From contig NZ_VIRS01000001.1 in assembly GCF_006912135.1 (NCBI RefSeq), positions 62,001 through 126,000 on the forward strand: a stretch of DNA of 64,000 bases, given 5' to 3'. The translations under genes were made by a program, and so were the position numbers. The stretch is from Cryptosporangium phraense. Its GTDB lineage: Bacteria; Actinomycetota; Actinomycetes; Mycobacteriales; Cryptosporangiaceae. A model generated the notes under the pieces. That model was not told the origin of the DNA. It made no database searches and saw nothing but the letters and a program-made list of their open reading frames with translations. Shown piece by piece: positions 1 through 64,000 of this stretch (position 1 is its first letter; each line of letters opens with the position of its first letter).

Positions 1-2
1 TG

Positions 3-734
3 ACGTCCGAGCCCGGCCTGCTCGAGGTGCTCCCGGCCGACGAGCCGAGCACCGACGCCGGGGCCGAGACCCTCCGGCGGGTCCGTGACGCGGTGCCCGA
101 GTCTGCCCAGGTCGGCGGGCCAGCGGCCCAGAGCAAGGACGCGATCTCGGCGATCTACGACGTGTTCCCGCTCATGCTCGGCCTGATCGCGCTGGTGACG
201 TTCGCCGTGCTGACCCGCGCGTTCGGCTCGGTCGTGCTCGCGGTGAAGGCCGTCCTGCTCAACCTGCTCTCGCTGGCCGCGAGCCTCGGCGCGCTGGTGC
301 TGATCTGGCAGTACGGGTACGGGTCGCAGCTGCTCGGCGGGCTGCCGGCCCTGGGCTCGATCACCGAGTTCATCCCGGCGATCGTGTTCGCGTTCCTCTA
401 CGGGCTCTCGATGGACTACGAGATCTTCCTGCTGGCCCGGATCCGCGAGGAGTACGACCGCACCGGCTCGACGCCCGAGGCCGTCGTCGGCGGCCTCGGG
501 AGCACCGGACGGCTGGTCACCAGCGCGGCGCTGATCCTCGCGCTGGCGTTCGCGTCGCTGGCCGCGGCCCCGGCGACCGAGCTCAAGGTGTTCGCGAGCG
601 CGCTGGCGATCGGCATCCTGCTGGACGCGACCGTGGTGCGGGCGTTGCTGGTGCCCGCACTCATCGGTGTGCTGGGGTCGGCGACCTGGTGGTCACCTCA
701 GGGCTTGCGCGCCACCACGACGAACTCGTTGTAG
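3..734 (+). CDS. MMPL/RND-family transporter, C-terminal part (5' end outside window)
   Basis: The reading frame is already open at base 3 and ends at TAG 732-734, so only the last ~243 residues are present. They carry several strongly hydrophobic segments and the MMPL signature around the second transmembrane bundle: a stretch reading LYGLSMDYEIFLLARIREEY, followed by the amphipathic loop and a helix beginning GRLVTSAALI. Such proteins are proton-driven inner-membrane exporters of lipids, siderophores or drugs. The substrate cannot be read from this fragment. The 3' end overlaps the convergent methyltransferase gene by 37 bp. Confidence 0.9.
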   Translation, partial: TSEPGLLEVLPADEPSTDAGAETLRRVRDAVPESAQVGGPAAQSKDAISAIYDVFPLMLGLIALVTFAVLTRAFGSVVLAVKAVLLNLLSLAASLGALVLIWQYGYGSQLLGGLPALGSITEFIPAIVFAFLYGLSMDYEIFLLARIREEYDRTGSTPEAVVGGLGSTGRLVTSAALILALAFASLAAAPATELKVFASALAIGILLDATVVRALLVPALIGVLGSATWWSPQGLRATTTNSL

Positions 735-1351
735 GCGAAGAACTTCCCGGCGAACCGCGGAAACGGGAACGAGTACTTCTTCACGACGGTCAGACCCACG
801 TCCCGGGCCAGCGCCGAGACCTCGTCGAAGCCGCTGAACCGGATGTGGGTCGCGTCGGTCGTGTAGCCCTTCTCCTGCGGCGTGATGAACACGACGCGGC
901 CGCCCGAGCGGAGGTAGGGCAGGTACGACTCGACCACGGCCTTGGCGTCCGGCTCGAGCAGGTGCTCGACCAGGTGCGAGGCCAGGATCGCGTCGAACGA
1001 GCCGGGCTGGAAGTCGTCCGAGGCGAAGAAGTCGTCGACCGTGTACGCGGTGAAGCCGCGGGCCCGGGCGAGCTCGATCGACGTGGGGTTGTGGTCGACG
1101 CCGACCGGCGGCGGATTCTTGCCGTCCTGCAGGTGCGAAAGGTTGCGACCGATGCCACAGCCGACATCGAGCGTGCGGCCGAGCTGCAGCCGGCGCAGGT
1201 TCCACCGGTAGGGGGCCTGGACGTTGAGCACCTGCTTCCAGCGGGCCGTCTCCAGCCGCTGCAGCCGCTCGGCGTAGTCCGCGCCGGCGGTGCCGGGTGC
1301 CTCGTTGGTCGCCAACGTCCAAGCCCTTTCGTCTGACGGTGTTTCCGGCAC
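698..1351 (-). CDS. class I SAM-dependent methyltransferase
   Basis: A 217-residue Rossmann-fold methyltransferase. Motif I (LDVGCGIGRN) is near residues 60-70, the acidic motif II (VGVDHN) follows, and a post-I segment FDAILASHLVEHL is typical of Methyltransf_11/23 enzymes. The GTG start at 1351 lies one base after the rmlA stop codon, so the two genes are probably cotranscribed from the rmlA promoter; the ribosome site is weak. Location in a rhamnose/glycan locus suggests a sugar or glycolipid O-methyltransferase, but the substrate is not visible. Confidence 0.85.
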   Translation of the reverse strand: MPETPSDERAWTLATNEAPGTAGADYAERLQRLETARWKQVLNVQAPYRWNLRRLQLGRTLDVGCGIGRNLSHLQDGKNPPPVGVDHNPTSIELARARGFTAYTVDDFFASDDFQPGSFDAILASHLVEHLLEPDAKAVVESYLPYLRSGGRVVFITPQEKGYTTDATHIRFSGFDEVSALARDVGLTVVKKYSFPFPRFAGKFFAYNEFVVVARKP

Positions 1352-1352
1352 C

Positions 1353-2216
1353 CTAGTGCTCGAGGAGCTCGATCAAGTAGTCGCCGTAGCCGGACTTGCG
1401 CAGCGGCTCGGCCAGCGCACGCAGCTGGGCGTCGTCGATGTAACCCTGCCGCCAGGCGACTTCCTCGACGCAGCCGATCTTGAAGCCCTGCCGCTCCTCG
1501 ATCACCCGCACGTACTCCGCCGCCTGAACCAGCGACGTGAACGTGCCGGTGTCCAGCCACGCGGTGCCCCGATCCAGCACGGTCACCTTCAACGCCCCCT
1601 CGTCGAGGTAGGCCTGGTTGACCGCCGTGATCTCCAGCTCACCCCGGGCACTCGGCTTCAGGCCCTTGGTGATCGCCACGACCCGGTTGTCGTAGAAGTA
1701 CAGCCCGGGCACCACGTACTTGCTCTTCGGCTTCTCCGGTTTCTCCTCCAGCGAGAGCACCGTGCCGGTCTCGTCGAACTCCACCACGCCGTAGGCCTCG
1801 GGGTTGGCCACCGGATAGGCGAACACCCGGCCACCGGTCAGCCCGTTGTGCGTCGAGAGCTGCCGGCCCAGACCCGCACCGTGGAAGATGTTGTCGCCCA
1901 ACACCAGCGCCACCGGCTCGTCGCCGATGAACTGCTCACCGATCAGGAACGCCTGCGCGATCCCGTCCGGAGACGGCTGCACCGCGTACTGGATGTCCAT
2001 GCCCCACTGCGAGCCGTCGCCGAGAAGCTTCTCGAACTGCGCCGCGTCCCCCGGTGTGGTGATCACCAGCACTTCCCGGACGCCCGCGTACATCAGCGTT
2101 GACAGCGGGTAATACACCATCGGCTTGTCGAAGACGGGCATCAGCTGCTTCGACACAGCGTGAGTAATCGGCCACAGACGGGAACCTGTGCCGCCGGCCA
2201 GGAGGATTCCGCGCAC
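1353..2216 (-). CDS. rmlA: glucose-1-phosphate thymidylyltransferase RmlA
   Basis: A 287-residue protein with the full RmlA pattern: N-terminal nucleotidyl-transferase signature [14 protein letters not shown], then [20 protein letters not shown], and a GDNIFHG segment around residues 110-116. It catalyses formation of dTDP-glucose from dTTP and glucose-1-phosphate, the first step of dTDP-L-rhamnose synthesis. The partner genes rmlB and rmlD are in this window but about 31 kb away at 33168-35038, separated by the accessory island. The start is GTG 2216, seven bases after a -10-like TACGCT, so the message is probably leaderless. Confidence 0.95.
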
Positions 2217-2229
2217 GGTGCGCAGCGTA
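2217..2229 (-). promoter_or_regulatory. putative leaderless -10 promoter element of rmlA
   Basis: On the minus strand TACGCT (2229-2224) is followed by seven bases and then GTG. A transcript starting about seven bases after the -10 would begin at the start codon. No convincing -35 hexamer is seen. Confidence 0.45.
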
Positions 2230-2320
2230 CGCGATTCAGAAGTACCGATGTTCGCGCGCTGCGGCCTTCACGAAACGTTAAGTGAGCCCGGTCGCACGAC
2301 CAGCCTCAGCGAGGCCGACA

Positions 2321-4069
2321 TCAGCGGCGGAAACGGTCGGCCTCGAGGGCGGCCCGCTCGTACAAGTGGGCCGCGCGCAGCGGCTCTCCGTGGCGGCTGA
2401 ACAGCTCGGCCGCCGCCGGCAGATTGCCCGCGACTTCGGCGTCCCAGGCCTCGTCGCGCCAGCTCCGCCGCTCGGACGCCTCCCGCTGTCCCCGGCCGGC
2501 CAGCCGGGCGATCCAGTCCCGGGCCCGGCGGCCGGCCGTCGGCGGCTCCTTCGGCGGGGCCGGTTTCGGAAGTTCAGGCGTCAACTCGACCTCGATCGCG
2601 GCCAGCGTCTCGATCGCCTCCACCGGCAGTTGCGGATCAATGTCCGGAAGCGGGCCGACCCAGAGCGTCCACACCGGCTCATGGCGCGACAGGTCGAACG
2701 CGACCGCGCCTTCGGGCAGCGCCACCACCGCGGTGCGCTCGTCCTGACCGAACAACCGGCGCCGGGCCGCAGCTGGGATCCGAGGCCGGAAGCGGTATCC
2801 GATCGGGACGTAGAGCGGACCGGGGCCGACCGCCCGCAGCGGCTCACCGATCGCCAGCCGTTCCAGCAGCCCTCCGGCCGCGGTGAGCAGGTGCCGATCA
2901 CGTCCCTGAACGAGGATCGCGATGTCGGCCAGCGGATGCCCCTCCAGCAGCGCGGGCAGCGTCTCGAGATCGTCGCCCTCCAGCAGCACCGCGTCGACCG
3001 GAATCCCGTGTGCCCGCGCCGGTACGATCCGCACTGCCGGTACGCTGAGGTGGACCGGGGGGTCGTCCGAGCCGGACGCGGGGGTCAGCGGATAGTCGTC
3101 TGCGAGCCGCGCGAGGCCGGCAGCGTCCGACGCCTCTCCGATCCAGGTGAGCCGAGCGCACCCTGCGCCCGGGCCGGCCAGCAGCCAGGCGTCCGTATCG
3201 ACGAGAGCCGCCAGCTGATCGTCCGGGAGAGGCGAAGCGAAGCCGGCCTCGACCAGCAGTCGGCCGCCTACGGCGACCCGGCACACGGTGACGAACGGAT
3301 CGTTCGCCAGGGCCACCAGCAACGACGGCGGTAGCGTGCCCTTTCCGGCGGTCAGCCGCATCGCGGTCAGCGTGGTCGTCCGCGCGACCGCGCCCTGGCG
3401 GCCGGTCGGCGGTCCCTCGAACAGCGGCTCCAGCCGGACGAGTTGGTGCGAGACCGACAGGCCCAGCTCGAGCGCCCGCTGCACCAGGCCGGAGGCGTGC
3501 TCCCCGCGCAGCAGGACAATGGCTTCGGCCGGCGCAACGCCCAAGGCCACCGCCCGCAGGCCGGCCACCCGCACCAGTTCGGTGAGGTCCGCGTCGGTCA
3601 ACGTCCCCAAGTCGAGGCCACCGCGGGCGGCTCCCGGCGCCGGAGGCGGTCCCCAGCCGGTGTCGGGCCAGAGCCGTCCGCCGGACTCGACGTAGGCGCG
3701 GCCTCCGACGGCCGCGACCAGTTCCCGGCCGAGGTCGAGGGGTAGCGTTCCCGCCACCCACCAGGCCGGCCCGGACGCCGGACGGAGGATCCGGACGTCG
3801 GAGCCATACCCGGCGGCCCGCGCCTGCCCGAGGTAGATCAAGGCCGCGGACGCCGACCCGAAGCGCCCGGCCAGATCAACGACCGGAGCCGGCACCGGAT
3901 CGGCCGCCCTGCTCCCGGGCTCCTCAGCCCGAGCCTCGTCGTCGAACTGGTAGTCGTCGACCTCGTAGCCGTCATCCGAGGGGTCGTCGGGCGCCGTCCG
4001 GCCCGACGCCCGCGAGGGCAGCTGATCGGCGGGAATCGGTTCGACCTGCCTGGAGAATGGATCGCTCAT
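2321..4069 (-). CDS. uncharacterised ternary-system protein (582 aa)
   Basis: I do not recognise this protein as a characterised family. It is 582 residues long. The first ~60 residues are acidic and probably disordered. Residues ~65-430 are mixed alpha/beta with an N-terminal segment reading AGRFGSASAALIYLGQARAA. A hydrophobic C-terminal region with PLYVPIGYRFRPRIP follows, and the last ~45 residues look TPR-like (AELFSRHGEPLRAAHLYERA). That layout resembles the 'bpX'-type partner proteins I recall being reported next to MoxR and vWA-beta-propeller genes; this is an inference from context and general look. Its ATG at 4069 overlaps the stop of the upstream gene (ATGA). It is the last gene of the long minus-strand operon. 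Confidence 0.7.
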   Translation of the reverse strand: MSDPFSRQVEPIPADQLPSRASGRTAPDDPSDDGYEVDDYQFDDEARAEEPGSRAADPVPAPVVDLAGRFGSASAALIYLGQARAAGYGSDVRILRPASGPAWWVAGTLPLDLGRELVAAVGGRAYVESGGRLWPDTGWGPPPAPGAARGGLDLGTLTDADLTELVRVAGLRAVALGVAPAEAIVLLRGEHASGLVQRALELGLSVSHQLVRLEPLFEGPPTGRQGAVARTTTLTAMRLTAGKGTLPPSLLVALANDPFVTVCRVAVGGRLLVEAGFASPLPDDQLAALVDTDAWLLAGPGAGCARLTWIGEASDAAGLARLADDYPLTPASGSDDPPVHLSVPAVRIVPARAHGIPVDAVLLEGDDLETLPALLEGHPLADIAILVQGRDRHLLTAAGGLLERLAIGEPLRAVGPGPLYVPIGYRFRPRIPAAARRRLFGQDERTAVVALPEGAVAFDLSRHEPVWTLWVGPLPDIDPQLPVEAIETLAAIEVELTPELPKPAPPKEPPTAGRRARDWIARLAGRGQREASERRSWRDEAWDAEVAGNLPAAAELFSRHGEPLRAAHLYERAALEADRFRR

Positions 4070-4695
4070 AGCGACAGCGGCCCCGTCACATCCATCGGAT
4101 CGATCTCCTCGGGCGGCCGGGCATCCGCGGGCGCCGATGGCAGCGGCGGTAGCGTCAGCTCGGTGCGTAGCACCCGGCGCGACCACTCCGCCCAGCGATC
4201 CACGGCCCCCCAGCGGCCGCCCCGCACGGCCGCGGCGAATACCAGCGCCGCCTGGTCGTACCGTCGCGTCTGCTCGGCCAGGGCTATGGCCCACTCCTCG
4301 GCCTGCCGAGCCTCGGCGGTCGCATCCGCTCCGGAGAGCAGCGCGCACACCGCCCGGAAGGTGTCGAGCAACGGCGGGCGGCGGACCCCCTCGGCGACGT
4401 CGCAGCGGGTCAGAACCACGGCGCGGCGGACGGCCGAGTGACCGTCGGTGGCCGCGAGCACGGCGCGGGCCGCCGAGGGGTCGCCGGCGTGATGCACGAG
4501 GCGCCAGCCGGCGAGTTCCGGTTCGCCGGCGAGTACGTACTGGTCGGCGGCGGCCCGATCGAGCCCGAGCTCCGCGAACTCGTCGCCGGCCTGGCGGTGC
4601 GCGCCCGCGAGCGCGAGGCAGCGGGCGGCCTCGGCCGGTTGCCCGGCGGTGTGGTAACACGCCGCAGCGTGGCGCAGGAGGTCGGCGTCAGGCAT
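4066..4695 (-). CDS. TPR/alpha-helical repeat protein
   Basis: A 209-residue, almost wholly helical protein rich in alanine. Repeated units of about 34 residues (HAAACYHTAGQPAEAARCL, then a related unit in AGDEFAELGLDRAAADQYV) look like degenerate TPR repeats. The last 30 residues are proline-rich and probably unstructured. It is likely a scaffold for the neighbouring ATPases; no catalytic motif is seen. It overlaps the upstream small gene by 8 bp and the downstream gene by 4 bp, so translation is probably coupled. Confidence 0.7.
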   Translation of the reverse strand: MPDADLLRHAAACYHTAGQPAEAARCLALAGAHRQAGDEFAELGLDRAAADQYVLAGEPELAGWRLVHHAGDPSAARAVLAATDGHSAVRRAVVLTRCDVAEGVRRPPLLDTFRAVCALLSGADATAEARQAEEWAIALAEQTRRYDQAALVFAAAVRGGRWGAVDRWAEWSRRVLRTELTLPPLPSAPADARPPEEIDPMDVTGPLSL

Positions 4696-4954
4696 CGCGT
4701 TCGGCCTCCCGTCGGGTCTCCGGTTCGGCCGACGGCCGCACGTGGGCCTGCCGTTCGACGGCCGGGCCGGGCGCGAGTTCCTCGATCAGAGCGTTGCGTT
4801 CGACGACCTGCGCAACGTCGGCCGTCGCCCGGTCGTGGCGCGCGTCGTGGTCCTCGGCGCGACCGGTGACGCCGGACGAGCCGACATCGTCGACGCGGAA
4901 TTCCTCGACCTCCCCGGTCTCGGCGTTGTAGCGGAAGGTGACCCGTACGCGCAT
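4688..4954 (-). CDS. small uncharacterised protein (88 aa), possible FtsH-ternary-system component
   Basis: An 88-residue protein starting at ATG 4954, which has GGGACGTGGGG upstream; a GTG at 4981 in the same frame has no good ribosome site. The first 25 residues form a beta-hairpin-like stretch (MRVRVTFRYNAETGEVEEF) and the rest is charged, acidic and probably flexible. It sits between the coiled-coil partner gene and the TPR gene. It resembles the very small partner proteins seen beside FtsH/Cdc48-like ATPases in ternary conflict systems, but I cannot assign a function. Confidence 0.6.
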   Translation of the reverse strand: MRVRVTFRYNAETGEVEEFRVDDVGSSGVTGRAEDHDARHDRATADVAQVVERNALIEELAPGPAVERQAHVRPSAEPETRREAERDA

Positions 4955-4987
4955 CGCCCCACGTCCCTGTCGTCCGGCCACACCGTC

Positions 4988-5761
4988 TCAGGCGGGCATT
5001 TCGAACTCGATCTCGATCACGCCGCCGGCCTCGGTGAGGCGGAGGCCCTCAGCCCGGCGGGCGCGGGCATACGCGAGGATCGCGTCCCGGTACGCCTCGG
5101 CCAGCGCTCGATGGAACACGCTGCGGGCCTGCACGCCGACTGCTTCCAAGCGGGCCTCGGCGGCCCGGCTGAGCGCCTCCGCGCGGGTTCGGGCCGCCTC
5201 GGCGAGCGCGGCGTCCGCCCGTTCGCCCGCCTCCGCCTCCACCCGCGCGCCCTCGGCCAGATCGGCCTGCCTGCGCGCCTCGTCCAGCAGTTCGCGCGCC
5301 CGCGCCGCGAGGCCGCGTTCGGCGTCCAGTTCGGCGTCGCGCCGTGCGTCGGACTCTCGGCGTCCGCCCCACCCGTCGTCGTAGTAGGTGCCGACGCCTT
5401 CGACCTCAGCGGTCTCCGACACGGTTCCCCGGACGACCTCGGAGGCGTCCCCGGTGACCTGTACATCCGCACTGGCCTGGGCAACGATCTCCATTTCCCG
5501 GGTCTGCGGATGGTAGGCGACATAGCCACCCTCCACGGCGTGCCGGAACGAGTCGCCGTCCTGCTCCCAGCCCGGGATCCGGCCGAGGACGCCGGCCAGC
5601 GCGGCGAGCGTCGGCCCGCCCAGCGTCGCGTCCAGCGACTCGCGGACGCGTGCCTCGCCGGTCGCCGTGCCCCGCCGCACGACCTGGCGCCGCACCTGCT
5701 GCTCCCAGGCGTCCTCGATCGTCCGGCTGGCCCGCACCCGGACGCGGCGTGGATTACACAT
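4988..5761 (-). CDS. coiled-coil partner protein of the MoxR/FtsH cluster
   Basis: A 257-residue protein. The N-terminal ~75 residues begin MCNPRRVRVRASRTI and form a charged domain. A short beta-rich segment (GGYVAYHPQTREMEIVAQAS) follows, and then a long Ala/Arg/Glu-rich helix of about 80 residues (~135-215) predicted as coiled coil. The C-terminus is beta-like (GGVIEIEFEMPA). No enzyme motif is visible. It overlaps the 3' end of the MoxR gene by 8 bp, so it is probably a stoichiometric partner of that ATPase or of the AAA+ protein before it. The MCNPRR start is what I would expect of an FtsH-ternary-system partner, from memory only. Confidence 0.7.
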   Translation of the reverse strand: MCNPRRVRVRASRTIEDAWEQQVRRQVVRRGTATGEARVRESLDATLGGPTLAALAGVLGRIPGWEQDGDSFRHAVEGGYVAYHPQTREMEIVAQASADVQVTGDASEVVRGTVSETAEVEGVGTYYDDGWGGRRESDARRDAELDAERGLAARARELLDEARRQADLAEGARVEAEAGERADAALAEAARTRAEALSRAAEARLEAVGVQARSVFHRALAEAYRDAILAYARARRAEGLRLTEAGGVIEIEFEMPA

Positions 5762-6968
5762 CGACGCTCCTCTCTGCTTCGGCCCCTAGCAGCTCGCGGT
5801 AGGCGGTCACCATTTCCCGCTGTTCGCGCCGGACGTCCTCGATCAGCGCGCCCTGCTGCGGATGGTCCCGGCGGAGCTCGACGGCGAGTGCACGACCACG
5901 GCGCAGCAGGTCGCGAAACTCTTCGACGGTGGTGATCCGTTCCCGCTCGGCGACCTGTTTCCGGAGCTCGAGTCGCAGTTCGGCCGGGTCCCGGGTGACG
6001 TGACCGAGCCTGTCCAGCGGGACGTCGTGGTCAGCGGCGACCCGGCGGATCGTCGGCTCGTCCCGCGGGCTCGCCCAGAGGTGCACGAGGGGCGCCAGGT
6101 CGGACAGCTCGGCTTCCCGCCGCCCGGCCAGCAGCGCGGTCGCCGCGAACGCCTTCTGGCCCTTGACCGCCCGCCGGTCGGAAAACGTGACGCCCTCCGC
6201 GCGGAGCGCCCGCACGATGCGCCCGTAGGCCGGCCGGATCGGGGCCAGGTCGACCTCGCCGAGGACACGCCGCAGCCGGATCAGATCGGTCACCGGGAAC
6301 GTCGCTGCGCCGGCCGGGAGGGCACCGTTACCGCTGTCGGTGAGCGCCTCCTTACCGGTGAGCCATTTCTCGCGGGTCCAGCCGAGCCCGAGGACGTCCT
6401 CGATGTCGTCGTCCGGAACGTAGCCGAGGGTGCAGCGCAACAGGAATCGGTCGCTGAACGCGGCCAGCAGCGGATCGTCCGGCATCTCGTTGGACGACCC
6501 GAGCAGCGTGACGAGCGGGACCGGCTCGGCCTCGGCTCCATTGTGGTAGGTGCGCTCGTTGACGAGCGTCAGCAGCGTGTTCAGGATGGCCGAACTGCCC
6601 TGGAAAACCTCGTCGAGGAACGCGACCTCGGCCTTCGGTAGCATGCCGGTCGTGTTGACCCGGTACACACCTTTCTCGCGCAGCAACCGGAGGTCGACCG
6701 GGCCGAACAACTCCGCCGGTTCGGTGAACCGGGTCAGGAGGTAGCTGAAGTACTGCGCTTTGAGCATGCGCCGGAATCGGTCGAGCAGGCTGCTCTTCGC
6801 CGTACCCGGGGGCCCGAGCAGCAGTACGTGCTCTCCGCACAGGGCGGCCAGGCCTACCAGGTCCACGGCCTCGTCCCGACCGACGAAGTCACGTTTGACC
6901 TCGTCGAGTCGCGTCGCGTAAGTGCGGGCCAGCACGCGCGTCGCGCGGTCGAGTGTGGTCGTCGTCAC
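5754..6968 (-). CDS. MoxR-family AAA+ ATPase
   Basis: A 404-residue AAA+ ATPase. Walker A GPPGTAKS is at residues 52-59, the MoxR-type segment FTEPAELFGP at 81-90, and Walker B VAFLDE at 115-120. A sensor-type LGSSNE follows, then the C-terminal helical lid. MoxR proteins act as chaperones that remodel metal-binding vWA partners through the MIDAS site; here the likely partners are the four vWA-bearing beta-propeller proteins of the same island. The start is GTG 6968, whose G is also the last base of the upstream TAG stop, so translation is coupled to the preceding AAA+ gene. Confidence 0.93.
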   Translation of the reverse strand: MTTTTLDRATRVLARTYATRLDEVKRDFVGRDEAVDLVGLAALCGEHVLLLGPPGTAKSSLLDRFRRMLKAQYFSYLLTRFTEPAELFGPVDLRLLREKGVYRVNTTGMLPKAEVAFLDEVFQGSSAILNTLLTLVNERTYHNGAEAEPVPLVTLLGSSNEMPDDPLLAAFSDRFLLRCTLGYVPDDDIEDVLGLGWTREKWLTGKEALTDSGNGALPAGAATFPVTDLIRLRRVLGEVDLAPIRPAYGRIVRALRAEGVTFSDRRAVKGQKAFAATALLAGRREAELSDLAPLVHLWASPRDEPTIRRVAADHDVPLDRLGHVTRDPAELRLELRKQVAERERITTVEEFRDLLRRGRALAVELRRDHPQQGALIEDVRREQREMVTAYRELLGAEAERSVDV

Positions 6969-9118
6969 TACTGATCGCCCTCCCCAAGGGCTGCGGTGGT
7001 CTGGGTGGACAGCGGCCGGAGCGCCTCGGCCAGTTCGTCGGCCGCGGCGGCACTCGCAACCCCCTCGGCGGCCAGCGAGGTCTCGCCCTGGCCGGTGAGT
7101 CCGGCCAGATCACCCAGCGACCCGAGCGCGGACGCGGGCAGCACCAGAGTCGTCCGGCCCCGGCGCTCACCCGGACTACCGAGTGGCTGTCGGCGATCGA
7201 CGTCGCGTTGCTGCTTGCCACGGCGGAGCTCACCGACGAGCTCGCCCAGCCGCCGTGCGTCGGCCGGACGTTTCGGATCACCGACCAGCTCATCCGCACG
7301 AGCGTCCCGAAAGATGGATCGGATCTCGTCACCGTTCATGCCTTCGGTGGCGCGGGCGATGGCGCCGGTGAGCTTCTTCGAGACCGGCACGTCGAAGTGC
7401 TGGGCGTGCACCCTCACGATCTCCTCGCGCGCGCGAGAGTTCGGCAGGTCGATCTTGATCGGCCGGAAGCGGCTGGGACGCAGCAGCGCCTCGTCGATCA
7501 GGTCGATCCGGTTGGTGGTACCGACGATCAGCACCGGAACCTCCGGACGGAACCCGTCGAGCTCGGTGAGCAGCTGGGCGACGATCGCGTTCCCGGCCCG
7601 GCTGCCCCCGTCGTCCCGGCCGGTGCGGCTGGCCGCGATGGAGTCGAATTCGTCGAACACGACCACGGAGGGGGCGTTGCGGCGAGCTTCGGAGAACAGC
7701 TCGCGGATCTTCCGCTCGCTCTCCCCCACGTACATGTCGGTGATCTCGGGTCCGGAGACGACCAGAATGGTGGCGTCCAGCCGGGCCGCGATCGCCTTGG
7801 CGAAAAGCGTCTTCCCGGTACCGGGCGGCCCGTGGAAGATGAAGCCGCGGGGCACCAGGTCGTGCTGGAGATGTACCGGGAGATCGGGTGCGCCGTTGAT
7901 GATCGTCAGTGCCCGGATCAGCTCCGTCTTCACGTCGTCGTAACCGCCGATCGCGTCGAACGGGACGGTCGGGACCTCGAAGGCGCTGGACGTCCGAGCC
8001 TTGAAGACACGGAGCTCGTGCAGGAGGTCGGCGAACGACGGTCGCCGTCCCTCATCCGCCTGCTCCCGGTACTGGTGATGGGCGAACCGCAACGCGTGGC
8101 GCAGCCGGACGGCATTCAGACCGGCGACGTGCTTGTAGAGGCCACCGTCGTCGAAACCGGCGAACCGCTCGGCCTCGTCGCGTGTGATCAGCGCCCGGCC
8201 GACCGGGACGGTCGAGCCGTCGGCCGCCGGAAGCACCCGGGGCAGGATGTCGATCGCCAATCGGACGTCGAACCGGTTGGCGAGCACCTCCGGGACGACC
8301 AGGGACGGGTCGACGAACGCGAGCAGCACCCGGTCACTGCGGTCGTAGAGGACGTCGGTCAGCTCGCGGGCTTCCGCGGTGAGCGTCGCGTCGGTGCCTC
8401 CGGCCAGGAGGTCCAGATGGCGCACGACGAGGACGTCCTGCGGCTTGGCGTCCGCGACCGCCTGCTGCAACGCGGCCAGCAACATCGTGCGCCGGTCCGC
8501 GGACATGCCGAACGGACCCGCGGGCTGTTCGGTCGCCGCGGCGCGCACGTGCACCGCGTCCCGGCCCGACCGCCCGACGATGTCCTCGGCCAGGTGCTCG
8601 ACGAGCAACTTCTCGCACCGGACGAGGACCGACAAGCCCCGCTCGAGGTATCCGGCCGCAGCGGTGATCTCCAGGTCGTGGGCGAGCAGCACGGCGTCCC
8701 GGTCGGACAGCTCGGCCGGGTGGTCCACGCCGGCGACGATGACCGCTCCGAGTGGAACGTCGGTACCCGGCGTGCCGGGCGTGCTCGGCACCCCCGGTGT
8801 GCTCGGCGCCCCCGGTGTGTCAGTCGGCCTCGGTCGCGTCGCGTCTGCTGGTACATCGCCGTCCACGCGCAGTGGAGCGAGATCCGGTGGACGGTAGACC
8901 GGCGTGCCGGCGGACGGAGCGACCACGCTCAGCCGCAGCCGGCGGACCGGGATCTCGAGATGCTCGGGCTCGAGCGGTGCCAGGCTCAGCGCCGGGGAAT
9001 CGGTCAGCAGCCCGCCGAGCGTGAGTTCGGGCTCGTCCATTTCGACGAGCAGGATGCGATCCTTCAGCTGCTGCGGGTCGCCGAGGGGAACCAGTGTGAT
9101 CTCGATCTGGCCACTCAT
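6968..9118 (-). CDS. Cdc48/FtsH-like AAA+ ATPase
   Basis: A 716-residue protein with one clearly active AAA+ module in the C-terminal half: Walker A GPPGTGKT at 430-437, pore-loop region with MYVGESERK at 462-470, Walker B VVFDEFD at 486-492, sensor GTTNR at 533-537 and the arginine-finger region LLRPSRFRP. Residues ~120-330 look like a second, degenerate AAA+ module: a Walker-B-like LVVRHLDLL and a helical lid, but no P-loop. A Pro/Thr/Gly linker lies at 100-120. The layout fits Cdc48/p97-type unfoldases with an inactive D1. Next to E1, E2 and JAB genes, a role in extracting or unfolding tagged proteins is plausible. It has no transmembrane segment or M41 protease domain. Confidence 0.9.
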   Translation of the reverse strand: MSGQIEITLVPLGDPQQLKDRILLVEMDEPELTLGGLLTDSPALSLAPLEPEHLEIPVRRLRLSVVAPSAGTPVYRPPDLAPLRVDGDVPADATRPRPTDTPGAPSTPGVPSTPGTPGTDVPLGAVIVAGVDHPAELSDRDAVLLAHDLEITAAAGYLERGLSVLVRCEKLLVEHLAEDIVGRSGRDAVHVRAAATEQPAGPFGMSADRRTMLLAALQQAVADAKPQDVLVVRHLDLLAGGTDATLTAEARELTDVLYDRSDRVLLAFVDPSLVVPEVLANRFDVRLAIDILPRVLPAADGSTVPVGRALITRDEAERFAGFDDGGLYKHVAGLNAVRLRHALRFAHHQYREQADEGRRPSFADLLHELRVFKARTSSAFEVPTVPFDAIGGYDDVKTELIRALTIINGAPDLPVHLQHDLVPRGFIFHGPPGTGKTLFAKAIAARLDATILVVSGPEITDMYVGESERKIRELFSEARRNAPSVVVFDEFDSIAASRTGRDDGGSRAGNAIVAQLLTELDGFRPEVPVLIVGTTNRIDLIDEALLRPSRFRPIKIDLPNSRAREEIVRVHAQHFDVPVSKKLTGAIARATEGMNGDEIRSIFRDARADELVGDPKRPADARRLGELVGELRRGKQQRDVDRRQPLGSPGERRGRTTLVLPASALGSLGDLAGLTGQGETSLAAEGVASAAAADELAEALRPLSTQTTAALGEGDQ

Positions 9119-10071
9119 GATTGCACCGCCCGGGTCAGTCGGAATCGGTGGACGAGCGTCAGCGCGTACCGGTGATCGCGTAGCAGCCGCCGGCTCCGCA
9201 GTGCCTGCGGCGATCGCCGGTCGATACTGGCCAGGGGCGCCCAGTACCGCACGGTGGCGAGCGCCAGCGGATCCGCGTTTCCGGAACCCAGCTCGGTCGC
9301 CGCCCAACCGAGCCGGGCGGTCCAGTCGCCGCCGTGGCGCGCCCGGGCCGCGGTGTAGACGTCGAGGACCGCGTCGGCGTGCGAGAGCGCGAACCGGGTC
9401 AGCAGCTCCTCTCGCCAGCGGAGCACCTCCGGATCGGCCGACCAGCGGGACCAGGCATTGACGAGAACCGCCGGCCCCCGCGGACGACCCAGCAGGTCGA
9501 CCGCCAGCTGGGCTTCGCGCCCGGTGGCCTCCGACCCGAGCCGCCGAAGCGACGGCCGGTCGAGTACCGCCGTCAGACCGGAGCCGTCGCGCAGGAGGTC
9601 GATCAGCGGATCGGGGACGCGAGACTGCTGGCCGCGGGCCGCCGGCCCGCGCCCGCCGGCCAGGACGGCGTCGAGCAGTCCGTGGCGGGCCACCGCATCG
9701 GCCCAGCCGACGAACGGGGTGACCGTTCCGGCCAGCCGCTCGGCCAGTACCGGCTGACCGCGGCCGGCCAGCGCGGCCGCGAGCAGCAGCGTTTCCGAAC
9801 CGATCGACCCGTCGTCGCCGAACGGCGGCACGCCCGCGCCGAGCCGGGCCGCGTGCTGCTGGGCGAGCTCGCGGAGCGACGTCTGCAGGGATGCGCTGGG
9901 CTCACCCAGCCGCCGGGTTCCGGTCAGCGGCCCCACCGGCAGGCTGCCGGTCCGATCGACCGCCCAGCGCAACACCGCATGCACCGATTGCTCGGCGGAC
10001 CTCTCGCCCCACGGCAACCGGACGGCGCGCGGCGACCGGGCGGCAGGCGGCGGCGTGGCGTCGACGGTCAT
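9115..10071 (-). CDS. uncharacterised helical protein (318 aa)
   Basis: A 318-residue, alanine/arginine/leucine-rich, mostly helical protein with no catalytic motif that I recognise. A short N-terminal Pro/Ala tail precedes the folded part. Both ends overlap neighbours by ATGA (10068-10071 with JAB, 9115-9118 with the AAA+ gene), so it is probably made in fixed ratio with them. It may be an adaptor between the peptidase and the AAA+ ATPase, which is inference from gene order only. Confidence 0.65.
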   Translation of the reverse strand: MTVDATPPPAARSPRAVRLPWGERSAEQSVHAVLRWAVDRTGSLPVGPLTGTRRLGEPSASLQTSLRELAQQHAARLGAGVPPFGDDGSIGSETLLLAAALAGRGQPVLAERLAGTVTPFVGWADAVARHGLLDAVLAGGRGPAARGQQSRVPDPLIDLLRDGSGLTAVLDRPSLRRLGSEATGREAQLAVDLLGRPRGPAVLVNAWSRWSADPEVLRWREELLTRFALSHADAVLDVYTAARARHGGDWTARLGWAATELGSGNADPLALATVRYWAPLASIDRRSPQALRSRRLLRDHRYALTLVHRFRLTRAVQS

Positions 10072-11081
10072 GGCGCGGCCACCCAGTACGGCGACAGCTC
10101 CATCGGCGCGGCCGACGCGTCCGGAGCCCGGTGGTAGAAGCGCAATACCCGGCTCGTACGGTCGAGGTTGACCAGCCCGGCCACCTGCCAGGGGCGCCGG
10201 AACGTCGTGAGGTGCAGGTCGACGTCGATCGACGACAGCCCCAGGCGATCACTCGCCGAAAACAGATGGGTGTGATACCAGCCGACCAGCCGCTCGCCGT
10301 TGCCGCGCCGGATGAGCTGCCGAGCGATCCGAAGGAAGCTTTCGCCGGTGAACGTGAAGTGCAGCATCGAGGCGCCGGTGCGTTCGGCCGCCAGCGCGGC
10401 CGTGATCTCCACCAGCAGGCGAGTCGGGTCCGCGGAGTCGCGGTGGACGTGCCCGGCCAGAAAACCGCCCTCCTCGACCTCGCGGGAGAAGTCCGCCTCG
10501 TGGTCGAACTGGGCGTGTACGTCCGCGGCGACGACGACCGCGACCGAGCCGTGAGCGGGCGCGGGATCGGTGACGCCGAGGTCTTCCAGCGTCGCCAGCG
10601 GAGGGTCCGGCTCGGCGACCTCCTCCAGGTGGAAAAGCGGGGTCACCGTTCCGCTGGTGCGGATGCCGATGACCCCGTCGACCGCGGGTGTCGGCCGGAC
10701 CATGCGACCGTCGAATCCGGGGGCGACTACACCGAACCCCCAGTGTGTCTCGGCCGGAGCGGCCTTCGCGAGCTGCTCCTGGAGCGGTCCGGCGATCACT
10801 TCGCTGACCGGATGTGGATGGCGGTACAGCACGGTGTCGTCTCCCCCCGCCTGGACGATCCGGACCTGCACGTAACCGTGGCTGCCACGGAGATTGACGA
10901 GCTCGGGCGGCCCCGGCAGGACGCCGTCCTCGGCGACCGGCAGGAACAAGAGATGGAATCGGCAGCCGGCCAGCGAGCGGCCGAGCATCGGTTCGAAGAA
11001 GTGTTGGAGCAGCGGGACCAGTGGCACCCGCCCCACGCTGAGATAGTCGTCCGTCCGGTAGATCTCGACCTCGGCGGTCAC
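10068..11081 (-). CDS. JAB/JAMM (Mov34-type) metallopeptidase, predicted deconjugating enzyme
   Basis: A 337-residue protein with a C-terminal JAB domain. Zinc-site residues are visible: glutamate in EVEEGGFLAG (E203/E204), H270 and H272 in GWYHTHLF, and S283-x-x-D286 in GLSSIDVD, matching E...HTH-x10-SxxD. The first ~170 residues are a separate mixed alpha/beta domain of unknown role. JAMM peptidases cleave isopeptide bonds of ubiquitin-like modifiers or mature their C-terminus; next to E1 and E2 genes this is the expected deconjugase/processing enzyme. The GTG start at 11081 overlaps the E2 stop (GTGA). Confidence 0.92.
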   Translation of the reverse strand: MTAEVEIYRTDDYLSVGRVPLVPLLQHFFEPMLGRSLAGCRFHLLFLPVAEDGVLPGPPELVNLRGSHGYVQVRIVQAGGDDTVLYRHPHPVSEVIAGPLQEQLAKAAPAETHWGFGVVAPGFDGRMVRPTPAVDGVIGIRTSGTVTPLFHLEEVAEPDPPLATLEDLGVTDPAPAHGSVAVVVAADVHAQFDHEADFSREVEEGGFLAGHVHRDSADPTRLLVEITAALAAERTGASMLHFTFTGESFLRIARQLIRRGNGERLVGWYHTHLFSASDRLGLSSIDVDLHLTTFRRPWQVAGLVNLDRTSRVLRFYHRAPDASAAPMELSPYWVAAP

Positions 11082-12715
11082 CCCCCACCGCCGGCGCCGA
11101 ATTCGTCCTCGGAGCGCGGATCGTCGGGGTCGGAGTCGTCGGGGTCGGGCAGGAACTCGATGACGTTGCGATAGGTGCCACCGACCGAACGTGGGCGGAA
11201 GAACACCGTGCCACCGATTCCGGCGATCCGGTCCTGGTTGTCCCAGACCCACTCGGCCGCCCGGCGGTCGTAGTAGTTCCCGCGCACCGTGGGCTCCTCG
11301 TCGACGGCCCCGCCGACCTCGAACAGGCCGTAGTTGCGGAACCCGGCGATGTCGACGAGTACCTGGGCCAGCTCGGAGAAGTCGAGGCTGGGCTGGTACA
11401 GCTCGTCGAGCGCGCCGAGGCATACCTTGCCCCGCATGAACGGCCGTTTGCGGGCGAGCGGACCGTCGTAGTTCGGATAGACGTTCGGATGGAAGATCGG
11501 CGTGACCCAGAAGACCAGCGGTGGCTGGATCGGGAACTCGGGCGGGAGCTGGATCCGCACCTGGTGCTTGCTCGTCTCGACCGGATCGCCGGGCTCGTCC
11601 GGCGCGCCGCTGCTTGGTGGTCCGGGCGCGAAGCTCCGGGCCACGAAGTCGATTTCGTACTCGGTCGGCAGCTCGGTGGAGTTGGCGCGTACCGAGACGT
11701 CGGGCCGGGAGTCGGCGAACGCCATCAGCTGGTTGCGCGCCCGGAACAGCGCGTCCTGCCGGTCGAGCGGGTTGATCGACCCGGCCGTGGCCTCGACGCC
11801 CAGCCGGACCCGGTCGCCGTCGCGCACCCCGGCGTCGTCCAGGGTGTCCTGCGAGTTGAGCCGCCGGTCGGTGCCGTCGGGCTTCAGGTGTTCGACGACG
11901 ACGTTCCTGGTCGGATCGGAAGTCGGGTACTCGGCCCCCATCACCTGCGCGGAGACGTCGCCGACCGTCTGCTGGGCCGGGACGTCCCGGATGCGGAACG
12001 CCCGACCGTCCGGTCCCTCGACGTACAGCGCGCGCAGGAGGTAATCCCGCCGGCCCGGGGGGACGACGTTCCAGCTCAGGTCGGTGTCGTCAAGCCGACG
12101 GCGGACGGTGGCAGGGTCGGCGAAGGCCACCGCGAAGGAGACCGCGTACGGGGTGGACCAAACCTCCTGGGGCTCGAGGCCCAGCCCGGCCAGGGTGGCC
12201 TCCGCGGTCTGTCGCTCGTCTTCCGAGCCCGCCCGGACCAGGACGTGCACGACCCGGTCGTCGAGATCAGTGGCGCGGATGCCCTCCACCGGGGACGGCT
12301 CCGGCTCCGGCTCCGGGTCCGGCTCGTCGGCGGCCGCTAGCGAGCGGAACGGCACGACCTCGTCGTGGTCGCCCGGGCCGATGACGCCGTACCGTTCGGC
12401 CAGCTCACGAAGTTGGGGGTGATACGGGTAGACCTCGAGCACCTCGGCGAGCAGCCGGTAGTGCGGCTGCTGGACCGCGCCGGCGTCGATCCGGGCGAAC
12501 ATCTCCTGCCAGAACGTCCGGGCATCGGCGAACGGCAGAATCTGGTCCGGTCGCAGCCCGATCCGGAGCAGAACATCACGGGCCGAACCGGCCTCGGCGA
12601 AGATCCGCGGCAGCACACGCCGGAGCGTCATCCGGTCGTCGTCGGTCAGCGGGAGGTCGCGGAAACGGCGTGCGGGTTCGTCACCGGCCGCACGGCGCCG
12701 TTGAGGCTGAACCAT
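11078..12715 (-). CDS. EAD-like - ubiquitin-like - E2 (UBC) fusion protein
   Basis: A 545-residue multidomain protein. Residues ~26-105 form a small helical domain like that at the C-terminus of the TIR protein (shared TFW, GA[M/V] and YP/RP patterns). A Pro-Glu linker lies at 130-143 and a small alpha/beta domain at ~150-215. Residues ~224-310 are a beta-grasp, ubiquitin-like domain (LLRALYVEGPDGRAFRIRDV..., ending GVRDGDRVRLGV). Residues ~320-500 are a UBC-fold E2 with the HPN motif (H409-P410-N411 in PIFHPNVYP) and the predicted catalytic cysteine C432 in GKVCLG. The tail is acidic and ends GAGGGG. ATG 12715 has a strong Shine-Dalgarno (GGAAGGGGGG) and lies 70 bp inside the E1 gene. Confidence 0.9.
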   Translation of the reverse strand: MVQPQRRRAAGDEPARRFRDLPLTDDDRMTLRRVLPRIFAEAGSARDVLLRIGLRPDQILPFADARTFWQEMFARIDAGAVQQPHYRLLAEVLEVYPYHPQLRELAERYGVIGPGDHDEVVPFRSLAAADEPDPEPEPEPSPVEGIRATDLDDRVVHVLVRAGSEDERQTAEATLAGLGLEPQEVWSTPYAVSFAVAFADPATVRRRLDDTDLSWNVVPPGRRDYLLRALYVEGPDGRAFRIRDVPAQQTVGDVSAQVMGAEYPTSDPTRNVVVEHLKPDGTDRRLNSQDTLDDAGVRDGDRVRLGVEATAGSINPLDRQDALFRARNQLMAFADSRPDVSVRANSTELPTEYEIDFVARSFAPGPPSSGAPDEPGDPVETSKHQVRIQLPPEFPIQPPLVFWVTPIFHPNVYPNYDGPLARKRPFMRGKVCLGALDELYQPSLDFSELAQVLVDIAGFRNYGLFEVGGAVDEEPTVRGNYYDRRAAEWVWDNQDRIAGIGGTVFFRPRSVGGTYRNVIEFLPDPDDSDPDDPRSEDEFGAGGGG

Positions 12716-13845
12716 CGGTACCCCCCTTCCGGCGTCAGAACGGGCAGGATCTCGCCCGGCGCCACCCCGTACTCGTACAGCCGGCGACCGGACTCGGCGT
12801 CGCGCAGTCGTTCGGAGAGCCGCGGCCGGCCCAGCGGCGCTCCACAGTGTCCACACGCGTCGACGCCCCCCGAACGCGTCTGCGCGGTGCCGTCCTCCGA
12901 CTCCGAGTCCGTGACGGACAGGGGGTCGGACAACCCGGGGGGATCGTATCGCCGACCGCACGCTCCGCAGTGGCCGGAAACGGGGAACGCTGTCCACACT
13001 GCCGGGTCGGCGTCGGCCGGAAGGTGGAGGAGCAACTCGGCAACCGTCGCGCGGTGATCGATCGGAAGGTGTGTCCGCGGGCCTTCGAGCGGCCGGTGGT
13101 ACGGGCAGCCGCCGTCGCGCGTCAACAGCACGGGGGCCGTCCGGCCGGTTCGGCCGTCGATCCGCAGGACCCGGTATGGCGGGGGCGTGCCGAGGACCAG
13201 CGCCGAGGCGGCCAGCGATTGCCAGCCGCCGACGACCGCGGTGGACAGGATCGACGCGGGTGCCGGCTCGCCACCCGGCAGCGGATCCGCACAGCTCCAC
13301 GGGAGATCGGCTTCGCCCCGCTGGTGGGGCGTCAGTGAGCAGCCGTAGCACGCTTCGTCCACCTCGAGGCGCAGGCGCACCTCTCCGCCCCACGGATGGG
13401 TGCCACCGTCGACCAGCCGGGCTCCGACCAGAGCGCACCGGCCCAGGAGGCGGAGCCGGGCGTGCCGCGAGTCCAGGCATCCGACGACGACGTCCGCGTC
13501 GGCCAGCTCGCTGAGCCCGACGCCGGCCGCGAGCTCGGCCTGGCGGGTCTCGATCACGCAGCCGGGCGCGAGGCGGCTCAGCGCTTCGCGTGCCGTCACG
13601 ACCTTCGGGCGGCCGATGTCGTCCGGGCCGAGCAGGACGGTCCGCGGAAGATTGGTGAGGCTGACCGTGTCCGGGTCGCAGAGGATCAGGCGGCCGACCC
13701 CGGCGAGCGCGAGATTCTTCGCCACCTCGTTGCCGAGCGCCCCGACACCGGCGACGACGACCGTCGCCGCTGCGAGACGCTGCTGATCCCAGCCGGGTAT
13801 GCCGTGCTGGCGGTCGAAACGATCAGCGCTCCCGGCGCCGGTCAT
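12646..13845 (-). CDS. ThiF/MoeB-type E1-like activating enzyme
   Basis: A 399-residue adenylating enzyme. The glycine-rich ATP loop GVGALG is at 33-38, the CDPDTVSLTNLPR segment at 56-68 supplies the acidic and Arg/Asn residues, and the DIGRPK motif includes K81. A CYGC pair (C166, C169) with later C247/H250 may bind zinc. C185 in PWSCADP lies where ThiF/MoeB proteins carry their cysteine and is the candidate thioester residue. An extra C-terminal part has two more CxxC pairs (293/296 and 331/334), a likely zinc ribbon. It should activate the C-terminus of a small modifier and pass it to the E2. ATGA overlap with the RING-like gene. Confidence 0.9.
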   Translation of the reverse strand: MTGAGSADRFDRQHGIPGWDQQRLAAATVVVAGVGALGNEVAKNLALAGVGRLILCDPDTVSLTNLPRTVLLGPDDIGRPKVVTAREALSRLAPGCVIETRQAELAAGVGLSELADADVVVGCLDSRHARLRLLGRCALVGARLVDGGTHPWGGEVRLRLEVDEACYGCSLTPHQRGEADLPWSCADPLPGGEPAPASILSTAVVGGWQSLAASALVLGTPPPYRVLRIDGRTGRTAPVLLTRDGGCPYHRPLEGPRTHLPIDHRATVAELLLHLPADADPAVWTAFPVSGHCGACGRRYDPPGLSDPLSVTDSESEDGTAQTRSGGVDACGHCGAPLGRPRLSERLRDAESGRRLYEYGVAPGEILPVLTPEGGYRWFSLNGAVRPVTNPHAVSATSR

Positions 13846-14459
13846 CGCGGATCGAGCCGGGTCAGCGTGATCGGACAGATGGCCAGCTCGCCGTCCGGCC
13901 GCCACTTCTCCCAGCAGACCAGACCCGCTCCGGGATCGCGGTGCACCGCGGCACCGCACTTCGGCTCGTGCGGGCTGCACGGACAGACGACCACGTGCTC
14001 CTCGGCCCGAAACGTGTGTCCGCAGTAGAGGCAGCGCCGACGCCGGTCCGACCCCGGCCGGCCACCCGGACGCGGGATCCGCCAGTCACGGGGGGAGAGA
14101 CGGCTGATCGGTGCGCCGTCGAGCGGCCGCCAGGCCGCGGCCAGCCCGGCCGCGAAGTCGGCGACGTCATCACCGGACTGCTCGGCCGGTGGCGCCCCCA
14201 CGTCCGGGTCGCAGCGCAGGGCCGGATCGCGATGGGTCACCGCGGGGGCGGCGATGCCATCCTGCTCGGTGATGCGCACGGCGTCCTCGCGGCGGAACGT
14301 CTGGCCGCACACCGAGCACGTCGTGTGGTTCCACCGGGACCCGATGTTGGTCACGGCCGGGCCGGTGCGGGACGCTCCGGCCTGCGGCTGGGGATCGAGA
14401 CCGGCGGCCACACCGGCGGCGAACTCGCCGAGCGCACCGGGCTCGTCGGCCTCGCTCAT
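13842..14459 (-). CDS. double treble-clef / RING-like zinc protein, candidate E3
   Basis: A 205-residue protein with an internal duplication. Copy 1 has C48-x2-C51-GQTFRRED... HRDP...C83. Copy 2 has C143-x2-C146-GHTFRAEE..., then C159, C161, C168, H173 (VHRDP), C182 and C195 (ICPIT). The second copy has enough cysteines and histidines for a cross-brace RING-like fold; the first keeps only four ligands. Prokaryotic RING-like proteins beside E1/E2 genes have been reported and are thought to act as E3 ligases; that role is an inference here. The two fingers are joined by a helical, Pro/Gly-rich linker. Confidence 0.75.
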   Translation of the reverse strand: MSEADEPGALGEFAAGVAAGLDPQPQAGASRTGPAVTNIGSRWNHTTCSVCGQTFRREDAVRITEQDGIAAPAVTHRDPALRCDPDVGAPPAEQSGDDVADFAAGLAAAWRPLDGAPISRLSPRDWRIPRPGGRPGSDRRRRCLYCGHTFRAEEHVVVCPCSPHEPKCGAAVHRDPGAGLVCWEKWRPDGELAICPITLTRLDPR

Positions 14460-14683
14460 CCGCAGAGCATCTGTTCGGTCGGGCCGCCGCCGAGCGTCCG
14501 CAGCAGGGCTTCGAGCTCCTGGGGACGGAAGGCGTCCCCGAGCAACTCGACGCCGTCGGCCCCGACCGTCAGCCGGAGACGGACCAGCCTTCCGTCCGGA
14601 TGATCGTCGTATTCGGACGCATCGATAAGATCTGGTAACGACGCGACGAACACGACCTCGTCGTTCGCTTCTGCCTCAGACAT
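14456..14683 (-). CDS. small protein ending in Cys-Gly, candidate ubiquitin-like modifier
   Basis: A 75-residue acidic protein. Predicted order: beta (EVVFVASL), loop, beta (RLVRLRLTV), beta (GVELLGDA), helix (RPQELEALLRTL), a GGG turn and a short strand ending EQMLCG. It ends in glycine, has a good Shine-Dalgarno (GGGGAGGG, about six bases from ATG 14683) and is immediately before the RING-like, E1 and E2 genes. Those features make it the best candidate for the conjugated modifier, although the beta-grasp order is not clearly seen and CG rather than GG is unusual. It could instead be a small accessory subunit. Confidence 0.55.
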   Translation of the reverse strand: MSEAEANDEVVFVASLPDLIDASEYDDHPDGRLVRLRLTVGADGVELLGDAFRPQELEALLRTLGGGPTEQMLCG

Positions 14684-14738
14684 CCGCGTCCCTCCCCATC
14701 GGAACGTCCGAGCACCCCGTTGTCATGGTAGTGCCGCG

Positions 14739-15767
14739 TCAAGCCCACCGACCGGGAATCGCGAGCCCGCAGCCGGGGCACCGGCCGTCGACGAGATGGT
14801 TCTCCCGGGAGGCCCACAACGTCCGGTCGACGAGCACCACACCGCAGGCCGGGCAATAGGTGGCACGCCCCTGGTCGCCGAGCGCCCGCTCGACGTAGAC
14901 GAACGTCAGGCCGGCCTCCCGGCCGTCGGCGGCCGCGCGCGCGAGGACCGCGGGGGGCGTCGGATCGGGACGGCGCATCCGGAAGTCCGGCGTGAACCGG
15001 ACGAGATGCCAGGGCACGGCCGGATCGATCGCGGCCAGGTTCGCGGCGATCGCCCGGGCTTCGGCCGGCGCGTCGGACACGCCGGGAATGAGCGGCGTGC
15101 AGACCTCGACCCACACTCCGGCCGCCCGGAAGCGCTCGATCGCGTCCAGCACCGGGGCGAGCGGAGCGCCGGTCAAACGGCGGTGGGCCGCGTCCGTCGC
15201 CGCCTTCACGTCGACGTTGACCGCGGTCAGCACCGGAGCGACGAGATCGATCGCCGCGGCGGTGAGGAAGCCGTTCGTCTTCCAGAGCACGGGGACCCCA
15301 CGCGGCGCGGCGAGTCCGGCGAGCGCGAGCGTGAGTTCGGGCGCGAGCGAGGGCTCGGCGTAGCTGAGGCCGATCGCGGCCCCGGCGTCGGCGGCCTGGC
15401 TCACCAAGGTCGACGGTTGCGCGGGATCTCCGGCGAAGTCCGACGAACCGCCCGGCCGCCCATACTGCGAGAGCCGGTGGTTGACGCAGTAGTTGCAGCG
15501 GAACGAGCAGCCGGGCCCGGCCGCGGTGAGTACCTGAGAGCCCGGGCGCACGTGGAAGAACGGCTTGCGTTCGACCGCGTCGAGGTGCGCGACGGTCGTC
15601 GTGAACGTCGCGGTCTCCAGCCGCCCGCCGGAGTTGCGCCGGACCCGGCACTCGCCGATCTCGCCATCGGCAAGGACGCAGGCGTGCGGGCAGAGGTCGC
15701 ACCGCACGCGTCCGTCACCGGTTGCCGTCGCGAGGACAGCCGGACGCCAGACCGGTTCGCCGGTCAT
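14739..15767 (-). CDS. AmmeMemoRadiSam-type radical SAM enzyme
   Basis: A 342-residue protein. The radical SAM cluster motif is C87-x3-C91-x2-C94 (CSFRCNYC). The N-terminal segment CDLCPHACVLADGEIGECRVR-like and the layout match the radical SAM member of the AmmeMemoRadiSam set (related to pyruvate-formate-lyase activating enzymes). Two C-terminal CxxC pairs (305/308 and 330/333) form a zinc knuckle. Neither the AMMECR1-like nor the Memo-like partner gene is in this window. The chemistry is unknown for this family, so a role in modifying a component of the island is speculation. It overlaps the beta-propeller gene by ATGA and ends 55 bp before the small Cys-Gly gene. Confidence 0.88.
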   Translation of the reverse strand: MTGEPVWRPAVLATATGDGRVRCDLCPHACVLADGEIGECRVRRNSGGRLETATFTTTVAHLDAVERKPFFHVRPGSQVLTAAGPGCSFRCNYCVNHRLSQYGRPGGSSDFAGDPAQPSTLVSQAADAGAAIGLSYAEPSLAPELTLALAGLAAPRGVPVLWKTNGFLTAAAIDLVAPVLTAVNVDVKAATDAAHRRLTGAPLAPVLDAIERFRAAGVWVEVCTPLIPGVSDAPAEARAIAANLAAIDPAVPWHLVRFTPDFRMRRPDPTPPAVLARAAADGREAGLTFVYVERALGDQGRATYCPACGVVLVDRTLWASRENHLVDGRCPGCGLAIPGRWA

Positions 15768-18700
15768 CGCGGGGCTCCGGCGTGGACTCGGGCCGAACGG
15801 AGCGCGACCCGGACGGCTCCGGCCAGAGCGGGTCCGTCCGGATGAGGCGGGAGGTGGTCGCGGAATGGCCCGGGCGACGCATCCGGCTCGTCACCCGGCA
15901 CGTGGCTGGTCAGGAGGCGGAGCGAGGGCCCTGGCGCGAGCGGATGGTCGGCGGCCCGATGCCAGTCGGTGAGCACTACCAACGGACGGCCGCGACGCCG
16001 AGCGGTGGCCAGTCCCGTCTCGAGTCCCGTCTGGATGAGCCCGCGACGCGTCCACAGGACGGCCAGATCGGCCCGCTCGCGCAGCGGCAGGCACAGTCCG
16101 GGCCGATCGGTGGTGATCACCCAGGCCGGCAGACCCGCCCGCCACAGGGTGACGACGATCAGATGCGCGACGGTGCGGAGTGCGTTCTCGACCGGGCCGA
16201 ACGTGCTCGGGCTGGTGTCGAGAATCAACGTCACCGGCTCCGGCGGTCGCTCGGATTCCACCGGCTGCTGGCGGAACAGCAGTTCCCCCCGCTGAGCGCG
16301 GAGATCCAACACGTCGGCGGGGAGCGCCAGCTGGCTGGGAAGCAGGCGGGTGAGCGGCCCGCGGCGCCCGACCCCGCCGGCGTCCGGCCGGCCGCCCACC
16401 GCGTTCGCCGACGCCGGCCGGACCGCCTCCTCACGCGGTGAGACGGCACCCACCAGTCCGAGCAAGCCGGGGTCGACGTCCGGCATGGCGCGGGCTCCGT
16501 CCCGGAGCCGGAGCGGAAGGAGGGGATCGGCGGCGACGGCGTCGGGACCGAGGATCCGCAGCAGTGTGATGAGGCGCCCGTCGAGGCGGTCGGCGGCGGC
16601 GTGCACATCGTCCGGCGGCAGCGGCAGCGCGGAACGGGAATCCGGGTCTGAGGCGAGCGCGGCGAGCAGATGGGCCAGCTGTCCGCCGGGCGTCGACCCG
16701 TCGGGAGGCCGGAACCTCGGCGCGCCGAGCCGGTCGGCGAGGAGGAGCGCGGCCAGGCCGACCCGGGCCGCGGGGGGCCATCGCAGCTGCCGAAGCCGCC
16801 GGATACCCGGATCGTCGTCACCGTCCGGGCCGGTCGCGGTGATCAGCTGGTCGATCCACGACAGGGGGTACCAGAGATCGCGGAGTCCGAGCGTGACGAG
16901 CCCCGTGGCGGCGTGGCGCAGTCCGGCGGTGACGGGAGCGAGCGCGACCGGTGCGCGCGCCGGGCGGGCCCAGGGTCCGGAGACCGTGTAGAGGCGCACC
17001 GATTCGTCGCCGGTGCCGCCGGTCGCGAGCAGGAACCGACCGTCGGGCAGGGGCAGGGTGGCCAGTGCGAACACCTGGACGAGCCGGCCCGGCAGCGTGT
17101 ACAGCTCGGCTCCGGTCTCCGCATCGTAGAAGCGGACCGCACCGCCGTCGGTCAGGTGGTCCTCCGATTCCGCGGATTGGTTGTGTCCCGACCCGCCGAA
17201 CAGCAGTGTGGCCCGCCCGTCCGGCAACACGAGCGCGGTGATCGAGGCCACGTCGAGGGGCACCGACAGCCCGGGGATCGACGCGGTGTCCCTCTCGCCC
17301 CACCAGCCGACGTCGCTGACGGGGGACGCGGGGGCCCTGCGGGACGTCATGTCATACGTGGTGTGAGCCAGCCGCAGAGTGCCGTCGCGGCCGGGTACCC
17401 AGGCTATGTGGGGAGTCTGGTAGGGCCCTCGGTCGGCGAGGAGCTCTCCCGAGTCCACCTCGTGCACCTGGACGTAGCCGGACCCGGTCAAGGACGCGAG
17501 CATGGTCCGGCCGGCCGAGTCCGCGCCGACCACGAGACCGCGACGGGACGGGCCGACGTCACCGAGCGTCTGGAGGGTGGCACCGTTGTCGGCGTCGATC
17601 AGCTCGATCGTTCCGTCGCCGCGTCCGGCCGCGATCAGCGCTCGCCCGTCGCGCTCGGTCACGTCGACGACCGTGACCCCGTTGCCCCCGCTGCCATCGC
17701 CGGCGAGATCGCGCTCGACCCAGGTGCCGTCCTCGACCATCCACGTGCGGCAGACGTAGCCGGTGTAGCCCACCACGAGGCGGGGTGATCCGGTGCCCGG
17801 CGGGACCCAGGCCAGCGAGCGCGGCTCTCCGGGGGCTCGCAAGACGCTGATCGTCGCGCCGGTGTGGACGTCCCAGATCCGGACCTCGCCGGTCTGGGCG
17901 GCGGCCAGCACGATTCGTCCGTCCGGCCATCGGGTCAGGGCCGCGTTGCGGCCCCAGGTAAAGACCGGGCGAGGCCGGACTCCGGTGAGGCGGACGGGCC
18001 ACTCGTCGACCGTCAGGTCGGCCGAGGTGAGCGGCGCGGTGTTCCGGGCCGCCGGCAGATCCACCAGCGGCGGGTCGATGTTCAGCTCCCACACCTGCAG
18101 CCGCCCGTTCGCGAACTCGTCCGCTGAGCCGAGCGCCACCACGGCGCGCCCGTCATGGAGCGCGAGCGCCGCCACCGCAGTCACCATGCCCTGCCCGGAT
18201 TCGATCGTCGCGACACACTCCCCGCTGGCCACATGCCACACCCGCACGGTTCCGTCGTCGCTCGCGCTGATCAGGAGGACGCCGGTGTCCCCGCTCTCGA
18301 GGACGGCAGCCGCCCGGATGTTGGAGGTGTGTCCGACGAGTTGCCGTACCTTTCGCGCGTCCGCCCAGACGTCCAATGTTCCGTCGGTGTACCCGGCGAT
18401 CAGCAAGGGGGATCGCCCTGGCCGCCCGGCCGTGACCAGGGCCCACATCGCCTCCTGGCTGGATTCCAGCGATTGCAACAGCCGGCCCGTGTCGACGTCC
18501 CAGATCTCGCAGCCGGAGAAGTTGATTCCGATCGCGATCCGCGATCGACCCGACGACGCGTCTCTCCAGGCCACGACGTCACCCACCGATCCCCGCACCG
18601 GTCCGAAGGATCGAATTGTGCGACCGTTGTCCAGGTCCCACAGCTCGACCCGACTGCCGTCCGGTCGAGCGGAGCTGACAGCCGCCCTGGCGCGGCCGTC

Positions 18701-19159
18701 CGGTTCGATCCAGGCCCGGAGAGCCGCCCAGGCGGAATCGCCTGCGTCCAGACGGTACGTTCGCTCCCGGCGGCCCAGATCCCAGACGTCGACCGAACCG
18801 TCCGTCGCGGCGGTCACCAGTCGAGGCGCCAGACCGGGCCCGTGCAGCCCGGCGATCGACGTGACGTCTCCGTCGGCCGCGCCGAGCGTCGCGTACACAC
18901 CGCCGGACTGCGGATCCCACAGCTGGACCTGGTAGGTCCCTGCCGCGGCGGCGACGAGCGGTCGGCCGTCGGCATTTTCGCACCAGGTCAGACCCTTGAT
19001 CCAGGGAGACCTCGCCTCGACCTCCAGACGACGGGCGCAGGCGACCCGGGGTGGCAGAGCGAAGTCGGGCACGGGAGGGGACGCTCCCGGCCCGGAGACA
19101 CCGGTGCGGCCAACCGTGCGGGCGTGGGTGACCGCCCAGTCGCCCAGTGGGTCGCTCAT
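15764..19159 (-). CDS. WD40 beta-propeller - vWA protein 1 (intact MIDAS)
   Basis: A 1131-residue protein. Residues ~45-700 are WD40-type blades (for example VELWDLDNGRTIRSF, VRIWDVHTGATISVL), giving about two propellers. A helical region follows (~720-930), then a conserved linker with LLPSQLALPADVLDL, and a vWA domain at ~976-1131. The MIDAS DxSxS motif is complete (D981-T-S-P-S985) and the later aspartate is in VVLTDWH (D1065). The protein starts with a short signature, DWAVTHARTVGRTG, shared with the three other paralogues. It is the first gene of the conjugation operon, with a GGGGG ribosome site. Predicted role: MoxR-remodelled platform/sensor. Confidence 0.88.
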   Translation of the reverse strand: MSDPLGDWAVTHARTVGRTGVSGPGASPPVPDFALPPRVACARRLEVEARSPWIKGLTWCENADGRPLVAAAAGTYQVQLWDPQSGGVYATLGAADGDVTSIAGLHGPGLAPRLVTAATDGSVDVWDLGRRERTYRLDAGDSAWAALRAWIEPDGRARAAVSSARPDGSRVELWDLDNGRTIRSFGPVRGSVGDVVAWRDASSGRSRIAIGINFSGCEIWDVDTGRLLQSLESSQEAMWALVTAGRPGRSPLLIAGYTDGTLDVWADARKVRQLVGHTSNIRAAAVLESGDTGVLLISASDDGTVRVWHVASGECVATIESGQGMVTAVAALALHDGRAVVALGSADEFANGRLQVWELNIDPPLVDLPAARNTAPLTSADLTVDEWPVRLTGVRPRPVFTWGRNAALTRWPDGRIVLAAAQTGEVRIWDVHTGATISVLRAPGEPRSLAWVPPGTGSPRLVVGYTGYVCRTWMVEDGTWVERDLAGDGSGGNGVTVVDVTERDGRALIAAGRGDGTIELIDADNGATLQTLGDVGPSRRGLVVGADSAGRTMLASLTGSGYVQVHEVDSGELLADRGPYQTPHIAWVPGRDGTLRLAHTTYDMTSRRAPASPVSDVGWWGERDTASIPGLSVPLDVASITALVLPDGRATLLFGGSGHNQSAESEDHLTDGGAVRFYDAETGAELYTLPGRLVQVFALATLPLPDGRFLLATGGTGDESVRLYTVSGPWARPARAPVALAPVTAGLRHAATGLVTLGLRDLWYPLSWIDQLITATGPDGDDDPGIRRLRQLRWPPAARVGLAALLLADRLGAPRFRPPDGSTPGGQLAHLLAALASDPDSRSALPLPPDDVHAAADRLDGRLITLLRILGPDAVAADPLLPLRLRDGARAMPDVDPGLLGLVGAVSPREEAVRPASANAVGGRPDAGGVGRRGPLTRLLPSQLALPADVLDLRAQRGELLFRQQPVESERPPEPVTLILDTSPSTFGPVENALRTVAHLIVVTLWRAGLPAWVITTDRPGLCLPLRERADLAVLWTRRGLIQTGLETGLATARRRGRPLVVLTDWHRAADHPLAPGPSLRLLTSHVPGDEPDASPGPFRDHLPPHPDGPALAGAVRVALRSARVHAGAPR

Positions 19160-19191
19160 CCGTCCCCCGTCCGACGCGCGTCCCGTCCGCC

Positions 19192-19226
19192 CAGGGTACG
19201 GCCGGGCGCACCTGTTCAGTACCCTG
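19192..19226. promoter_or_regulatory. inverted repeat in the divergent TIR / propeller-1 promoter region
   Basis: CAGGGTAC (19192-19199) and GTACCCTG (19219-19226) are perfect 8-bp inverted arms separated by 19 bp, in the middle of the 97-bp region between the two starts. Each arm contains TACCCT, which fits a -10 element for the gene it faces: about 32 bases upstream of each start codon, leaving room for a short leader with a Shine-Dalgarno. It may be a bidirectional promoter, a shared operator, or both. Confidence 0.6.
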
Positions 19227-19256
19227 GCGCCACTGCCGTCGGTCCGGGGAGGGACG

Positions 19257-19952
19257 TTGGCCGGCTATGTGTTCGTGAGCTACAGCCGTCGGGATCAGCC
19301 GTACGTCCGCCGCCTCGTGCGACACCTGGCGGATCACGGGGTGACGACCTGGTACGACTCCGAGACCGAGACCGGCGCCCGCTTCGTTCCGGTGGTCCAG
19401 GAGAAGATCGACGGTTGCGCCGCCGTTCTCGTGGTCTGGTCGGCCGCCGCGGCGGACTCCGCCTGGGTCGAGAGAGAGACGCTCTACGCCGGCTCGGCCG
19501 GTCGGCCGATCCTGCCGCTCTGGCTCGACCACACCGTCCCCCTGGGAATTCTGCTCGGGGCGTTGCAAGCCGAGCCGGTCGACGACGACGGGATGCCATC
19601 TGACGATTTCATCGCTCGGCTGAAAGCGTTGTGCGACGGATCGGCGTCGGCGTCCCCGGGGGCGGCGCCGAGGGGCGTGGCGGCGAAGCCGCCGGAGACC
19701 ACGCGCCGGACGCTGTCCGATCGCGAGCTGCGGGCCCTGGTCGACGCTTTCGAGCAGGACGAGGTGGTGTACATCCTCGACCGGGTGGGTTTTCCGCGAG
19801 GGTCCCGACCGGCCTGGGGCCCTCCGCTGACCTTCTGGCACCGGGTCAACCGCCTGCTGGGCGACGGGGCGATGCGCGACGGCGGGAGCCGGATCGTCGA
19901 GGTCGCATCGGAATTACGTCCTCACAACGAGGCGTTCAGCCCGCGCGGGTAA
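19257..19952 (+). CDS. TIR-domain effector with C-terminal EAD-like adaptor
   Basis: A 231-residue protein from TTG 19257, chosen because GGGGAGGG lies four bases upstream and the TIR fold starts at residue 3; the frame is open further up but has no better start. Residues 3-125 are a TIR domain (YVFVSYSRRD; SAWVERETLY with E74 as predicted catalytic glutamate; GRPILPLWL). TIR domains of this kind hydrolyse NAD+. After a Pro/Ala linker, residues ~152-227 form a small helical domain with TFWHRV, GAM and RPHNEAF. It looks like an effector-associated domain and resembles the N-terminus of the E2 fusion. It is the only island gene on the plus strand: divergent from propeller 1, convergent with propeller 2. 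Confidence 0.88.
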   Translation: MAGYVFVSYSRRDQPYVRRLVRHLADHGVTTWYDSETETGARFVPVVQEKIDGCAAVLVVWSAAAADSAWVERETLYAGSAGRPILPLWLDHTVPLGILLGALQAEPVDDDGMPSDDFIARLKALCDGSASASPGAAPRGVAAKPPETTRRTLSDRELRALVDAFEQDEVVYILDRVGFPRGSRPAWGPPLTFWHRVNRLLGDGAMRDGGSRIVEVASELRPHNEAFSPRG

Positions 19953-19993
19953 CGGCGCCCGGCTGGTGGCTCATCCGCGGGGAGTGCCAGCAT

Positions 19994-22900
19994 TCACCGG
20001 ACGCCTCCCATGGCTGGGGCACTTGTCCGCCGCAGCAGTGTCCGGACCGCGTCGGCCAGCACGAGCGGCTCCGGAACGGGCGCCACATGGACGTGGAACG
20101 GGTCACCGGTCGGCCCGTCCGGCGCGTCGCCCGGCACGTGGCTGGTCACGAGCCTGGTCGCGGAGGAGACGGTCACCGGTTGGTCGGCCGCTCGGTGCCA
20201 GTCCGTGAGGACCACGACCGGGTGCGGTTCGGCGGCGCGGCGAGCGGTCGCCAACGCGGCCGGCAGACCATCGTCGGTCAGCGCACGTCGGGTCCAGAGC
20301 TGGATGAGGTCGGGCCGGCGGTGCAGCGTCGAGAGCAGGCCGGGCCGGTCGGTGGTCACCAGACGGCCCGGGACACCGGCGCGCAACAGCGTGCAGACCG
20401 TGGCGTGCGCCACGAGCCGCAGCACGGCCTCGACGGGGCCGAACGTGCCCGGCCCGGTGTCGAGGACCAGCACGACCGGATCCGGCGGCAGCTCGGGGTC
20501 GGCTACGTGCTGCCGGAACAGTAGTTCACCGCGGACGAGACGCAGCGCGAATACGTCGTCGGGCATCGCGAGCTGGCTCGGGAGGAGTGCCGTGGGCCGG
20601 CCCCGGCGTCCCACTCCGGCGGAGCCAGGGCGATGCACCGTACCGAGCGACGTCGGACGTGCGGACGTCGTGTCGGTGACGAGCGCGGCGGCCAGCCCGA
20701 GTGCGTCGGGCGCCACGTCCGGCAGCGTTTCGGCCTGATCGCGCAGGCGCAGCGGTAGCAGCGGATCGGCCGACACGGCGTCCGGGCCGACGATCCGGAG
20801 CAGCGACACGAGCCGTCCGTCGATCCGGTCGGCGGCCGCCCGCAGTCGGTCGGCGGGCAACGGGGGCGGCGTGCCCGGAGCGGTCGGCGCGCTGAGGGCG
20901 GTATGGAGAGCGGTCTCCAGCGCGGCGGCATCGATGTCCGCCGGCGGCGTGAAGCGGTCCGGCGCGGACAGTTCGGCGAGCAGGAGTGCGGCCAGCCCGA
21001 CCCGTGAGGACGCGGGCCAGCGCAGTGACCGGAGCTCGCCGAACGCGCGATGGTCGGTGCGCGGGGCCTGGCCGAGATCTGTGACCAAGTCGTCCACCCA
21101 GGACAGCGGCGGCCACAGGCCGCCCACGCCCAGCGCACACAGCCCCCGCACGGCGTCCTCGAGCCGCCGCGGCACCGGCTCGACGACAGCGGCGACGGGA
21201 GCCAGGCCCGGGAACACGTAGACACGGACGGCGGCCGGCCCCGCGCCGGCGGCCACGAGCGCCAGCCGTCCGTCACCGACGGTGATCGCCTGTAGCGCAC
21301 GGAGGATCCGGAAGTCCGTGCGGATGGTGTGCAGAAGTGCGCCGGTGAACGGATCCCAGAGCCGGATGTGCCCGTCGTCGCCCATGTACCCGGCGGCGAG
21401 GAGTAGGCGCCCGTCCGGCAGATCGACCCAGGCGACCGAGAGCGGCTCTTGCCCCTCGGCATGCTCGCCGGACCGAAGAAGTTCGGCGTTCTCGACGTCC
21501 CAGAGCGCGTATCCACGCGACGCGTTCGCGGAGGCGACGAGCAGGCGGCCGGTGCGCGGGTCGGTATGGAGCGCGATGCTGACGACGTTGTGCCCTTGGC
21601 CGGGCAGTCGCGCCACTCGCTCGCCGGAAATCGCGTCCACCACCGCGATCCCGCCGCCCGGACCGGCATAGGCGACCACCGACCGGCCGGTCGTCGTTCG
21701 GCCGTACCGCGGAATCGCCCGCCACCCAGTAGCCGGACGGGCCGCGGCCTCGACCACGGATTCGCCGGACGCCACATCTCGGACCAACAGCACCCTCGAC
21801 GCCTCAGCACTTGCCAGCATCCGCCCCGGCGCGGTATCGACGTACGGTCCGAGAGTTCCGCCGCCGTCACCCTCACGAATCTCGCGAGTCCGGTCCGACA
21901 CCGGATCCCACCCGACGATCCCGTCCCCGGACACGATGAGGACCTCGGGCGGCGACCCCGGCCACTGGGCCCAGCCGGCGAGCGGGAACGGAGACCGATG
22001 CGGGATCGTCGTGCGCGCCACGACCCGGCCGGACGCCAGGCTCCAGATCTGGATGTCCGGTGGTTGTGACCCGATCACCCAGACGTCACCGTCGGGCGTG
22101 CGGGTGGCGAGGAACGGATGATGCTCGGCCTCGCCGCTTCCGGCGGGAACGTCGTCGAGAGCTACCGGCCACGGCTCGACGCGTAGGGTGGGGCCCGGGC
22201 CGGGCGAATCGTCGCGACGGGACATGTGCTCGAGCCGCACCCCGTCGATGCCGCCGACCGCGACGACGTTCCGGCCGGCCTCCCGGTCGGGAGCGACCGC
22301 GAGAACGGTGATCGGCACCCCCTGCTCCCGGCGAGCGATCTCACGGCCGTCGCGCGCGTCCCAACACCGGACGACGCCGTCGTCACCGCCGGACACCAGG
22401 ACCGGCCACTCGCCCGGCCCGGCCGGGCCCCAAGCCAGCGCCCGGACCGGCGCACCGGACCCCAGGGTTCGCAGCACCACGAACGCCTCGCCGTCCCACA
22501 GCCGGATCTGTCCGTCCTCGCCGGCCGATGCGAGGCACAGACCGTCCGGCGTCTCGGCGAACGCCAGCGCGGTGATGCGGCGGGAGTGCGCGTCGGTGCG
22601 GACCAGAAGTGTCTCGTTCCGATAGACCATCAGCTCCGACGGAGCGCCTTCCATCGCGATGAGGTCGTGAGCCGGATACGCCGACGCGAGCACACCGGCG
22701 CCGGTCGGCGGGGCGGCGGGCTCCACTGTGACGACGACAGCGGCCGGCGTGTCCATGTCCAGCACGGACACCCGTCCGTCAGCGGACCGCACGGCCAGGA
22801 CCGTGCCACCCCGCGGCACCGAGCCCACGGCGGCGATCGGGGTAGAGAGGAGGACGCTCTGCACACCGGGGCAGAGAATCTTTCCGTCGTCCAACGTGAT

Positions 22901-24292
22901 CGTTGTCGGGACTCGGACACCCAAGGGGGTGAGACCGGCGACACGACCGCCCCCCGTCCGCACGATCTCCGGCCGACCCGGGCCGTCGAGGGGGTGACGG
23001 ACCACCAAGCCGTCGGCATCGGCCGAGACCAGTGCGGTCGGCGGCCCGTCCGCCGGTTCGAATGCGACGGCGACCGTGGGCGTGCCCGCGCCGAAAACGC
23101 CCGGCCCGTCGTCACGCGCCGGCGACCACGCGGTCTCGATCTCCCAGACATGGACGTCCGGCCGGGCCGATGCCACCGGGCCGAAGGCCACGAGGAGCCG
23201 TCCGTCGTCGGTCGCGGTAGCCGCGACCGTGCGGACGCCCGCTCCGACGTCGGGGACCCGGAGTGCGGCCAGGCAGTCGCCGGTCGAGGGTTGCCAGAGC
23301 CGCACGGTGCCCCCGAGATCGGCGCTCACCAGCAGCGCGGTTCCGTCCGCCAACGTGACCGTGCGCAGACCGCGCACGGCCGGTGGATCATCGCGCGCGG
23401 AATCGCCGGTAGGGCGGCGCCCCCGACCGTCCGGCAGCACACATCTCATCGTCCGAACCACAGTCGGCTCCGGCGCGCCGCTCCACGGGCCGTCCCAGAC
23501 CTCGATCGTTCCGTCGCGGTGCCCGACGGCCGGCCGCGACCGGCCGTCGGTGTCGCGGAACCAGGCGACGGACGGCGACGCCTCGTCGACGTCGGACTCC
23601 AGCGCGGCCCGCCGCGCCGGAGCGCTGCGGTGGAACACGTCAACGCGTCGGTCGTCGCTGGTGCTGACCGCGATCCAGCCGTCTTCGGAGACGGCTACGT
23701 AACTCAGCGTCCGCTCACCGGTATACGAGTACCCCATGCTGACCGTGGCACGGTCAGATCCGGATTCGGCGTCGAGGATGCGCAAAGTGAACACGGCGTC
23801 CAGATAGGCGAACAAGACGGATCCGTCCGGATCCCGGAACAGGTAGCCAGGACCCTCGGTCGCCTGCCGGTCAGCGCCCGGCAGTGGGCGGTAGGACCCG
23901 TCGTCGACGTCGACGACGTTGAAGCCGTTCGTCGCTTGCACGATGACCATCGACGAGGCATCGGACAGATCCAGGCTCGCGTTCGCGAACATGTTGATGC
24001 GGACCGCGCCGCCGAACGTGTGCCGTACACGGCCCGATCCACCGTCGGAGATGACAGTTCGGCCGTCGATGTCGCTACTGACCAAGACGGTCGCACCGGC
24101 CGCCGACCGGGCCCAGGCCACGCCCGCGATGCCGGCGGAATGGCCGGATACCGTGTGCAAGAGACGGGAGCGCGCCGTGAGCGTCGGTCGTGACGGCGCC
24201 GTCGGCCGGTCGGCTGGGCTGCCCGAACGACCGACCGTCCGGGCGTGGGCCGCCGCCCACTCGCGCAGGCCGTACTCCGAGGACGCGCCCAT
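19994..24292 (-). CDS. WD40 beta-propeller - vWA protein 2 (degenerate MIDAS)
   Basis: A 1432-residue paralogue of propeller 1 with about 300 more residues of WD40 blades (examples IRLWDGEAFVVLRTL, VRCWDARDGREI). It keeps the N-terminal REWAAAHARTVGRSG signature, the helical middle, the LLPSQLAMPDDVFAL linker and a vWA domain from ~1273. The MIDAS motif is changed to DTGPG (from 1278), so both serines are lost; metal binding is doubtful, although LTDWH is kept. It is the last gene of the 33041-19994 operon, 38 bp after propeller 3, with an AAGGGGG ribosome site. Confidence 0.87.
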   Translation of the reverse strand: MGASSEYGLREWAAAHARTVGRSGSPADRPTAPSRPTLTARSRLLHTVSGHSAGIAGVAWARSAAGATVLVSSDIDGRTVISDGGSGRVRHTFGGAVRINMFANASLDLSDASSMVIVQATNGFNVVDVDDGSYRPLPGADRQATEGPGYLFRDPDGSVLFAYLDAVFTLRILDAESGSDRATVSMGYSYTGERTLSYVAVSEDGWIAVSTSDDRRVDVFHRSAPARRAALESDVDEASPSVAWFRDTDGRSRPAVGHRDGTIEVWDGPWSGAPEPTVVRTMRCVLPDGRGRRPTGDSARDDPPAVRGLRTVTLADGTALLVSADLGGTVRLWQPSTGDCLAALRVPDVGAGVRTVAATATDDGRLLVAFGPVASARPDVHVWEIETAWSPARDDGPGVFGAGTPTVAVAFEPADGPPTALVSADADGLVVRHPLDGPGRPEIVRTGGGRVAGLTPLGVRVPTTITLDDGKILCPGVQSVLLSTPIAAVGSVPRGGTVLAVRSADGRVSVLDMDTPAAVVVTVEPAAPPTGAGVLASAYPAHDLIAMEGAPSELMVYRNETLLVRTDAHSRRITALAFAETPDGLCLASAGEDGQIRLWDGEAFVVLRTLGSGAPVRALAWGPAGPGEWPVLVSGGDDGVVRCWDARDGREIARREQGVPITVLAVAPDREAGRNVVAVGGIDGVRLEHMSRRDDSPGPGPTLRVEPWPVALDDVPAGSGEAEHHPFLATRTPDGDVWVIGSQPPDIQIWSLASGRVVARTTIPHRSPFPLAGWAQWPGSPPEVLIVSGDGIVGWDPVSDRTREIREGDGGGTLGPYVDTAPGRMLASAEASRVLLVRDVASGESVVEAAARPATGWRAIPRYGRTTTGRSVVAYAGPGGGIAVVDAISGERVARLPGQGHNVVSIALHTDPRTGRLLVASANASRGYALWDVENAELLRSGEHAEGQEPLSVAWVDLPDGRLLLAAGYMGDDGHIRLWDPFTGALLHTIRTDFRILRALQAITVGDGRLALVAAGAGPAAVRVYVFPGLAPVAAVVEPVPRRLEDAVRGLCALGVGGLWPPLSWVDDLVTDLGQAPRTDHRAFGELRSLRWPASSRVGLAALLLAELSAPDRFTPPADIDAAALETALHTALSAPTAPGTPPPLPADRLRAAADRIDGRLVSLLRIVGPDAVSADPLLPLRLRDQAETLPDVAPDALGLAAALVTDTTSARPTSLGTVHRPGSAGVGRRGRPTALLPSQLAMPDDVFALRLVRGELLFRQHVADPELPPDPVVLVLDTGPGTFGPVEAVLRLVAHATVCTLLRAGVPGRLVTTDRPGLLSTLHRRPDLIQLWTRRALTDDGLPAALATARRAAEPHPVVVLTDWHRAADQPVTVSSATRLVTSHVPGDAPDGPTGDPFHVHVAPVPEPLVLADAVRTLLRRTSAPAMGGVR

Positions 24293-24330
24293 CCGGCCCC
24301 CTTACCGTCGTGGGTGACACCGCGTGGAGC

Positions 24331-27300
24331 TCACGATATCGGGGCGTTGCCCGCCGGGGTCGCTCTCGTTGCGGGCCGCAGCAGTGCGCGCACCGCGTAC
24401 TGCACCGCGGTTCGGTCCGGCGACGGCGGGACGTGTGCGTGAAAGCCGCTCGCCGGCCCGACGTCCGGTTCGTCGCCGGGCACATGACTGGTGACGACCC
24501 GGAGGCGCGGCGCCCCGACCAGCGGATGCTCGGCGGCGCGGTGGTGGTCGGTGAGGACCGCGACGACGCGACCGGTCGTCCCCGCGGCGGCGACGGCACG
24601 AGCGAGCGTGTCCGAGGTCAGCCCTCGGCGGGTCCAGACCGCGACCAGGTCGGCGGGCGACCGGATCGCCGTCACGGCTTCCGGCCGATCGGTGGTGACG
24701 ATCGCGGCCGGCAGCCCGGCCCGCCATGAAGCGACGATCACCGCATGCGCGACCAGGCGCAGGGCGGTTTCGACCGGGCCGAACGTGGCCGGGCCGGTGT
24801 CGAGCACCAGCGTCACCGGTTCCGGGCGGGGCTCGGGCTCACCCTCGAACTGCCGGTAGAGCAGCTCGCCCCGAACCAGCCGGAGGTCGAGTACGTCCGG
24901 GGGAAGCGCGAGCTGGCTGGGCAGCAGTCCGGTCAGACGTCCCCGACGTCCGATGCCGCCGGCACCGGCGTGGCCGGCCACCGTCGTCGCCCCGGTCCGC
25001 TCGGCGACGTCCGCATCGGTGAACGAGGCAGCGAGCCCGACCAGGGCGGCAGCGAAATCAGGAGCGGTGGCCGCGCGATCCCGGAGCCGGAGTGGGAGCA
25101 GCGGGTCCGCGGCCACGGCCTCGGCGCCGAGCACGCGGAGCAGGGCCCACAGGCGGCGGTCGAGCCGACGCGCGGCGTCCCGCAACCGTTCGTGCGGAAG
25201 CCGGTCGATGACCGGCGGGGCCGCGCCGGAGCGCAGCGCGGCCCGGAGAGCGGTGAGCGCATCGGCCGCGCTGACGTCCGGCGGGGCCACCCAGCGGGAT
25301 TCGGACGGCAGGGCCGCCAGCAACAACGCGGCCAGACCGACGCGGGCCCGCACCGGCCACCCCAGATCGCGCGCCGGGGAGAGGCCCGGGTCGGCGGCGA
25401 GCCCGGCGTGCTCGGACGATGGGTCCGGACCGAGCGCGTCCACGACCGGCACCAGCCACCCGAGGGGCGGCCAGAGTCCACCCGCGCCGAGTGCGACCAG
25501 TTGGTCCGCGCAGGCCGCTTCCAATGGCGTGACCGGGTCGGCCGGCGCAGGAGCGGACCGATGTCGCAGCGTGACCGCGTACAGGCGCAGCGGGGTGCGC
25601 AACGAATCCCCGGCGGCCAACAGGACGCGTCCGTCCGCGAGCGGCACCGCGTCGAGCGACCAGACCTGGTACATCTGCTCGAGGAGCTCGGCCAACAGCG
25701 CTCCGGAGGCCGGATCGAAGATCCGGATCGTGCCGTTGGAGCCATCCGCCGGCGCTCCGCCGCCGCAGGCCACCACCTCCGTACCGTCGGGGAACGGCAA
25801 CCAGACGACGGAGAGAGCCGCCCCGACGACCGGAAGCGTCCGGAGCAGCGCGCCGGTCTCGGCGTCCCAGATCTTGACGCCGCCGTCGGCCGCAGTCGCC
25901 AGCCGCTGGGCGGTTCCTCTCTCCGACGACCAGGCGACGGCACTCATGCCGTTCAACGGGTCGGACTCCTCGCTGTCGAAGACCCGGAACCGGGCCGGCG
26001 ATTGCCCGGCGTCCCATACCGCAACACTCCCGTCGCGGTGCGCCACCGCGAGCCGGGCGGGTGGCCCGTCGCTGTAGCGGACGTCTGCCACCGGGCCCTC
26101 GGTGGGATGCTCGAGAGTCGTACGACCGGTGCCGTCGATCAGCTCGACAGTCCCGGACGAGAATCCCAGCGCCAGGTACCGGGCCCCCGACGTGGTTTCC
26201 ACCGCGTCCACGGCCAATGTCGTGTTCCCGGGGTTCGGCAACCGCTGGACCACCACCCCGGTCACCGGGTTCCAGATCTGCGCTGGTTCATCCAAGAAAT
26301 TCACGACCAGCTGCGGATCGGAGCCTACCGGCCGTACCCAGGCTATCTGCGTGGCCGAGGATGCCCGAAGAGTCCGCAGCAGCCGGCCGGTGTGGCAGTC
26401 CCAGACGTGGACGCCATCGGTCAGGGACCGGGCGACGACCCGCCGTCCATCGGCGAGCACCGCGGCCGCGATGCACCGGCCGGTCGTGGCTCCGCGCGAG
26501 CCGTCCATCCCTTCCAGGGGAATCGGCCAGTCCGTGATCGTCAGGTCTCCCGCGGACGGTTCCGGGGCCGGCCTGGACGGTTCGGCCGCCGGAATCACCA
26601 GCGTCCGCACCGTACCGTCGTCGGCACCCAGCGCGAGTTGAACGGAGTCGGTGCCAGGTACCGCGCGGGCCGCGAGCGACCGCACGACGGCCGGCTGAGG
26701 AAACTCTCGGCGTACGCGATCGGTGCCGGGGTCCCAGATCAGCACTCGGCCGCCGTCTCCGCACGCCACCGCCAGCACGGGCCACCGTCCGGCCGCGGCC
26801 GGGAGCCAGGCCAGCGCGTGCACGGCGTCGCGTCCGGTGACGAGACGACCGATCATGCGCGAGTCGGTGACGTCCCGCAGCACGACCTCGCCGGTCTCCG
26901 TACCCGACGCCACGATCGGACCGGCCGGTGTTTCGGCGAACGCCAGAGCGTTCACGGCGTCACCGAGCGAGTCGACGAATCCGTCGTGGACGCCGGGCGC
27001 GGGCGTCGGGAGGCCCCAGGGACGACGCGGAGGACCGTCGTACTCTTCCTCGCCCAGCAGGAACAGTCGCGGACCCGCCTCCCCGAACGCGAGCGCCCGG
27101 AATGGGCTGGTCTTTCCCCGGACCTCGATGCCGAAGGGTTCGATCCGAATCGCTGGGCGTCCGCCGATGTCGGACGCGATGGCCGAGGGACCGAGCCAGG
27201 GTATGTCCCGGACGTCCTCGACGAAGACCGATCCGGCGGCGATCGCGAGCAGGCCCCCGTCGTGGCCGAACGATGGCCAAGTGGCGAGCGCGGTGATCGG

Positions 27301-28764
27301 TGCGTCGTACTGCGCGCTGAACGGCCGGACCGCGCCGATGGACCCGGTGCGAGTGCCCGCCAGCATCCCGTCGTCACCGCCGGAGACCACGGCGTCGAAG
27401 TCTCCGAGACGCGACAGCACGGCCCGTACCGGTCCGTCGTGCCGGGCGATCACCTCTCCCTCCGCCCGGTGGTCCGTCCGCCATCGCGCGACGATCCCGT
27501 CGTCGCCACCGGACAGGACAGCGGACGGCGCGCCGTCGCGCTCTTCGAAGGCGACCGACCGGACCGGGCCACGGTGACGACCGACGATCACCGATCCGTC
27601 GGGCTCGGACGGGCCGGCCGAATCGCCGGCGACGGCCAGCTCCCAGAGCTGGAGTGTGCCCGGCGGGTCACCGGTTCCGCAGGCAAGCAGCGTGCGTCCA
27701 CCGGCCACGGCCACGAGCGCCACCGAATGGACCTTGTCTCCGACCGGAACGAGGCCGAGGCACGTCAGCCGCTCCGGGTCCCAGATCCGCACGGTGCCGT
27801 CCTGGCTCCCGCTGGCCAGCAAGGTGGTTCCGTCGGGGAGCGCGAGCGCGGCCACCGACCGGACGAAGTCGGTGTGCCCGGTCAGCTCGTCCAGACAGCG
27901 CTCGCCGTTCCAGACCCGGAGCCCGAACCCGGTCGTGACGAGCAGCCCGTCGGCGGTCGGCACCTCGATCATCGTGCGGACGCCGAGGTGGTCACCGTCC
28001 AGGGTGGTGATTCGATCGCCTGTGCCGGTGTCCCACAGGTGGACGTGACCTTCCCGATCGGCGATCGCCAGCAGCGGCTCGCCATCGGACGACACTCCGA
28101 AGGAGCCACCGGACCGGACCCAGGCGAGGCACCGGATTCCGCCGGTCGTGGGGAGGTTGCGATGGTCGGGCGACAGTGTTCGCCGACCGTCGCGCGCCGA
28201 CGAAGACGACGCCCAGACCCGGCCGGCGGGGTCACCGATCGCGATCCACCACCCTCCGCCGGCGGCGGACGGCGCCATCGCGAACTCCGCCAATTCCTGG
28301 CCCGTCTCGAGCGACCCCAGCGTCCGCGTCACCGACGGCTCCCCCCGGCCGGTGATCGCCGCGAAGACGCCTCGATCGGGCCGGAACTCGTACTCCACCG
28401 TTCCTTCTCGGCCGCCCGCCACTATCAGCGGCGGGAGCCCCGGCTCACCCAGCACGGCGATCGTGCTCAGCGGCGCGGCGGACGGACGAGTCGGGAAACG
28501 CTTGAGGTTCCTGGCCGGCTGCCGCCCACGCACCCCTAGATCCCAGGTCCGCACCGCGCCGCTGTACTCCGATGCGACCAGGCGAGTGTGCTGGTCCGGC
28601 GTCTCGCAGAATGCGAGGCCGGACACCCAGTCCTCTACCCGCCGCGAGGCCAGCAACGCGGCACCCACCGTCCGCGAACCGGGTGCCGACGGCGAAGCCG
28701 CGGCCGTCCCGGAACGTCCCACCGACCGTGCCTGCCGGTCCGCCCACTCGGCCAGCGTATTCAT
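24331..28764 (-). CDS. WD40 beta-propeller - vWA protein 3 (degenerate MIDAS)
   Basis: A 1477-residue protein, the longest of the set. N-terminal AEWADRQARSVGRSG, many WD40 blades to about residue 1040 (for example VRIWDPERLTCLGLV, VHVWDCHTGRLLRTL), a helical region, LLPSQLALPPDVLDL, then vWA from ~1317. The MIDAS reads DTGPA (from 1322), and the later motif reads VLTDHH in place of VLTDWH. It shares the vWA tail TSHVPGDEPD with proteins 1 and 4. Its start overlaps the stop of protein 4 (ATGA), so the two are translationally coupled. Confidence 0.87.
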   Translation of the reverse strand: MNTLAEWADRQARSVGRSGTAAASPSAPGSRTVGAALLASRRVEDWVSGLAFCETPDQHTRLVASEYSGAVRTWDLGVRGRQPARNLKRFPTRPSAAPLSTIAVLGEPGLPPLIVAGGREGTVEYEFRPDRGVFAAITGRGEPSVTRTLGSLETGQELAEFAMAPSAAGGGWWIAIGDPAGRVWASSSSARDGRRTLSPDHRNLPTTGGIRCLAWVRSGGSFGVSSDGEPLLAIADREGHVHLWDTGTGDRITTLDGDHLGVRTMIEVPTADGLLVTTGFGLRVWNGERCLDELTGHTDFVRSVAALALPDGTTLLASGSQDGTVRIWDPERLTCLGLVPVGDKVHSVALVAVAGGRTLLACGTGDPPGTLQLWELAVAGDSAGPSEPDGSVIVGRHRGPVRSVAFEERDGAPSAVLSGGDDGIVARWRTDHRAEGEVIARHDGPVRAVLSRLGDFDAVVSGGDDGMLAGTRTGSIGAVRPFSAQYDAPITALATWPSFGHDGGLLAIAAGSVFVEDVRDIPWLGPSAIASDIGGRPAIRIEPFGIEVRGKTSPFRALAFGEAGPRLFLLGEEEYDGPPRRPWGLPTPAPGVHDGFVDSLGDAVNALAFAETPAGPIVASGTETGEVVLRDVTDSRMIGRLVTGRDAVHALAWLPAAAGRWPVLAVACGDGGRVLIWDPGTDRVRREFPQPAVVRSLAARAVPGTDSVQLALGADDGTVRTLVIPAAEPSRPAPEPSAGDLTITDWPIPLEGMDGSRGATTGRCIAAAVLADGRRVVARSLTDGVHVWDCHTGRLLRTLRASSATQIAWVRPVGSDPQLVVNFLDEPAQIWNPVTGVVVQRLPNPGNTTLAVDAVETTSGARYLALGFSSGTVELIDGTGRTTLEHPTEGPVADVRYSDGPPARLAVAHRDGSVAVWDAGQSPARFRVFDSEESDPLNGMSAVAWSSERGTAQRLATAADGGVKIWDAETGALLRTLPVVGAALSVVWLPFPDGTEVVACGGGAPADGSNGTIRIFDPASGALLAELLEQMYQVWSLDAVPLADGRVLLAAGDSLRTPLRLYAVTLRHRSAPAPADPVTPLEAACADQLVALGAGGLWPPLGWLVPVVDALGPDPSSEHAGLAADPGLSPARDLGWPVRARVGLAALLLAALPSESRWVAPPDVSAADALTALRAALRSGAAPPVIDRLPHERLRDAARRLDRRLWALLRVLGAEAVAADPLLPLRLRDRAATAPDFAAALVGLAASFTDADVAERTGATTVAGHAGAGGIGRRGRLTGLLPSQLALPPDVLDLRLVRGELLYRQFEGEPEPRPEPVTLVLDTGPATFGPVETALRLVAHAVIVASWRAGLPAAIVTTDRPEAVTAIRSPADLVAVWTRRGLTSDTLARAVAAAGTTGRVVAVLTDHHRAAEHPLVGAPRLRVVTSHVPGDEPDVGPASGFHAHVPPSPDRTAVQYAVRALLRPATRATPAGNAPIS

Positions 28765-31700
28765 CGGAACGCGTCCCGGGCCGCCGCGCTCGGGACCGCC
28801 GAGGGAATTACCAGCATGCGCACCGCCGTCGCCACCTCGGCCGCCGTCGGTCCCGGCGGGATGCGCACCTCATAGGGGCCGGCCGGGGCTGAGTCGGGTT
28901 CGTCTCCCGGGACGTGGCTGGTGACGAGCCGGGTCTCCGACCCGGTCACCACCGGGTGCTCGACGGCCCGGTGCCAGTCGGTCAGGATTGCGACCACTCG
29001 GCCGCTGCGCCGGGCGGTCGTCACCGCCGTTCCGAGAGTGGCCGGATCCCATCCGCGACGCGTCCATACCGTGACGAGATCGGCCGGTGTCCGGAGTTCG
29101 GTGGGAACGCAGGGCCGATCGGTGGTGACGACTTGGGGCGCTACACCCGCCCGCCACGACGTCACCGCCACGACGTGGGCGACGAGACGGAGCGCGGATT
29201 CGACCGGGCCGAACGTACCCGGGCTGGTGTCGAGCACGAGCACGACCGGCTCGGGACGCCACTGGGGTTCGGCGTCGTGATGGCGGAAGAGCAGTTCACC
29301 GCGAGCGAATCGCAGGTCGAAAGCGTCATCGGGAAGGGCGAGCTGGCTGGGTAGCAGGCCGGTCAGCCGGCCGCGCCTTCCGAGCCCACCCGCGCCGGCG
29401 TGGCCGGCCGCTGCGACGGCCCCGACCGCGTCCGAGGCGTCCAGCACGGCCGCGGCGGCCGTTCCACTCGTCGCCGGATCGAGGTTCGGCAGGAACGCGG
29501 CCCGGTCACGCAACCGCAACGGCAACAGCGGATCGGCCGCGACGGCGTCCGGCCCGAGAACACGCAGCAGACTCACCACCCGCCCGTCCAGGCGGTCGGC
29601 CGAACGTCGTATCTCGTCGACCGGAAGAGCGGCGGGGTGCGGCGGAACCGTGGCGGAGGAGAGCGCGGTCCGCAGGGTGTCGAGCTGATCGGACGCGCTC
29701 GAGTCCGGCGGTGTGAACCGCGGCTCCGGCGGAAGGTCGGCCAGCAGCAGCACGGCCAGTCCGACCCGGGCGGCCACCGGCCAGCCGAGGTCCCGCAGGC
29801 GACCGAGCATCGGATGACGCATCGGCTCGGGAACGCCGGCCGGTGGCGGCGCGCCGAGCAGCTCGACCGTCCGGAGAAGATACCCGAACGGCGGCGAGAC
29901 CCCGCCGGACGCGAGCCGGACCAGCCCGTCGGCGACGACGCCCCACTCCCGCGGCACGGGCGCCGCCGGCCCCGGCGGCGGCGCCTCGGCCGGTTCGGGC
30001 TGAGCCTCGACGACGTACAGCTGGACGGGCCGGTCACCGGTCCCACCGGCCGCCAGCAGCACCCGTCCGTCCCGCAGCGGCACCGAGTCCAACGCCCACG
30101 TCTGCCTCAGCCGGCCAGGCAACTCGGCCAGCATCTCTCCGGTCCCGGGCGAGTGGAACCGGAGCGTTCCGGCCGGCCGCGCGGCTTCGCCGCTTCCGCA
30201 CGCGGCCACCAGCACTTCGTCGCCGTTCCCGAGCCGGAGCCACGAGACCGAGAGTGTCGCCAGGTCCGTCTGCGGTATCCGCCGCACGAGCTCACCGGTC
30301 CGCGGATCCCAGACGTGCACCCCGTCGTGGTCGGCCGTCGCGAGCCTTTCGGCGCCCACGACCGAATCGTTCCAAGCCACCGCGCGAGTTCCGTTCGGAC
30401 CCGGTCGAGGAGCCCTCAGGTCCCGCACCGCCGACGGTCGGGGCGGCACCCAGACCCGGGCGACGTCGTCGGTCGTGGCCGCTGCGAGCAGACCGTTCCC
30501 GTCGTCCCGGCTGAACCGGAGATCGACGACGGACGCACGCTGCCGTTCGAGCCCGATCGAGGTATCAGCATCGACGTCTCGAATTTCGGAGTGGCCGTCC
30601 GGGTATCCGACGGCCACCAGGAGCGAGCCGCGGTGGCGGACGCCGTCGACCGCCACGTGACCGTTGGCGGGTCCGGACCCGAGGTCGTGGCGCACCGCCC
30701 CGGTCAGCGCATCCCACACCCGCACGCTCCCGTCGCCATAGCCGACGACCAGCTCCGGCTCCTCGGTCACCGGGCGGATCCAGGCGAGACTCTGCGGTGC
30801 GGCACGGCTCCGGACCCTCTGGACGAGGTTTCCCACTCGCACGTCCCAGATCTGGACGGCGTCGTCGTTCACCGCCGCGACCAGGATCCGACCGTCCGGG
30901 AGAGTGGCCAGCCCGACGGTGCGGCCCCGCAGCTCGTTCGAGTTCGGGCGGAGGCCGTCCAGTGCGAACGGCCAGTCGGTGACCGTGAGAGCGTCCGGCC
31001 TGCGCGGCGGCAGCGGCAAGCCCGCGGCGTCGATCGGCACGGTGACCGTCCGGACCTCGCCGTCGGCGGTGCCGACGGCCAGCTGAGGCTCACCGCTCGG
31101 AAGCCGCCGTGCGGCCAGCGAGCACACCGCGGCCGACTGTCGGAGTTCGGCGACGACCTCGCCGGTGCCGGCGTCCCAGAGGCGGACGACCCCGTCGGCT
31201 CCGCCTGCGACCAGCGTCGCTCGCCCGCCCGGTAGCCAGGCCAGCGCGTGCACCGCTCCGCTCCGCATGGTCCGCAGAGCCTGCCGGGTGGCCGGGTCCC
31301 AGATCGTGAGGACACCTGCGGGGTCCGCCACCGCGAGCCCTCCCGCACCGTACGCGAGCGCGGTGACTCCGTCGGGAGCGTTGGGCAACGACCCCAGCCA
31401 GCCACCGTTGTCATCGACGGAGAACAGTAGGACCTGGTCGTATCGGACTGCGGTGGTCGCGGCGATCGGCCGATCACCCAGGCGGCAGAGCGCCAGTGCC
31501 AGGACTTCGTACGAGTGGGCGTTGTGGGACCGGCCGAGAGCACCGCGAGGCACGAATTCCTGGCCGTGATCGTTGGTCACGAGCGCTTCCGAAAGGCCCT
31601 CGGACAGATCGTCCATCGTGAGTATGTGAACGTGGCCGTTCTCCGCGCCCACGGCGAGCAGACCCGATTCGCCGCCCAGCGATGGCAGGTACGCCAGCGG

Positions 31701-33041
31701 CCCGACCTCGGCGTCGTAGGACGCCCGCACCGGAAGCGTCCCCGTCCGCGGCGGATACGGCGACAGCTCGAGCTCCCGGCCGCCTGTAGAGACGATCCAG
31801 CCAGGCCCGGCCACGACCGCGCGCAACGGCCCGGCCCGGCGGGAGAGCTCTACCCCGTCGGCTCGTCCGGGGCTCCACTTCACCAGGCGCCCGTCGTCCG
31901 CGCCGGAGATCACGTCACCCGATCCGTCAGGGGCGAACGCCACCCCTCGGACCATGCCCTCGTGTCGCCCTGCGACCGGCTCGGCGGATGTCTCGAGATC
32001 CCAGACCTGGAACGCGCCGGGGACTTCCGACTGGTCGTATCCGATGGCCAGCACCGGTCGGCCGTCCACGAGCGCCAGCGCCACCACGATGGCGAACGCC
32101 GGGTCGTCGAGCACCGCCACGCACACGCGTGCCTCGACGTGCCACAGCCGCACGGTCGAGTCGCCGCCCGCGCTCGCCAGCAGCGTCGACCCGTCCGGCA
32201 GGGTCACCGCGGCGAGCGACCGCACGGTCCCGGTGTGGCCGGCGAGCTCACCGACCACGTTTCCGCCGCGCCAGAGGCGGATCGACCCGTCGTCGTCCCC
32301 GGTCGCCAGCAGGTCGGTACCGGGCACGGCGACTACCGACCGCACCCTTCTGTGGTGGCCCGGCAGCCGGGCGACGAGCTGTTCGGAACCGACCTCGAAG
32401 ACGTAGGCGTTCGAGTCCGTGCACCCCACCAGCACGAAAGATGCGCCGGACTCGCGGTCACCGAACGAGTCCAGCCACGCCACGTCGGTCACCGCGGACT
32501 CCCCCGGGGTCCGCAGCGTACGGAGGTTGAAGGCGCTCCCGACGTTCTCGATGACGTGCACGGCGCCGCGCTCCGTCCCGGCGGCGACGACCGCCCGGCC
32601 GGGCCCCGACTCGGTCAGCGCGAGGGCCACGACCCAGTCCTCCGCCGGGCCGATCCGATAGCGGTCGGCTTCCCGGTCGAGGTCGCCGACACCCACGGCC
32701 GCGTTTCTGGCCCCGGTGACCAGCCGGATGCGGTCGTCAGATCCGGCGTACGCCACCGCGGCGCTGATCTCGGCACCGGGTTCGGGGGCGCGCTCGACGC
32801 GAGTCCGCTCGGACGAGAGGTCCCGGTGTCGGACCGCCCCGGCGAAGTCGGTCGCCACGAGGGAGGTCACGCCGGTCGGCGCCCGGACGAAGGTCACCGA
32901 CGACACCCGGCCGTCGGTGATGTCGGTGTGACGGAGCAATGGGCGGACGACGAGAGGTCGCACACGCGCCGGCGCACCTCCGGACCGCCCGGCCGACCGC
33001 GCGTGCGCCCGGGCCCACTCCGCCAGGGACTCCGCCGTCAT
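28761..33041 (-). CDS. WD40 beta-propeller - vWA protein 4 (partial MIDAS)
   Basis: A 1426-residue paralogue and the promoter-proximal gene of the three-gene operon. N-terminal AEWARAHARSAGRSG, WD40 blades to ~residue 1000 (for example VRLWDAGTGEVVAEL, VHVWDPRTGELVRRI), helical middle, LLPSQLALPDDAFDL and vWA from ~1266. The MIDAS is DTSPG (from 1271): the first serine is kept and the second is lost. The ATG at 33041 has GGGAGGGGG upstream. Tandem duplication from one ancestor with propeller 1 is the simplest reading. Confidence 0.87.
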   Translation of the reverse strand: MTAESLAEWARAHARSAGRSGGAPARVRPLVVRPLLRHTDITDGRVSSVTFVRAPTGVTSLVATDFAGAVRHRDLSSERTRVERAPEPGAEISAAVAYAGSDDRIRLVTGARNAAVGVGDLDREADRYRIGPAEDWVVALALTESGPGRAVVAAGTERGAVHVIENVGSAFNLRTLRTPGESAVTDVAWLDSFGDRESGASFVLVGCTDSNAYVFEVGSEQLVARLPGHHRRVRSVVAVPGTDLLATGDDDGSIRLWRGGNVVGELAGHTGTVRSLAAVTLPDGSTLLASAGGDSTVRLWHVEARVCVAVLDDPAFAIVVALALVDGRPVLAIGYDQSEVPGAFQVWDLETSAEPVAGRHEGMVRGVAFAPDGSGDVISGADDGRLVKWSPGRADGVELSRRAGPLRAVVAGPGWIVSTGGRELELSPYPPRTGTLPVRASYDAEVGPLAYLPSLGGESGLLAVGAENGHVHILTMDDLSEGLSEALVTNDHGQEFVPRGALGRSHNAHSYEVLALALCRLGDRPIAATTAVRYDQVLLFSVDDNGGWLGSLPNAPDGVTALAYGAGGLAVADPAGVLTIWDPATRQALRTMRSGAVHALAWLPGGRATLVAGGADGVVRLWDAGTGEVVAELRQSAAVCSLAARRLPSGEPQLAVGTADGEVRTVTVPIDAAGLPLPPRRPDALTVTDWPFALDGLRPNSNELRGRTVGLATLPDGRILVAAVNDDAVQIWDVRVGNLVQRVRSRAAPQSLAWIRPVTEEPELVVGYGDGSVRVWDALTGAVRHDLGSGPANGHVAVDGVRHRGSLLVAVGYPDGHSEIRDVDADTSIGLERQRASVVDLRFSRDDGNGLLAAATTDDVARVWVPPRPSAVRDLRAPRPGPNGTRAVAWNDSVVGAERLATADHDGVHVWDPRTGELVRRIPQTDLATLSVSWLRLGNGDEVLVAACGSGEAARPAGTLRFHSPGTGEMLAELPGRLRQTWALDSVPLRDGRVLLAAGGTGDRPVQLYVVEAQPEPAEAPPPGPAAPVPREWGVVADGLVRLASGGVSPPFGYLLRTVELLGAPPPAGVPEPMRHPMLGRLRDLGWPVAARVGLAVLLLADLPPEPRFTPPDSSASDQLDTLRTALSSATVPPHPAALPVDEIRRSADRLDGRVVSLLRVLGPDAVAADPLLPLRLRDRAAFLPNLDPATSGTAAAAVLDASDAVGAVAAAGHAGAGGLGRRGRLTGLLPSQLALPDDAFDLRFARGELLFRHHDAEPQWRPEPVVLVLDTSPGTFGPVESALRLVAHVVAVTSWRAGVAPQVVTTDRPCVPTELRTPADLVTVWTRRGWDPATLGTAVTTARRSGRVVAILTDWHRAVEHPVVTGSETRLVTSHVPGDEPDSAPAGPYEVRIPPGPTAAEVATAVRMLVIPSAVPSAAARDAFR

Positions 33042-33067
33042 CGCGCCCCCTCCCGGCGACGACGCTC

Positions 33068-33073
33068 AGAATA
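33068..33073 (-). promoter_or_regulatory. putative -10 element for the propeller 4-3-2 operon
   Basis: TATTCT on the minus strand lies 27-32 bases upstream of ATG 33041, leaving a leader with a clear GGGAGGGGG ribosome site. No clear -35. The 126-bp region to rmlB also holds the rmlB promoter on the other strand. Confidence 0.4.
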
Positions 33074-33153
33074 CGGCGATCGGGGCCTCGCGAGGAGGAC
33101 TGCGTGAAACACCCCGGCGATCCGCCGATTCACGGTCTGTCGCTCCCGGTGAC

Positions 33154-33159
33154 TACACT
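33154..33159 (+). promoter_or_regulatory. putative leaderless -10 element of rmlB
   Basis: TACACT is followed by eight bases and then the GTG start at 33168, with no Shine-Dalgarno between. A TTCACG at 33129-33134 could be a weak -35 with a long (19 bp) spacer. Confidence 0.45.
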
Positions 33160-33167
33160 CCGCGGCC

Positions 33168-34160
33168 GTGAGGATTCTTGTCACCGGGGGTGCCGGTTTC
33201 ATCGGGTCGCATTATGTCCGGACGCTGCTGACCGGCGGTTATGCCGGGGCGGCGGACTGGTCGGTGACGGTCCTCGATTCGCTGACCTATTCGGGGAACC
33301 TGCCGAACCTCGACCCGGTCGCCGACCACCCGAACTACACGTTCGTCAAAGGCGACATCACCGATGTCGACCTGGTGAACGATCTGGTCCCCGGACATGA
33401 CGCGATCGTGCACTTCGCCGCCGAATCCCACGTCGACCGCTCCATCCTCGGCGCCGCCCAGTTCGTCACCACCAACGTCCTGGGCACCCAGACCCTGCTC
33501 GACGCCTTCCACCGCAGCGGAACCGGCCGGTTCCTGCACGTCTCCACCGACGAGGTCTACGGCTCCATCGACACCGGCTCCTGGCCCGAGACCCACCCGC
33601 TGCAACCCAACTCGCCCTACTCCGCCTCCAAAGCCTCCTCCGACCTGCTGGCGCTGGCCTACCACCGCACCCACCACGTCGACGTCGTCGTCACCCGCTG
33701 CTCGAACAACTACGGGCCCTACCAGTTCCCCGAGAAGGTCATCCCGCTGTTCGTCACCAACCTCCTCGACGGCAAACCCGTCCCGCTCTACGGCGACGGC
33801 GGCAACATCCGCGACTGGCTGCACGTCGACGACCACTGCCGGGGCATCCAGCTCGCCCTGCAGGGCGGGCGGGCCGGCGAGGTCTACAACATCGGCGGCG
33901 GCACCGAGCTGACGAACAAGGAGCTGACCCAGCTGCTGCTGGACGCCACCGGGCGAGACTGGGACAACTTCGTGACCCCGGTCGAAGACCGCAAGGGCCA
34001 CGACCGGCGCTACTCCGTCGACATCACCAAGATCTCCACCGAACTCGGCTACACCCCGCAGGTCCCGTTCGCCGAAGGGCTCGCCGACACCGTCGCCTGG
34101 TACCGCGACCGCCGCGACTGGTGGGAGCCCCTCAAGCAGCGCGCCGCACTGGAGAAGTAG
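33168..34160 (+). CDS. rmlB: dTDP-glucose 4,6-dehydratase RmlB
   Basis: A 330-residue extended short-chain dehydrogenase. GGAGFIGSHYVR is the NAD-binding loop at residues 7-18, STDEVYGS carries the catalytic Thr/Asp/Glu, and YSASKASSD gives the YxxxK pair. It converts dTDP-glucose to the 4-keto-6-deoxy sugar, step two of dTDP-L-rhamnose synthesis. It is followed two bases later by rmlD. The divergent neighbour is the beta-propeller operon of the island rather than rmlA, which is 31 kb away. Confidence 0.96.
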   Translation: MRILVTGGAGFIGSHYVRTLLTGGYAGAADWSVTVLDSLTYSGNLPNLDPVADHPNYTFVKGDITDVDLVNDLVPGHDAIVHFAAESHVDRSILGAAQFVTTNVLGTQTLLDAFHRSGTGRFLHVSTDEVYGSIDTGSWPETHPLQPNSPYSASKASSDLLALAYHRTHHVDVVVTRCSNNYGPYQFPEKVIPLFVTNLLDGKPVPLYGDGGNIRDWLHVDDHCRGIQLALQGGRAGEVYNIGGGTELTNKELTQLLLDATGRDWDNFVTPVEDRKGHDRRYSVDITKISTELGYTPQVPFAEGLADTVAWYRDRRDWWEPLKQRAALEK

Positions 34161-34162
34161 TC

Positions 34163-35038
34163 GTGCGCTGGTTGATCACCGGCGCCGGAGGCGCCTTGGG
34201 ACACGACCTGACGGCCTTGCTGTCCGGCGAGACCGTGACCGCTGCGACGCGGGCCGACCTCGACATCACCGATGTGGACGCGGTCCGCGCGGCCGTCAGC
34301 GGCCACGACGTGGTGGTGAACACCGCCGCCTACACCGCGGTCGACGACGCCGAGACCGACGAGGCCACCGCGACCCGGGTCAACGGGTACGGGCCCGAGG
34401 TGCTGGCGTCGGCGTGCGCGGCGGCCGGCGCGCGCCTGCTGCAGGTCTCCACCGATTACGTGCTCCCCGGCGACGCGACGCGCCCGTGCCCGGAGGACGC
34501 GGCGACCGACCCGGTGAACGCCTACGGCCGGAGCAAGCTGGTCGGCGAGCAGGCCGTGCTGGGCCTCCTCCCGGACACCGGCTACGTGGTGCGCACGGCC
34601 TGGCTGTACGGCGAGACCGGCACGAACTTCGTCGCGACGATGCTCAAGCTGGCCGCCTCGCGCCCGACCGTGAGCGTCGTGAACGACCAGCACGGGCAGC
34701 CGACCTGGACGTTCGCCCTGGCGGAGCAGCTGGTCACCCTGGGCCGCGCGGACGCCGCACCGGGGATCTACCACGGCACGGCGTCCGGCGAGACGACCTG
34801 GCACGGCCTCACCCAGGAGATCTACCGGCTGGCCGGGCTCGACCCGGACCGGGTCGGGACCACCACCTCGGACGCGTTCCCACGCCCCGCGAAGCGACCC
34901 GCATACAGCGTGCTCGGCCACGACCGCTGGGCCGCCGCCGGCCTCCCGGTGCAGCCGCACTGGCGTGATCAGCTGGCGTCGGCGCTGGAGCGGCCGTCGT
35001 TCGTCGAGCTGGTCGAGAAGGCCCGAGCCGCCGCGTGA
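34163..35038 (+). CDS. rmlD: dTDP-4-dehydrorhamnose reductase RmlD
   Basis: A 291-residue reductase from GTG 34163, chosen for GGAGAAG five bases upstream. N-terminal GAGGALGHD NADPH loop, NTAAYTAVDDAE, STDYV and the YGRSKLVGE YxxxK motif are all typical of RmlD. It performs the final reduction to dTDP-L-rhamnose. The C-terminal segment (FPRPAKRPAYSVLGHDRW) matches the sugar-nucleotide contact region of the family. The usual rmlC epimerase is not in this window, so it must be elsewhere or replaced. The stop overlaps the next start (GTGA). Confidence 0.94.
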   Translation: MRWLITGAGGALGHDLTALLSGETVTAATRADLDITDVDAVRAAVSGHDVVVNTAAYTAVDDAETDEATATRVNGYGPEVLASACAAAGARLLQVSTDYVLPGDATRPCPEDAATDPVNAYGRSKLVGEQAVLGLLPDTGYVVRTAWLYGETGTNFVATMLKLAASRPTVSVVNDQHGQPTWTFALAEQLVTLGRADAAPGIYHGTASGETTWHGLTQEIYRLAGLDPDRVGTTTSDAFPRPAKRPAYSVLGHDRWAAAGLPVQPHWRDQLASALERPSFVELVEKARAAA

Positions 35039-36369
35039 ACACCACCTCCCGGTTGCGTGCGCTGCTGGGCAGCGCCGCGTCCGTGGGGGCCGGGTTCCTG
35101 GTGCTGGGCGGGGCCGGATATCTGTTCCTGGCGATCGCCAGCCGGGTCTTCGACGACGCCGACTACTCCGCCCTGGCGTCGGTGTATCTGCTGGTCAACA
35201 TCATCGGGCCGGGGTTGTTCGCGGCGGTCGAGCAGGAGACCAGCCGGAACGTGTCGACGCGGCTGGCCCGCGGGCTCGATCCGCGGCCGGTCGTGCGGCA
35301 GCTCGGGCTGATCTCCGGCGGGCTGTTCGCCGGGATCGCGGTGCTCACGCTGGCGCTCTCCCCCGTGCTGCTGCCCGAGGTGCTGCACGGTTCCGGGGTC
35401 TTGCTGGCCGGGTTGTTGCTGGCCAGCGCGTCGTACGCGGTCGTGTCGGTGACCCGGGGCAACTTCGGGGGGCGCCGGGCGTTCGGCCGGTACGGGACCT
35501 CCGTGGGCACCGAGGGCACGGTCCGGCTGGTCGCCGGGGTGGTGCTGGCCGCGTTGGCGCTCGGCGGCGCGGGCGTGGCCGGGTGGTCCGCGGGCTACGG
35601 GCTGGTGTTCTGCCTGGCCCCCGCGGTGGCCGTGGCGCTGACCGCGCGCTGGTTCCTCCCGGACGTACGCGGCGACGCGGAGGCCGGTGGCCCCGGAGCC
35701 CCCCAAGACTTCGGGCCGTTGGCTCGGGGCGTCGGGCTGTTGACCGTGGCCTGGGGATTGTCGCTGGCGATCGCGAACGCGGCTCCGGTCGTCGTCAACG
35801 CGCTGCTGCCCAACGACGACGCCGGGGCGGCGACCGCGGCGACGTTCGCCTCCGCGGTCGTGCTGGCTCGGATCCCGCTGTTCGTGTTCCAGGGCGCGCA
35901 GTCGCTGGTGCTGCCGAGCTTCGCGCACGCAGCCGCGCAGAGCGACCCCGGCGCGCTCCGCCGGGCCGTGCGCCCGGCGCTGCTGCTCGTCGCCGCGGTC
36001 GGCGCGGTGGCGCTCCTGGGCAGCGCGGTGCTGGGGCACTGGCTCGGCCGCATCGCGTTCGGCCCCACCTTCACCAGCTCGAACATGCTGGTCACCGCCC
36101 TGATGCTCGGCACCGTCGCCGGCATGGCCGTCCAGATCGTGCAACCGGCGCTGCTGGCGCTGGGCCACCACCGCTGGGTCGCCGGCGGCTGGGTGCTCGG
36201 CGCGGTGGTGTTCGCCGCGTCGTTCGCGCTGCCGTTCGAGCCGGTGACCGACGCGGTGATCGCCCAGCTGGCCAGCGCGGCCGTCACGATCGTCGTCCTG
36301 GGCGCCGTGCTGTCCCGCGCGCTGCGAAGCGTCCCCCAGAAGGAGCTGACTGATGTCCCAGCCGCCTGA
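35035..36369 (+). CDS. polysaccharide flippase-like (Wzx/MOP) membrane protein
   Basis: A 444-residue, highly hydrophobic protein with about 12-14 transmembrane segments and few charged loops, the pattern of MATE/MOP-type lipid-linked glycan flippases. The N-terminus (VGAGFLVLGGAGYLFLAIAS) and an early conserved glutamate in VEQETSRNV fit that family. Cotranscribed with rmlBD and glycosyltransferases, it probably moves a rhamnose-containing lipid-linked saccharide across the membrane. It overlaps its neighbours by 4 and 17 bp. Confidence 0.8.
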   Translation: MNTTSRLRALLGSAASVGAGFLVLGGAGYLFLAIASRVFDDADYSALASVYLLVNIIGPGLFAAVEQETSRNVSTRLARGLDPRPVVRQLGLISGGLFAGIAVLTLALSPVLLPEVLHGSGVLLAGLLLASASYAVVSVTRGNFGGRRAFGRYGTSVGTEGTVRLVAGVVLAALALGGAGVAGWSAGYGLVFCLAPAVAVALTARWFLPDVRGDAEAGGPGAPQDFGPLARGVGLLTVAWGLSLAIANAAPVVVNALLPNDDAGAATAATFASAVVLARIPLFVFQGAQSLVLPSFAHAAAQSDPGALRRAVRPALLLVAAVGAVALLGSAVLGHWLGRIAFGPTFTSSNMLVTALMLGTVAGMAVQIVQPALLALGHHRWVAGGWVLGAVVFAASFALPFEPVTDAVIAQLASAAVTIVVLGAVLSRALRSVPQKELTDVPAA

Positions 36370-37375
36370 GCGCGTGAGCGCGGTGGTGCTCGCCTACAAG
36401 GCGGAGCCTTGGCTGCGGCGGTCGGTCGAGGCGCTGCTCGCCTCGGAGAAGGTCGACGTCGACGTCGTCCTGGTCGACAACGGGTGCACCACCGACGACG
36501 TGGACGTCCTGGAGCAGGTCGACGGGGTCACGGTCGTCCGGCCGGGCACCAACACGGGGTTCGCCGGAGGCTGCAACCTCGGGGCCCGGGCCGCCACCGG
36601 CGAGTACCTCGCGCTGGTCAACGGCGACGCGGTGGTCGAGCCGACGACGATGGCGCGCCTGGTCGAGGAGGCGTCGAAGCCGGACGTGGGCATCGCGGTC
36701 GCGAGCGTCCGGCTGGCCGAGGACCCGGCGCTGCTCAACGCGGGCGCGAACCCGATCCACGTGCTCGGGCTGTCGTGGTCGGGCCGGATGGGCCAGCCGG
36801 AGACGCTGACCGAGCCGATGGAGACCGCGGGCGCGTCCGGCGCCTGCGTCGTGGTGCCGAAGGCGCACTGGGACGCGCTGGGCGGCTTCGACGAGGAGTA
36901 CTTCGCCTACCACGAGGACGCCGACCTCTCGATCCGCACCTGGCGGAAGGGGCTGCGGGTGCTGTACGTGCCCGACGCGGTGGCCGTGCACCGGTACGAG
37001 TTCTCCCGCAACGACTTCAAGATGTACCTGGTCGAGCGGAACCGGCTGCTGTTCGTGACCACGCTGTGGAGCGGGAAGGCGCTGGTGCTGCTGGCGTTGC
37101 CGCTGGCCGGGCTGGAAGCGGCGATGACGCTGATGGCGGCCTCGCAGGGCTGGTTCCCGGCGAAGGTGAAGGGCTGGCGCTGGCTGTGGTCGCACCGGGC
37201 GCACATCCGGGCGAGGCGTCGCGTTCTGAAGGCGGAAGCGACGGTGCCGGACCGCGAGTGGATGGGACTTTTGACGACAAAAGTCGATCCGTCGGTGATT
37301 CCCGTACCGGCCCTGGCCAGCACGGTCAACGGTCTGGTCACGATCTGGTGGTCGGTGACGAGGCGATGGGTATGA
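36353..37375 (+). CDS. GT2 family glycosyltransferase (rhamnosyltransferase-like)
   Basis: A 340-residue GT-A enzyme. It has VVLAYKAEPWLRRSVEALL at the N-terminus, a VDNGCTTDD nucleotide-binding stretch, the ALVNGDAVVEP metal-binding motif, and the acceptor/catalytic segment GGFDEEYFAYHEDADLSIR. That last pattern is typical of rhamnosyltransferase-like GT2 enzymes. A hydrophobic C-terminal segment (~residues 230-260) may anchor it to the membrane. The donor is plausibly dTDP-rhamnose made by the adjacent genes. Confidence 0.88.
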   Translation: MSQPPERVSAVVLAYKAEPWLRRSVEALLASEKVDVDVVLVDNGCTTDDVDVLEQVDGVTVVRPGTNTGFAGGCNLGARAATGEYLALVNGDAVVEPTTMARLVEEASKPDVGIAVASVRLAEDPALLNAGANPIHVLGLSWSGRMGQPETLTEPMETAGASGACVVVPKAHWDALGGFDEEYFAYHEDADLSIRTWRKGLRVLYVPDAVAVHRYEFSRNDFKMYLVERNRLLFVTTLWSGKALVLLALPLAGLEAAMTLMAASQGWFPAKVKGWRWLWSHRAHIRARRRVLKAEATVPDREWMGLLTTKVDPSVIPVPALASTVNGLVTIWWSVTRRWV

Positions 37376-38229
37376 GTGGCGCGACGCGATTAGAGTTCGT
37401 CGGAATCGAGAACGAAGGCGAGAGCATCGTGACGGACGAGGACTCCGCTGTCCTGAGCAGCGAAGAGGTGGCGGAGAGTACCGGCGTCGAAACCCCGGCG
37501 GTCGCCGAGGGCGATCTGCACGACGCCCCGGCCGACGCGCACGTCCCTGACAACAAGGACGTCTGGCTGGTCATCCCGGTCTACAACGAGGCCCAGGTGA
37601 TCGCCGACGTCGTCGAGCACGCCCGGCAGACGTTCCCGAACATCGTCTGCGTCGACGACGGCAGCCGCGACGGCTCGGCCGCCGCGATCGCCCCGACCGG
37701 CGCGCACCTCGTGCAGCACCCGATCAACATGGGCCAGGGCGCGGCGCTGGAGACCGGTCTCCGGTACGCGCTGAACCGTCCGGGCGCCGAGTACTTCGTG
37801 ACGTTCGACGCCGACGGCCAGCACCGGGTCGAGGACGCGCTGCGGATGCTCGAGGTCGCCCGCTCCGGCCAGGCCGACGTCGTGCTCGGCTCGCGGTTCC
37901 TGGAGTCGCGCGAGACCGTGCCGTGGCTCAAGCGGTTCGTCCTCAAGACCGTGGTGGCGCTGAGCCCGACCGCGCGGAAGCTGAAGCTGACCGACGCGCA
38001 CAACGGGCTGCGGGTGCTCAACCGGCCGGCGGCCGAGGGGCTGCGGATCCGGATGAACGGCATGGCCCACGCGTCCGAGATCGTCGGCAAGCTGGCCCGG
38101 TCGAACTGGCGGGTCGCCGAGATCCCGGTGACGATCCTCTACACCGACTACTCCCGGGCCAAGGGCCAGTCCCTGGTCAACGGCGTCAACATCCTGTTCG
38201 AGCTGTCCCTGCGTCATCGAGGCGTGTAA
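37372..38229 (+). CDS. GT2 family glycosyltransferase, DPM1/DolP-mannose-like
   Basis: A 285-residue protein. About 60 acidic N-terminal residues precede a GT2 domain with VIPVYNEAQVI, CVDDGSRDGS and TFDADGQH motifs, as in polyprenyl-phosphate sugar synthases. Start chosen at ATG 37372 because it overlaps the previous stop (ATGA). A later GTG at 37429 would remove part of the acidic tail and is possible. The following DUF2304 gene is the usual partner of this kind of enzyme. Confidence 0.88.
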   Translation: MSGATRLEFVGIENEGESIVTDEDSAVLSSEEVAESTGVETPAVAEGDLHDAPADAHVPDNKDVWLVIPVYNEAQVIADVVEHARQTFPNIVCVDDGSRDGSAAAIAPTGAHLVQHPINMGQGAALETGLRYALNRPGAEYFVTFDADGQHRVEDALRMLEVARSGQADVVLGSRFLESRETVPWLKRFVLKTVVALSPTARKLKLTDAHNGLRVLNRPAAEGLRIRMNGMAHASEIVGKLARSNWRVAEIPVTILYTDYSRAKGQSLVNGVNILFELSLRHRGV

Positions 38230-38232
38230 CCG

Positions 38233-38649
38233 ATGGTCATCCAGTTCCTGCTGCTGCTCGCGGTCGCCGCGTCGCTGTTCTACTTCGTCCGGCAGCAGCA
38301 CGGCGTCCGGCTGCAGGCCGGCAAGCGGCTCGCGTTCGTCGCGTTCCTGCTGTTCGCCGCGTACGCGGTCGTCCGGCCGGACGACATCACGGCGATCGCG
38401 CACTGGGTCGGCGTCGGCCGTGGAGCCGACCTCGTGCTGTACGCGACCGTCGTCGCGTTCGTGTTCGTCGTGATCAACTTCTACCTGCGGACGCGGGAGA
38501 TGGAACGGCGGATCACCGACCTGGCCCGGGCCGTCGCGCTCCGGGACGCGGAGATCCTCAACCAGCACCGGCTGCCGCATCCGCCGGCCGCGGGCGAGGG
38601 GGCCGACACCGCGCTGCTGGCCGCGGTGGTGGCCGAGGGCAAGTCCTAG
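38233..38649 (+). CDS. DUF2304 small membrane protein
   Basis: A 138-residue protein with three transmembrane segments in the first ~90 residues (starting VIQFLLLLAVAASLFYFV, then FLLFAAYAVV and YATVVAFVFVVINFYLR). A charged amphipathic helix and a flexible tail follow. DUF2304 proteins are commonly next to DPM1-like glycosyltransferases and probably hold them at the membrane. Here it begins three bases after that gene. It ends in a 4-bp convergent overlap with the TetR gene. Confidence 0.85.
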   Translation: MVIQFLLLLAVAASLFYFVRQQHGVRLQAGKRLAFVAFLLFAAYAVVRPDDITAIAHWVGVGRGADLVLYATVVAFVFVVINFYLRTREMERRITDLARAVALRDAEILNQHRLPHPPAAGEGADTALLAAVVAEGKS

Positions 38650-39227
38650 CTCGATAGCTGGGGCCGGCCCGGCGGGCGCAGCCCGGCGAGGACGTAGCCG
38701 AGCATCCGCGCGCTGCTCGCGTCGGCGTCCGCGCACTCGAGGTTGGCCAGAGCCAGGCCGTTGATGATCTTGAGCAGGTCGGAGCCGGTGACCTCGGGAC
38801 GGACCGTGCCCGTGGCCTTCGCGCGCTCGACCAGTTCGTCGGCGGCCGTGCGCATCGTCGCGTGGCACCAGCCGCTCTCGGCGGCCTTGAGGGAGGCGGC
38901 CAGGCCCCGGTAACGGATCGAGTGCTGGAGTACCGCCTGCAGCCAGCGGTCGAGCGCCGCCCCCGGGTCTTCGGTGCCGGTCAGGGCGTTCGCCTGCTCG
39001 AGAAGGGCCGCCACCTGGTCGTGGAACACCGCTTCGAGCAGCGCGGACCGGCTCGGGAAGTGCCGGTAGAGGGTTCCCGAGCCGACGCCGGCCCGCCGGG
39101 CGATGTCGTCCAGCGAGGCGTCGGCGCCGTGGGTCGCGACGGCTTCGCGGGCCGCGTCCAGCAAGCGGTCGTAGTTGCGCCGGGCGTCGGCACGACGGGG
39201 CCGACGCTCGGCGGGAGACAGCACCAC
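38646..39227 (-). CDS. TetR/AcrR-family transcriptional regulator
   Basis: A 193-residue repressor. The helix-turn-helix lies in the first ~60 residues (ASLDDIARRAGVGSGTLYRHF, with the near-invariant TLYRHF). The ligand domain is helical (~70-190) and resembles the SBP-type C-terminal domain seen in actinomycete TetRs. Two adjacent GTG codons (39227 and 39224) are possible starts, and the ribosome site is weak. It lies eight bases downstream of the glutathione peroxidase gene on the same strand and may be cotranscribed with it. Confidence 0.88.
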   Translation of the reverse strand: MVLSPAERRPRRADARRNYDRLLDAAREAVATHGADASLDDIARRAGVGSGTLYRHFPSRSALLEAVFHDQVAALLEQANALTGTEDPGAALDRWLQAVLQHSIRYRGLAASLKAAESGWCHATMRTAADELVERAKATGTVRPEVTGSDLLKIINGLALANLECADADASSARMLGYVLAGLRPPGRPQLSS

Positions 39228-39235
39228 GGCGGGGC

Positions 39236-39721
39236 TCAGCTCAGCTGGGACTCGATCGCGCTCACGACCTCGGCCGACTCCGGCTCGGTGCGTGGGCGGA
39301 ACCGGGCGACGACGTCGCCGTCCTTGCCGATCAGGAACTTCTCGAAGTTCCACTGCACGTCACCGGCCTCGCCGGACGCGTCCGGGACCGCGGTGAGCTC
39401 CTGGTAGACCGGGTGCCGGTTGTCGCCGTTGACCTCGATCTTCTCGAACAGCGGGAACGTGACGCCGTAGGTCGCGGAGCAGAACTCCTGGATCTCCTCG
39501 GCCGAGCCCGGCTCCTGCCCCATGAACTGGTTGCAGGGGAACCCGAGAACCGTGAAGCCCTTGTCTTCGTACTTCTTCTGGAGCCGCTCGAGGCCCTCGT
39601 ACTGCGGGGTCAGGCCGCACTTCGACGCGACGTTCACGACGAGCAGCGTCTGCCCGGCGTAGTCGCCCAGGGTCGCCGGGTCGCCGGAGAGCGTCCGCAG
39701 CGGGATGTCATAGATCGCCAT
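39236..39721 (-). CDS. glutathione peroxidase / thioredoxin-dependent peroxidase
   Basis: A 161-residue GPx-family protein. The catalytic cysteine is in NVASKCGLTPQY. The second conserved motif is GFPCNQFMGQEP, with the catalytic glutamine, and WNFEKF supplies the tryptophan/asparagine. It uses cysteine rather than selenocysteine, as in bacterial BtuE-like enzymes. It reduces hydrogen and organic peroxides in the cytoplasm, probably with thioredoxin. Followed by a TetR gene. Confidence 0.93.
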   Translation of the reverse strand: MAIYDIPLRTLSGDPATLGDYAGQTLLVVNVASKCGLTPQYEGLERLQKKYEDKGFTVLGFPCNQFMGQEPGSAEEIQEFCSATYGVTFPLFEKIEVNGDNRHPVYQELTAVPDASGEAGDVQWNFEKFLIGKDGDVVARFRPRTEPESAEVVSAIESQLS

Positions 39722-39733
39722 ATCCGGAGACTA
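39722..39733 (-). promoter_or_regulatory. putative leaderless -10 element of the peroxidase gene
   Basis: On the minus strand TAGTCT (39733-39728) is followed by six bases and ATG 39721, with no Shine-Dalgarno. Confidence 0.35.
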
Positions 39734-39883
39734 TCCCCGGAAGCGCTGGTCCTGGCGACAGGTATGGAGCCCATGCGTGCATGCATCAATCGGTGGCACG
39801 CCCTCGGGCAATCATCTGCGTGACGCTCACGCGAGGACGACCGGGAAGTTCGAACGTGTGCACCGGCAGCACGAGGGAGACCC

Positions 39884-40147
39884 ATGAGCCAGCCGATGCC
39901 CATACCCAGTCCCCGAGGCCCGCGGGCCAGACCGGGGACGCCCGAGCGGTTGCCCAAACGCGTCCCCGGGGCCGCGCTGCACGCGGTTCCGGGCCGGGAG
40001 CGGGCCGCTAGGGCGGTTCCCAGCGCCCGGGCCTCCGGGCCGGTGGAGGAGCCGCCGCCGGCCTGGCAGCCGTATCCCCCGGAACGACGCCGCCACCCGC
40101 TCGCGCGCCTCCTCGACGCGGTGCGCAACCGCTTTCGCCGCCGCTAG
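39884..40147 (+). CDS. small basic hypothetical protein
   Basis: An 87-residue Pro/Arg-rich protein of low complexity, ending in a basic amphipathic helix (LARLLDAVRNRFRRR). ATG 39884 follows GAGGGAG with good spacing, which is the main support for it being translated. No domain is recognised. It ends in a 4-bp convergent overlap with the histidine kinase gene. Confidence 0.45.
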   Translation: MSQPMPIPSPRGPRARPGTPERLPKRVPGAALHAVPGRERAARAVPSARASGPVEEPPPAWQPYPPERRRHPLARLLDAVRNRFRRR

Positions 40148-42408
40148 ACCGGGAGGCGCAGGGTCTCCTCGATCGCGGCCAGCAGGTCGCGCCGGTTGAA
40201 CGGCTTCTCGATCAGCGTCACCTCGGGGTCGATGGTGCCCTTCGAGGTGAGCAACCGCTGCGCGAAGCCCGACATGTACAGCACCTGGATCGACGGGTGC
40301 GTGGCCCGGACCCGGTCGGCGACCTCGCGGCCGGAGAGACCGGGCATCGTGATGTCGGTCAGCAGCAGGTCCAGCCGCCCCCGGTACGTCGTCGCGAGCT
40401 CCACCGCCTCGGCCCCGGACGCGGCCGACAACACCGTGTAGCCGACCCGGGTCAGGATCGTCTCGATCGACGCGCGCAGCTCCCGTTCGTCGTCGACCAG
40501 CAGGATCGTGCCGTAGCCGGGGCGGGCCGGTTCGGGCGGTCCGGCGTCCGGCCGGTCGTCGTCCAGCGCGGCCAGCTCGGCCGACGGCAGCAGGATCGTC
40601 ACGGTCGTGCCGACCCCGACCGTGGAGTCCAGCCCGATCGTGCCGCCGGCCTGCGCGACGATGCCGTACACCGACGCCAGCCCGAGGCCGGTACCGTGCC
40701 CCTCGGCCGCCTTGGTGCTGAAGAACGGCTCGAACGCCCGCTCGGCGACCTCCGGCGGCATCCCGGTCCCGGTGTCGATCACCGCCAGTTCGACGTACGC
40801 CCCGCGTTCCAGACCGTGCTCGGCCGCCTCGACCGGCCCGATCACGGTGTGGCCGGTCCGGACGGTCAGCGAGCCGCCGGCCGGCATCGCGTCCCGGGCG
40901 TTGACGGCCAGGTTCACCAGGACCTGCTCGATGCGTCCCGGATCGGCACTGACCGCGGCCGGGCGCTGGGCCAGATCGGCGCCCAGGACGACGTCCGCCC
41001 CGAGGGTGCCGGTGAGCATGCGCTGGACGTCGCGGACGACGTCGTTGAGGTCGAAGACCTCGGGCCGGACGATCTCGCGGCGGCCGAACGCGAGCAACTG
41101 GCGGGTCAGGCGCGCGCCGCGCTCGGACGCGGCGAGGACCTGCGCGACCGCCTCGTGCGCGCCGTCCAGCGCGGGCGTGGTGGCGGCCGCGTCCTCGAGG
41201 TCCTCCTCGAGGATCGACGCGTGCGTGCTGATGATCGCGAGCACGTTGTTGAAGTCGTGGGCGACGCCGCCGGCCAGCTGGCCGAGGCTGTCCAGGCGCT
41301 GCGATCGCTGCAGCTCGTTCTCCAGGCGCCGGTGTTCGGTCTCCTGGTCGAGCCGGGCCGAGATGTCGGTGACGGTCGCGGCGACCAGCAGCCCCTCGTC
41401 GGTCTGGATGGACGCGAGGGAGATCTCGGCGGGGAACTCGGAGCCGTCCTTGCGGCGGGCCCGCAGCTGCAGGCCCTCCCCCATCCGGCGCATCCGCGGG
41501 TCGGTCGCGTAGATCGCCCGGTGCTGCCCGTGCCGTCCGCGGACGCTCTCCGGCAGCAGGATCTCGACCGGCTGGCCGTGTAGCTCGTCGGCCGGGTAGC
41601 CGAACAGCCGCTGGGCCTCGGAGTTGACGAGCTGGATGATCCCGTCCCGGTCGACGCCGATGATGGCCAGCGCGGTCGCGTCGAGCAGCCAGCGGAACTT
41701 GGCCTCGTAGCGGTGCCGCGCGGTGACGTCCCGGGAGACCCGGGCCGCACCGACGATCCGGCCCGCCGCGTCGGTGACCGGCGAGACCGAGAGTTCGACG
41801 AGCATCCGGTGACCGTCGCGGTGCAGGCGCTGGGCCTCGTAGATCTCGACGCTCTCGCCGACCAGGATCCGGCGGAGGATGTCCTCTTCCTCGCTGGCCC
41901 GCTCGGGCGGGTAGAGGTCGGCCATCCGGCGGCCGACCATCTCCTCCTCGGTGTAGCCGTAGAGCTGCGCGGCGGCCGCGTTCCACGAGGTCACGCGGCC
42001 GTCCAGCGACTCCCCGATGATCGCGTCGCGGGCCGAGCGGACGATGCCGGCGAGCCAGCTCTGGGCCGCTCCGTACTCGGCCGCCGTCCGCAGGGTGAGC
42101 GCGACCAGCGGACCGTCCCGGCCGGTGAGCGCGGCCCGGGCCGCCGACGCGGTGAACACGCTGCCGTCGGGCCGGCGGAACGGCGTCGTCGCGACCGTGC
42201 CCGGCTCGGCCTGCAGCAGGCCCCGCGCGGACGGCTCCTGGTCGGGTGGCGCGAGCAGGTCGGCGAGCGGCCGGCCGAGCAGCGCGTCCGCCGGGCAGGC
42301 GAACAGCTCACCGGCCGGCGCGTCGGCCAGCGCGACCCGGCCGTCCGAGTCGAGGGCCAGCAGCGCCGCCGGTCGCAGCTCGTCGGCGGCGAACGACAGG
42401 GTCCCCAT
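40144..42408 (-). CDS. hybrid sensor histidine kinase with PAS domains and receiver
   Basis: A 754-residue soluble protein. Three PAS domains fill residues ~10-360; the second and third carry classic PAS text such as TSWNAAAAQLYGYTEEE and VNSEAQRLFGYPADE. The HisKA domain has the H-box GGVAHDFNN near 395. The HATPase domain has N-box NLAVNARDAM, DTGTGMPP and GTGLGLASVYG. A C-terminal receiver has its phospho-acceptor aspartate in LLTDITMPG. It has no transmembrane segment, so it senses an internal signal such as redox, light or a small molecule. No output regulator is adjacent. Confidence 0.93.
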   Translation of the reverse strand: MGTLSFAADELRPAALLALDSDGRVALADAPAGELFACPADALLGRPLADLLAPPDQEPSARGLLQAEPGTVATTPFRRPDGSVFTASAARAALTGRDGPLVALTLRTAAEYGAAQSWLAGIVRSARDAIIGESLDGRVTSWNAAAAQLYGYTEEEMVGRRMADLYPPERASEEEDILRRILVGESVEIYEAQRLHRDGHRMLVELSVSPVTDAAGRIVGAARVSRDVTARHRYEAKFRWLLDATALAIIGVDRDGIIQLVNSEAQRLFGYPADELHGQPVEILLPESVRGRHGQHRAIYATDPRMRRMGEGLQLRARRKDGSEFPAEISLASIQTDEGLLVAATVTDISARLDQETEHRRLENELQRSQRLDSLGQLAGGVAHDFNNVLAIISTHASILEEDLEDAAATTPALDGAHEAVAQVLAASERGARLTRQLLAFGRREIVRPEVFDLNDVVRDVQRMLTGTLGADVVLGADLAQRPAAVSADPGRIEQVLVNLAVNARDAMPAGGSLTVRTGHTVIGPVEAAEHGLERGAYVELAVIDTGTGMPPEVAERAFEPFFSTKAAEGHGTGLGLASVYGIVAQAGGTIGLDSTVGVGTTVTILLPSAELAALDDDRPDAGPPEPARPGYGTILLVDDERELRASIETILTRVGYTVLSAASGAEAVELATTYRGRLDLLLTDITMPGLSGREVADRVRATHPSIQVLYMSGFAQRLLTSKGTIDPEVTLIEKPFNRRDLLAAIEETLRLPV

Positions 42409-42442
42409 TCACCACACTATGCCCCATTTACAGGGCAATGGG

Positions 42443-43495
42443 TCACACCAGTGGGTCGGGGAACGGCTGCGTCGGCTGCGGGTACGAGTCGAGCTCGGCG
42501 CCGACGTTCGCCTTGTTCACCGCGTAGCTCTGGGTCACCAGCCGGGGTTTGACCGTGCCGCCGTCGACGACCTGACGGCAGGCCCGGACGACCAGCTCGC
42601 CGACCGACGCGGGGAACGTCGCCACGGTGGCCTCGAGCTCACCGGACTGCACGGCGCGCAGACCCTCGATCGTGCCGCCGACCGAGATCACCGAGATCGA
42701 GTCGGCCTTCCCGGCCGCCTTGACCGCCTTGGCCGCCGCGCGACCGATGACGTCGCTGCTGGCGAAGATGCCCTTGAGGCTCGGCTTGGCGGCGATCGTG
42801 TCGGTGACCACCTGGACCGCGGTGTTGTAGTTGTCGTTCGTCGCCTTGGTGGTGGAGACCACGAGGTTGCCGTCGGCGGCGTCGGTGAAGCCCTTGCGCT
42901 GGAGTGCGGCGTTCGGGTCGGAGTCGGTGCCGAGCACCATCGCGACCTCACTGCCCTTGGCGACCGCGGTGATCATCTCGCGGGCGGCCTGGTGGCCGAT
43001 CTCCTCGTCGGACGGGCCGATGATCGAGGTGATCTGGTAGCCGGCCTTCGCGGCCGCCTCGTCGTCCATCTGGAGGCCGAGGTTGAAGATCGAGACCTTC
43101 TTCTTCGCGAGCGCGGCGAGCGGGCCGACGAGGGCGGCCGGGTCGACCGGGGCGATCGCGAAGCACTTGAGCTGCTGTTCGCCGAACGCCTCGACCTTGC
43201 GGATCTGGGCCGCCGGGTCGGTCTCGTCGGCGGCGTCCGGGGAGACGTCGATCGCGAACTGGTCGCCGGCGTCCACCGCGGCGCTGCGGAGCGCGTCCCA
43301 GTCGTCGGCCGTCGAGTCGGGGACCAGGAGGCCGAGCTGGGCCTGCGACCGGTCGCTGGTGGCCGCGCTGGACCGCGTCGGCGCCATGCCGCACCCGGCG
43401 GCGGCGAGTATCAGACTCGCGCAGGCGACGCCGGCCACGACGGCGCGGACCGGTCTGAGACGGAGGTTCTGACGACGGTGTGTGACCACTCTCAC
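42443..43495 (-). CDS. periplasmic sugar-binding-type lipoprotein (orphan)
   Basis: About 350 residues from GTG 43495 (a TTG at 43519 is possible). A basic N-terminus, a hydrophobic stretch and LILAAAGCG make a lipoprotein signal. The mature part is a type I periplasmic-binding fold (QLGLLVPDSTADDWDALR, FAIAPVDPAALVGPL, GIFASSDVIGRAA), close to the ribose/galactose-type binding proteins and the LacI sensor domain. No ABC permease or ATPase is next to it, so it may serve a distant transporter or act as a sensor. Confidence 0.85.
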   Translation of the reverse strand: MRVVTHRRQNLRLRPVRAVVAGVACASLILAAAGCGMAPTRSSAATSDRSQAQLGLLVPDSTADDWDALRSAAVDAGDQFAIDVSPDAADETDPAAQIRKVEAFGEQQLKCFAIAPVDPAALVGPLAALAKKKVSIFNLGLQMDDEAAAKAGYQITSIIGPSDEEIGHQAAREMITAVAKGSEVAMVLGTDSDPNAALQRKGFTDAADGNLVVSTTKATNDNYNTAVQVVTDTIAAKPSLKGIFASSDVIGRAAAKAVKAAGKADSISVISVGGTIEGLRAVQSGELEATVATFPASVGELVVRACRQVVDGGTVKPRLVTQSYAVNKANVGAELDSYPQPTQPFPDPLV

Positions 43496-43754
43496 GGTGA
43501 TGGAACCTAGCAGCTCCAAACAGTGTTCACCGCAGAGTCCCCTACTGCATCAGCCGATGTCAGCCATGTCACCGACCGACTTCTCCCCGCAAATATCGAA
43601 TAAGTGGGCGATCCTGCCCGGGGGTCGTTCACCGGATCGTCGTTTGACACCTCTGCTCGGCGCAGAGTAATCGGCGACCGTCGTCTGACGGATGGTCTCG
43701 TCGGAGGGATCGGGTAGCGTCCCGGCGGCAGGGGTTCAGGGGCGGAGGGCTGAC

Positions 43755-45569
43755 ATGGCGGATGGCACGGGCCTCCGGATGGGAACCGCGCAGGGGCGCT
43801 GGGTGCTGCTGGCGACGGTGCTGGGCTCCAGCCTCGTCATGCTCGACGGCACGGTCGTCAACGTCGCGCTGGAGCGGATCGGCCACGACCTCGACGCCGA
43901 CTTCGCCGGGCTGCAGTGGATCGTCAACGCGTACACGCTCACGCTGGCCGCGCTGATCCTGCTCGGCGGCGCGCTCGGCGACCGCTTCGGCCGGCGGCGG
44001 GTCTTCATCTTCGGCGTCATCTGGTTCGCGGTCGCGTCGCTGTTCTGCGCGCTCGCGCCGTCGGCCGGGCTGCTCGCGCTCGCGCAGGCCCTGCAGGGCA
44101 TCGGCGGGGCGCTGCTCACGCCGGGCAGCCTGGCGATGATCGCGGCCACGTTCGATCCGCGCGACCGCTCGCGGGCGGTCGGGGCCTGGTCGGCGTTCGG
44201 CGGCATCGCCGGGGCGATCGGCCCGTTCGTCGGCGGGTGGCTGGTCGAGTGGGACTGGCGCACGGTGTTCCTGCTCAACCTGCCGCTGGCGGTCGTCGTC
44301 GTCGTGATCGCCCGGGTGCACGTGCCGGAGACCCGGGACACGTCGAGCGTGCGCGGCTTCGACGTGAGCGGCACCGTGCTCGGCGCGGCCGGGCTCGGCG
44401 TGCTCACCTACGGTCTGATCGCCGGCGGGCGGGGCTTCGGTCCGTTCGTGTGGACGCTGGTGGCCGCGGGCGTCGTCCTGCTGGCCGGGTTCCTGCTGGT
44501 CGAGCGTCGGTCGCCGCATCCGCTGGTGCCGCTGGACCTGTTCACGAACCGGATGTTCACCGCGATCAACGGCGTCACGTTCCTCGTCTACGCCGCGCTC
44601 GGCGTGTTCTTCTTCCTGCTCGTGCTTCAGCTGCAGGTCGTCGCCGGCTTCTCGCCGATCGCCGCCGGCACCGCGCTGCTGCCGGTCACCGCGATCATGC
44701 TGACGTTCTCGTCGCGCTCCGGCGCGCTCGCCGACCGGATCGGCGCGCGCATCCCGCTGACGGTGGGGCCGCTGGTGGCCGCGGGTGGCTTACTGCTCGC
44801 GACGCGGATCGGGCCGGGGGCGACGTACCTGGGGTCGGTGCTGCCCGCGGTCGTGCTGTTCGGGGCCGGGCTGTCGCTGACCGTGGCGCCGCTGACCGCG
44901 ACCGTGCTCGGCTCGGCCGAGGCGCGGCACGCGGGAATCGCGTCCGGCGTCAACAACGCGGTCGCGCGGGCGGCGGGGTTGCTGTCGGTGGCGGTGATTC
45001 CGGTGGTGGCGGGGCTGAGTGGTCAGGCTTATGCGGATCCGGGGGCGATGTCGGACGGGTTCCGGATGGCGATGATGGTGTGTGCGGCGCTTCTCGTCGT
45101 GGGTGGGGTTTTGTCGTTCACGACTATTCGGGCGGGGGCGCCGGTGGGCGCTGGGCCGGCCGCAGCCGGCTCGGTCGGTGCGGATGCCGGCGCGCCGACC
45201 GGCGCGCCCGGTGCGCCGGCCGCGGGCGCGGCCGTGCCGGGTGGGGCGGTGCCTGGTGGAGCTGTTCCGGGGGCGGCTGTCGCTGGTGGGGGCGTTCCGG
45301 GGGCGCTTTCGGACGGGGACGGGCCGGGTGCGGGCGTTGGGGTGCCGGGGGACGGGGTTCTGACTGGCGCGGGCGAGGCTCCGGCGGCGGTGCCGGTGGG
45401 TTCGGGGGCGCCGGTGGGCGGCGCGCCGGTGGGCGGCGCGCCGGTGGGGGCGGCGAAGCCGGCGGCCGAGCCGGCGAAGTTCGATCTGGCGCAGTGCCTG
45501 CATTGCGGGGTGACGGGGCCTCAGCTCTACCCGGACACGCCCTTCGAAGCCCCTGCTTCGCGGGGCTGA
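43755..45569 (+). CDS. MFS transporter, DHA2 (EmrB/QacA-like), with Ala/Gly/Pro-rich tail
   Basis: A 604-residue protein from ATG 43755, with GGAGGG five bases upstream. The first ~465 residues have 14 transmembrane segments with the DHA2 signatures SLVMLDGTVVNVALERI (motif D1) and ALGDRFGRRR (motif A), typical of drug/proton antiporters. The last ~140 residues are unusual: low-complexity Ala/Gly/Pro/Val repeats and then a small CxxC end (AQCLHCGVTGPQLYPD). The tail is in frame with no stop, and its base composition is as GC-rich as the rest. Confidence 0.9.
   Translation: MADGTGLRMGTAQGRWVLLATVLGSSLVMLDGTVVNVALERIGHDLDADFAGLQWIVNAYTLTLAALILLGGALGDRFGRRRVFIFGVIWFAVASLFCALAPSAGLLALAQALQGIGGALLTPGSLAMIAATFDPRDRSRAVGAWSAFGGIAGAIGPFVGGWLVEWDWRTVFLLNLPLAVVVVVIARVHVPETRDTSSVRGFDVSGTVLGAAGLGVLTYGLIAGGRGFGPFVWTLVAAGVVLLAGFLLVERRSPHPLVPLDLFTNRMFTAINGVTFLVYAALGVFFFLLVLQLQVVAGFSPIAAGTALLPVTAIMLTFSSRSGALADRIGARIPLTVGPLVAAGGLLLATRIGPGATYLGSVLPAVVLFGAGLSLTVAPLTATVLGSAEARHAGIASGVNNAVARAAGLLSVAVIPVVAGLSGQAYADPGAMSDGFRMAMMVCAALLVVGGVLSFTTIRAGAPVGAGPAAAGSVGADAGAPTGAPGAPAAGAAVPGGAVPGGAVPGAAVAGGGVPGALSDGDGPGAGVGVPGDGVLTGAGEAPAAVPVGSGAPVGGAPVGGAPVGAAKPAAEPAKFDLAQCLHCGVTGPQLYPDTPFEAPASRG
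45548..45567 (+). terminator. possible hairpin terminator at the transporter stop codon
   Basis: AGCCCC (45548-45553) and GGGGCT (45562-45567) pair around an 8-base loop and overlap the TGA stop. There is no U-tract, as is common in high-GC actinomycetes. Confidence 0.4.
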
Positions 45570-45957
45570 CCGACGGGGGTCGCGAGGCCCCGCAGCGCCG
45601 TTCGGCGCGAGCACCGAGGGCGTGCGAGCTGCGGAATGGCGCGGTGGAAGTACGTCCGAGACGGCCGGGGTCGGCCCCGGGCGGCGGGGCGCGGGTCAAG
45701 GCGCAGGAGCGAGGTTTTCGCGGCGGACCGGTCCTCGGCACTGCGTCCGCGTCGGGCCGGCTGTCGCTGGCCCGGACACGGCGGCCCGTTGCGGCGGGCC
45801 ACCCTCGGCGCGCCCCCTCGGCGAGCCATCCGGCACAGGCCACGCCCAGCGGCCCATCCGTGACGAGCCACCCTCCGGAACGGCCTAACCGCAGAGGCCG
45901 AGCCCCAACAGGCCGGCCCCCAGCAGGCCGAACCCCGGCAAACCGGCCCTCGGCGGG
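45570..45957. other. 388-bp convergent intergenic region, no gene supported
   Basis: The region lies between two convergent genes (MFS transporter and Tex). It is GC-rich with short imperfect repeats of the type CAGGCCGGCCCC / CAGGCCGAACCCC / CAAACCGGCCC around 45910-45955. Several frames are open on both strands, but none has a ribosome site or recognisable protein. Confidence 0.5.
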
Positions 45958-48561
45958 TCAGCGCTTGCGGCGGTCTCCTCGGTCGTCGGAGTCGCCGCCC
46001 ACCAAGCCGGCCCGGCGCAGCGCGTCGGCCAGGGCACCCTCAGGCTCAGGCCGGCCGCCCCGCTGCCGCTGGCCGCCACCTCCCTGCCCACGCCCGCCAC
46101 CCGCACCACCACGATGCGCGCCGTCCCGGCCACTCCCGCCGTGCGAGCCCCCACCCTGCGAGCCCCCACCGCGCGACCCGCTCCCCCCGCGCCCCGGGCC
46201 ACCCGGCGCCCCGCCCCCGGACCCGTCCCGCCCACGCTGGCCGCCGTCACGCCCACCGTCACGGCCGCCGTCACGCCCACCGTCGCGGCCGCCGTCACGG
46301 CCGCCCTCACGGCCCCGGCCTCCGCCGGACGCCCGGCTCCCGCCCGGGCCGGCCTCGTCCTCCAGGCGCAACGTCAACGAGATCCGCTTCCGCGGCACAT
46401 CGACGTCCAGAACCTTCACCCGCACGATGTCGCCCGGCTTCACGACATCCCGCGGGTCCTTCACGAACGTCTTCGACATCGCCGAGACGTGCACGAGACC
46501 GTCCTGGTGCACGCCCACGTCGACGAACGCTCCGAACGCGGCCACGTTCGTCACGACGCCCTCCAGCACGAGGCCGGGGGTCAGGTCCGACAGCGTCTCG
46601 ACGCCCTCGGTGAACGTCGCGGTCTTGAACTCGGGGCGTGGGTCGCGGCCGGGCTTCTCGAGCTCGGTGAGGATGTCGGTGACGGTCGGCAACCCGAATC
46701 GGTCGTCGACGAAGTCGGTCGGCTTCAGCGCCCGCAGCGCCGCGGTGTTGCCGAGCAGGCTCCGCACGTCGCTGCCGGCCGACGACACGATCCGCCGCAC
46801 GACCGGGTACGCCTCCGGGTGCACCGACGTCGTGTCCAGCGGGTCGTCACCGCCCGGGATGCGTAGGAAACCGGCGCACTGCTCGAATGCTTTCGGGCCC
46901 AGCCGCGGCACCCCGGCCAGCGCCGCCCGCGAGCGGAACGGCCCGTTCGCGTCCCGGTGCACGACGATGTTCTCGGCCAGGCCGGTGCTGATGCCCGACA
47001 CCCGGGCCAGCAGCGGCACCGACGCGGTGTTCAGGTCGACGCCGACCGCGTTCACACAGTCTTCGACGACCGCGTCGAGCGAGCGGGACAGCTTCAGCTC
47101 GGACAGATCGTGCTGGTACTGGCCGACCCCGATCGACTTCGGGTCGATCTTCACCAGCTCGGCCAGCGGGTCCTGCAGGCGCCGGGCGATCGACACCGCG
47201 CCGCGCAGCGAGACGTCGAGACCGGGCAGCTCCTGCGACGCGTACGCCGACGCCGAGTAGACCGACGCACCGGCCTCGGACACGACGATCTTCGTGAGCT
47301 TCAGCTCGGGGTGCTTGGCGATGAGCTCGGCGGCCAGCTTGTCGGTCTCCCGGGACGCCGTCCCGTTTCCGATCGCGATCAGCTCGACGTTCTGGGCCGC
47401 GCACAACCGGGCCAGCGTCGCGATCGACTCGTCCCAGCGGCGGCGGGGCTCGTGCGGGTAGATCGTGTCGGTCGCGGTCACCTTGCCGGTGCCGTCGACG
47501 ACCGCGACCTTCACACCGGTGCGCAGGCCCGGGTCGAGCCCCATCGTGGCGCGCGTACCGGCCGGCGCGGCCAGCAGCAGGTCACGCAGGTTGCCGGCGA
47601 ACACCGCGACCGCGTCGTCCTCGGCCGACTGGCGCAGCCGGAGCCGCAGGTCGATGCCGAGCCGGACCACGATCCGGGTCCGCCAGGCCCAGCGCACCGA
47701 GTCGAGCAGCCACCGGTCGGCCGGACGCCCGGCATCCCGGATCCCGAACTTCGCCGCGATCCGGATCTCGTAGTCAGTGGCGCCTGCGGGCTCAGCATCG
47801 TCGGACGCGAAATCGAGGTCGAGAACTTCCTCCTTCTCCCCCCGGAACAGCGCGAGGATGCGGTGCGAGGGCAGCCGCGAGTACGGCTCGGAGAACGCGA
47901 AGTAGTCCGAGAACTTGGCCCCGGCCTCCTCCCGCCCCTCCCGGACCCGCGAAGCGACGTGACCGCGCTCCCACATCCGCTCGCGCAGCTCGCCGATCAG
48001 GTCGGCGTCTTCACCGAACCGCTCGACGAGGATCGCGCGGGCGCCGTCCAGCGCCGCCGCCGCATCGGGGACGTTCTTCTCCGCGTCGACGTACTGCGCG
48101 GCCAGCGTCTGCGGGTCATGGGCCGGGTCGGACAGCAGCGCGTCGGCCAACGGCTCCAGCCCGGCCTCGCGGGCCACCATCGCCTTCGTACGCCGCTTGG
48201 GCTTGAACGGCGCGTAGATGTCTTCCAGCCGCGCCTTCGAGTCGGCCGCGTTGATGCGACCGGCCAGCGCGTCGTCGAGTTTGCCCTGGCTGCGGATCGA
48301 CTCGAGGACCGCCGCCCGGCGCTCCTCGAGCTCGCGCAGGTAGCCGAGACGCTCCTCGAGCGTGCGGAGCTGGGCGTCGTCGAGCGCGCCGGTCTGCTCC
48401 TTGCGGTACCGGGCGATGAACGGCACCGTCGAGCCGCCGTCGAGAAGGGTGACCGCGGCATCGACCTGCCGCTCCTGGACGCCGAGTTCGTCGGCGATGC
48501 GCCGACCGATCGACGCCACCCCCGGCGCTCCGACACCGGCCGCCACCGATTCTGTTGCCAC
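45958..48561 (-). CDS. Tex-family RNA-binding / transcription accessory protein with RGG-like tail
   Basis: An 867-residue protein from GTG 48561 (GGTGAG upstream). The N-terminal Tex helical region has STVPFIARYRKEQTGALDD. It is followed by a YqgF-like RNase H fold (TMGLDPGLRTGVKVAVVD), a helix-hairpin-helix region (LNTASVPLLARVSGIS) and an S1 RNA-binding domain at ~664-734 (GVVTNVAAFGAFVDVGVHQDG). The last ~130 residues are a Gly/Arg/Asp/Ser-rich tail with tandem GGRD repeats. This tail is longer than in most bacterial Tex proteins and probably adds nonspecific RNA affinity. Confidence 0.93.
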   Translation of the reverse strand: MATESVAAGVGAPGVASIGRRIADELGVQERQVDAAVTLLDGGSTVPFIARYRKEQTGALDDAQLRTLEERLGYLRELEERRAAVLESIRSQGKLDDALAGRINAADSKARLEDIYAPFKPKRRTKAMVAREAGLEPLADALLSDPAHDPQTLAAQYVDAEKNVPDAAAALDGARAILVERFGEDADLIGELRERMWERGHVASRVREGREEAGAKFSDYFAFSEPYSRLPSHRILALFRGEKEEVLDLDFASDDAEPAGATDYEIRIAAKFGIRDAGRPADRWLLDSVRWAWRTRIVVRLGIDLRLRLRQSAEDDAVAVFAGNLRDLLLAAPAGTRATMGLDPGLRTGVKVAVVDGTGKVTATDTIYPHEPRRRWDESIATLARLCAAQNVELIAIGNGTASRETDKLAAELIAKHPELKLTKIVVSEAGASVYSASAYASQELPGLDVSLRGAVSIARRLQDPLAELVKIDPKSIGVGQYQHDLSELKLSRSLDAVVEDCVNAVGVDLNTASVPLLARVSGISTGLAENIVVHRDANGPFRSRAALAGVPRLGPKAFEQCAGFLRIPGGDDPLDTTSVHPEAYPVVRRIVSSAGSDVRSLLGNTAALRALKPTDFVDDRFGLPTVTDILTELEKPGRDPRPEFKTATFTEGVETLSDLTPGLVLEGVVTNVAAFGAFVDVGVHQDGLVHVSAMSKTFVKDPRDVVKPGDIVRVKVLDVDVPRKRISLTLRLEDEAGPGGSRASGGGRGREGGRDGGRDGGRDGGRDGGRDGGQRGRDGSGGGAPGGPGRGGSGSRGGGSQGGGSHGGSGRDGAHRGGAGGGRGQGGGGQRQRGGRPEPEGALADALRRAGLVGGDSDDRGDRRKR
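46225..46305 (-). repeat. tandem 12-bp coding repeat (GGRD) in the Tex tail
   Basis: The codons for residues ~753-779 are near-perfect repeats of a 12-base unit encoding Gly-Gly-Arg-Asp (about five copies, then GQRGRDG). Such repeats vary in copy number by slippage. Confidence 0.7.
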
Positions 48562-48673
48562 GCAGCTCACCAATCCGTCTTCGGCCGGGTCTCTCCCGGC
48601 CCCGTTCGTGCTCCGGGAAACCGTAGCGTCCGCGCGACGACGGCGGCGCGCGTCGTCCACAGGTTCGAGCAAT

Positions 48674-48706
48674 TCAACGTGTCGTTGACAACGGGTAGTT
48701 TAAAAT
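48674..48706 (+). promoter_or_regulatory. palindrome and -10 element upstream of the HTH gene
   Basis: TCAACG-TGT-CGTTGA (48674-48688) is a perfect 6-bp inverted repeat. TAAAAT at 48701-48706 is followed by exactly seven bases and the ATG at 48714, so the message is probably leaderless. The palindrome ends 12 bases before the -10 and could be an operator. Confidence 0.45.
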
Positions 48707-48713
48707 CGGAACC

Positions 48714-49109
48714 ATGCAGAAGCCCAACCCCAGCCGGGCTCGCGCCGAGCGCACCTACACCGCCCTGTTCCGGCTGGCCGAGCGGCACGGCGGCGACGCC
48801 GAGGCCCGCGCGCGCCAGGTCAACCCGGCGATGCTCGGCCCGCACGAGGCTGTCCGCCTGGCCGCGTTCCTGGCCGGAGGGTCGGCCGGCTACCGCGACG
48901 GCGAGCCCGAGGTCGACGCCGACGACCTCACGGCGGCCCTCACGCTGGTGCCGCTGGTCCGGGCCGAACTCGACGAGTTGGAGCTCAGCCTGCTCCTGCT
49001 GGCCCGCGGCCGGGGCATGACGTGGGCCGACATCGCGTTCGGGCTCGGCCTCGGCAGCGCCCAGGCCGCGTCCCAGCGCCACGACCGGCTGGCGAGCCGC
49101 ACCGAGTAA
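48714..49109 (+). CDS. helix-turn-helix DNA-binding protein (sigma region 4-like)
   Basis: A 131-residue protein. The last ~30 residues (GMTWADIAFGLGLGSAQAAS) form a helix-turn-helix like sigma-70 region 4 or small actinomycete regulators. The rest is helical and acidic. It starts at ATG 48714 directly after a -10-like TAAAAT. It is divergent from tex; a role in regulating its own region through the palindrome upstream is possible but unproven. Confidence 0.65.
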   Translation: MQKPNPSRARAERTYTALFRLAERHGGDAEARARQVNPAMLGPHEAVRLAAFLAGGSAGYRDGEPEVDADDLTAALTLVPLVRAELDELELSLLLLARGRGMTWADIAFGLGLGSAQAASQRHDRLASRTE

Positions 49110-49137
49110 ACGGTACACAACCGGGCATACACCGCGC

Positions 49138-49815
49138 ATGCGAACGCTCGCCGCGCTGATCATCGTCGGGTTGCTGGCCACGACCCCGACCCAGCCCAAC
49201 GCCCAGGATCGACTGTTCCTGCGCACCGCCCACCAGGGCAACCTCGCCGAGATCAGCGCGGCCCGCATCGCCCAGCAGCGCGCCGGCACGTCCACCGTCC
49301 GCGACCTCGCCGCCCGCTGGATCGACGACCACACCTTCGCCGACCAGGCCCTCACCCAGGCCGCGATCGCCCTCGACGTCGTCCTGCCGGCCACCCCGAC
49401 GCCCGAACAGGAAGCCCTCGCCGAGCGCTACCGCACGGCCACCGCCGACGAGTTCGACCGGCTCTGGGTGTCGACCCAGGTCACCGAACACCAGCGGGCC
49501 ACCTCGCTGGCCACCGCCGAGCTCACCGCCGGGGCGTCGGAAACCGTGAAAGCGCTGGCCCGGGCGGCCCGGCCGATGGTCAGCGACCACCTCCGGCGGC
49601 TGGCCGACGCCGAACCGGCGGTCGGCGCGGCCGTCCCGGCCGAGCCGGACGTCCCCCGCCCCGGGTCGGTCCCGGCGGTCAGCACCGCCCCGTCGCCCGG
49701 ATGGCGGGTCGAGGAGCCCGCCGGCGGCACCCCCGGTTGGACGCAACCGCGCCCGTCCGCGACCGGCATCCCCGTCCCCGGCGGCCCCTGGCCATCGGTC
49801 ACCCCGGCCCCCTGA
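49138..49815 (+). CDS. secreted DUF4142-type ferritin-like protein
   Basis: A 225-residue protein. A signal peptide (RTLAALIIVGLLATTPTQ) is followed by a DUF4142-like four-helix region, residues ~23-150 (DRLFLRTAHQGNLAEISAAR, VRDLAARWIDDHTFADQAL). It ends in a Pro/Gly/Ala-rich C-terminal tail. The fold is ferritin-like, but the metal-ligand set is not complete by eye. Function unknown; it is probably exported or cell-wall associated. Confidence 0.75.
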   Translation: MRTLAALIIVGLLATTPTQPNAQDRLFLRTAHQGNLAEISAARIAQQRAGTSTVRDLAARWIDDHTFADQALTQAAIALDVVLPATPTPEQEALAERYRTATADEFDRLWVSTQVTEHQRATSLATAELTAGASETVKALARAARPMVSDHLRRLADAEPAVGAAVPAEPDVPRPGSVPAVSTAPSPGWRVEEPAGGTPGWTQPRPSATGIPVPGGPWPSVTPAP

Positions 49816-49852
49816 CCTCAGGGGCGTCCGGGCCGTAGCGGAGGCTGGACGG

Positions 49853-51148
49853 GTGACCTCCAGCGTGCGCGCCCGCGCACGGGCCGCTTTCCGCGGCACC
49901 CGCGCCCTCCGGATCCCGGCGTTCCGGATCCTGTTCGGCGCCCAGGTCGTCTCGTTCATCGGCACCTGGTCCCAGAACCTCGCGACGTCCCTCCTCGTCC
50001 TGCACCTGACCGGCAGCGCGGCCGCGCTCGGCCTCGTCACCGCCGTGCAGTTCGGGCCGACGCTGATCCTGTCGCCGTTCACCGGCCGCGTCCTCGACCG
50101 GGTCGACGTCCGCCGGTTACTGATCGGCACCTCGACGCTGAGCGCCACCACCGCGCTGGTCCTGGCCGTGCTCGCGGCGACCGGGCACGCGCCGGTGTGG
50201 TCGCTCGGAGTCGCCACCGGGCTGTTCGGGGTCGCCCAGGCGTTCGACCGCCCGGGGATCTACACGCTGCTCCCCCGGTTCATCGACGCCGATCACCGCT
50301 CCAGCGCGATCAGCCTGATCACGACGAGCGGCGCGGCCGCGCGCCTGGCCGGTCCGGCGCTGGCCGGCCTGATCTACGCCACGCTCGGCCCGGCCGCCTG
50401 CTTCGCCGCCAACGGCGCGTCGTACCTGGTCGTCGTCATCGCGCTCCTTTTTCTCCGACGGGGTGAGAGTGCCGACCGGCCGACCACGATCCGCCGAGCG
50501 GAGACGTTCGGCCTGCGATACGCCTGGCACCACCCCGATCTGCGGGACGCCCTGCTGGCCAACGTCGCGATCGGCGGTCTCACGTTCAACTTCGCGGTGA
50601 TGCTCGCGGCCATGGTCACGTTCACCTACCGCGGCGGCTCGAACTACGTCGGACTGGCCTATTCGACGGACGCGGTCGGCGCCGTACTCGGCGGACTCGT
50701 CGCGGTGGGGGCGCGCCTGAACCGGCGCCGGCTGGCGCTGGCCGCCGGCGCACTCGGGGTAACGGTCGCCGCGGCCGGCGTGGCCCCGAACCTGGCCGTC
50801 TTCTTCGTGATCCTCCCGGTCATGGGCATCGCGATCACCTGGTACCAGTCGACGGTCACCGCGCTCGTCCAGCAGGTCGCCGAACCGGCGATGCTCGGCC
50901 GGATGATGTCGCTGCTCACGCTGGGCTGGTTCGGCACGACGCCGTTCGGCGCGCTGCTGATCGGCTGGGTGGCCGACGCGTTCTCGGCCCGGGCCGCGAT
51001 GACGGTCGCCGGCGGCACGGCCCTGGGCTGCGCGCTGCTTCTCCTCCTTCCGCGAATCCTCCTTCCGCGAAAACGGCGAGGCCCGGCGCCGGACCCGCCC
51101 CCGCGTGCGGTAAGCAGGACACCGAGCCGAGAGGAAGGGCTGACGTGA
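49853..51148 (+). CDS. MFS transporter (DHA3/EntS-like)
   Basis: A 431-residue protein with about 12 transmembrane segments. The N-terminus FRILFGAQVVSFIGTWSQNLA and the motif around LDRVDVRRLLIG fit the DHA3 group, which includes the enterobactin exporter EntS and macrolide exporters. GTG 49853 has GGAGG nine bases upstream. Its stop overlaps the start of the next gene (GTGA), so it is cotranscribed with the reductase. Substrate not evident. Confidence 0.88.
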   Translation: MTSSVRARARAAFRGTRALRIPAFRILFGAQVVSFIGTWSQNLATSLLVLHLTGSAAALGLVTAVQFGPTLILSPFTGRVLDRVDVRRLLIGTSTLSATTALVLAVLAATGHAPVWSLGVATGLFGVAQAFDRPGIYTLLPRFIDADHRSSAISLITTSGAAARLAGPALAGLIYATLGPAACFAANGASYLVVVIALLFLRRGESADRPTTIRRAETFGLRYAWHHPDLRDALLANVAIGGLTFNFAVMLAAMVTFTYRGGSNYVGLAYSTDAVGAVLGGLVAVGARLNRRRLALAAGALGVTVAAAGVAPNLAVFFVILPVMGIAITWYQSTVTALVQQVAEPAMLGRMMSLLTLGWFGTTPFGALLIGWVADAFSARAAMTVAGGTALGCALLLLLPRILLPRKRRGPAPDPPPRAVSRTPSREEGLT

Positions 51149-52146
51149 GCCGTTACGTCATCATCGGCGCCGGCGCGATCGGCGCACCGGTCGCCGCCCA
51201 GCTGCGCTCGACCGGCGTGGGCGTCGTCCTGGTCGCCCGCGGTGCCCACCGCACCGCGATCGCCACCGACGGCCTGCGCTACGTCCGCCCGGAGGGCGAG
51301 CGGCGCATCAAGCTGCCGGTCGCCGGGTCCGCGGCCGAGGTCGACCTGACCGTCGGCGACGTCCTGGTGCTGGCCACCAAGACCCAGGACACCGAGGCCG
51401 TGCTGGCCGAGTGGTCGTGGCGCCCGGTCACCGGCGGTACCACCGCGGCCGAGTCGCTGCCGCTGATCAGCCTGCAGAACGGCCTGGACAACGAGCGCGT
51501 CGCGCTGCGCCGCTTCGCCCGCACGTCCGGCGCGGCCGTCCAGATGCCGAGCAGCTACCTGCGCCCGGGCGAGGTCGTCGCGCCCGGCGATCCGGTCGTC
51601 GGCGCGTTCTACCTGGGCGGTTACCCGGGCGGTCTCGACCCGGACGCCGAGGTCTGGGCCACCGACCTGCGCCGTTCCGGCTTCGCCGTCCGGCTGGTCG
51701 ACGACCTCCCGCGATGGAAGGCCGGCAAGCTGATCAACAACGTCGTCAACCCGGTCGACGCGCTCTACGCCGGCCACGAGCGCTTCGACGACCTGGCCGA
51801 GGCGCTCCAGGCCGAGGCCCGCCGGGTGGTCGAGAAGGCCGGTTTCGACCCGGCCGACCTCTCGGCCGACCCCGACATGCGCGTCGGGCTCTCCGCCGAC
51901 CTGATGGACCGGTACGGCGGCAGCTCCACCCGTCAGAGCCTGGGGAAGGGCGCCGGCGCGACCGAGGCCGACTTCCTCAACGGCGAGATCGTGCTCCTCG
52001 GCCGTCTGCACGGCGTCCCGACGCCGCTGAACGCGGCGATGCAGGCCGCGGTCGCGAGAGCCGCGCGCGACGGTGTCCCGCCCGGCGGTGGTGATCCCGC
52101 TCTTCCCGACGCTCTGCTGGGCACCACCGAGGGGACCGGCCGGTGA
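51145..52146 (+). CDS. ketopantoate reductase (PanE/ApbA) family protein
   Basis: A 333-residue Rossmann reductase. It has the N-terminal NADPH loop IIGAGAIGAPVAAQL, the LQNGLDNE segment of the family and GKLINNVVNPVDALY, which supplies the catalytic lysine and asparagine. The classic role is reduction of 2-dehydropantoate, but many PanE paralogues act on other ketoacids. The operon with an MFS exporter and a rhodanese gives no pantothenate context, so I leave the gene symbol blank. Confidence 0.85.
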   Translation: MSRYVIIGAGAIGAPVAAQLRSTGVGVVLVARGAHRTAIATDGLRYVRPEGERRIKLPVAGSAAEVDLTVGDVLVLATKTQDTEAVLAEWSWRPVTGGTTAAESLPLISLQNGLDNERVALRRFARTSGAAVQMPSSYLRPGEVVAPGDPVVGAFYLGGYPGGLDPDAEVWATDLRRSGFAVRLVDDLPRWKAGKLINNVVNPVDALYAGHERFDDLAEALQAEARRVVEKAGFDPADLSADPDMRVGLSADLMDRYGGSSTRQSLGKGAGATEADFLNGEIVLLGRLHGVPTPLNAAMQAAVARAARDGVPPGGGDPALPDALLGTTEGTGR

Positions 52147-53003
52147 CCGCCCTCCTGATCACCGCCTCAGACCTGTGCAGACTGCCGCAGGTAACCCTGC
52201 TGGACGTCCGGTGGGCCCTGGGTGACCCGGCCGGGCGGGAGCATTACCGGGCCGGGCACGTCCCGGGTGCGCTCTTCGCTGATCTGGACACGGAGCTGGC
52301 GTCTCCGGGCACCGTGGCCGACGGCCGGCATCCCCTGCCCGCCCTGGCCGACCTGCAGGAGACCGTCCGGCGCTGGGGCGTCCGGATCGGGAAGCCGGTC
52401 GTCGCCTACGACAACACGGGCGGGCTGGCCGCCGCCCGGGCCTGGTGGCTGCTGCGCTGGGCCGGGGTCGAGGACGTCCGGCTGCTCGACGGTGGGCTCG
52501 GCGCCTGGATCGCGGCCGGCTACGACGTCGAGAGCGGGGAGAACCCGGCTCCGGGCGGCGGGGACGTTCCGCTGCGGCCCGGGCAACTCCCGGTCCTGGA
52601 CGCCGACGAGGCGGCCGCGCTGGCCGGCTCGGGCGTCCTCCTGGACGCGCGGCCGGGCGAGCGGTACCGGGGCGAGGTCGAGCCGGTCGACTCCCGTCCG
52701 GGCCACATCCCGGGCGCGGTCTCGGCGCCGACCGCGGGCAACCTCCGGCCCGACGGCACGTTCCGACCGGCCGACGAGCTCCGCGAACTGTTCGCCGGGA
52801 AGGGCGTGACCGGGAGCGCGCCGGTCGGCGTGTACTGCGGCTCGGGCGTCACCGCGGCGCACGAGGTGGCCGCGCTCGCGATCGCGGGCATCGAGGCGTC
52901 GCTCTACCCGGGCTCGTGGTCCCAGTGGTCGGCCGACCCGTCCCGCCCGGCCGTCACCGGCCCCTGGCCGACCGACGACGAACCGGGAGCCCCCGCCGAC
53001 TAG
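52143..53003 (+). CDS. thiosulfate/3-mercaptopyruvate sulfurtransferase (tandem rhodanese)
   Basis: A 286-residue protein with two rhodanese domains. The first has LLDVRWALGDPAGREHYRAG and ends near residue 130; the second carries the catalytic cysteine in VYCGSGVTAAHE (about residue 238). The active-site loop CGSGVT is of the mercaptopyruvate type. It transfers sulfur from a donor to thiol acceptors or cyanide. The GTG start overlaps the reductase stop. Confidence 0.92.
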   Translation: MTALLITASDLCRLPQVTLLDVRWALGDPAGREHYRAGHVPGALFADLDTELASPGTVADGRHPLPALADLQETVRRWGVRIGKPVVAYDNTGGLAAARAWWLLRWAGVEDVRLLDGGLGAWIAAGYDVESGENPAPGGGDVPLRPGQLPVLDADEAAALAGSGVLLDARPGERYRGEVEPVDSRPGHIPGAVSAPTAGNLRPDGTFRPADELRELFAGKGVTGSAPVGVYCGSGVTAAHEVAALAIAGIEASLYPGSWSQWSADPSRPAVTGPWPTDDEPGAPAD

Positions 53004-53016
53004 GCAGGGGCTCCCG
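52984..53016 (+). terminator. strong hairpin terminator spanning the sulfurtransferase stop codon
   Basis: CGGGAGCCCC (52984-52993) and GGGGCTCCCG (53007-53016) are perfect 10-bp arms with a 13-base loop holding the TAG stop. A second hairpin, CGCGGCC/GGCCGCG (53019-53025 and 53035-53041), follows and would serve the convergent sigma-factor gene as well. No U-tract. Confidence 0.7.
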
Positions 53017-53069
53017 AACGCGGCCCGCGGGAAAGGCCGCGCGTCACCGACCGCGGTGCAGCCGGTAGC

Positions 53070-53951
53070 TCAGAAGCCCGCCGCTTTGAGGGCCCCGCGC
53101 AGCGGGGTACCCAGCGGCGACGTGTGGGTGAGACGCGAGTGCAGGTTCCCGCGCGCCGCGACGTCGGTGTAGTAGGTGTGACGCCGGCGGGCGATGCACC
53201 CGTCCTGGCGGACGTGGGTCGGGAGCTGGTCGGGGTCGAGCTGGGAGTTGATCCCGTCGCGCAGCAGGGTCAGCGCCTCCGCTCGCAGCTGCGAGACCCG
53301 CGACTCGGTGACGCCGAGCTCGGCCGCGATCACGGCCATCGGGCGCTCGTCGAGGAAGTACGACTCGACGACGGTCCGGAGCCGCTCGGGCAGCGCCGAG
53401 ATGGCCTGGTGCAGGTAGCCGATCTTCTCGCGGTGGAGCAGGAGTTCCTCCGGGCCCTGGGTGCGGTCGGGCACCAGGTCCTCGGCCGTCCCGGCGGCGA
53501 AGCCCTGCAGCGAGAGCACGACGGCGCGCTGGACGTCGTCGGCCGCCGAGTGCAGTTCGGAGACGGCCACGCCGAGTGTCTCGGCCAGTTCCGCCTCGGT
53601 GGGCGTGCGACCGAGCTGAGCGGTCAGCTCGGCGGTGGCGGTCTCGATCTTCCGGGCCCGGTGGCGGACGGATCGGCTGGCCCAGTCGAGGCCGCGGAGC
53701 TCGTCGAGGAGCGCACCGCGGATCCGGACGGTGGCGAACGAGCCGAACGGCGTGCCCCGGGACGGGTCGTAGGACTTCGCGGCGGCGGCCAGGGCGGCCA
53801 GGCCGGCCGAGGTGAGGTCGTCGCGGTTGACGTGCGCGGGGACCCGGCCCAGCATCTCCCGGACGAGGTGGCCCACCAGCGCGAGGTGATCCCGCACGAG
53901 CGCGTCGAGTTCCCGCTCGGACAGGCGCTCCGGAGTGGCAAGAGTGGTCAT
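53070..53951 (-). CDS. FliA/WhiG-family RNA polymerase sigma factor
   Basis: A 293-residue sigma-70 protein from ATG 53951 (AAGGGGG upstream). Region 2 has YDPSRGTPFGSFATVRIRGALLDELR and DWASRSVR, which is the FliA/WhiG signature. Region 3 is LGRTPTEAELAETLGV, and region 4 has YFLDERPMAVIAAELGVTESRVSQL. Such sigma factors direct flagellar genes or, as WhiG, sporulation. No flagellar gene is nearby, so which role applies is open. A C-terminal extension of ~50 basic residues follows region 4. Confidence 0.92.
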   Translation of the reverse strand: MTTLATPERLSERELDALVRDHLALVGHLVREMLGRVPAHVNRDDLTSAGLAALAAAAKSYDPSRGTPFGSFATVRIRGALLDELRGLDWASRSVRHRARKIETATAELTAQLGRTPTEAELAETLGVAVSELHSAADDVQRAVVLSLQGFAAGTAEDLVPDRTQGPEELLLHREKIGYLHQAISALPERLRTVVESYFLDERPMAVIAAELGVTESRVSQLRAEALTLLRDGINSQLDPDQLPTHVRQDGCIARRRHTYYTDVAARGNLHSRLTHTSPLGTPLRGALKAAGF

Positions 53952-54156
53952 GCGGTCCCCCTTGAGGTCGTTCGGTCGGTGCCGGCCGCGCCCACTCCCG
54001 CAGCGGGGCTGTTCCGGTCCGACACACAAAGATTTGACCCGTTCGGGTGCGAAAAAGGGTGTCGCACGGTTGCACATCGGTTGCAAGGAGTGATGCTCCC
54101 GCTACCAAATGCAACCGGCCCCGATCGCGAGGTGCGATCAGGGCCGGTCAGGCGAT

Positions 54157-54891
54157 TCAGTTGGCGAAATCCTGGGTCATCCAGAGGGTGCCGTTGCTGT
54201 CGCGGTAGAGGTCGATGCCGATCTGGCTCAGGGACGGGTTGAGGATGTTCCGACGGTGACCGTCGTTCGGGGCCACCTCGTCGATCATGCTCTGGGTGAT
54301 CTTGGTGGCGACCGCGGTGTGAGCGGCGTCGGTCGCGGCCGACGTGGTGCCGTAGCCGATGTTCTCGGCCCACGCCGACCACTTCAGGCCCTGCGCGCTG
54401 ATCCGCGCGCCACCGTTGCCCTCACCGGCGCACTGGTGGGAGAGCCCGCACCCGCCGGCCATCGTCAGGTTGTGCTGGTGGGCGGCCGAGACGAGCTGGT
54501 TGTTCAGCGTCAGCGCCTTGGCGCCGGCCGCGGCCCGCACCTTGTTGATCTGGAGCAGGACGGCCTGCACCGGGGCGTTGTTCCCGCCGGTCGCGGTCGG
54601 TCCGGTCGCGGTCACGGTGTTGGCCGGAGCGGCCGGGGCGGGGGTAGCGGGGGCGGTGTTCACCGGGGCGGTCTTGACCGGGGCGGCCTGCTGCACGGTC
54701 GTCGACACCGGGCGCTGCGAGTGACGCTTGACCCACGGGCCGTACGAGGTGCTGTAGCGGTAGTTGTCGTAACCCCCGGACGGGTACTCGGCAGCCGACG
54801 CCGCGGAGCCCGCACCGACAGCCATCGTGGTGAAGATCGCGGCGGTCAGAACGCCGAAAGCGAGCTTCGTACGCACGGTGGTGTTTCGCAC
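54157..54891 (-). CDS. secreted CAP/SCP (PR-1-like) domain protein
   Basis: A 244-residue protein from GTG 54891, with AAGGGGG eight bases upstream. Signal peptide (RTKLAFGVLTAAIFTTMAVG), a Pro/Thr/Ala linker, then a CAP domain from ~125 with NKVRAAAGAKALTLNNQL, AHQHNLTMAG, AENIGYG and NDGHRRNILNPSLSQIGI. CAP domains occur in many secreted bacterial proteins and bind small hydrophobic ligands or cell-wall components. The ~130-base region upstream is long for a leader and was checked for a riboswitch without a clear match. Confidence 0.9.
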   Translation of the reverse strand: MRNTTVRTKLAFGVLTAAIFTTMAVGAGSAASAAEYPSGGYDNYRYSTSYGPWVKRHSQRPVSTTVQQAAPVKTAPVNTAPATPAPAAPANTVTATGPTATGGNNAPVQAVLLQINKVRAAAGAKALTLNNQLVSAAHQHNLTMAGGCGLSHQCAGEGNGGARISAQGLKWSAWAENIGYGTTSAATDAAHTAVATKITQSMIDEVAPNDGHRRNILNPSLSQIGIDLYRDSNGTLWMTQDFAN

Positions 54892-55023
54892 TAAGAATCC
54901 CCCTTGGTTGGCGCCGGCGGCGGTTGCCGTTGGCGTCACCAGGAAGGTCGGCGGGCTCCCGGCGGACGTGCGAAATCGGTCGGTGAGGCTACGGGGGTTC
55001 TCCGGGTGCAGCCGGGTTGCTGG

Positions 55024-55029
55024 CATGCT
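55024..55029 (+). promoter_or_regulatory. putative leaderless -10 (CATGCT) of the LLM oxidoreductase
   Basis: TGGCATGCT is followed by seven bases and ATG 55037, with no Shine-Dalgarno. The same TGGCATGCT box precedes the HIT gene start at 58808. Confidence 0.4.
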
Positions 55030-55036
55030 CGGGCCC

Positions 55037-55930
55037 ATGGACATCGGATTCGGACTGCCGGTCTCCGGCTCCTGGGCCACGCCGGAGAACGTGGTCACGG
55101 TCGCGCGGCACGCCGAGGAACTCGGCTACCGGACGCTCTGGTCGTTCCAGCGGCTGCTCGTCCCCGAGGCGCAGCCGCTCCCGCCGGCCTACGCGAGCGT
55201 GCTCGACCCGATCGTCTCGCTGGCCTTCGCCGCCGCGACGACCGGACGCATCGGCCTCGGCACCGCGATCATCAACGCGCCGTTCCTCGCCCCGGCCGTG
55301 CTCGGGCAGCAGCTGGCCACGCTGGACGTGCTCTCCCGCGGCCGCTTGATCACCGGGCTCGGCCTGGGCTGGATACCGGCCGAGTTCTCGGCGACCAACG
55401 TGCCGTTCGAGCAACGCGGGGCCCGGCTCGAGGAGTACCTGCACGCGCTGGACGCGGTCTGGGGCCCGGACCCCGTCGCGTTCGAGGGCGAGTTCTACCG
55501 GGTCGAACCGTCCACTGTGCTGCCGAAGCCGGTGCAGGCACCGCGGCCGCCGATCCTGCTGGGCGGCGCCGCACCCCGGGCCCTTGACCGCGCCGGGCGG
55601 CTCGCCGACGGCTGGATCAGCGCCAGCCGGTTCGATCTCACCCAGCTCGGCGACGCGATCGGCACGGTCCGCGCGGGCGCCGAGAAGGCCGGTCGCGACC
55701 CGGACGCGCTGCGGTTCGTCTGCCGGGGGGTGGCGGTCGTCGGGCCGCGCAAGCGGATGCTGACCGGCTCGCTGAAGGAGATCCGCGCCGACTTCCCGGC
55801 GCTCGCGGCCCAGGGCGTCACCGAGGTGTTCGTCGACCTGAACTTCGATCCGGCGGTCGGTTCACCGGACGCCGACCCGGTGGCCTCGCTGCGGCACGCG
55901 CTCACCGTCCTGGATGCGCTCGCCCCCTAG
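55037..55930 (+). CDS. LLM-class F420-dependent oxidoreductase
   Basis: A 297-residue TIM-barrel enzyme of the bacterial luciferase-like family. It has MDIGFGLPVSGSWATPENV at the N-terminus, GRIGLGTAIINAPFLAPAVL and LGLGWIPAEFSATNVPFEQR, the conserved flavin/F420-contact loops of actinomycete LLM proteins, and PPILLGGAAPRALDRAG near residue 180. It uses F420 or FMN to oxidise or reduce an unknown small substrate. Its start is set by the leaderless promoter and the conserved first strand. Confidence 0.9.
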   Translation: MDIGFGLPVSGSWATPENVVTVARHAEELGYRTLWSFQRLLVPEAQPLPPAYASVLDPIVSLAFAAATTGRIGLGTAIINAPFLAPAVLGQQLATLDVLSRGRLITGLGLGWIPAEFSATNVPFEQRGARLEEYLHALDAVWGPDPVAFEGEFYRVEPSTVLPKPVQAPRPPILLGGAAPRALDRAGRLADGWISASRFDLTQLGDAIGTVRAGAEKAGRDPDALRFVCRGVAVVGPRKRMLTGSLKEIRADFPALAAQGVTEVFVDLNFDPAVGSPDADPVASLRHALTVLDALAP

Positions 55931-55978
55931 GGGTGGACCCGGGTTCCCCCGGATTGCGCAGGTGAGGACACTGGGGAC

Positions 55979-56557
55979 ATGACTTCCTTCCGGCGCATGC
56001 TCGCCGTACTCGGTGCCGGGGCGGCTGCCACCGTGTTCGCCGTCCTCGTGCCCGCGGCCGCGTGGGCCGCCGAAAACCCGGCGCTGGCCTCGGTCGCGTC
56101 CGAGGCCGCACGTGGCCGGCGTCGCAGCGGCGGCGGCTTCGGCATCTGTGGGGCGGTGTGCTGCCTCCTCGTCATCGCGATCATCGTGATCGGCGTCGTG
56201 CTCTTCATGCGGCGCCGGGGCGGTGGGTCCGGCGGTCCCGGTGGGGGCGGCGGCGGGGGCTGGGGCCCGGGTGGTCCCAGCGGCCCGACCGGCCCGAACC
56301 CCGGTTACGGCGCCCCGACGTCCGGTCCCGGGTACGGTGCTCCGACGTCCGGTCCCGGGTACGGTGCCCCCACGTCGGGGCCGGGCTACGGTGGCGCGCC
56401 GACGTCGGGCCCGGGCTACAGCGCCCCGAGCGCGCCGGGTTACGACGCCCCGTCGGCCCCGGGCGGGTACCAGCCGCCGAGCGCGCCCGGTTACAACGAC
56501 CCGACGCAGCCGCCGAGCGCGCCCGGATCGGACTACCGTCCGCCGCCCGCCCCCTGA
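55979..56557 (+). CDS. membrane-anchored protein with PGYGAPTSG repeats
   Basis: A 192-residue protein. A signal peptide (residues 1-30, ending AAAWA) is followed by a short external segment, one transmembrane helix (56-76, CGAVCCLLVIAIIVIGVVLF) and a cytoplasmic Arg-rich stop. The ~110-residue tail is rich in Gly, Pro and Tyr with PGYGAPTSG repeats. Such tails are seen in actinomycete membrane proteins that engage multivalent partners. Function unknown. Confidence 0.75.
   Translation: MTSFRRMLAVLGAGAAATVFAVLVPAAAWAAENPALASVASEAARGRRRSGGGFGICGAVCCLLVIAIIVIGVVLFMRRRGGGSGGPGGGGGGGWGPGGPSGPTGPNPGYGAPTSGPGYGAPTSGPGYGAPTSGPGYGGAPTSGPGYSAPSAPGYDAPSAPGGYQPPSAPGYNDPTQPPSAPGSDYRPPPAP
56300..56422 (+). 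repeat. tandem 27-bp coding repeats (PGYGAPTSG)
   Basis: Four or five units of a 27-base repeat encode PGYGAPTSG, with third-base changes between copies and one unit with an extra Gly (PGYGGAPTSG). Confidence 0.75.
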
Positions 56558-56636
56558 TCGAAGCGCTCCGGAGACGGCCCGGTTCCCCGTGGGGAGCCGG
56601 GCCGTCTCGCGCGATCCGGGGCTCGAACCGAGGCGT

Positions 56637-56642
56637 TAGAGT
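56637..56642 (+). promoter_or_regulatory. putative leaderless -10 (TAGAGT) of the LacI gene
   Basis: TAGAGT is followed by exactly seven bases and ATG 56650. The GTG at 56641 in the same frame overlaps the box, so ATG 56650 is preferred. Confidence 0.4.
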
Positions 56643-56649
56643 GCGGATC

Positions 56650-57645
56650 ATGAGCCCCCGGCTTGCTGACGTCGCCGTCAAGGCCGGCGTGAGCGAGGCG
56701 ACGGTCAGCCGGGTCCTCAACGACAAGGCCGGCGTGTCACCGGCGACGCGGCAGGCCGTGCTGGCCGCGCTCGACATCCTCGGGTACGAACGGCCGGCCC
56801 GGCTCCAGCAGCGCAGCGCCGGCCTGATCGGACTCATCACCCCGGAGCTCGACAACCCGATCTTCCCGGCGTTCGCCCAGATCATCGAGCAGGGCCTGTC
56901 GATGCAGGGCTTCACCGCGGTGCTGTGCACCCAGGTCCCAGGCGGCATGACCGAGGACGCGTTCACCGAGGTGCTGATCGAGCGGGGCGTCGCCGGGATC
57001 GTGTTCGTCTCCGGGCTGCACGCCGACAGCACCGCCGACGTCGAGCGGTACAACCGCCTGGCGGCCCGCCAGTTACCGATCGTCCTGATCAACGGTTACC
57101 AGCCGGGCGTCGCGGCCCCGTTCGTCTCGGCCGACGACCGGGCCGCGATCCGCCAGTCGGTGTCGCATCTGGTGAGTCTCGGGCACGAGAAGATCGGGCT
57201 GGCCGTGGGGCCGCGGCGGTTCGTCCCGGTGCAGCGGAAGGTCTCGGTCTTCGTCGAGCTGCTGGGCGCCGACGCCCCGATCGAGCACACGTTCTTCACC
57301 GTCGAGGGCGGCCACGCGGCCGCGGCGACGCTGATCGCCCAGGGCTGCACGGCGGTGATCTGCGGCAACGACCTGATGGCCCTGGGGGCGATCCGGGCCG
57401 TCCGCGACCTCGGCCGCTCGGTGCCCGCCGACGTCTCGGTGATCGGCTTCGACGACTCCCCGCTGGTGGGGTTCACCGATCCGCCGCTGACGACCGTGCG
57501 CCAGCCGGTGCCGGCCATGGGCACGGCCGCGGTCCAGATGCTGCTGGACGAGCTCCACGGCGTGCCCGGCCCGAAGTCGGAGTTCGTCTTCCAGCCCGAG
57601 TTGGTGGTCCGAGGCTCGACGGGCTCCGGCCCGCGCGTCCGCTGA
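56650..57645 (+). CDS. LacI-family transcriptional regulator
   Basis: A 331-residue regulator. The N-terminal helix-turn-helix and hinge are clear (LADVAVKAGVSEATVSRVLN, then ATRQAVLAALDILGYERPA). A periplasmic-binding-like sensor domain follows (~60-325) with DNPIFPAFAQIIEQGL, ICGNDLMALGAIRAVRDLG and VIGFDDSPLVGFTDPPLTT. It is a sugar- or metabolite-responsive DNA-binding protein, but no transporter or sugar enzyme is adjacent to suggest the effector. It ends ten bases before the hairpin repeat at 57655. Confidence 0.93.
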   Translation: MSPRLADVAVKAGVSEATVSRVLNDKAGVSPATRQAVLAALDILGYERPARLQQRSAGLIGLITPELDNPIFPAFAQIIEQGLSMQGFTAVLCTQVPGGMTEDAFTEVLIERGVAGIVFVSGLHADSTADVERYNRLAARQLPIVLINGYQPGVAAPFVSADDRAAIRQSVSHLVSLGHEKIGLAVGPRRFVPVQRKVSVFVELLGADAPIEHTFFTVEGGHAAAATLIAQGCTAVICGNDLMALGAIRAVRDLGRSVPADVSVIGFDDSPLVGFTDPPLTTVRQPVPAMGTAAVQMLLDELHGVPGPKSEFVFQPELVVRGSTGSGPRVR

Positions 57646-57654
57646 GTGCGCGGT

Positions 57655-57690
57655 GAAGGTTCGCTGGTGTCAGGGCACCAGCAAACCTTC
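57655..57690 (+). repeat. 36-bp hairpin repeat, copy 1 (at the 3' end of the nuclease gene)
   Basis: GAAGGTTCGCTGGTG, loop TCAGGG, CACCAGCAAACCTTC: 15-bp arms with one mismatch. The TGA stop of the nuclease gene lies in the loop, and the 3' arm encodes its last residues, EGLLVP. Its reverse complement matches copy 2 (58683-58718) at 31 of 36 bases. Confidence 0.75.
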
Positions 57691-58617
57691 GTCCACCGCC
57701 CGCACGCCGGAGAAGCCCGGCGGCCGTCTGCGGTAGGCGCGCTCGATGACGTCGAGCACCCGGCGGGGATTCTTCCGCACGTCGGCCGGGCTGAAATGCA
57801 GCGTGAGGACGCCGTGCGCGGCCAGGCGATTGTGCCGATCCCTGGTCCGCTCGTAGTCCTCCAGCGACGTGTGGAACTCGGCCGAATCCAGCTCGAAGGC
57901 GAGGCCGACGTCCTCGATCCAGCCGTCGGGCGTGGGTAGCCGCGTACCGTCGGCGGCGCGCAGCGCGGGATTCCACCGGATCGGCGGCAACACGTCGCTG
58001 GCCAGCGCGAGGGCACGAAGCTCGGCCTCCGTTGCCGAACGTACGCCCGCTCCGAGTTCGTCGAGTACCTCGCGGAGCAGCCGGCTCCCCCGGCTCGGGC
58101 CGGTCCGGTACTCGGCGTCGAGCGCTGCGATCGTGACGCGCCGACGCTGGAGCAGGTCGGCCAGCATCGCCCTCACCGCGCGCCTCGGGTAGCCGGTGCG
58201 GGCGGCGTCGGCACCGGCCCGGGCGGGCGAGCAGACGTCCAACGCCGGACGCAGAACCGGGTGCGGATCCGGCCGGGAAGTCCGCGACACCACGACGAAG
58301 CCGCGCGAACGCCGCACCCGGTCCGCCGGCACCAGGACGTGAATGCGTGGGTCGTCCGGCAGGTACCTCACCCGATGGAACCGCAGTGCCGCGACGCCCG
58401 TGATCTGCGCGCCATCGCCTCCGACGAGAGCCGCCACGATCATGCGCTGCTCGTGCTCGAGCGGCCCGCCGAAGGTCGCGAACAGGCCGGGGAGGACGCG
58501 TCGCCACAGTCCGCGGCGCAGACGCCAGCGAATTGCCTCGTCGCTCAGCCCGCACGCGAGGACCTGGCGGCGGGAGATCACGCCCTGTTGAACGGCGAGG
58601 AGGGCGTCGAGGTTCAC
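57670..58617 (-). CDS. AbiEi-like HTH - DUF559 (Vsr-like) nuclease protein
   Basis: A 315-residue protein from GTG 58617. The N-terminal ~130 residues resemble AbiEi-type antitoxin/regulator domains (LLAVQQGVISRRQVLACGLS, then RRGLWRRVLPGLFATF). The C-terminal ~90 residues fit the DUF559 very-short-patch-repair-like endonuclease fold (VGLAFELDSAEFHTSLEDYERTRDRHNRL, with the acidic residue and late HFSPADVRKNP). The gene is bracketed by two inverted hairpin repeats, one overlapping its own stop codon, which suggests a small mobile unit. The ribosome site is weak. Confidence 0.8.
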   Translation of the reverse strand: MNLDALLAVQQGVISRRQVLACGLSDEAIRWRLRRGLWRRVLPGLFATFGGPLEHEQRMIVAALVGGDGAQITGVAALRFHRVRYLPDDPRIHVLVPADRVRRSRGFVVVSRTSRPDPHPVLRPALDVCSPARAGADAARTGYPRRAVRAMLADLLQRRRVTIAALDAEYRTGPSRGSRLLREVLDELGAGVRSATEAELRALALASDVLPPIRWNPALRAADGTRLPTPDGWIEDVGLAFELDSAEFHTSLEDYERTRDRHNRLAAHGVLTLHFSPADVRKNPRRVLDVIERAYRRRPPGFSGVRAVDEGLLVP

Positions 58618-58682
58618 GGCACCACGGTGGCCGACGAGGCGGGGTTTCGCCGACGGCGCCGGAGGATCTGTGGACGACGGGT

Positions 58683-58718
58683 GAAGGATTGCTGGTGCCC
58701 AGACACCAGCAATGCTTC
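58683..58718 (+). repeat. 36-bp hairpin repeat, copy 2 (upstream of the nuclease gene)
   Basis: GAAGGATTGCTGGTG, loop CCCAGA, CACCAGCAATGCTTC: 15-bp arms with one mismatch. Read on the plus strand it encodes EGLLVPR, like the C-terminus of the nuclease, as if it were the remnant end of another copy on the opposite strand. Confidence 0.75.
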
Positions 58719-58795
58719 TTCGACCCAGGCCGGCCGACCCGGCCGCCCGACCAGCCCGGCCGTGGCGGGCGTGCTGCGGGGAAGCGGGGCTCTGG

Positions 58796-58801
58796 CATGC
58801 T
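58796..58801 (+). promoter_or_regulatory. putative leaderless -10 (CATGCT) of the HIT gene
   Basis: TGGCATGCT with six bases to GTG 58808 and no Shine-Dalgarno, the same box as at 55021-55029. Confidence 0.4.
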
Positions 58802-58807
58802 GGGGCG

Positions 58808-59230
58808 GTGGCGACCATCTTCACGCGGATCATCAACGGGGAGCTTCCGGGCCGATTCGTCTGGAAGGACGAGCTCGCGGTCGGGTTCTTGAGCATCGCG
58901 CCGATCCGGCCCGGCCACACGCTGGTCGTGCCGCGCCAGGAGATCGACCAGTGGACCGACGCCCCGGCGGACCTGCTGACCCACCTGACGAGCGTCGCGC
59001 AGACCATCGGGCAGGCGCAGAAGGAGGCGTTCGAGTCGCCGCGGGCCGCGCTGATCATCGCCGGCTTCGAGGTGCCACACCTGCACCTGCACACGTACCC
59101 GGCCTGGGACCTCGACGACTTCGACTTCCGCAACGCCGACCCGCGGCCGGACTCCGAAGACATGGACGACGCCGCCGAGCGCCTGCGGGCCGCGCTCGAG
59201 AAGAACGGCCACGGCGCCCGGACGCGATGA
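58808..59230 (+). CDS. HIT-family nucleotide hydrolase
   Basis: A 140-residue HIT protein. The histidine triad is in FEVPHLHLHTYP, and the fold opens with ATIFTRIINGELPGRFVWKD. These enzymes hydrolyse dinucleotide polyphosphates or AMP-linked phosphoramidates. The start is GTG 58808. Its end overlaps the next gene by ATGA, so the two form an operon. Confidence 0.93.
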   Translation: MATIFTRIINGELPGRFVWKDELAVGFLSIAPIRPGHTLVVPRQEIDQWTDAPADLLTHLTSVAQTIGQAQKEAFESPRAALIIAGFEVPHLHLHTYPAWDLDDFDFRNADPRPDSEDMDDAAERLRAALEKNGHGARTR

Positions 59231-59835
59231 TCCTCGAGCACCGGGGAGCGCGCCCGGTCGTGCACCCGACCGCGTACGTGGCTCCGACCGCGGTGGTCTC
59301 CGGCGACGTCGAGGTCGGGCCGCACTGCCGCATCCTGTTCGGGGCGGTGGTCACCGCCGACAGCGGCCCGATCCGCCTCGGCGAGCACGTCATCGTGATG
59401 GAGAACGCCGTGCTCCGGGGCACCGCCCGCGACCCGCTCACGATCGGGCACCACAGCCTGGTCGGGCCGCATGCGAGCGTCACCGGGGCCGAGGTCGGCG
59501 AGCGGACGTTCCTCGCGACCGGCAGCTCGGTGTTCAACGGGGCCCGGATCGGGGCGGGCAGCGAGGTCCGCGTCAACGGCTGCGTGCACCTGCGGACGGT
59601 CCTGTCGCCCGGGTCGACCGTGCCGATCGGCTGGGTCACGGTCGGCGACCCGGCCCGGATCATGCCGCCGGTCCACCACGACGCGATCTGGGCGATCCAG
59701 CGCGACCTCGACTTTCCTGGGTACGTGTTCGGCGTCGACCGCGGCGACCCGGACGCGATGGTCACGATCACCGAGCGGTACGCGCGGGCGCTGGCCGAGC
59801 GTCCCACGACGCGAGACGAGCGTTCCGAAAGTTAG
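59227..59835 (+). CDS. gamma-carbonic-anhydrase-like hexapeptide-repeat protein
   Basis: A 202-residue left-handed beta-helix protein with hexapeptide repeats (VHPTAYVAPTAVVSGDVEVG, IGHHSLVGPHASVTG). The histidine pattern and GERTFLATGSSVFNG resemble gamma carbonic anhydrase/YrdA-type proteins. Metal-binding histidines are partly visible. The C-terminal ~50 residues form a helix. Enzyme activity is uncertain. Start ATG 59227 overlaps the HIT gene. Confidence 0.85.
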   Translation: MILEHRGARPVVHPTAYVAPTAVVSGDVEVGPHCRILFGAVVTADSGPIRLGEHVIVMENAVLRGTARDPLTIGHHSLVGPHASVTGAEVGERTFLATGSSVFNGARIGAGSEVRVNGCVHLRTVLSPGSTVPIGWVTVGDPARIMPPVHHDAIWAIQRDLDFPGYVFGVDRGDPDAMVTITERYARALAERPTTRDERSES

Positions 59836-59948
59836 GAACGCGAGCTAGCGTCGGACCGGATCCTCAACCGGGGCCACATCGCGGGCCGGGGCTCGAGGCG
59901 GTACCACCGCTCGGGCCCCGCCGTTCGTCCGAGGCCGGGAGGGTCCCC

Positions 59949-61208
59949 GTGGTTGCTGCCCGTTTGCAAGGCGTCGCGAGTTCGCCGGTGCGCGACCTTC
60001 TCGCGCTGCTCGACCGTCCGGAAGTACTGTCTTTTGCGGGCGGGCTGCCCGCGCCGGAGCTGTTCGACCTCGACGGGGTGCGGGCCGCGTTCGACGCGGT
60101 GCTGTCCGGGCCGCAGGCCCGGCTCGCGCTGCAGTACGCGCCCTCGGAGGGCAACCCCGCGCTGCGCGCGCTGATCGGGGACCGGCTGACCGCGCGCGGC
60201 CTGCCGACCGGTCCGGACGGCCTCCTGGTCACGACGGGTTCCCAGCAGGCGCTGACGCTCGTCGCGACCGCGCTGGTCGACCCGGGCGCGGTCGTCGCGG
60301 TGGAGGAGCCGACCTACCTGGCCGCGCTGCAGTGCTTCCAGCTGGCCGGCGCGCGGATCGTCACCGTGCCCGGCGACGACGACGGGGTCGACCCCGACGC
60401 GCTCGCCGACGTCGTCCGGCGGCACCGGCCGGCGCTGTTCTACACCGTGCCGACGTTCGCGAATCCCACCGGCCGGACGCTGCCGGAGTCCCGCCGGGCC
60501 GCGGTCGCCCGCCTCGCCGACGAGACCGGGCTCTGGGTGGTGGAGGACGATCCGTACGGCGAGTTGCGCTACCGCGGAGCGCCGATACCGCCGCTGGCGT
60601 CGTTCTCGGCCCGCGTGCTCCACCTCGGCAGTTTCTCGAAGATCGGCGCGCCCGGGCTGCGGCTCGGCTGGGTGCGCACACCGGCGTCCCTCCGGCCGGC
60701 CCTGGTCGTCGCCAAACAGGCCGCCGACCTGCACACGTCGACGATCGACCAGGCCGCCGCCGCGGCCTACCTGGCCGCCACCGACCTCGACCGGCACGTC
60801 GAACGCCTGCGGGACGCGTACCGCGAACGGCGGGACGCGATGATCGGCGCGCTGGCCTCGACCCTCCCGGAGGGCAGCCGCTGGACCGACCCCGACGGCG
60901 GCATGTTCACCTGGGTCCGCCTCCCAGACGGCCGCGACGCGGCCGCGCTCCTGCCGGTCGCGCTCGCGCACGACGTCGCGTTCGTCCCCGGAGCGCCGTT
61001 CTACGCCACGACGCCCGATCGGGCGACCCTCCGGCTCTCTTTCACGACGACGACGGTGGACGAGATCCGGGAAGGCGTTCGACGGCTGGGCGTCGCGCTG
61101 GCGCAGCGGGACGCGGGGGCGGAAGTGGGCACGCTCGGGGTGATGTCCGGCCGGAAGCCGGTCGATTCACGGACAAGAAATGGCCAGATCGCGTCCGGCG
61201 CCCGGTGA
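59949..61208 (+). CDS. PLP-dependent aminotransferase, class I/II (LysN/2-aminoadipate-like)
   Basis: A 419-residue enzyme from GTG 59949 with GGGAGGG upstream. It has FAGGLPAPELFDLDGV near the N-terminus, TTGSQQALTLVATAL, PTFANPTGRTLPESRR, and the PLP lysine in LGSFSKIGAPGLRLGW. It aligns with fold-type I aminotransferases of the aminoadipate/aromatic group. The last ~20 residues, beyond the domain, are basic and look extended. No biosynthetic operon partner is seen. Confidence 0.92.
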   Translation: MVAARLQGVASSPVRDLLALLDRPEVLSFAGGLPAPELFDLDGVRAAFDAVLSGPQARLALQYAPSEGNPALRALIGDRLTARGLPTGPDGLLVTTGSQQALTLVATALVDPGAVVAVEEPTYLAALQCFQLAGARIVTVPGDDDGVDPDALADVVRRHRPALFYTVPTFANPTGRTLPESRRAAVARLADETGLWVVEDDPYGELRYRGAPIPPLASFSARVLHLGSFSKIGAPGLRLGWVRTPASLRPALVVAKQAADLHTSTIDQAAAAAYLAATDLDRHVERLRDAYRERRDAMIGALASTLPEGSRWTDPDGGMFTWVRLPDGRDAAALLPVALAHDVAFVPGAPFYATTPDRATLRLSFTTTTVDEIREGVRRLGVALAQRDAGAEVGTLGVMSGRKPVDSRTRNGQIASGAR

Positions 61209-61682
61209 ACCCCTACAACTTGAGGTGTTCCGGGGAAGGGGCCGGGTAGGGGGCATGGTCGGGCGCGGGATGGGCGCGCCGGGCCGGCCCCCTTTTCCAA
61301 CGGGACCGGCCGCACCGGTCGGCGCAGTGGTGGTCCCGACCACCCGACAACGGCGGGGACCGGCCGGGCCAGCCGGCGCAGTGGTGGTCCCGACCACCTG
61401 ACAACGGCGGGGACCGGCCGCACCGGTCGGCGCAGTGGTGGTCCCGACCACCTGACAACGGCGGGGACCGGCCGGACCCGGGGGGGTGGTCCGGCCGGCC
61501 CGACCAGGATCGCCCAGACGGGGGATCAGTTGCCCATAATCGCTTCCGGCTTAAGGTTGTCCTACGGTCCGCTTAGGACAGTTGCATCCAGCACCAGGCG
61601 CCCCGGGCGTGCCGCCGCCGAGCCCGGATGGCCGCCATGGTTCGATCGAAGGCGTCCCATTCGTTCTCTCAGGAGGCAACTG
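61209..61682. other. 474-bp intergenic region with minisatellite and inverted repeat
   Basis: No gene is supported here. The region holds the 54-bp tandem repeat (61302-61475) and, further on, TGTCCTA...TAGGACA (61558-61564 and 61574-61580), a 7-bp inverted repeat upstream of the FKBP gene that may be an operator or a leader hairpin. Confidence 0.55.
61302..61475. repeat. 54-bp tandem repeat, about 3.2 copies
   Basis: A unit containing GGCGCAGTGGTGGTCCCGAC starts at 61321, 61375 and 61429, exactly 54 bases apart, and the copies are nearly identical. Each unit contains the palindrome GTGGTC-CC-GACCAC. The period is divisible by three, so frames are open on both strands, but no start or ribosome site supports a protein. 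Confidence 0.85.
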
Positions 61683-62051
61683 ATGCAGAAGCCCGACGTC
61701 GGCCCGATCGAGGGTGCTCCCCCGGCCGACCTGGTCATCGAAGACCTGACCGTCGGCGACGGCCCGGCCGTGGGCGCCGGACAGACGGCCTCGGTGCACT
61801 ACGTCGGGGTGTCCCACTCCAACGGCCAGGAGTTCGACGCGTCGTACAACCGCGGCGCCCCGCTCGATTTCACGGTCGGCGCCGGCCAGGTCATCTCGGG
61901 CTGGGACCAGGGCGTCAACGGCATGAAGGTCGGCGGCCGTCGCAAGCTGACGATCCCGCCGCACCTGGCCTACGGCGACCGCGGCGCGGCCGGCGTCATC
62001 GCGCCGGGTGAGACGCTGATCTTCGTCGTCGACCTCGTCGGCGTGCGCTAG
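61683..62051 (+). CDS. FKBP-type peptidyl-prolyl cis-trans isomerase
   Basis: A 122-residue single-domain FKBP with VHYVGVSHSNGQEFDASYNRG, FTVGAGQVISGWDQGV and KLTIPPHLAYGDRG, the active-site pocket residues of the family. No signal peptide, so it is cytoplasmic. ATG 61683 is preceded by a perfect AGGAGG six bases away, the strongest ribosome site in this part of the window; expression is probably high. Confidence 0.96.
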   Translation: MQKPDVGPIEGAPPADLVIEDLTVGDGPAVGAGQTASVHYVGVSHSNGQEFDASYNRGAPLDFTVGAGQVISGWDQGVNGMKVGGRRKLTIPPHLAYGDRGAAGVIAPGETLIFVVDLVGVR

Positions 62052-62114
62052 TCAGCGCTAGTCCGAGTGCAGGGACGCCGCCCGGTGGAAGGGGTGCACC
62101 GGGCGACGTCCGGC

Positions 62115-62762
62115 TCAGGGGGCCCCGACCCGGTACGACCGGAGCGGCCGATGCGGGTTCACCGGTAGCGCGACCGGCTCGGCGGCGGCGAGCAGAAGCC
62201 GGCCCAGCCCGGGCGCGTTTGCCCAGCTCGTCATCAGATCCCGCAGGTCGGGGTCGCGGAACGCCCCGGCGTCGGTGAGATCGGCGTCGGCGTCCTCGAA
62301 CGCGACGAGCACCGGCCAGTTCGGCAGCACGTGGACGGCGAGCAACCCGAACCGCACCGACCAGGGATGCGCCCGGTTCCGCAGCGGCACGGCCAGGACG
62401 GGCCACGGATGCCCGGCCGGGTGCCCGGCCGCGCGAGCGGCGTCCACCAGGGCGGCCGCGGTCACGTCGAGCACCTCCCCCGCGCTGGTCGGCCCGACCA
62501 GCCGGACGACGATCCGGCCGCGCGCGGAGCAGTCGGACGCGTCCGTACCGACGGCGGCGGGCGTGTTCGTGCCGACGACGGCGGGCGTGTTCGTGCCGAC
62601 GACGGCGGCGAGGAGTTCCGCCCGGGCCGCACGGGAGCCGCCGTGGAGCTGGACCCCGCCGGTCGCGGGTTCGGCCAGCGACCGGAGGACGGCTCGGACC
62701 TCCTCGTCGGCGGCGATCCGGTGCTCGGTCACGGTCGGCCCGACGTCACTCGGACGGTGCAC
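62115..62762 (-). CDS. uncharacterised protein (215 aa)
   Basis: A 215-residue protein that I do not recognise. It contains a 24-bp coding tandem repeat (residues ~55-75, AVVGTNTP units) in what is probably a variable loop, and a C-terminal half with alternating strands and helices (VRFGLLAVHVLPNWPVLVAFED). GTG 62762 has GGGGGAGGGG upstream; GTG 62732 is an alternative. Confidence 0.55.
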   Translation of the reverse strand: MHRPSDVGPTVTEHRIAADEEVRAVLRSLAEPATGGVQLHGGSRAARAELLAAVVGTNTPAVVGTNTPAAVGTDASDCSARGRIVVRLVGPTSAGEVLDVTAAALVDAARAAGHPAGHPWPVLAVPLRNRAHPWSVRFGLLAVHVLPNWPVLVAFEDADADLTDAGAFRDPDLRDLMTSWANAPGLGRLLLAAAEPVALPVNPHRPLRSYRVGAP

Positions 62763-62919
62763 GGCCCCTCCCCCGGGTGCGGCCGCGTTTCCCCCCGCGG
62801 CGCCGCCCCATCATGCGCCCCGGGGCGGGCGTTGGCCTGTCCCCCGACGCAAAGTCCCATGGTTCGGCTGATGGCCCCCTCAGCCGGGCGGCCGATCGCC
62901 GGTTCCACGGTAGGCGGAT

Positions 62920-64000
62920 TCAACGGTAGGCGGGGGCCAGCGGCAGCGGCACGTTCCCCCACGCCCGCCGGGTCGCCGCGTGCGCCTCGGCGGCAAGCGC
63001 CCGGAGCGGCTCCAGGTCGGACGGCATCGACGCCTCGGCGAGCAGGCCGAGCCGGTACTGCAGAATCTGACGCCGGCTCGGCCGCGGACGGCGCGGGTCG
63101 GTCGTCGGCGGGTCCCCGGCCAGCGCCGACGGGAGGAACCACGCGGTCGTGAGCAGCACCCAGGCGACGACGGCCCGGTCGAGCGTCTCGTCGAACTCCG
63201 GCGTCGCGACGGCGGGCAGCGCCGGGGCCAGCGTCGCGCGCCAGCGGTCGAGGGCGCGGCCGGCGACGTCCGGCGGCATCCGCCAGCTGCACCAGCAGCT
63301 CGGCCAGGGCACCCGCAGGTACGCGGCCTGCCAGGCGACCGACCGGAACTCGGCGAACTCGAAGTCGATCAGCACGAGGCCGGCGGGCGTCTCGACGTTG
63401 TTGTCCGGGCAGGCGTCGCCGGGGTCGAGGGCCCGGGCGGTGGGTTCGAAGCGGTCGGCGGCCGTCGCCAGCACGGCCAGCGCGGCCGGGTCGGGCACGA
63501 CGCCGAGCTGCGGCAGGTACGCGGCGAGCTCGGCCGCGGCCTCGGCCAGCAGCTCGGCGCTGGTGTCGAGCGGGGGTGGCCCGAGCGGCGAGAGCGACGC
63601 CAATTCGTCGGCGTAGGCGGATTCGAGGCCCACGGTCGCGGCCTGGAACCGGGCCGTCGCCTCGGCCCAGCCGAGCAGCGCCTCGGTCGCCGCGTCCGGA
63701 TCGGAGCCGGTCAGACGGTCGGCGAGCGACGGCCCCCGGCCGGCGTCGGCCAGGACGAGCACCTCGGGATCGTCGGCGACGGCGAGCAACCGGGGCGCGC
63801 CCGGCACGCCGGAGCGGCTGAGCAGCGTCAACGCGGCCCGTTCGCGGGGTGGGAACACGCCGGTCGGGGTCTTCAGGATGACCGTGCCCGGCTCGCCCGA
63901 CGTTCGGGCCCGGAACACCTGGGCCCGGGAGCTGCCCGACAACCGCTCCGGGCCGGTGATCCGCACCGACCCGAACCGGTCGTGCAGCGCGGCGGCGGCG
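62920..64000 (-). CDS. aminoglycoside-phosphotransferase-like kinase (5' end may lie outside window)
   Basis: At least 348 residues. The kinase core is visible as the Brenner-like loop LDPGDACPDNN and the metal-binding LIDFEFAEF, as in APH/choline kinase-type phosphotransferases. The N-lobe strands lie near VFRARTSGEPGTVILKTP. A GTG at 63966 could be the start, but the frame stays open to the window edge with plausible sequence (ALHDRFGSVRITG), so the gene is treated as possibly truncated. Substrate unknown. Confidence 0.75.
   Translation of the reverse strand, partial: AAAALHDRFGSVRITGPERLSGSSRAQVFRARTSGEPGTVILKTPTGVFPPRERAALTLLSRSGVPGAPRLLAVADDPEVLVLADAGRGPSLADRLTGSDPDAATEALLGWAEATARFQAATVGLESAYADELASLSPLGPPPLDTSAELLAEAAAELAAYLPQLGVVPDPAALAVLATAADRFEPTARALDPGDACPDNNVETPAGLVLIDFEFAEFRSVAWQAAYLRVPWPSCWCSWRMPPDVAGRALDRWRATLAPALPAVATPEFDETLDRAVVAWVLLTTAWFLPSALAGDPPTTDPRRPRPSRRQILQYRLGLLAEASMPSDLEPLRALAAEAHAATRRAWGNVPLPLAPAYR

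Follow-up and report, generated by a model that had tools for sequence, protein, structure and literature searches.

Matched hairpins bracket many genes of a putative AbiEi/Vsr-type nuclease family across an actinobacterial order

The window analyzed here, a whole stretch of 64,000 nucleotides from Cryptosporangium phraense, contains a putative nuclease gene enclosed by two similar hairpins. An earlier note on this DNA described the arrangement as a candidate small mobile element and likened it to REP sequences tied to a dedicated nuclease. The question is what kind of unit the gene and the hairpins form, and which of its parts, if any, moves. The features of the locus are as follows.

56650..57645, plus strand: LacI-family regulator (Pfam LacI, Peripla_BP_3), the end of which forms one edge of the site
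57655..57690, no strand: 3' hairpin, GAAGGTTCGCTGGTG TCAGGG CACCAGCAAACCTTC, spanning the stop codon of the nuclease gene
57670..58617, minus strand: nuclease gene encoding a 315-residue protein, with a likely GTG start at 58617
58669..58677, minus strand: DnaA-box-like sequence TCGTCCACA, with one mismatch to the actinobacterial DnaA box TTGTCCACA
58683..58718, no strand: 5' hairpin, GAAGGATTGCTGGTG CCCAGA CACCAGCAATGCTTC, 65 nt from the likely start codon of the gene
58808..59230, plus strand: HIT-family protein (Pfam HIT, E = 9e-19), forming the other edge of the site

Both 36-bp hairpins are present as had been described, with 14 of 15 arm positions paired in each; they are identical at 31 of 36 positions in the inverted register (reverse complement) and at 28 of 36 in the direct register. 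As single-stranded DNA they fold with energies of -12.9 to -14.5 kcal/mol (z from -5.5 to -7.1), and the window has two matches to their core pattern, with at most three mismatches allowed, where 0.01 would be expected. The 3' hairpin contains the stop codon of the gene (57670-57672) and indeed encodes EGLLVP. The EGLLVPR reading on the plus strand of the other hairpin exists too, but carries no weight because the two hairpins are alike. The open frame of the gene continues upstream of the GTG at 58617, and TCGTCCACA is situated between the 5' hairpin and the gene. A gene for a hexapeptide-repeat protein is also found next to the nuclease gene, in addition to the LacI and HIT genes. Rfam at gathering scores gave no match within positions 56000-60000. 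A homing endonuclease was considered and rejected: the gene resides in neither an intron nor an intein, and in the window it occupies the intergenic space that separates lacI from the HIT gene.

Across the host genome (8.46 Mb) the window hairpin, with up to three mismatches, occurs at just these two places, and it is absent from four other genomes of the host's family. A simple REP reading for the host was rejected, as no further copies of the hairpin exist in its own genome or these four relatives; the system is present there in a low-copy state, with the two bracketing hairpins alone. The earlier note had counted confinement of the hairpin to this place against its proposal. The window hairpin is so confined within the host genome, but the arrangement is not, because bracketing recurs elsewhere with other hairpin sequences. 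The remaining hairpins from this genus showed no dispersed copies in the stretches of 60-220 kb examined per genome, leaving aside two patterns that are too short and unspecific to judge.

The encoded protein combines two parts. Pfam and PADLOC place an AbiEi-type HTH/antitoxin part at about residues 6-170 (Pfam AbiEi_4, E = 9.9e-10; PADLOC AbiEi, E = 3e-14), and the structure model indicates a C-terminal Vsr-like nuclease domain at about residues 190-300. The label of DUF559 nuclease, assigned from the sequence, holds for the fold, which is Vsr-like in the model, but not for the profiles, as Pfam DUF559 and MTES_1575 both remain below the cut-off. The AlphaFold2 model has a mean pLDDT of 65.1; it is weak outside the C-terminal domain and poor at residues 39-129, and its block values are 84-94 over residues 191-310, except for 63 and 71 at residues 241-260, a stretch that contains three conserved residues (E242, D244, and H249). 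With VIA, the C-terminal part of the model matched NGO0050 (Z 12.7, 92 aligned, rmsd 2.1), I-Bth0305I (Z 12.4, 96 aligned, rmsd 2.4), and Vsr (Z 11.3, 100 aligned, rmsd 2.2), the best structures that are not Vsr-like scoring 9.9 or lower; Foldseek alone with this model gave no match at E <= 0.001. Among 66 homologues, E197, D231, D244, H249, and R261 are conserved in at least 94% and E242 in 85%; the conserved acidic and histidine residues presumably represent the EDxHD motif. Given the Vsr-like fold in the model and the conserved residues, the protein is likely an active nuclease. NCBIfam gave no match for three members of the family, and two of four other members tested (L074 and L080) had no Pfam match at E <= 0.01.

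The family is widespread, with homologues (E <= 1e-15) in 264 of 298 genomes sampled from the order, and bracketing is not confined to the window. In a first look at the window's family, 10 of 19 loci had a matched-repeat score of at least 18, and the repeat sequences differed widely between loci. The same score was reached by 20 of 24 new intact loci in a second set (30 loci without L052-L055, which repeat earlier loci, and without L071 and L081, which lie at contig ends), and by 25 of 39 in a third. The 40 places of the third set were hand-picked, non-randomly, down the homologue listing, passing over any homologue that had an internal stop or touched the edge of a contig, and one was dropped because a contig end truncates it. 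Pooling gave a set of 78 loci, made up of 15 of the 20 window-family loci (five fragments were dropped), the 24, and the 39. Within it, 54 of 78 loci are bracketed at a score of at least 18 (41 of 65 when the 13 Micromonospora loci are removed), and 49 of 78 at a cut-off of 22 (38 of 65 without Micromonospora). The remaining 24 homologues are unbracketed at 18 and include L006 and L007, which occupy the window's own lacI-HIT site in two relatives. Named Micromonospora and Plantactinospora loci numbered 27, of which one was set aside as a fragment; 24 of the other 26 score at least 18.

The repeats occupy constrained positions. The median distance from the end of the 5' repeat to the profile match that follows is 130 nt (interquartile range 104-138), and that from the stop to the start of the 3' repeat is 9.5 nt (interquartile range -5 to 32). 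The two repeats are in direct relation at 23 of the 54 loci and in inverted relation at 31. A palindrome score of at least 10 was obtained for 57 of 108 bracketing segments vs. 1 of 324 gene-internal intervals. In control ORFs such scores are rare. None of 98 ORFs of the window's genus reached 18 (maximum 15, in a slightly narrower search span). Of 550 further ORFs, ten did, four of which were at family loci according to a profile search, leaving 6 of 546, all scoring 18-21. These 550 ORFs came from segments of five Micromonospora genomes, the window, and a Rhodococcus ruber record, and were called by a crude longest-ORF caller that missed the family gene in the window, in G047, and in the R. 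ruber record. Repeats paired across loci scored 18 or more in 0 of 195 and 1 of 520 cases. What these data show is a gene family whose members time and again have matched repeats on their two sides; the repeats are specific to each locus, mostly palindromic, and constrained in position. A scan of genome contigs with a genus-specific alignment gave no match, nor did one scan of viral contigs.

Several individual loci show further features. L009 (G002:C6, 1317-1387 and 2480-2548) has two different matched repeats on each side, one pair direct and one inverted, resembling paired REP units. Several hairpins have centers containing TAG/CTA; REPs of the RAYT systems carry an unpaired GTAG (or CGTC) tag at one end. 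The homologue at G090:C1:192522-193427, whose profile match has one internal TGA, overlaps an ORF that lies between copies of a hairpin from another family, GTTGATCAAGGAGTTTGTGTC (score 21); the same genome also carries GGGCCCC-type hairpins, so that parallel enzyme-hairpin pairs exist within one genome.

Many loci have another element, positioned between the 5' hairpin and the gene. Table 1 of PMC4285127 lists TTGTCCACA as the DnaA box with high affinity in M. tuberculosis and S. coelicolor, and TTATCCACA as its E. coli counterpart. With at most one mismatch, the DnaA-box sequence TTGTCCACA is found upstream of 59 of 78 homologues, in 74 forward vs. 7 reverse sites, while far-upstream regions have none and downstream regions nine; at bracketed loci, 62 of 64 such boxes lie between the 5' hairpin and the gene. 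Exact TTRTCCACA is present upstream of 41 of 78 homologues (37 of 65 once Micromonospora is removed). Its density there is 2.56 per kb; control DNA amounting to 2.0 Mb has 0.004 per kb per strand. The controls contain 16 exact sites: six in the first 11 kb of G090, a region that also has a DnaA-like Walker motif, two upstream of family genes, and eight elsewhere. The window contains the one-mismatch form only and no exact TTRTCCACA. Judging by sequence, these elements are probably DnaA sites.

In many genomes the hairpins are not restricted to the gene. The bracketing unit of group g16 (GTGTAAGGAAGGGCCCC...GGTAGAG...GGGCCCCTTCTTAACAC) gave 33-227 hits per genome in nine gene-bearing genomes, where a hit is not equivalent to a unit, as one near-palindrome may give several. 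No hits were found in G111 and G259, both of g16, or in four genomes of other genera, and a backward pattern used as a control gave 0 hits. G111 has no homologue match, and G259 has weaker matches only (the best at 8.8e-39 vs. 1e-74 or better in the nine). We equate g16 with Micromonospora because the 27 named loci of the same gene belong to Micromonospora or its near kin and have the same hairpins. Among 81 Micromonospora genomes, the gene clade (E <= 1e-50) is present in 26, all of which have at least 41 hairpin hits; of the 55 genomes without the gene, 42 have 0 hits, 8 have 1-6, and 5 have 18-143. The dispersed hairpin thus tracks the gene in Micromonospora (Fisher p 1.5e-16, uncorrected for kinship), an association that could be the effect of a single clade. 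Another Micromonospora hairpin, that of L201, has multiple copies in the examined stretches of four of five genomes.

A second group, consisting of g33 and two genera of its family, carries palindromes of the form CGTGAGTG...CACTCACG, with 11-196 in each of 11 genomes, 0 in two further genomes, and 1 in the window's genome; the backward pattern had no hits. The close gene was found in only 6 of the 13 genomes of this group, so that the 11-183 palindromes of five g33 genomes without it are regarded as orphan hairpins. One g33 hairpin searched against plasmids gave no match. Arm changes in g33 are compensatory: of nine variable inner pairs (positions 9-17), eight covary beyond all 500 shuffles in a sample of 50 distinct 42-base copies among the matches listed for two genomes, the outer eight pairs being set by the search pattern and the three pairs beside the center being nearly invariant. 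Covariation in Micromonospora is weaker than in g33, with three pairs clearly above the shuffles, one below, and most columns invariant.

In Rhodococcus ruber MSA14, the gene of WP_029540190.1 (annotated as hypothetical) is bracketed by 48-nt hairpins. The 74-kb record contains six units, two of which bracket the gene; five of the six are intergenic, and four lie between convergent genes. The record (L297/L298, NZ_CP145323.1 1-73973) was deposited as 'plasmid pmega_4'. It contains serS, pks13, fadD32, and arabinosyltransferase genes and has the look of chromosomal DNA.

The explanation that we favor, and consider rather probable, is that the gene and its two hairpins in the window are one unit of a widespread nuclease-hairpin partnership in which the hairpins spread and the gene mostly stays in place. 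Its elements differ in strength. A dedicated partnership of nuclease and hairpin is well supported; that the nuclease mobilizes the hairpins is the likeliest account but unproven; and cleavage and transposition of the hairpins are steps that we infer. Counting against a partnership are the orphan hairpins, the genes without brackets, and the host's low copy number.

Another possibility, which we hold unlikely, is autoregulation, in which the AbiEi-type part acts as a repressor, the upstream hairpin as its operator, and the other copies as operators or terminators, the nuclease acting elsewhere, for example in phage defense. AbiEi antitoxins autoregulate by binding to inverted repeats upstream of their own operon; the HTH of the window protein belongs to this antitoxin family, and the 5' hairpin lies within the promoter region. 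An operator, however, would not be expected at or near the stop codon, where a second copy is found in most bracketed loci, nor in dispersed copies that amount to as many as hundreds of hits and are mostly intergenic in the single R. ruber record. The g33 hairpins also covary as structures, which duplex operators do not need, though palindromic operators covary as well.

Decidedly improbable is the reading of the earlier note, by which gene and brackets together form a whole small transposon, mobile in one piece and ending in the hairpins. In favor of this proposal is the variation of the lacI-HIT site. Within the window's genus, the gene occupies this site in G000 and G003 and, in the opposite orientation, in G002, while in G001, for which no homologue was found, lacI directly adjoins the HIT gene. 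Such variation fits insertion or inversion, with no sharp boundary visible. Further points in favor are that genomes of this genus carry several diverged copies of the gene, many with their own hairpins, and that L016 (G002:C14, 1400-1950), an internally deleted derivative with a shortened gene, retains both hairpins intact and TTATCCACA after the 5' hairpin. In the protein tree, L009, which comes from another locus, groups within the clade of the three lacI-HIT copies, two of which (L006 and L007) are the unbracketed ones mentioned above, which counts against a transposon with hairpin ends. The occurrence of both direct and inverted end repeats likewise argues against it. No target duplication was seen at the compared sites, whose divergence would hide one. 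A search of phages with the window protein found no match. Among plasmids this protein had one match, in a record that looks chromosomal, and two other family members had none.

The proposal is weaker for Micromonospora, where the gene keeps to one locus across species and the hairpins vary instead. The upstream context is common to 24 of 24 loci and both sides to 23 of 24; in M. marina the gene lies between a Dus gene and a class II tRNA synthetase gene. A single match (E <= 1e-50) is present in 25 of the 26 gene-bearing genomes and two overlapping pieces in the other, and the same genomes also carry more distant family members. One Micromonospora copy, L237, keeps the upstream but not the downstream context, has a later stop, and has no bracket.

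The hairpins differ between species. Between G047 and G294 (about 80% identity), 11 of 28 units of the former and three of six of the latter could be placed by both flanks, and the only shared units were the two that bracket the gene. At three sites, two with a G047 unit and one with a G294 unit, the genomes differ in length by 56-61 bases, approximately one unit; the remaining placed sites lack the unit in the other genome and align poorly. G090 and G337 are the closest pair compared, at 94% identity, and share five of the seven units in G090 and all five in G337; the two missing units face other sequence that is 9 and 16 bases shorter, with no clean gap. At about position 5516270 of G090:C1, a hairpin in one species corresponds to another G+C-rich, palindrome-like stretch in the 94% identical relative; here a hairpin may have replaced an older terminator-like palindrome or arisen inside it.

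We give a slight chance to a selfish or guarding system, in which the hairpins mark protected or targeted sites, the nuclease cuts around lost or foreign copies, and the gene and repeats maintain each other. The fusion of an AbiEi-type domain, matched by PADLOC AbiEi, to a nuclease fold and the co-occurrence of hairpins and gene in Micromonospora would suit such a system, but ten genomes retain hairpins without the close gene, and the genes beside the window gene (those for LacI, HIT, and the hexapeptide-repeat protein) include neither a toxin nor a methyltransferase. Least probable, and very much so, is that the hairpins are ordinary terminators or mRNA-stabilizing repeats spread by another enzyme, with the gene bracketed by chance or as a passenger: orphan hairpins do occur without the gene and four of the six R. 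ruber units lie between convergent genes, as is typical for terminators and REPs, but bracketing recurs across the protein tree with unrelated hairpin sequences, no more than six among 546 non-family ORFs reach a score of 18 though dispersed hairpins are common in most of the segments they come from, and 19 of 20 genomes have no RAYT-type Y1 transposase.

Among known systems, the partnership of nuclease and hairpin most resembles REP/REPIN sequences and their RAYT (TnpA-REP) enzymes, as far as the excerpts of published accounts on which this comparison draws describe them. Shared features are dispersed palindromic repeats, as seen in Micromonospora, in g33, and in their density in the R. ruber record; an enzyme gene with these repeats on both sides (54 of 78 loci); a gene that, in the Micromonospora clade, is single-copy, kept at one locus, and vertically inherited by these signs; repeats that are frequent at gene ends; and compensatory changes in their arms. 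The differences are that the window's own genome has two copies only and no dispersal, that the enzyme is an AbiEi-type HTH part with a Vsr-like nuclease rather than a Y1 HUH transposase, that TTRTCCACA boxes lie upstream of the gene, and that the system was found in one actinobacterial order. The RAYT-type Y1 transposase (PF01797) gave no match in 19 of the 20 genomes tested, the window's included, and one match, in G301. Membership in the REP/RAYT family was rejected because its defining Y1 enzyme is absent: the arrangement is alike and the enzyme differs. The comparison drawn in the earlier note, to REPs with a Vsr-type enzyme in place of the RAYT, has gained support well beyond the window locus from bracketing, dispersal, and fold.

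Resemblance to other systems is partial. IS200/IS605 elements, which use a Y1 transposase and a circular single-stranded intermediate, are likewise small units that end in hairpins. They are also linked to replication, which is described for IS608 in an excerpt of PMC6006769 and may apply to the system described here; unlike them, this system has no Y1 transposase (no PF01797 in the window's genome), and its gene unit has hardly multiplied. The EDxHD nucleases Vsr, I-Bth0305I, and NGO0050 share the predicted C-terminal fold and the conserved acidic, His, and Arg residues, but here the domain is fused to an AbiEi-type part, is encoded between hairpins, and is not situated within another gene. 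The AbiE type IV toxin-antitoxin systems have the AbiEi-type HTH and the region that follows it in common with the window protein. In AbiE systems the toxin is a nucleotidyltransferase encoded by a separate gene, AbiEii; in the window no AbiEii toxin gene is adjacent, and a nuclease domain is fused instead. The CGTC-tagged REPs, mostly alphaproteobacterial, are said in an excerpt of PMC3733652 to have no dedicated transposase; the likeness is a lead only. In the open-licence PMC literature searched, we found no description of AbiEi/DUF559 genes with hairpin repeats. Because that literature describes no such set of parts, the combination of an AbiEi/Vsr nuclease with a hairpin family appears, within these bounds, to be previously undescribed.

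The mechanism favored for the nuclease-hairpin partnership is as follows. The AbiEi-type part would bind the hairpin sequence-specifically. Around the time of replication, while the hairpin is single-stranded or forms an extruded cruciform, the Vsr-like nuclease would nick it. Nicking might then lead to the copying of hairpins into new sites, as RAYTs are thought to do for REPs, while the enzyme gene largely remains in place. The putative DnaA boxes could tie expression of the gene or action of the enzyme to the initiation of replication. In its broadest form, the proposal is that the hairpins are REP-like selfish elements of Actinomycetota, made and maintained by AbiEi/Vsr-type nucleases in place of HUH transposases, that DnaA boxes couple the nuclease to replication initiation, and that each nuclease lineage co-evolves with its own hairpin, which yields many parallel enzyme-hairpin pairs; the chances that all of this holds appear to us evenly balanced.

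REP sequences are common bacterial repeats, and RAYTs, in the accounts consulted, are the enzymes tied to them. If the proposal is true, an unrelated second type of enzyme has a REP-like architecture, which would show that more than one kind of nuclease can make use of hairpin repeats and that the REP lifestyle had a second, independent origin. It would also provide a candidate answer for REP families that have no known transposase. The proposal would suggest a function for a large gene family, present in 264 of 298 sampled genomes of the order, and the many natural pairs of enzyme and hairpin make the question of how REPs spread testable. Finally, the association with DnaA boxes offers a handle on the possible coupling of such systems to replication.
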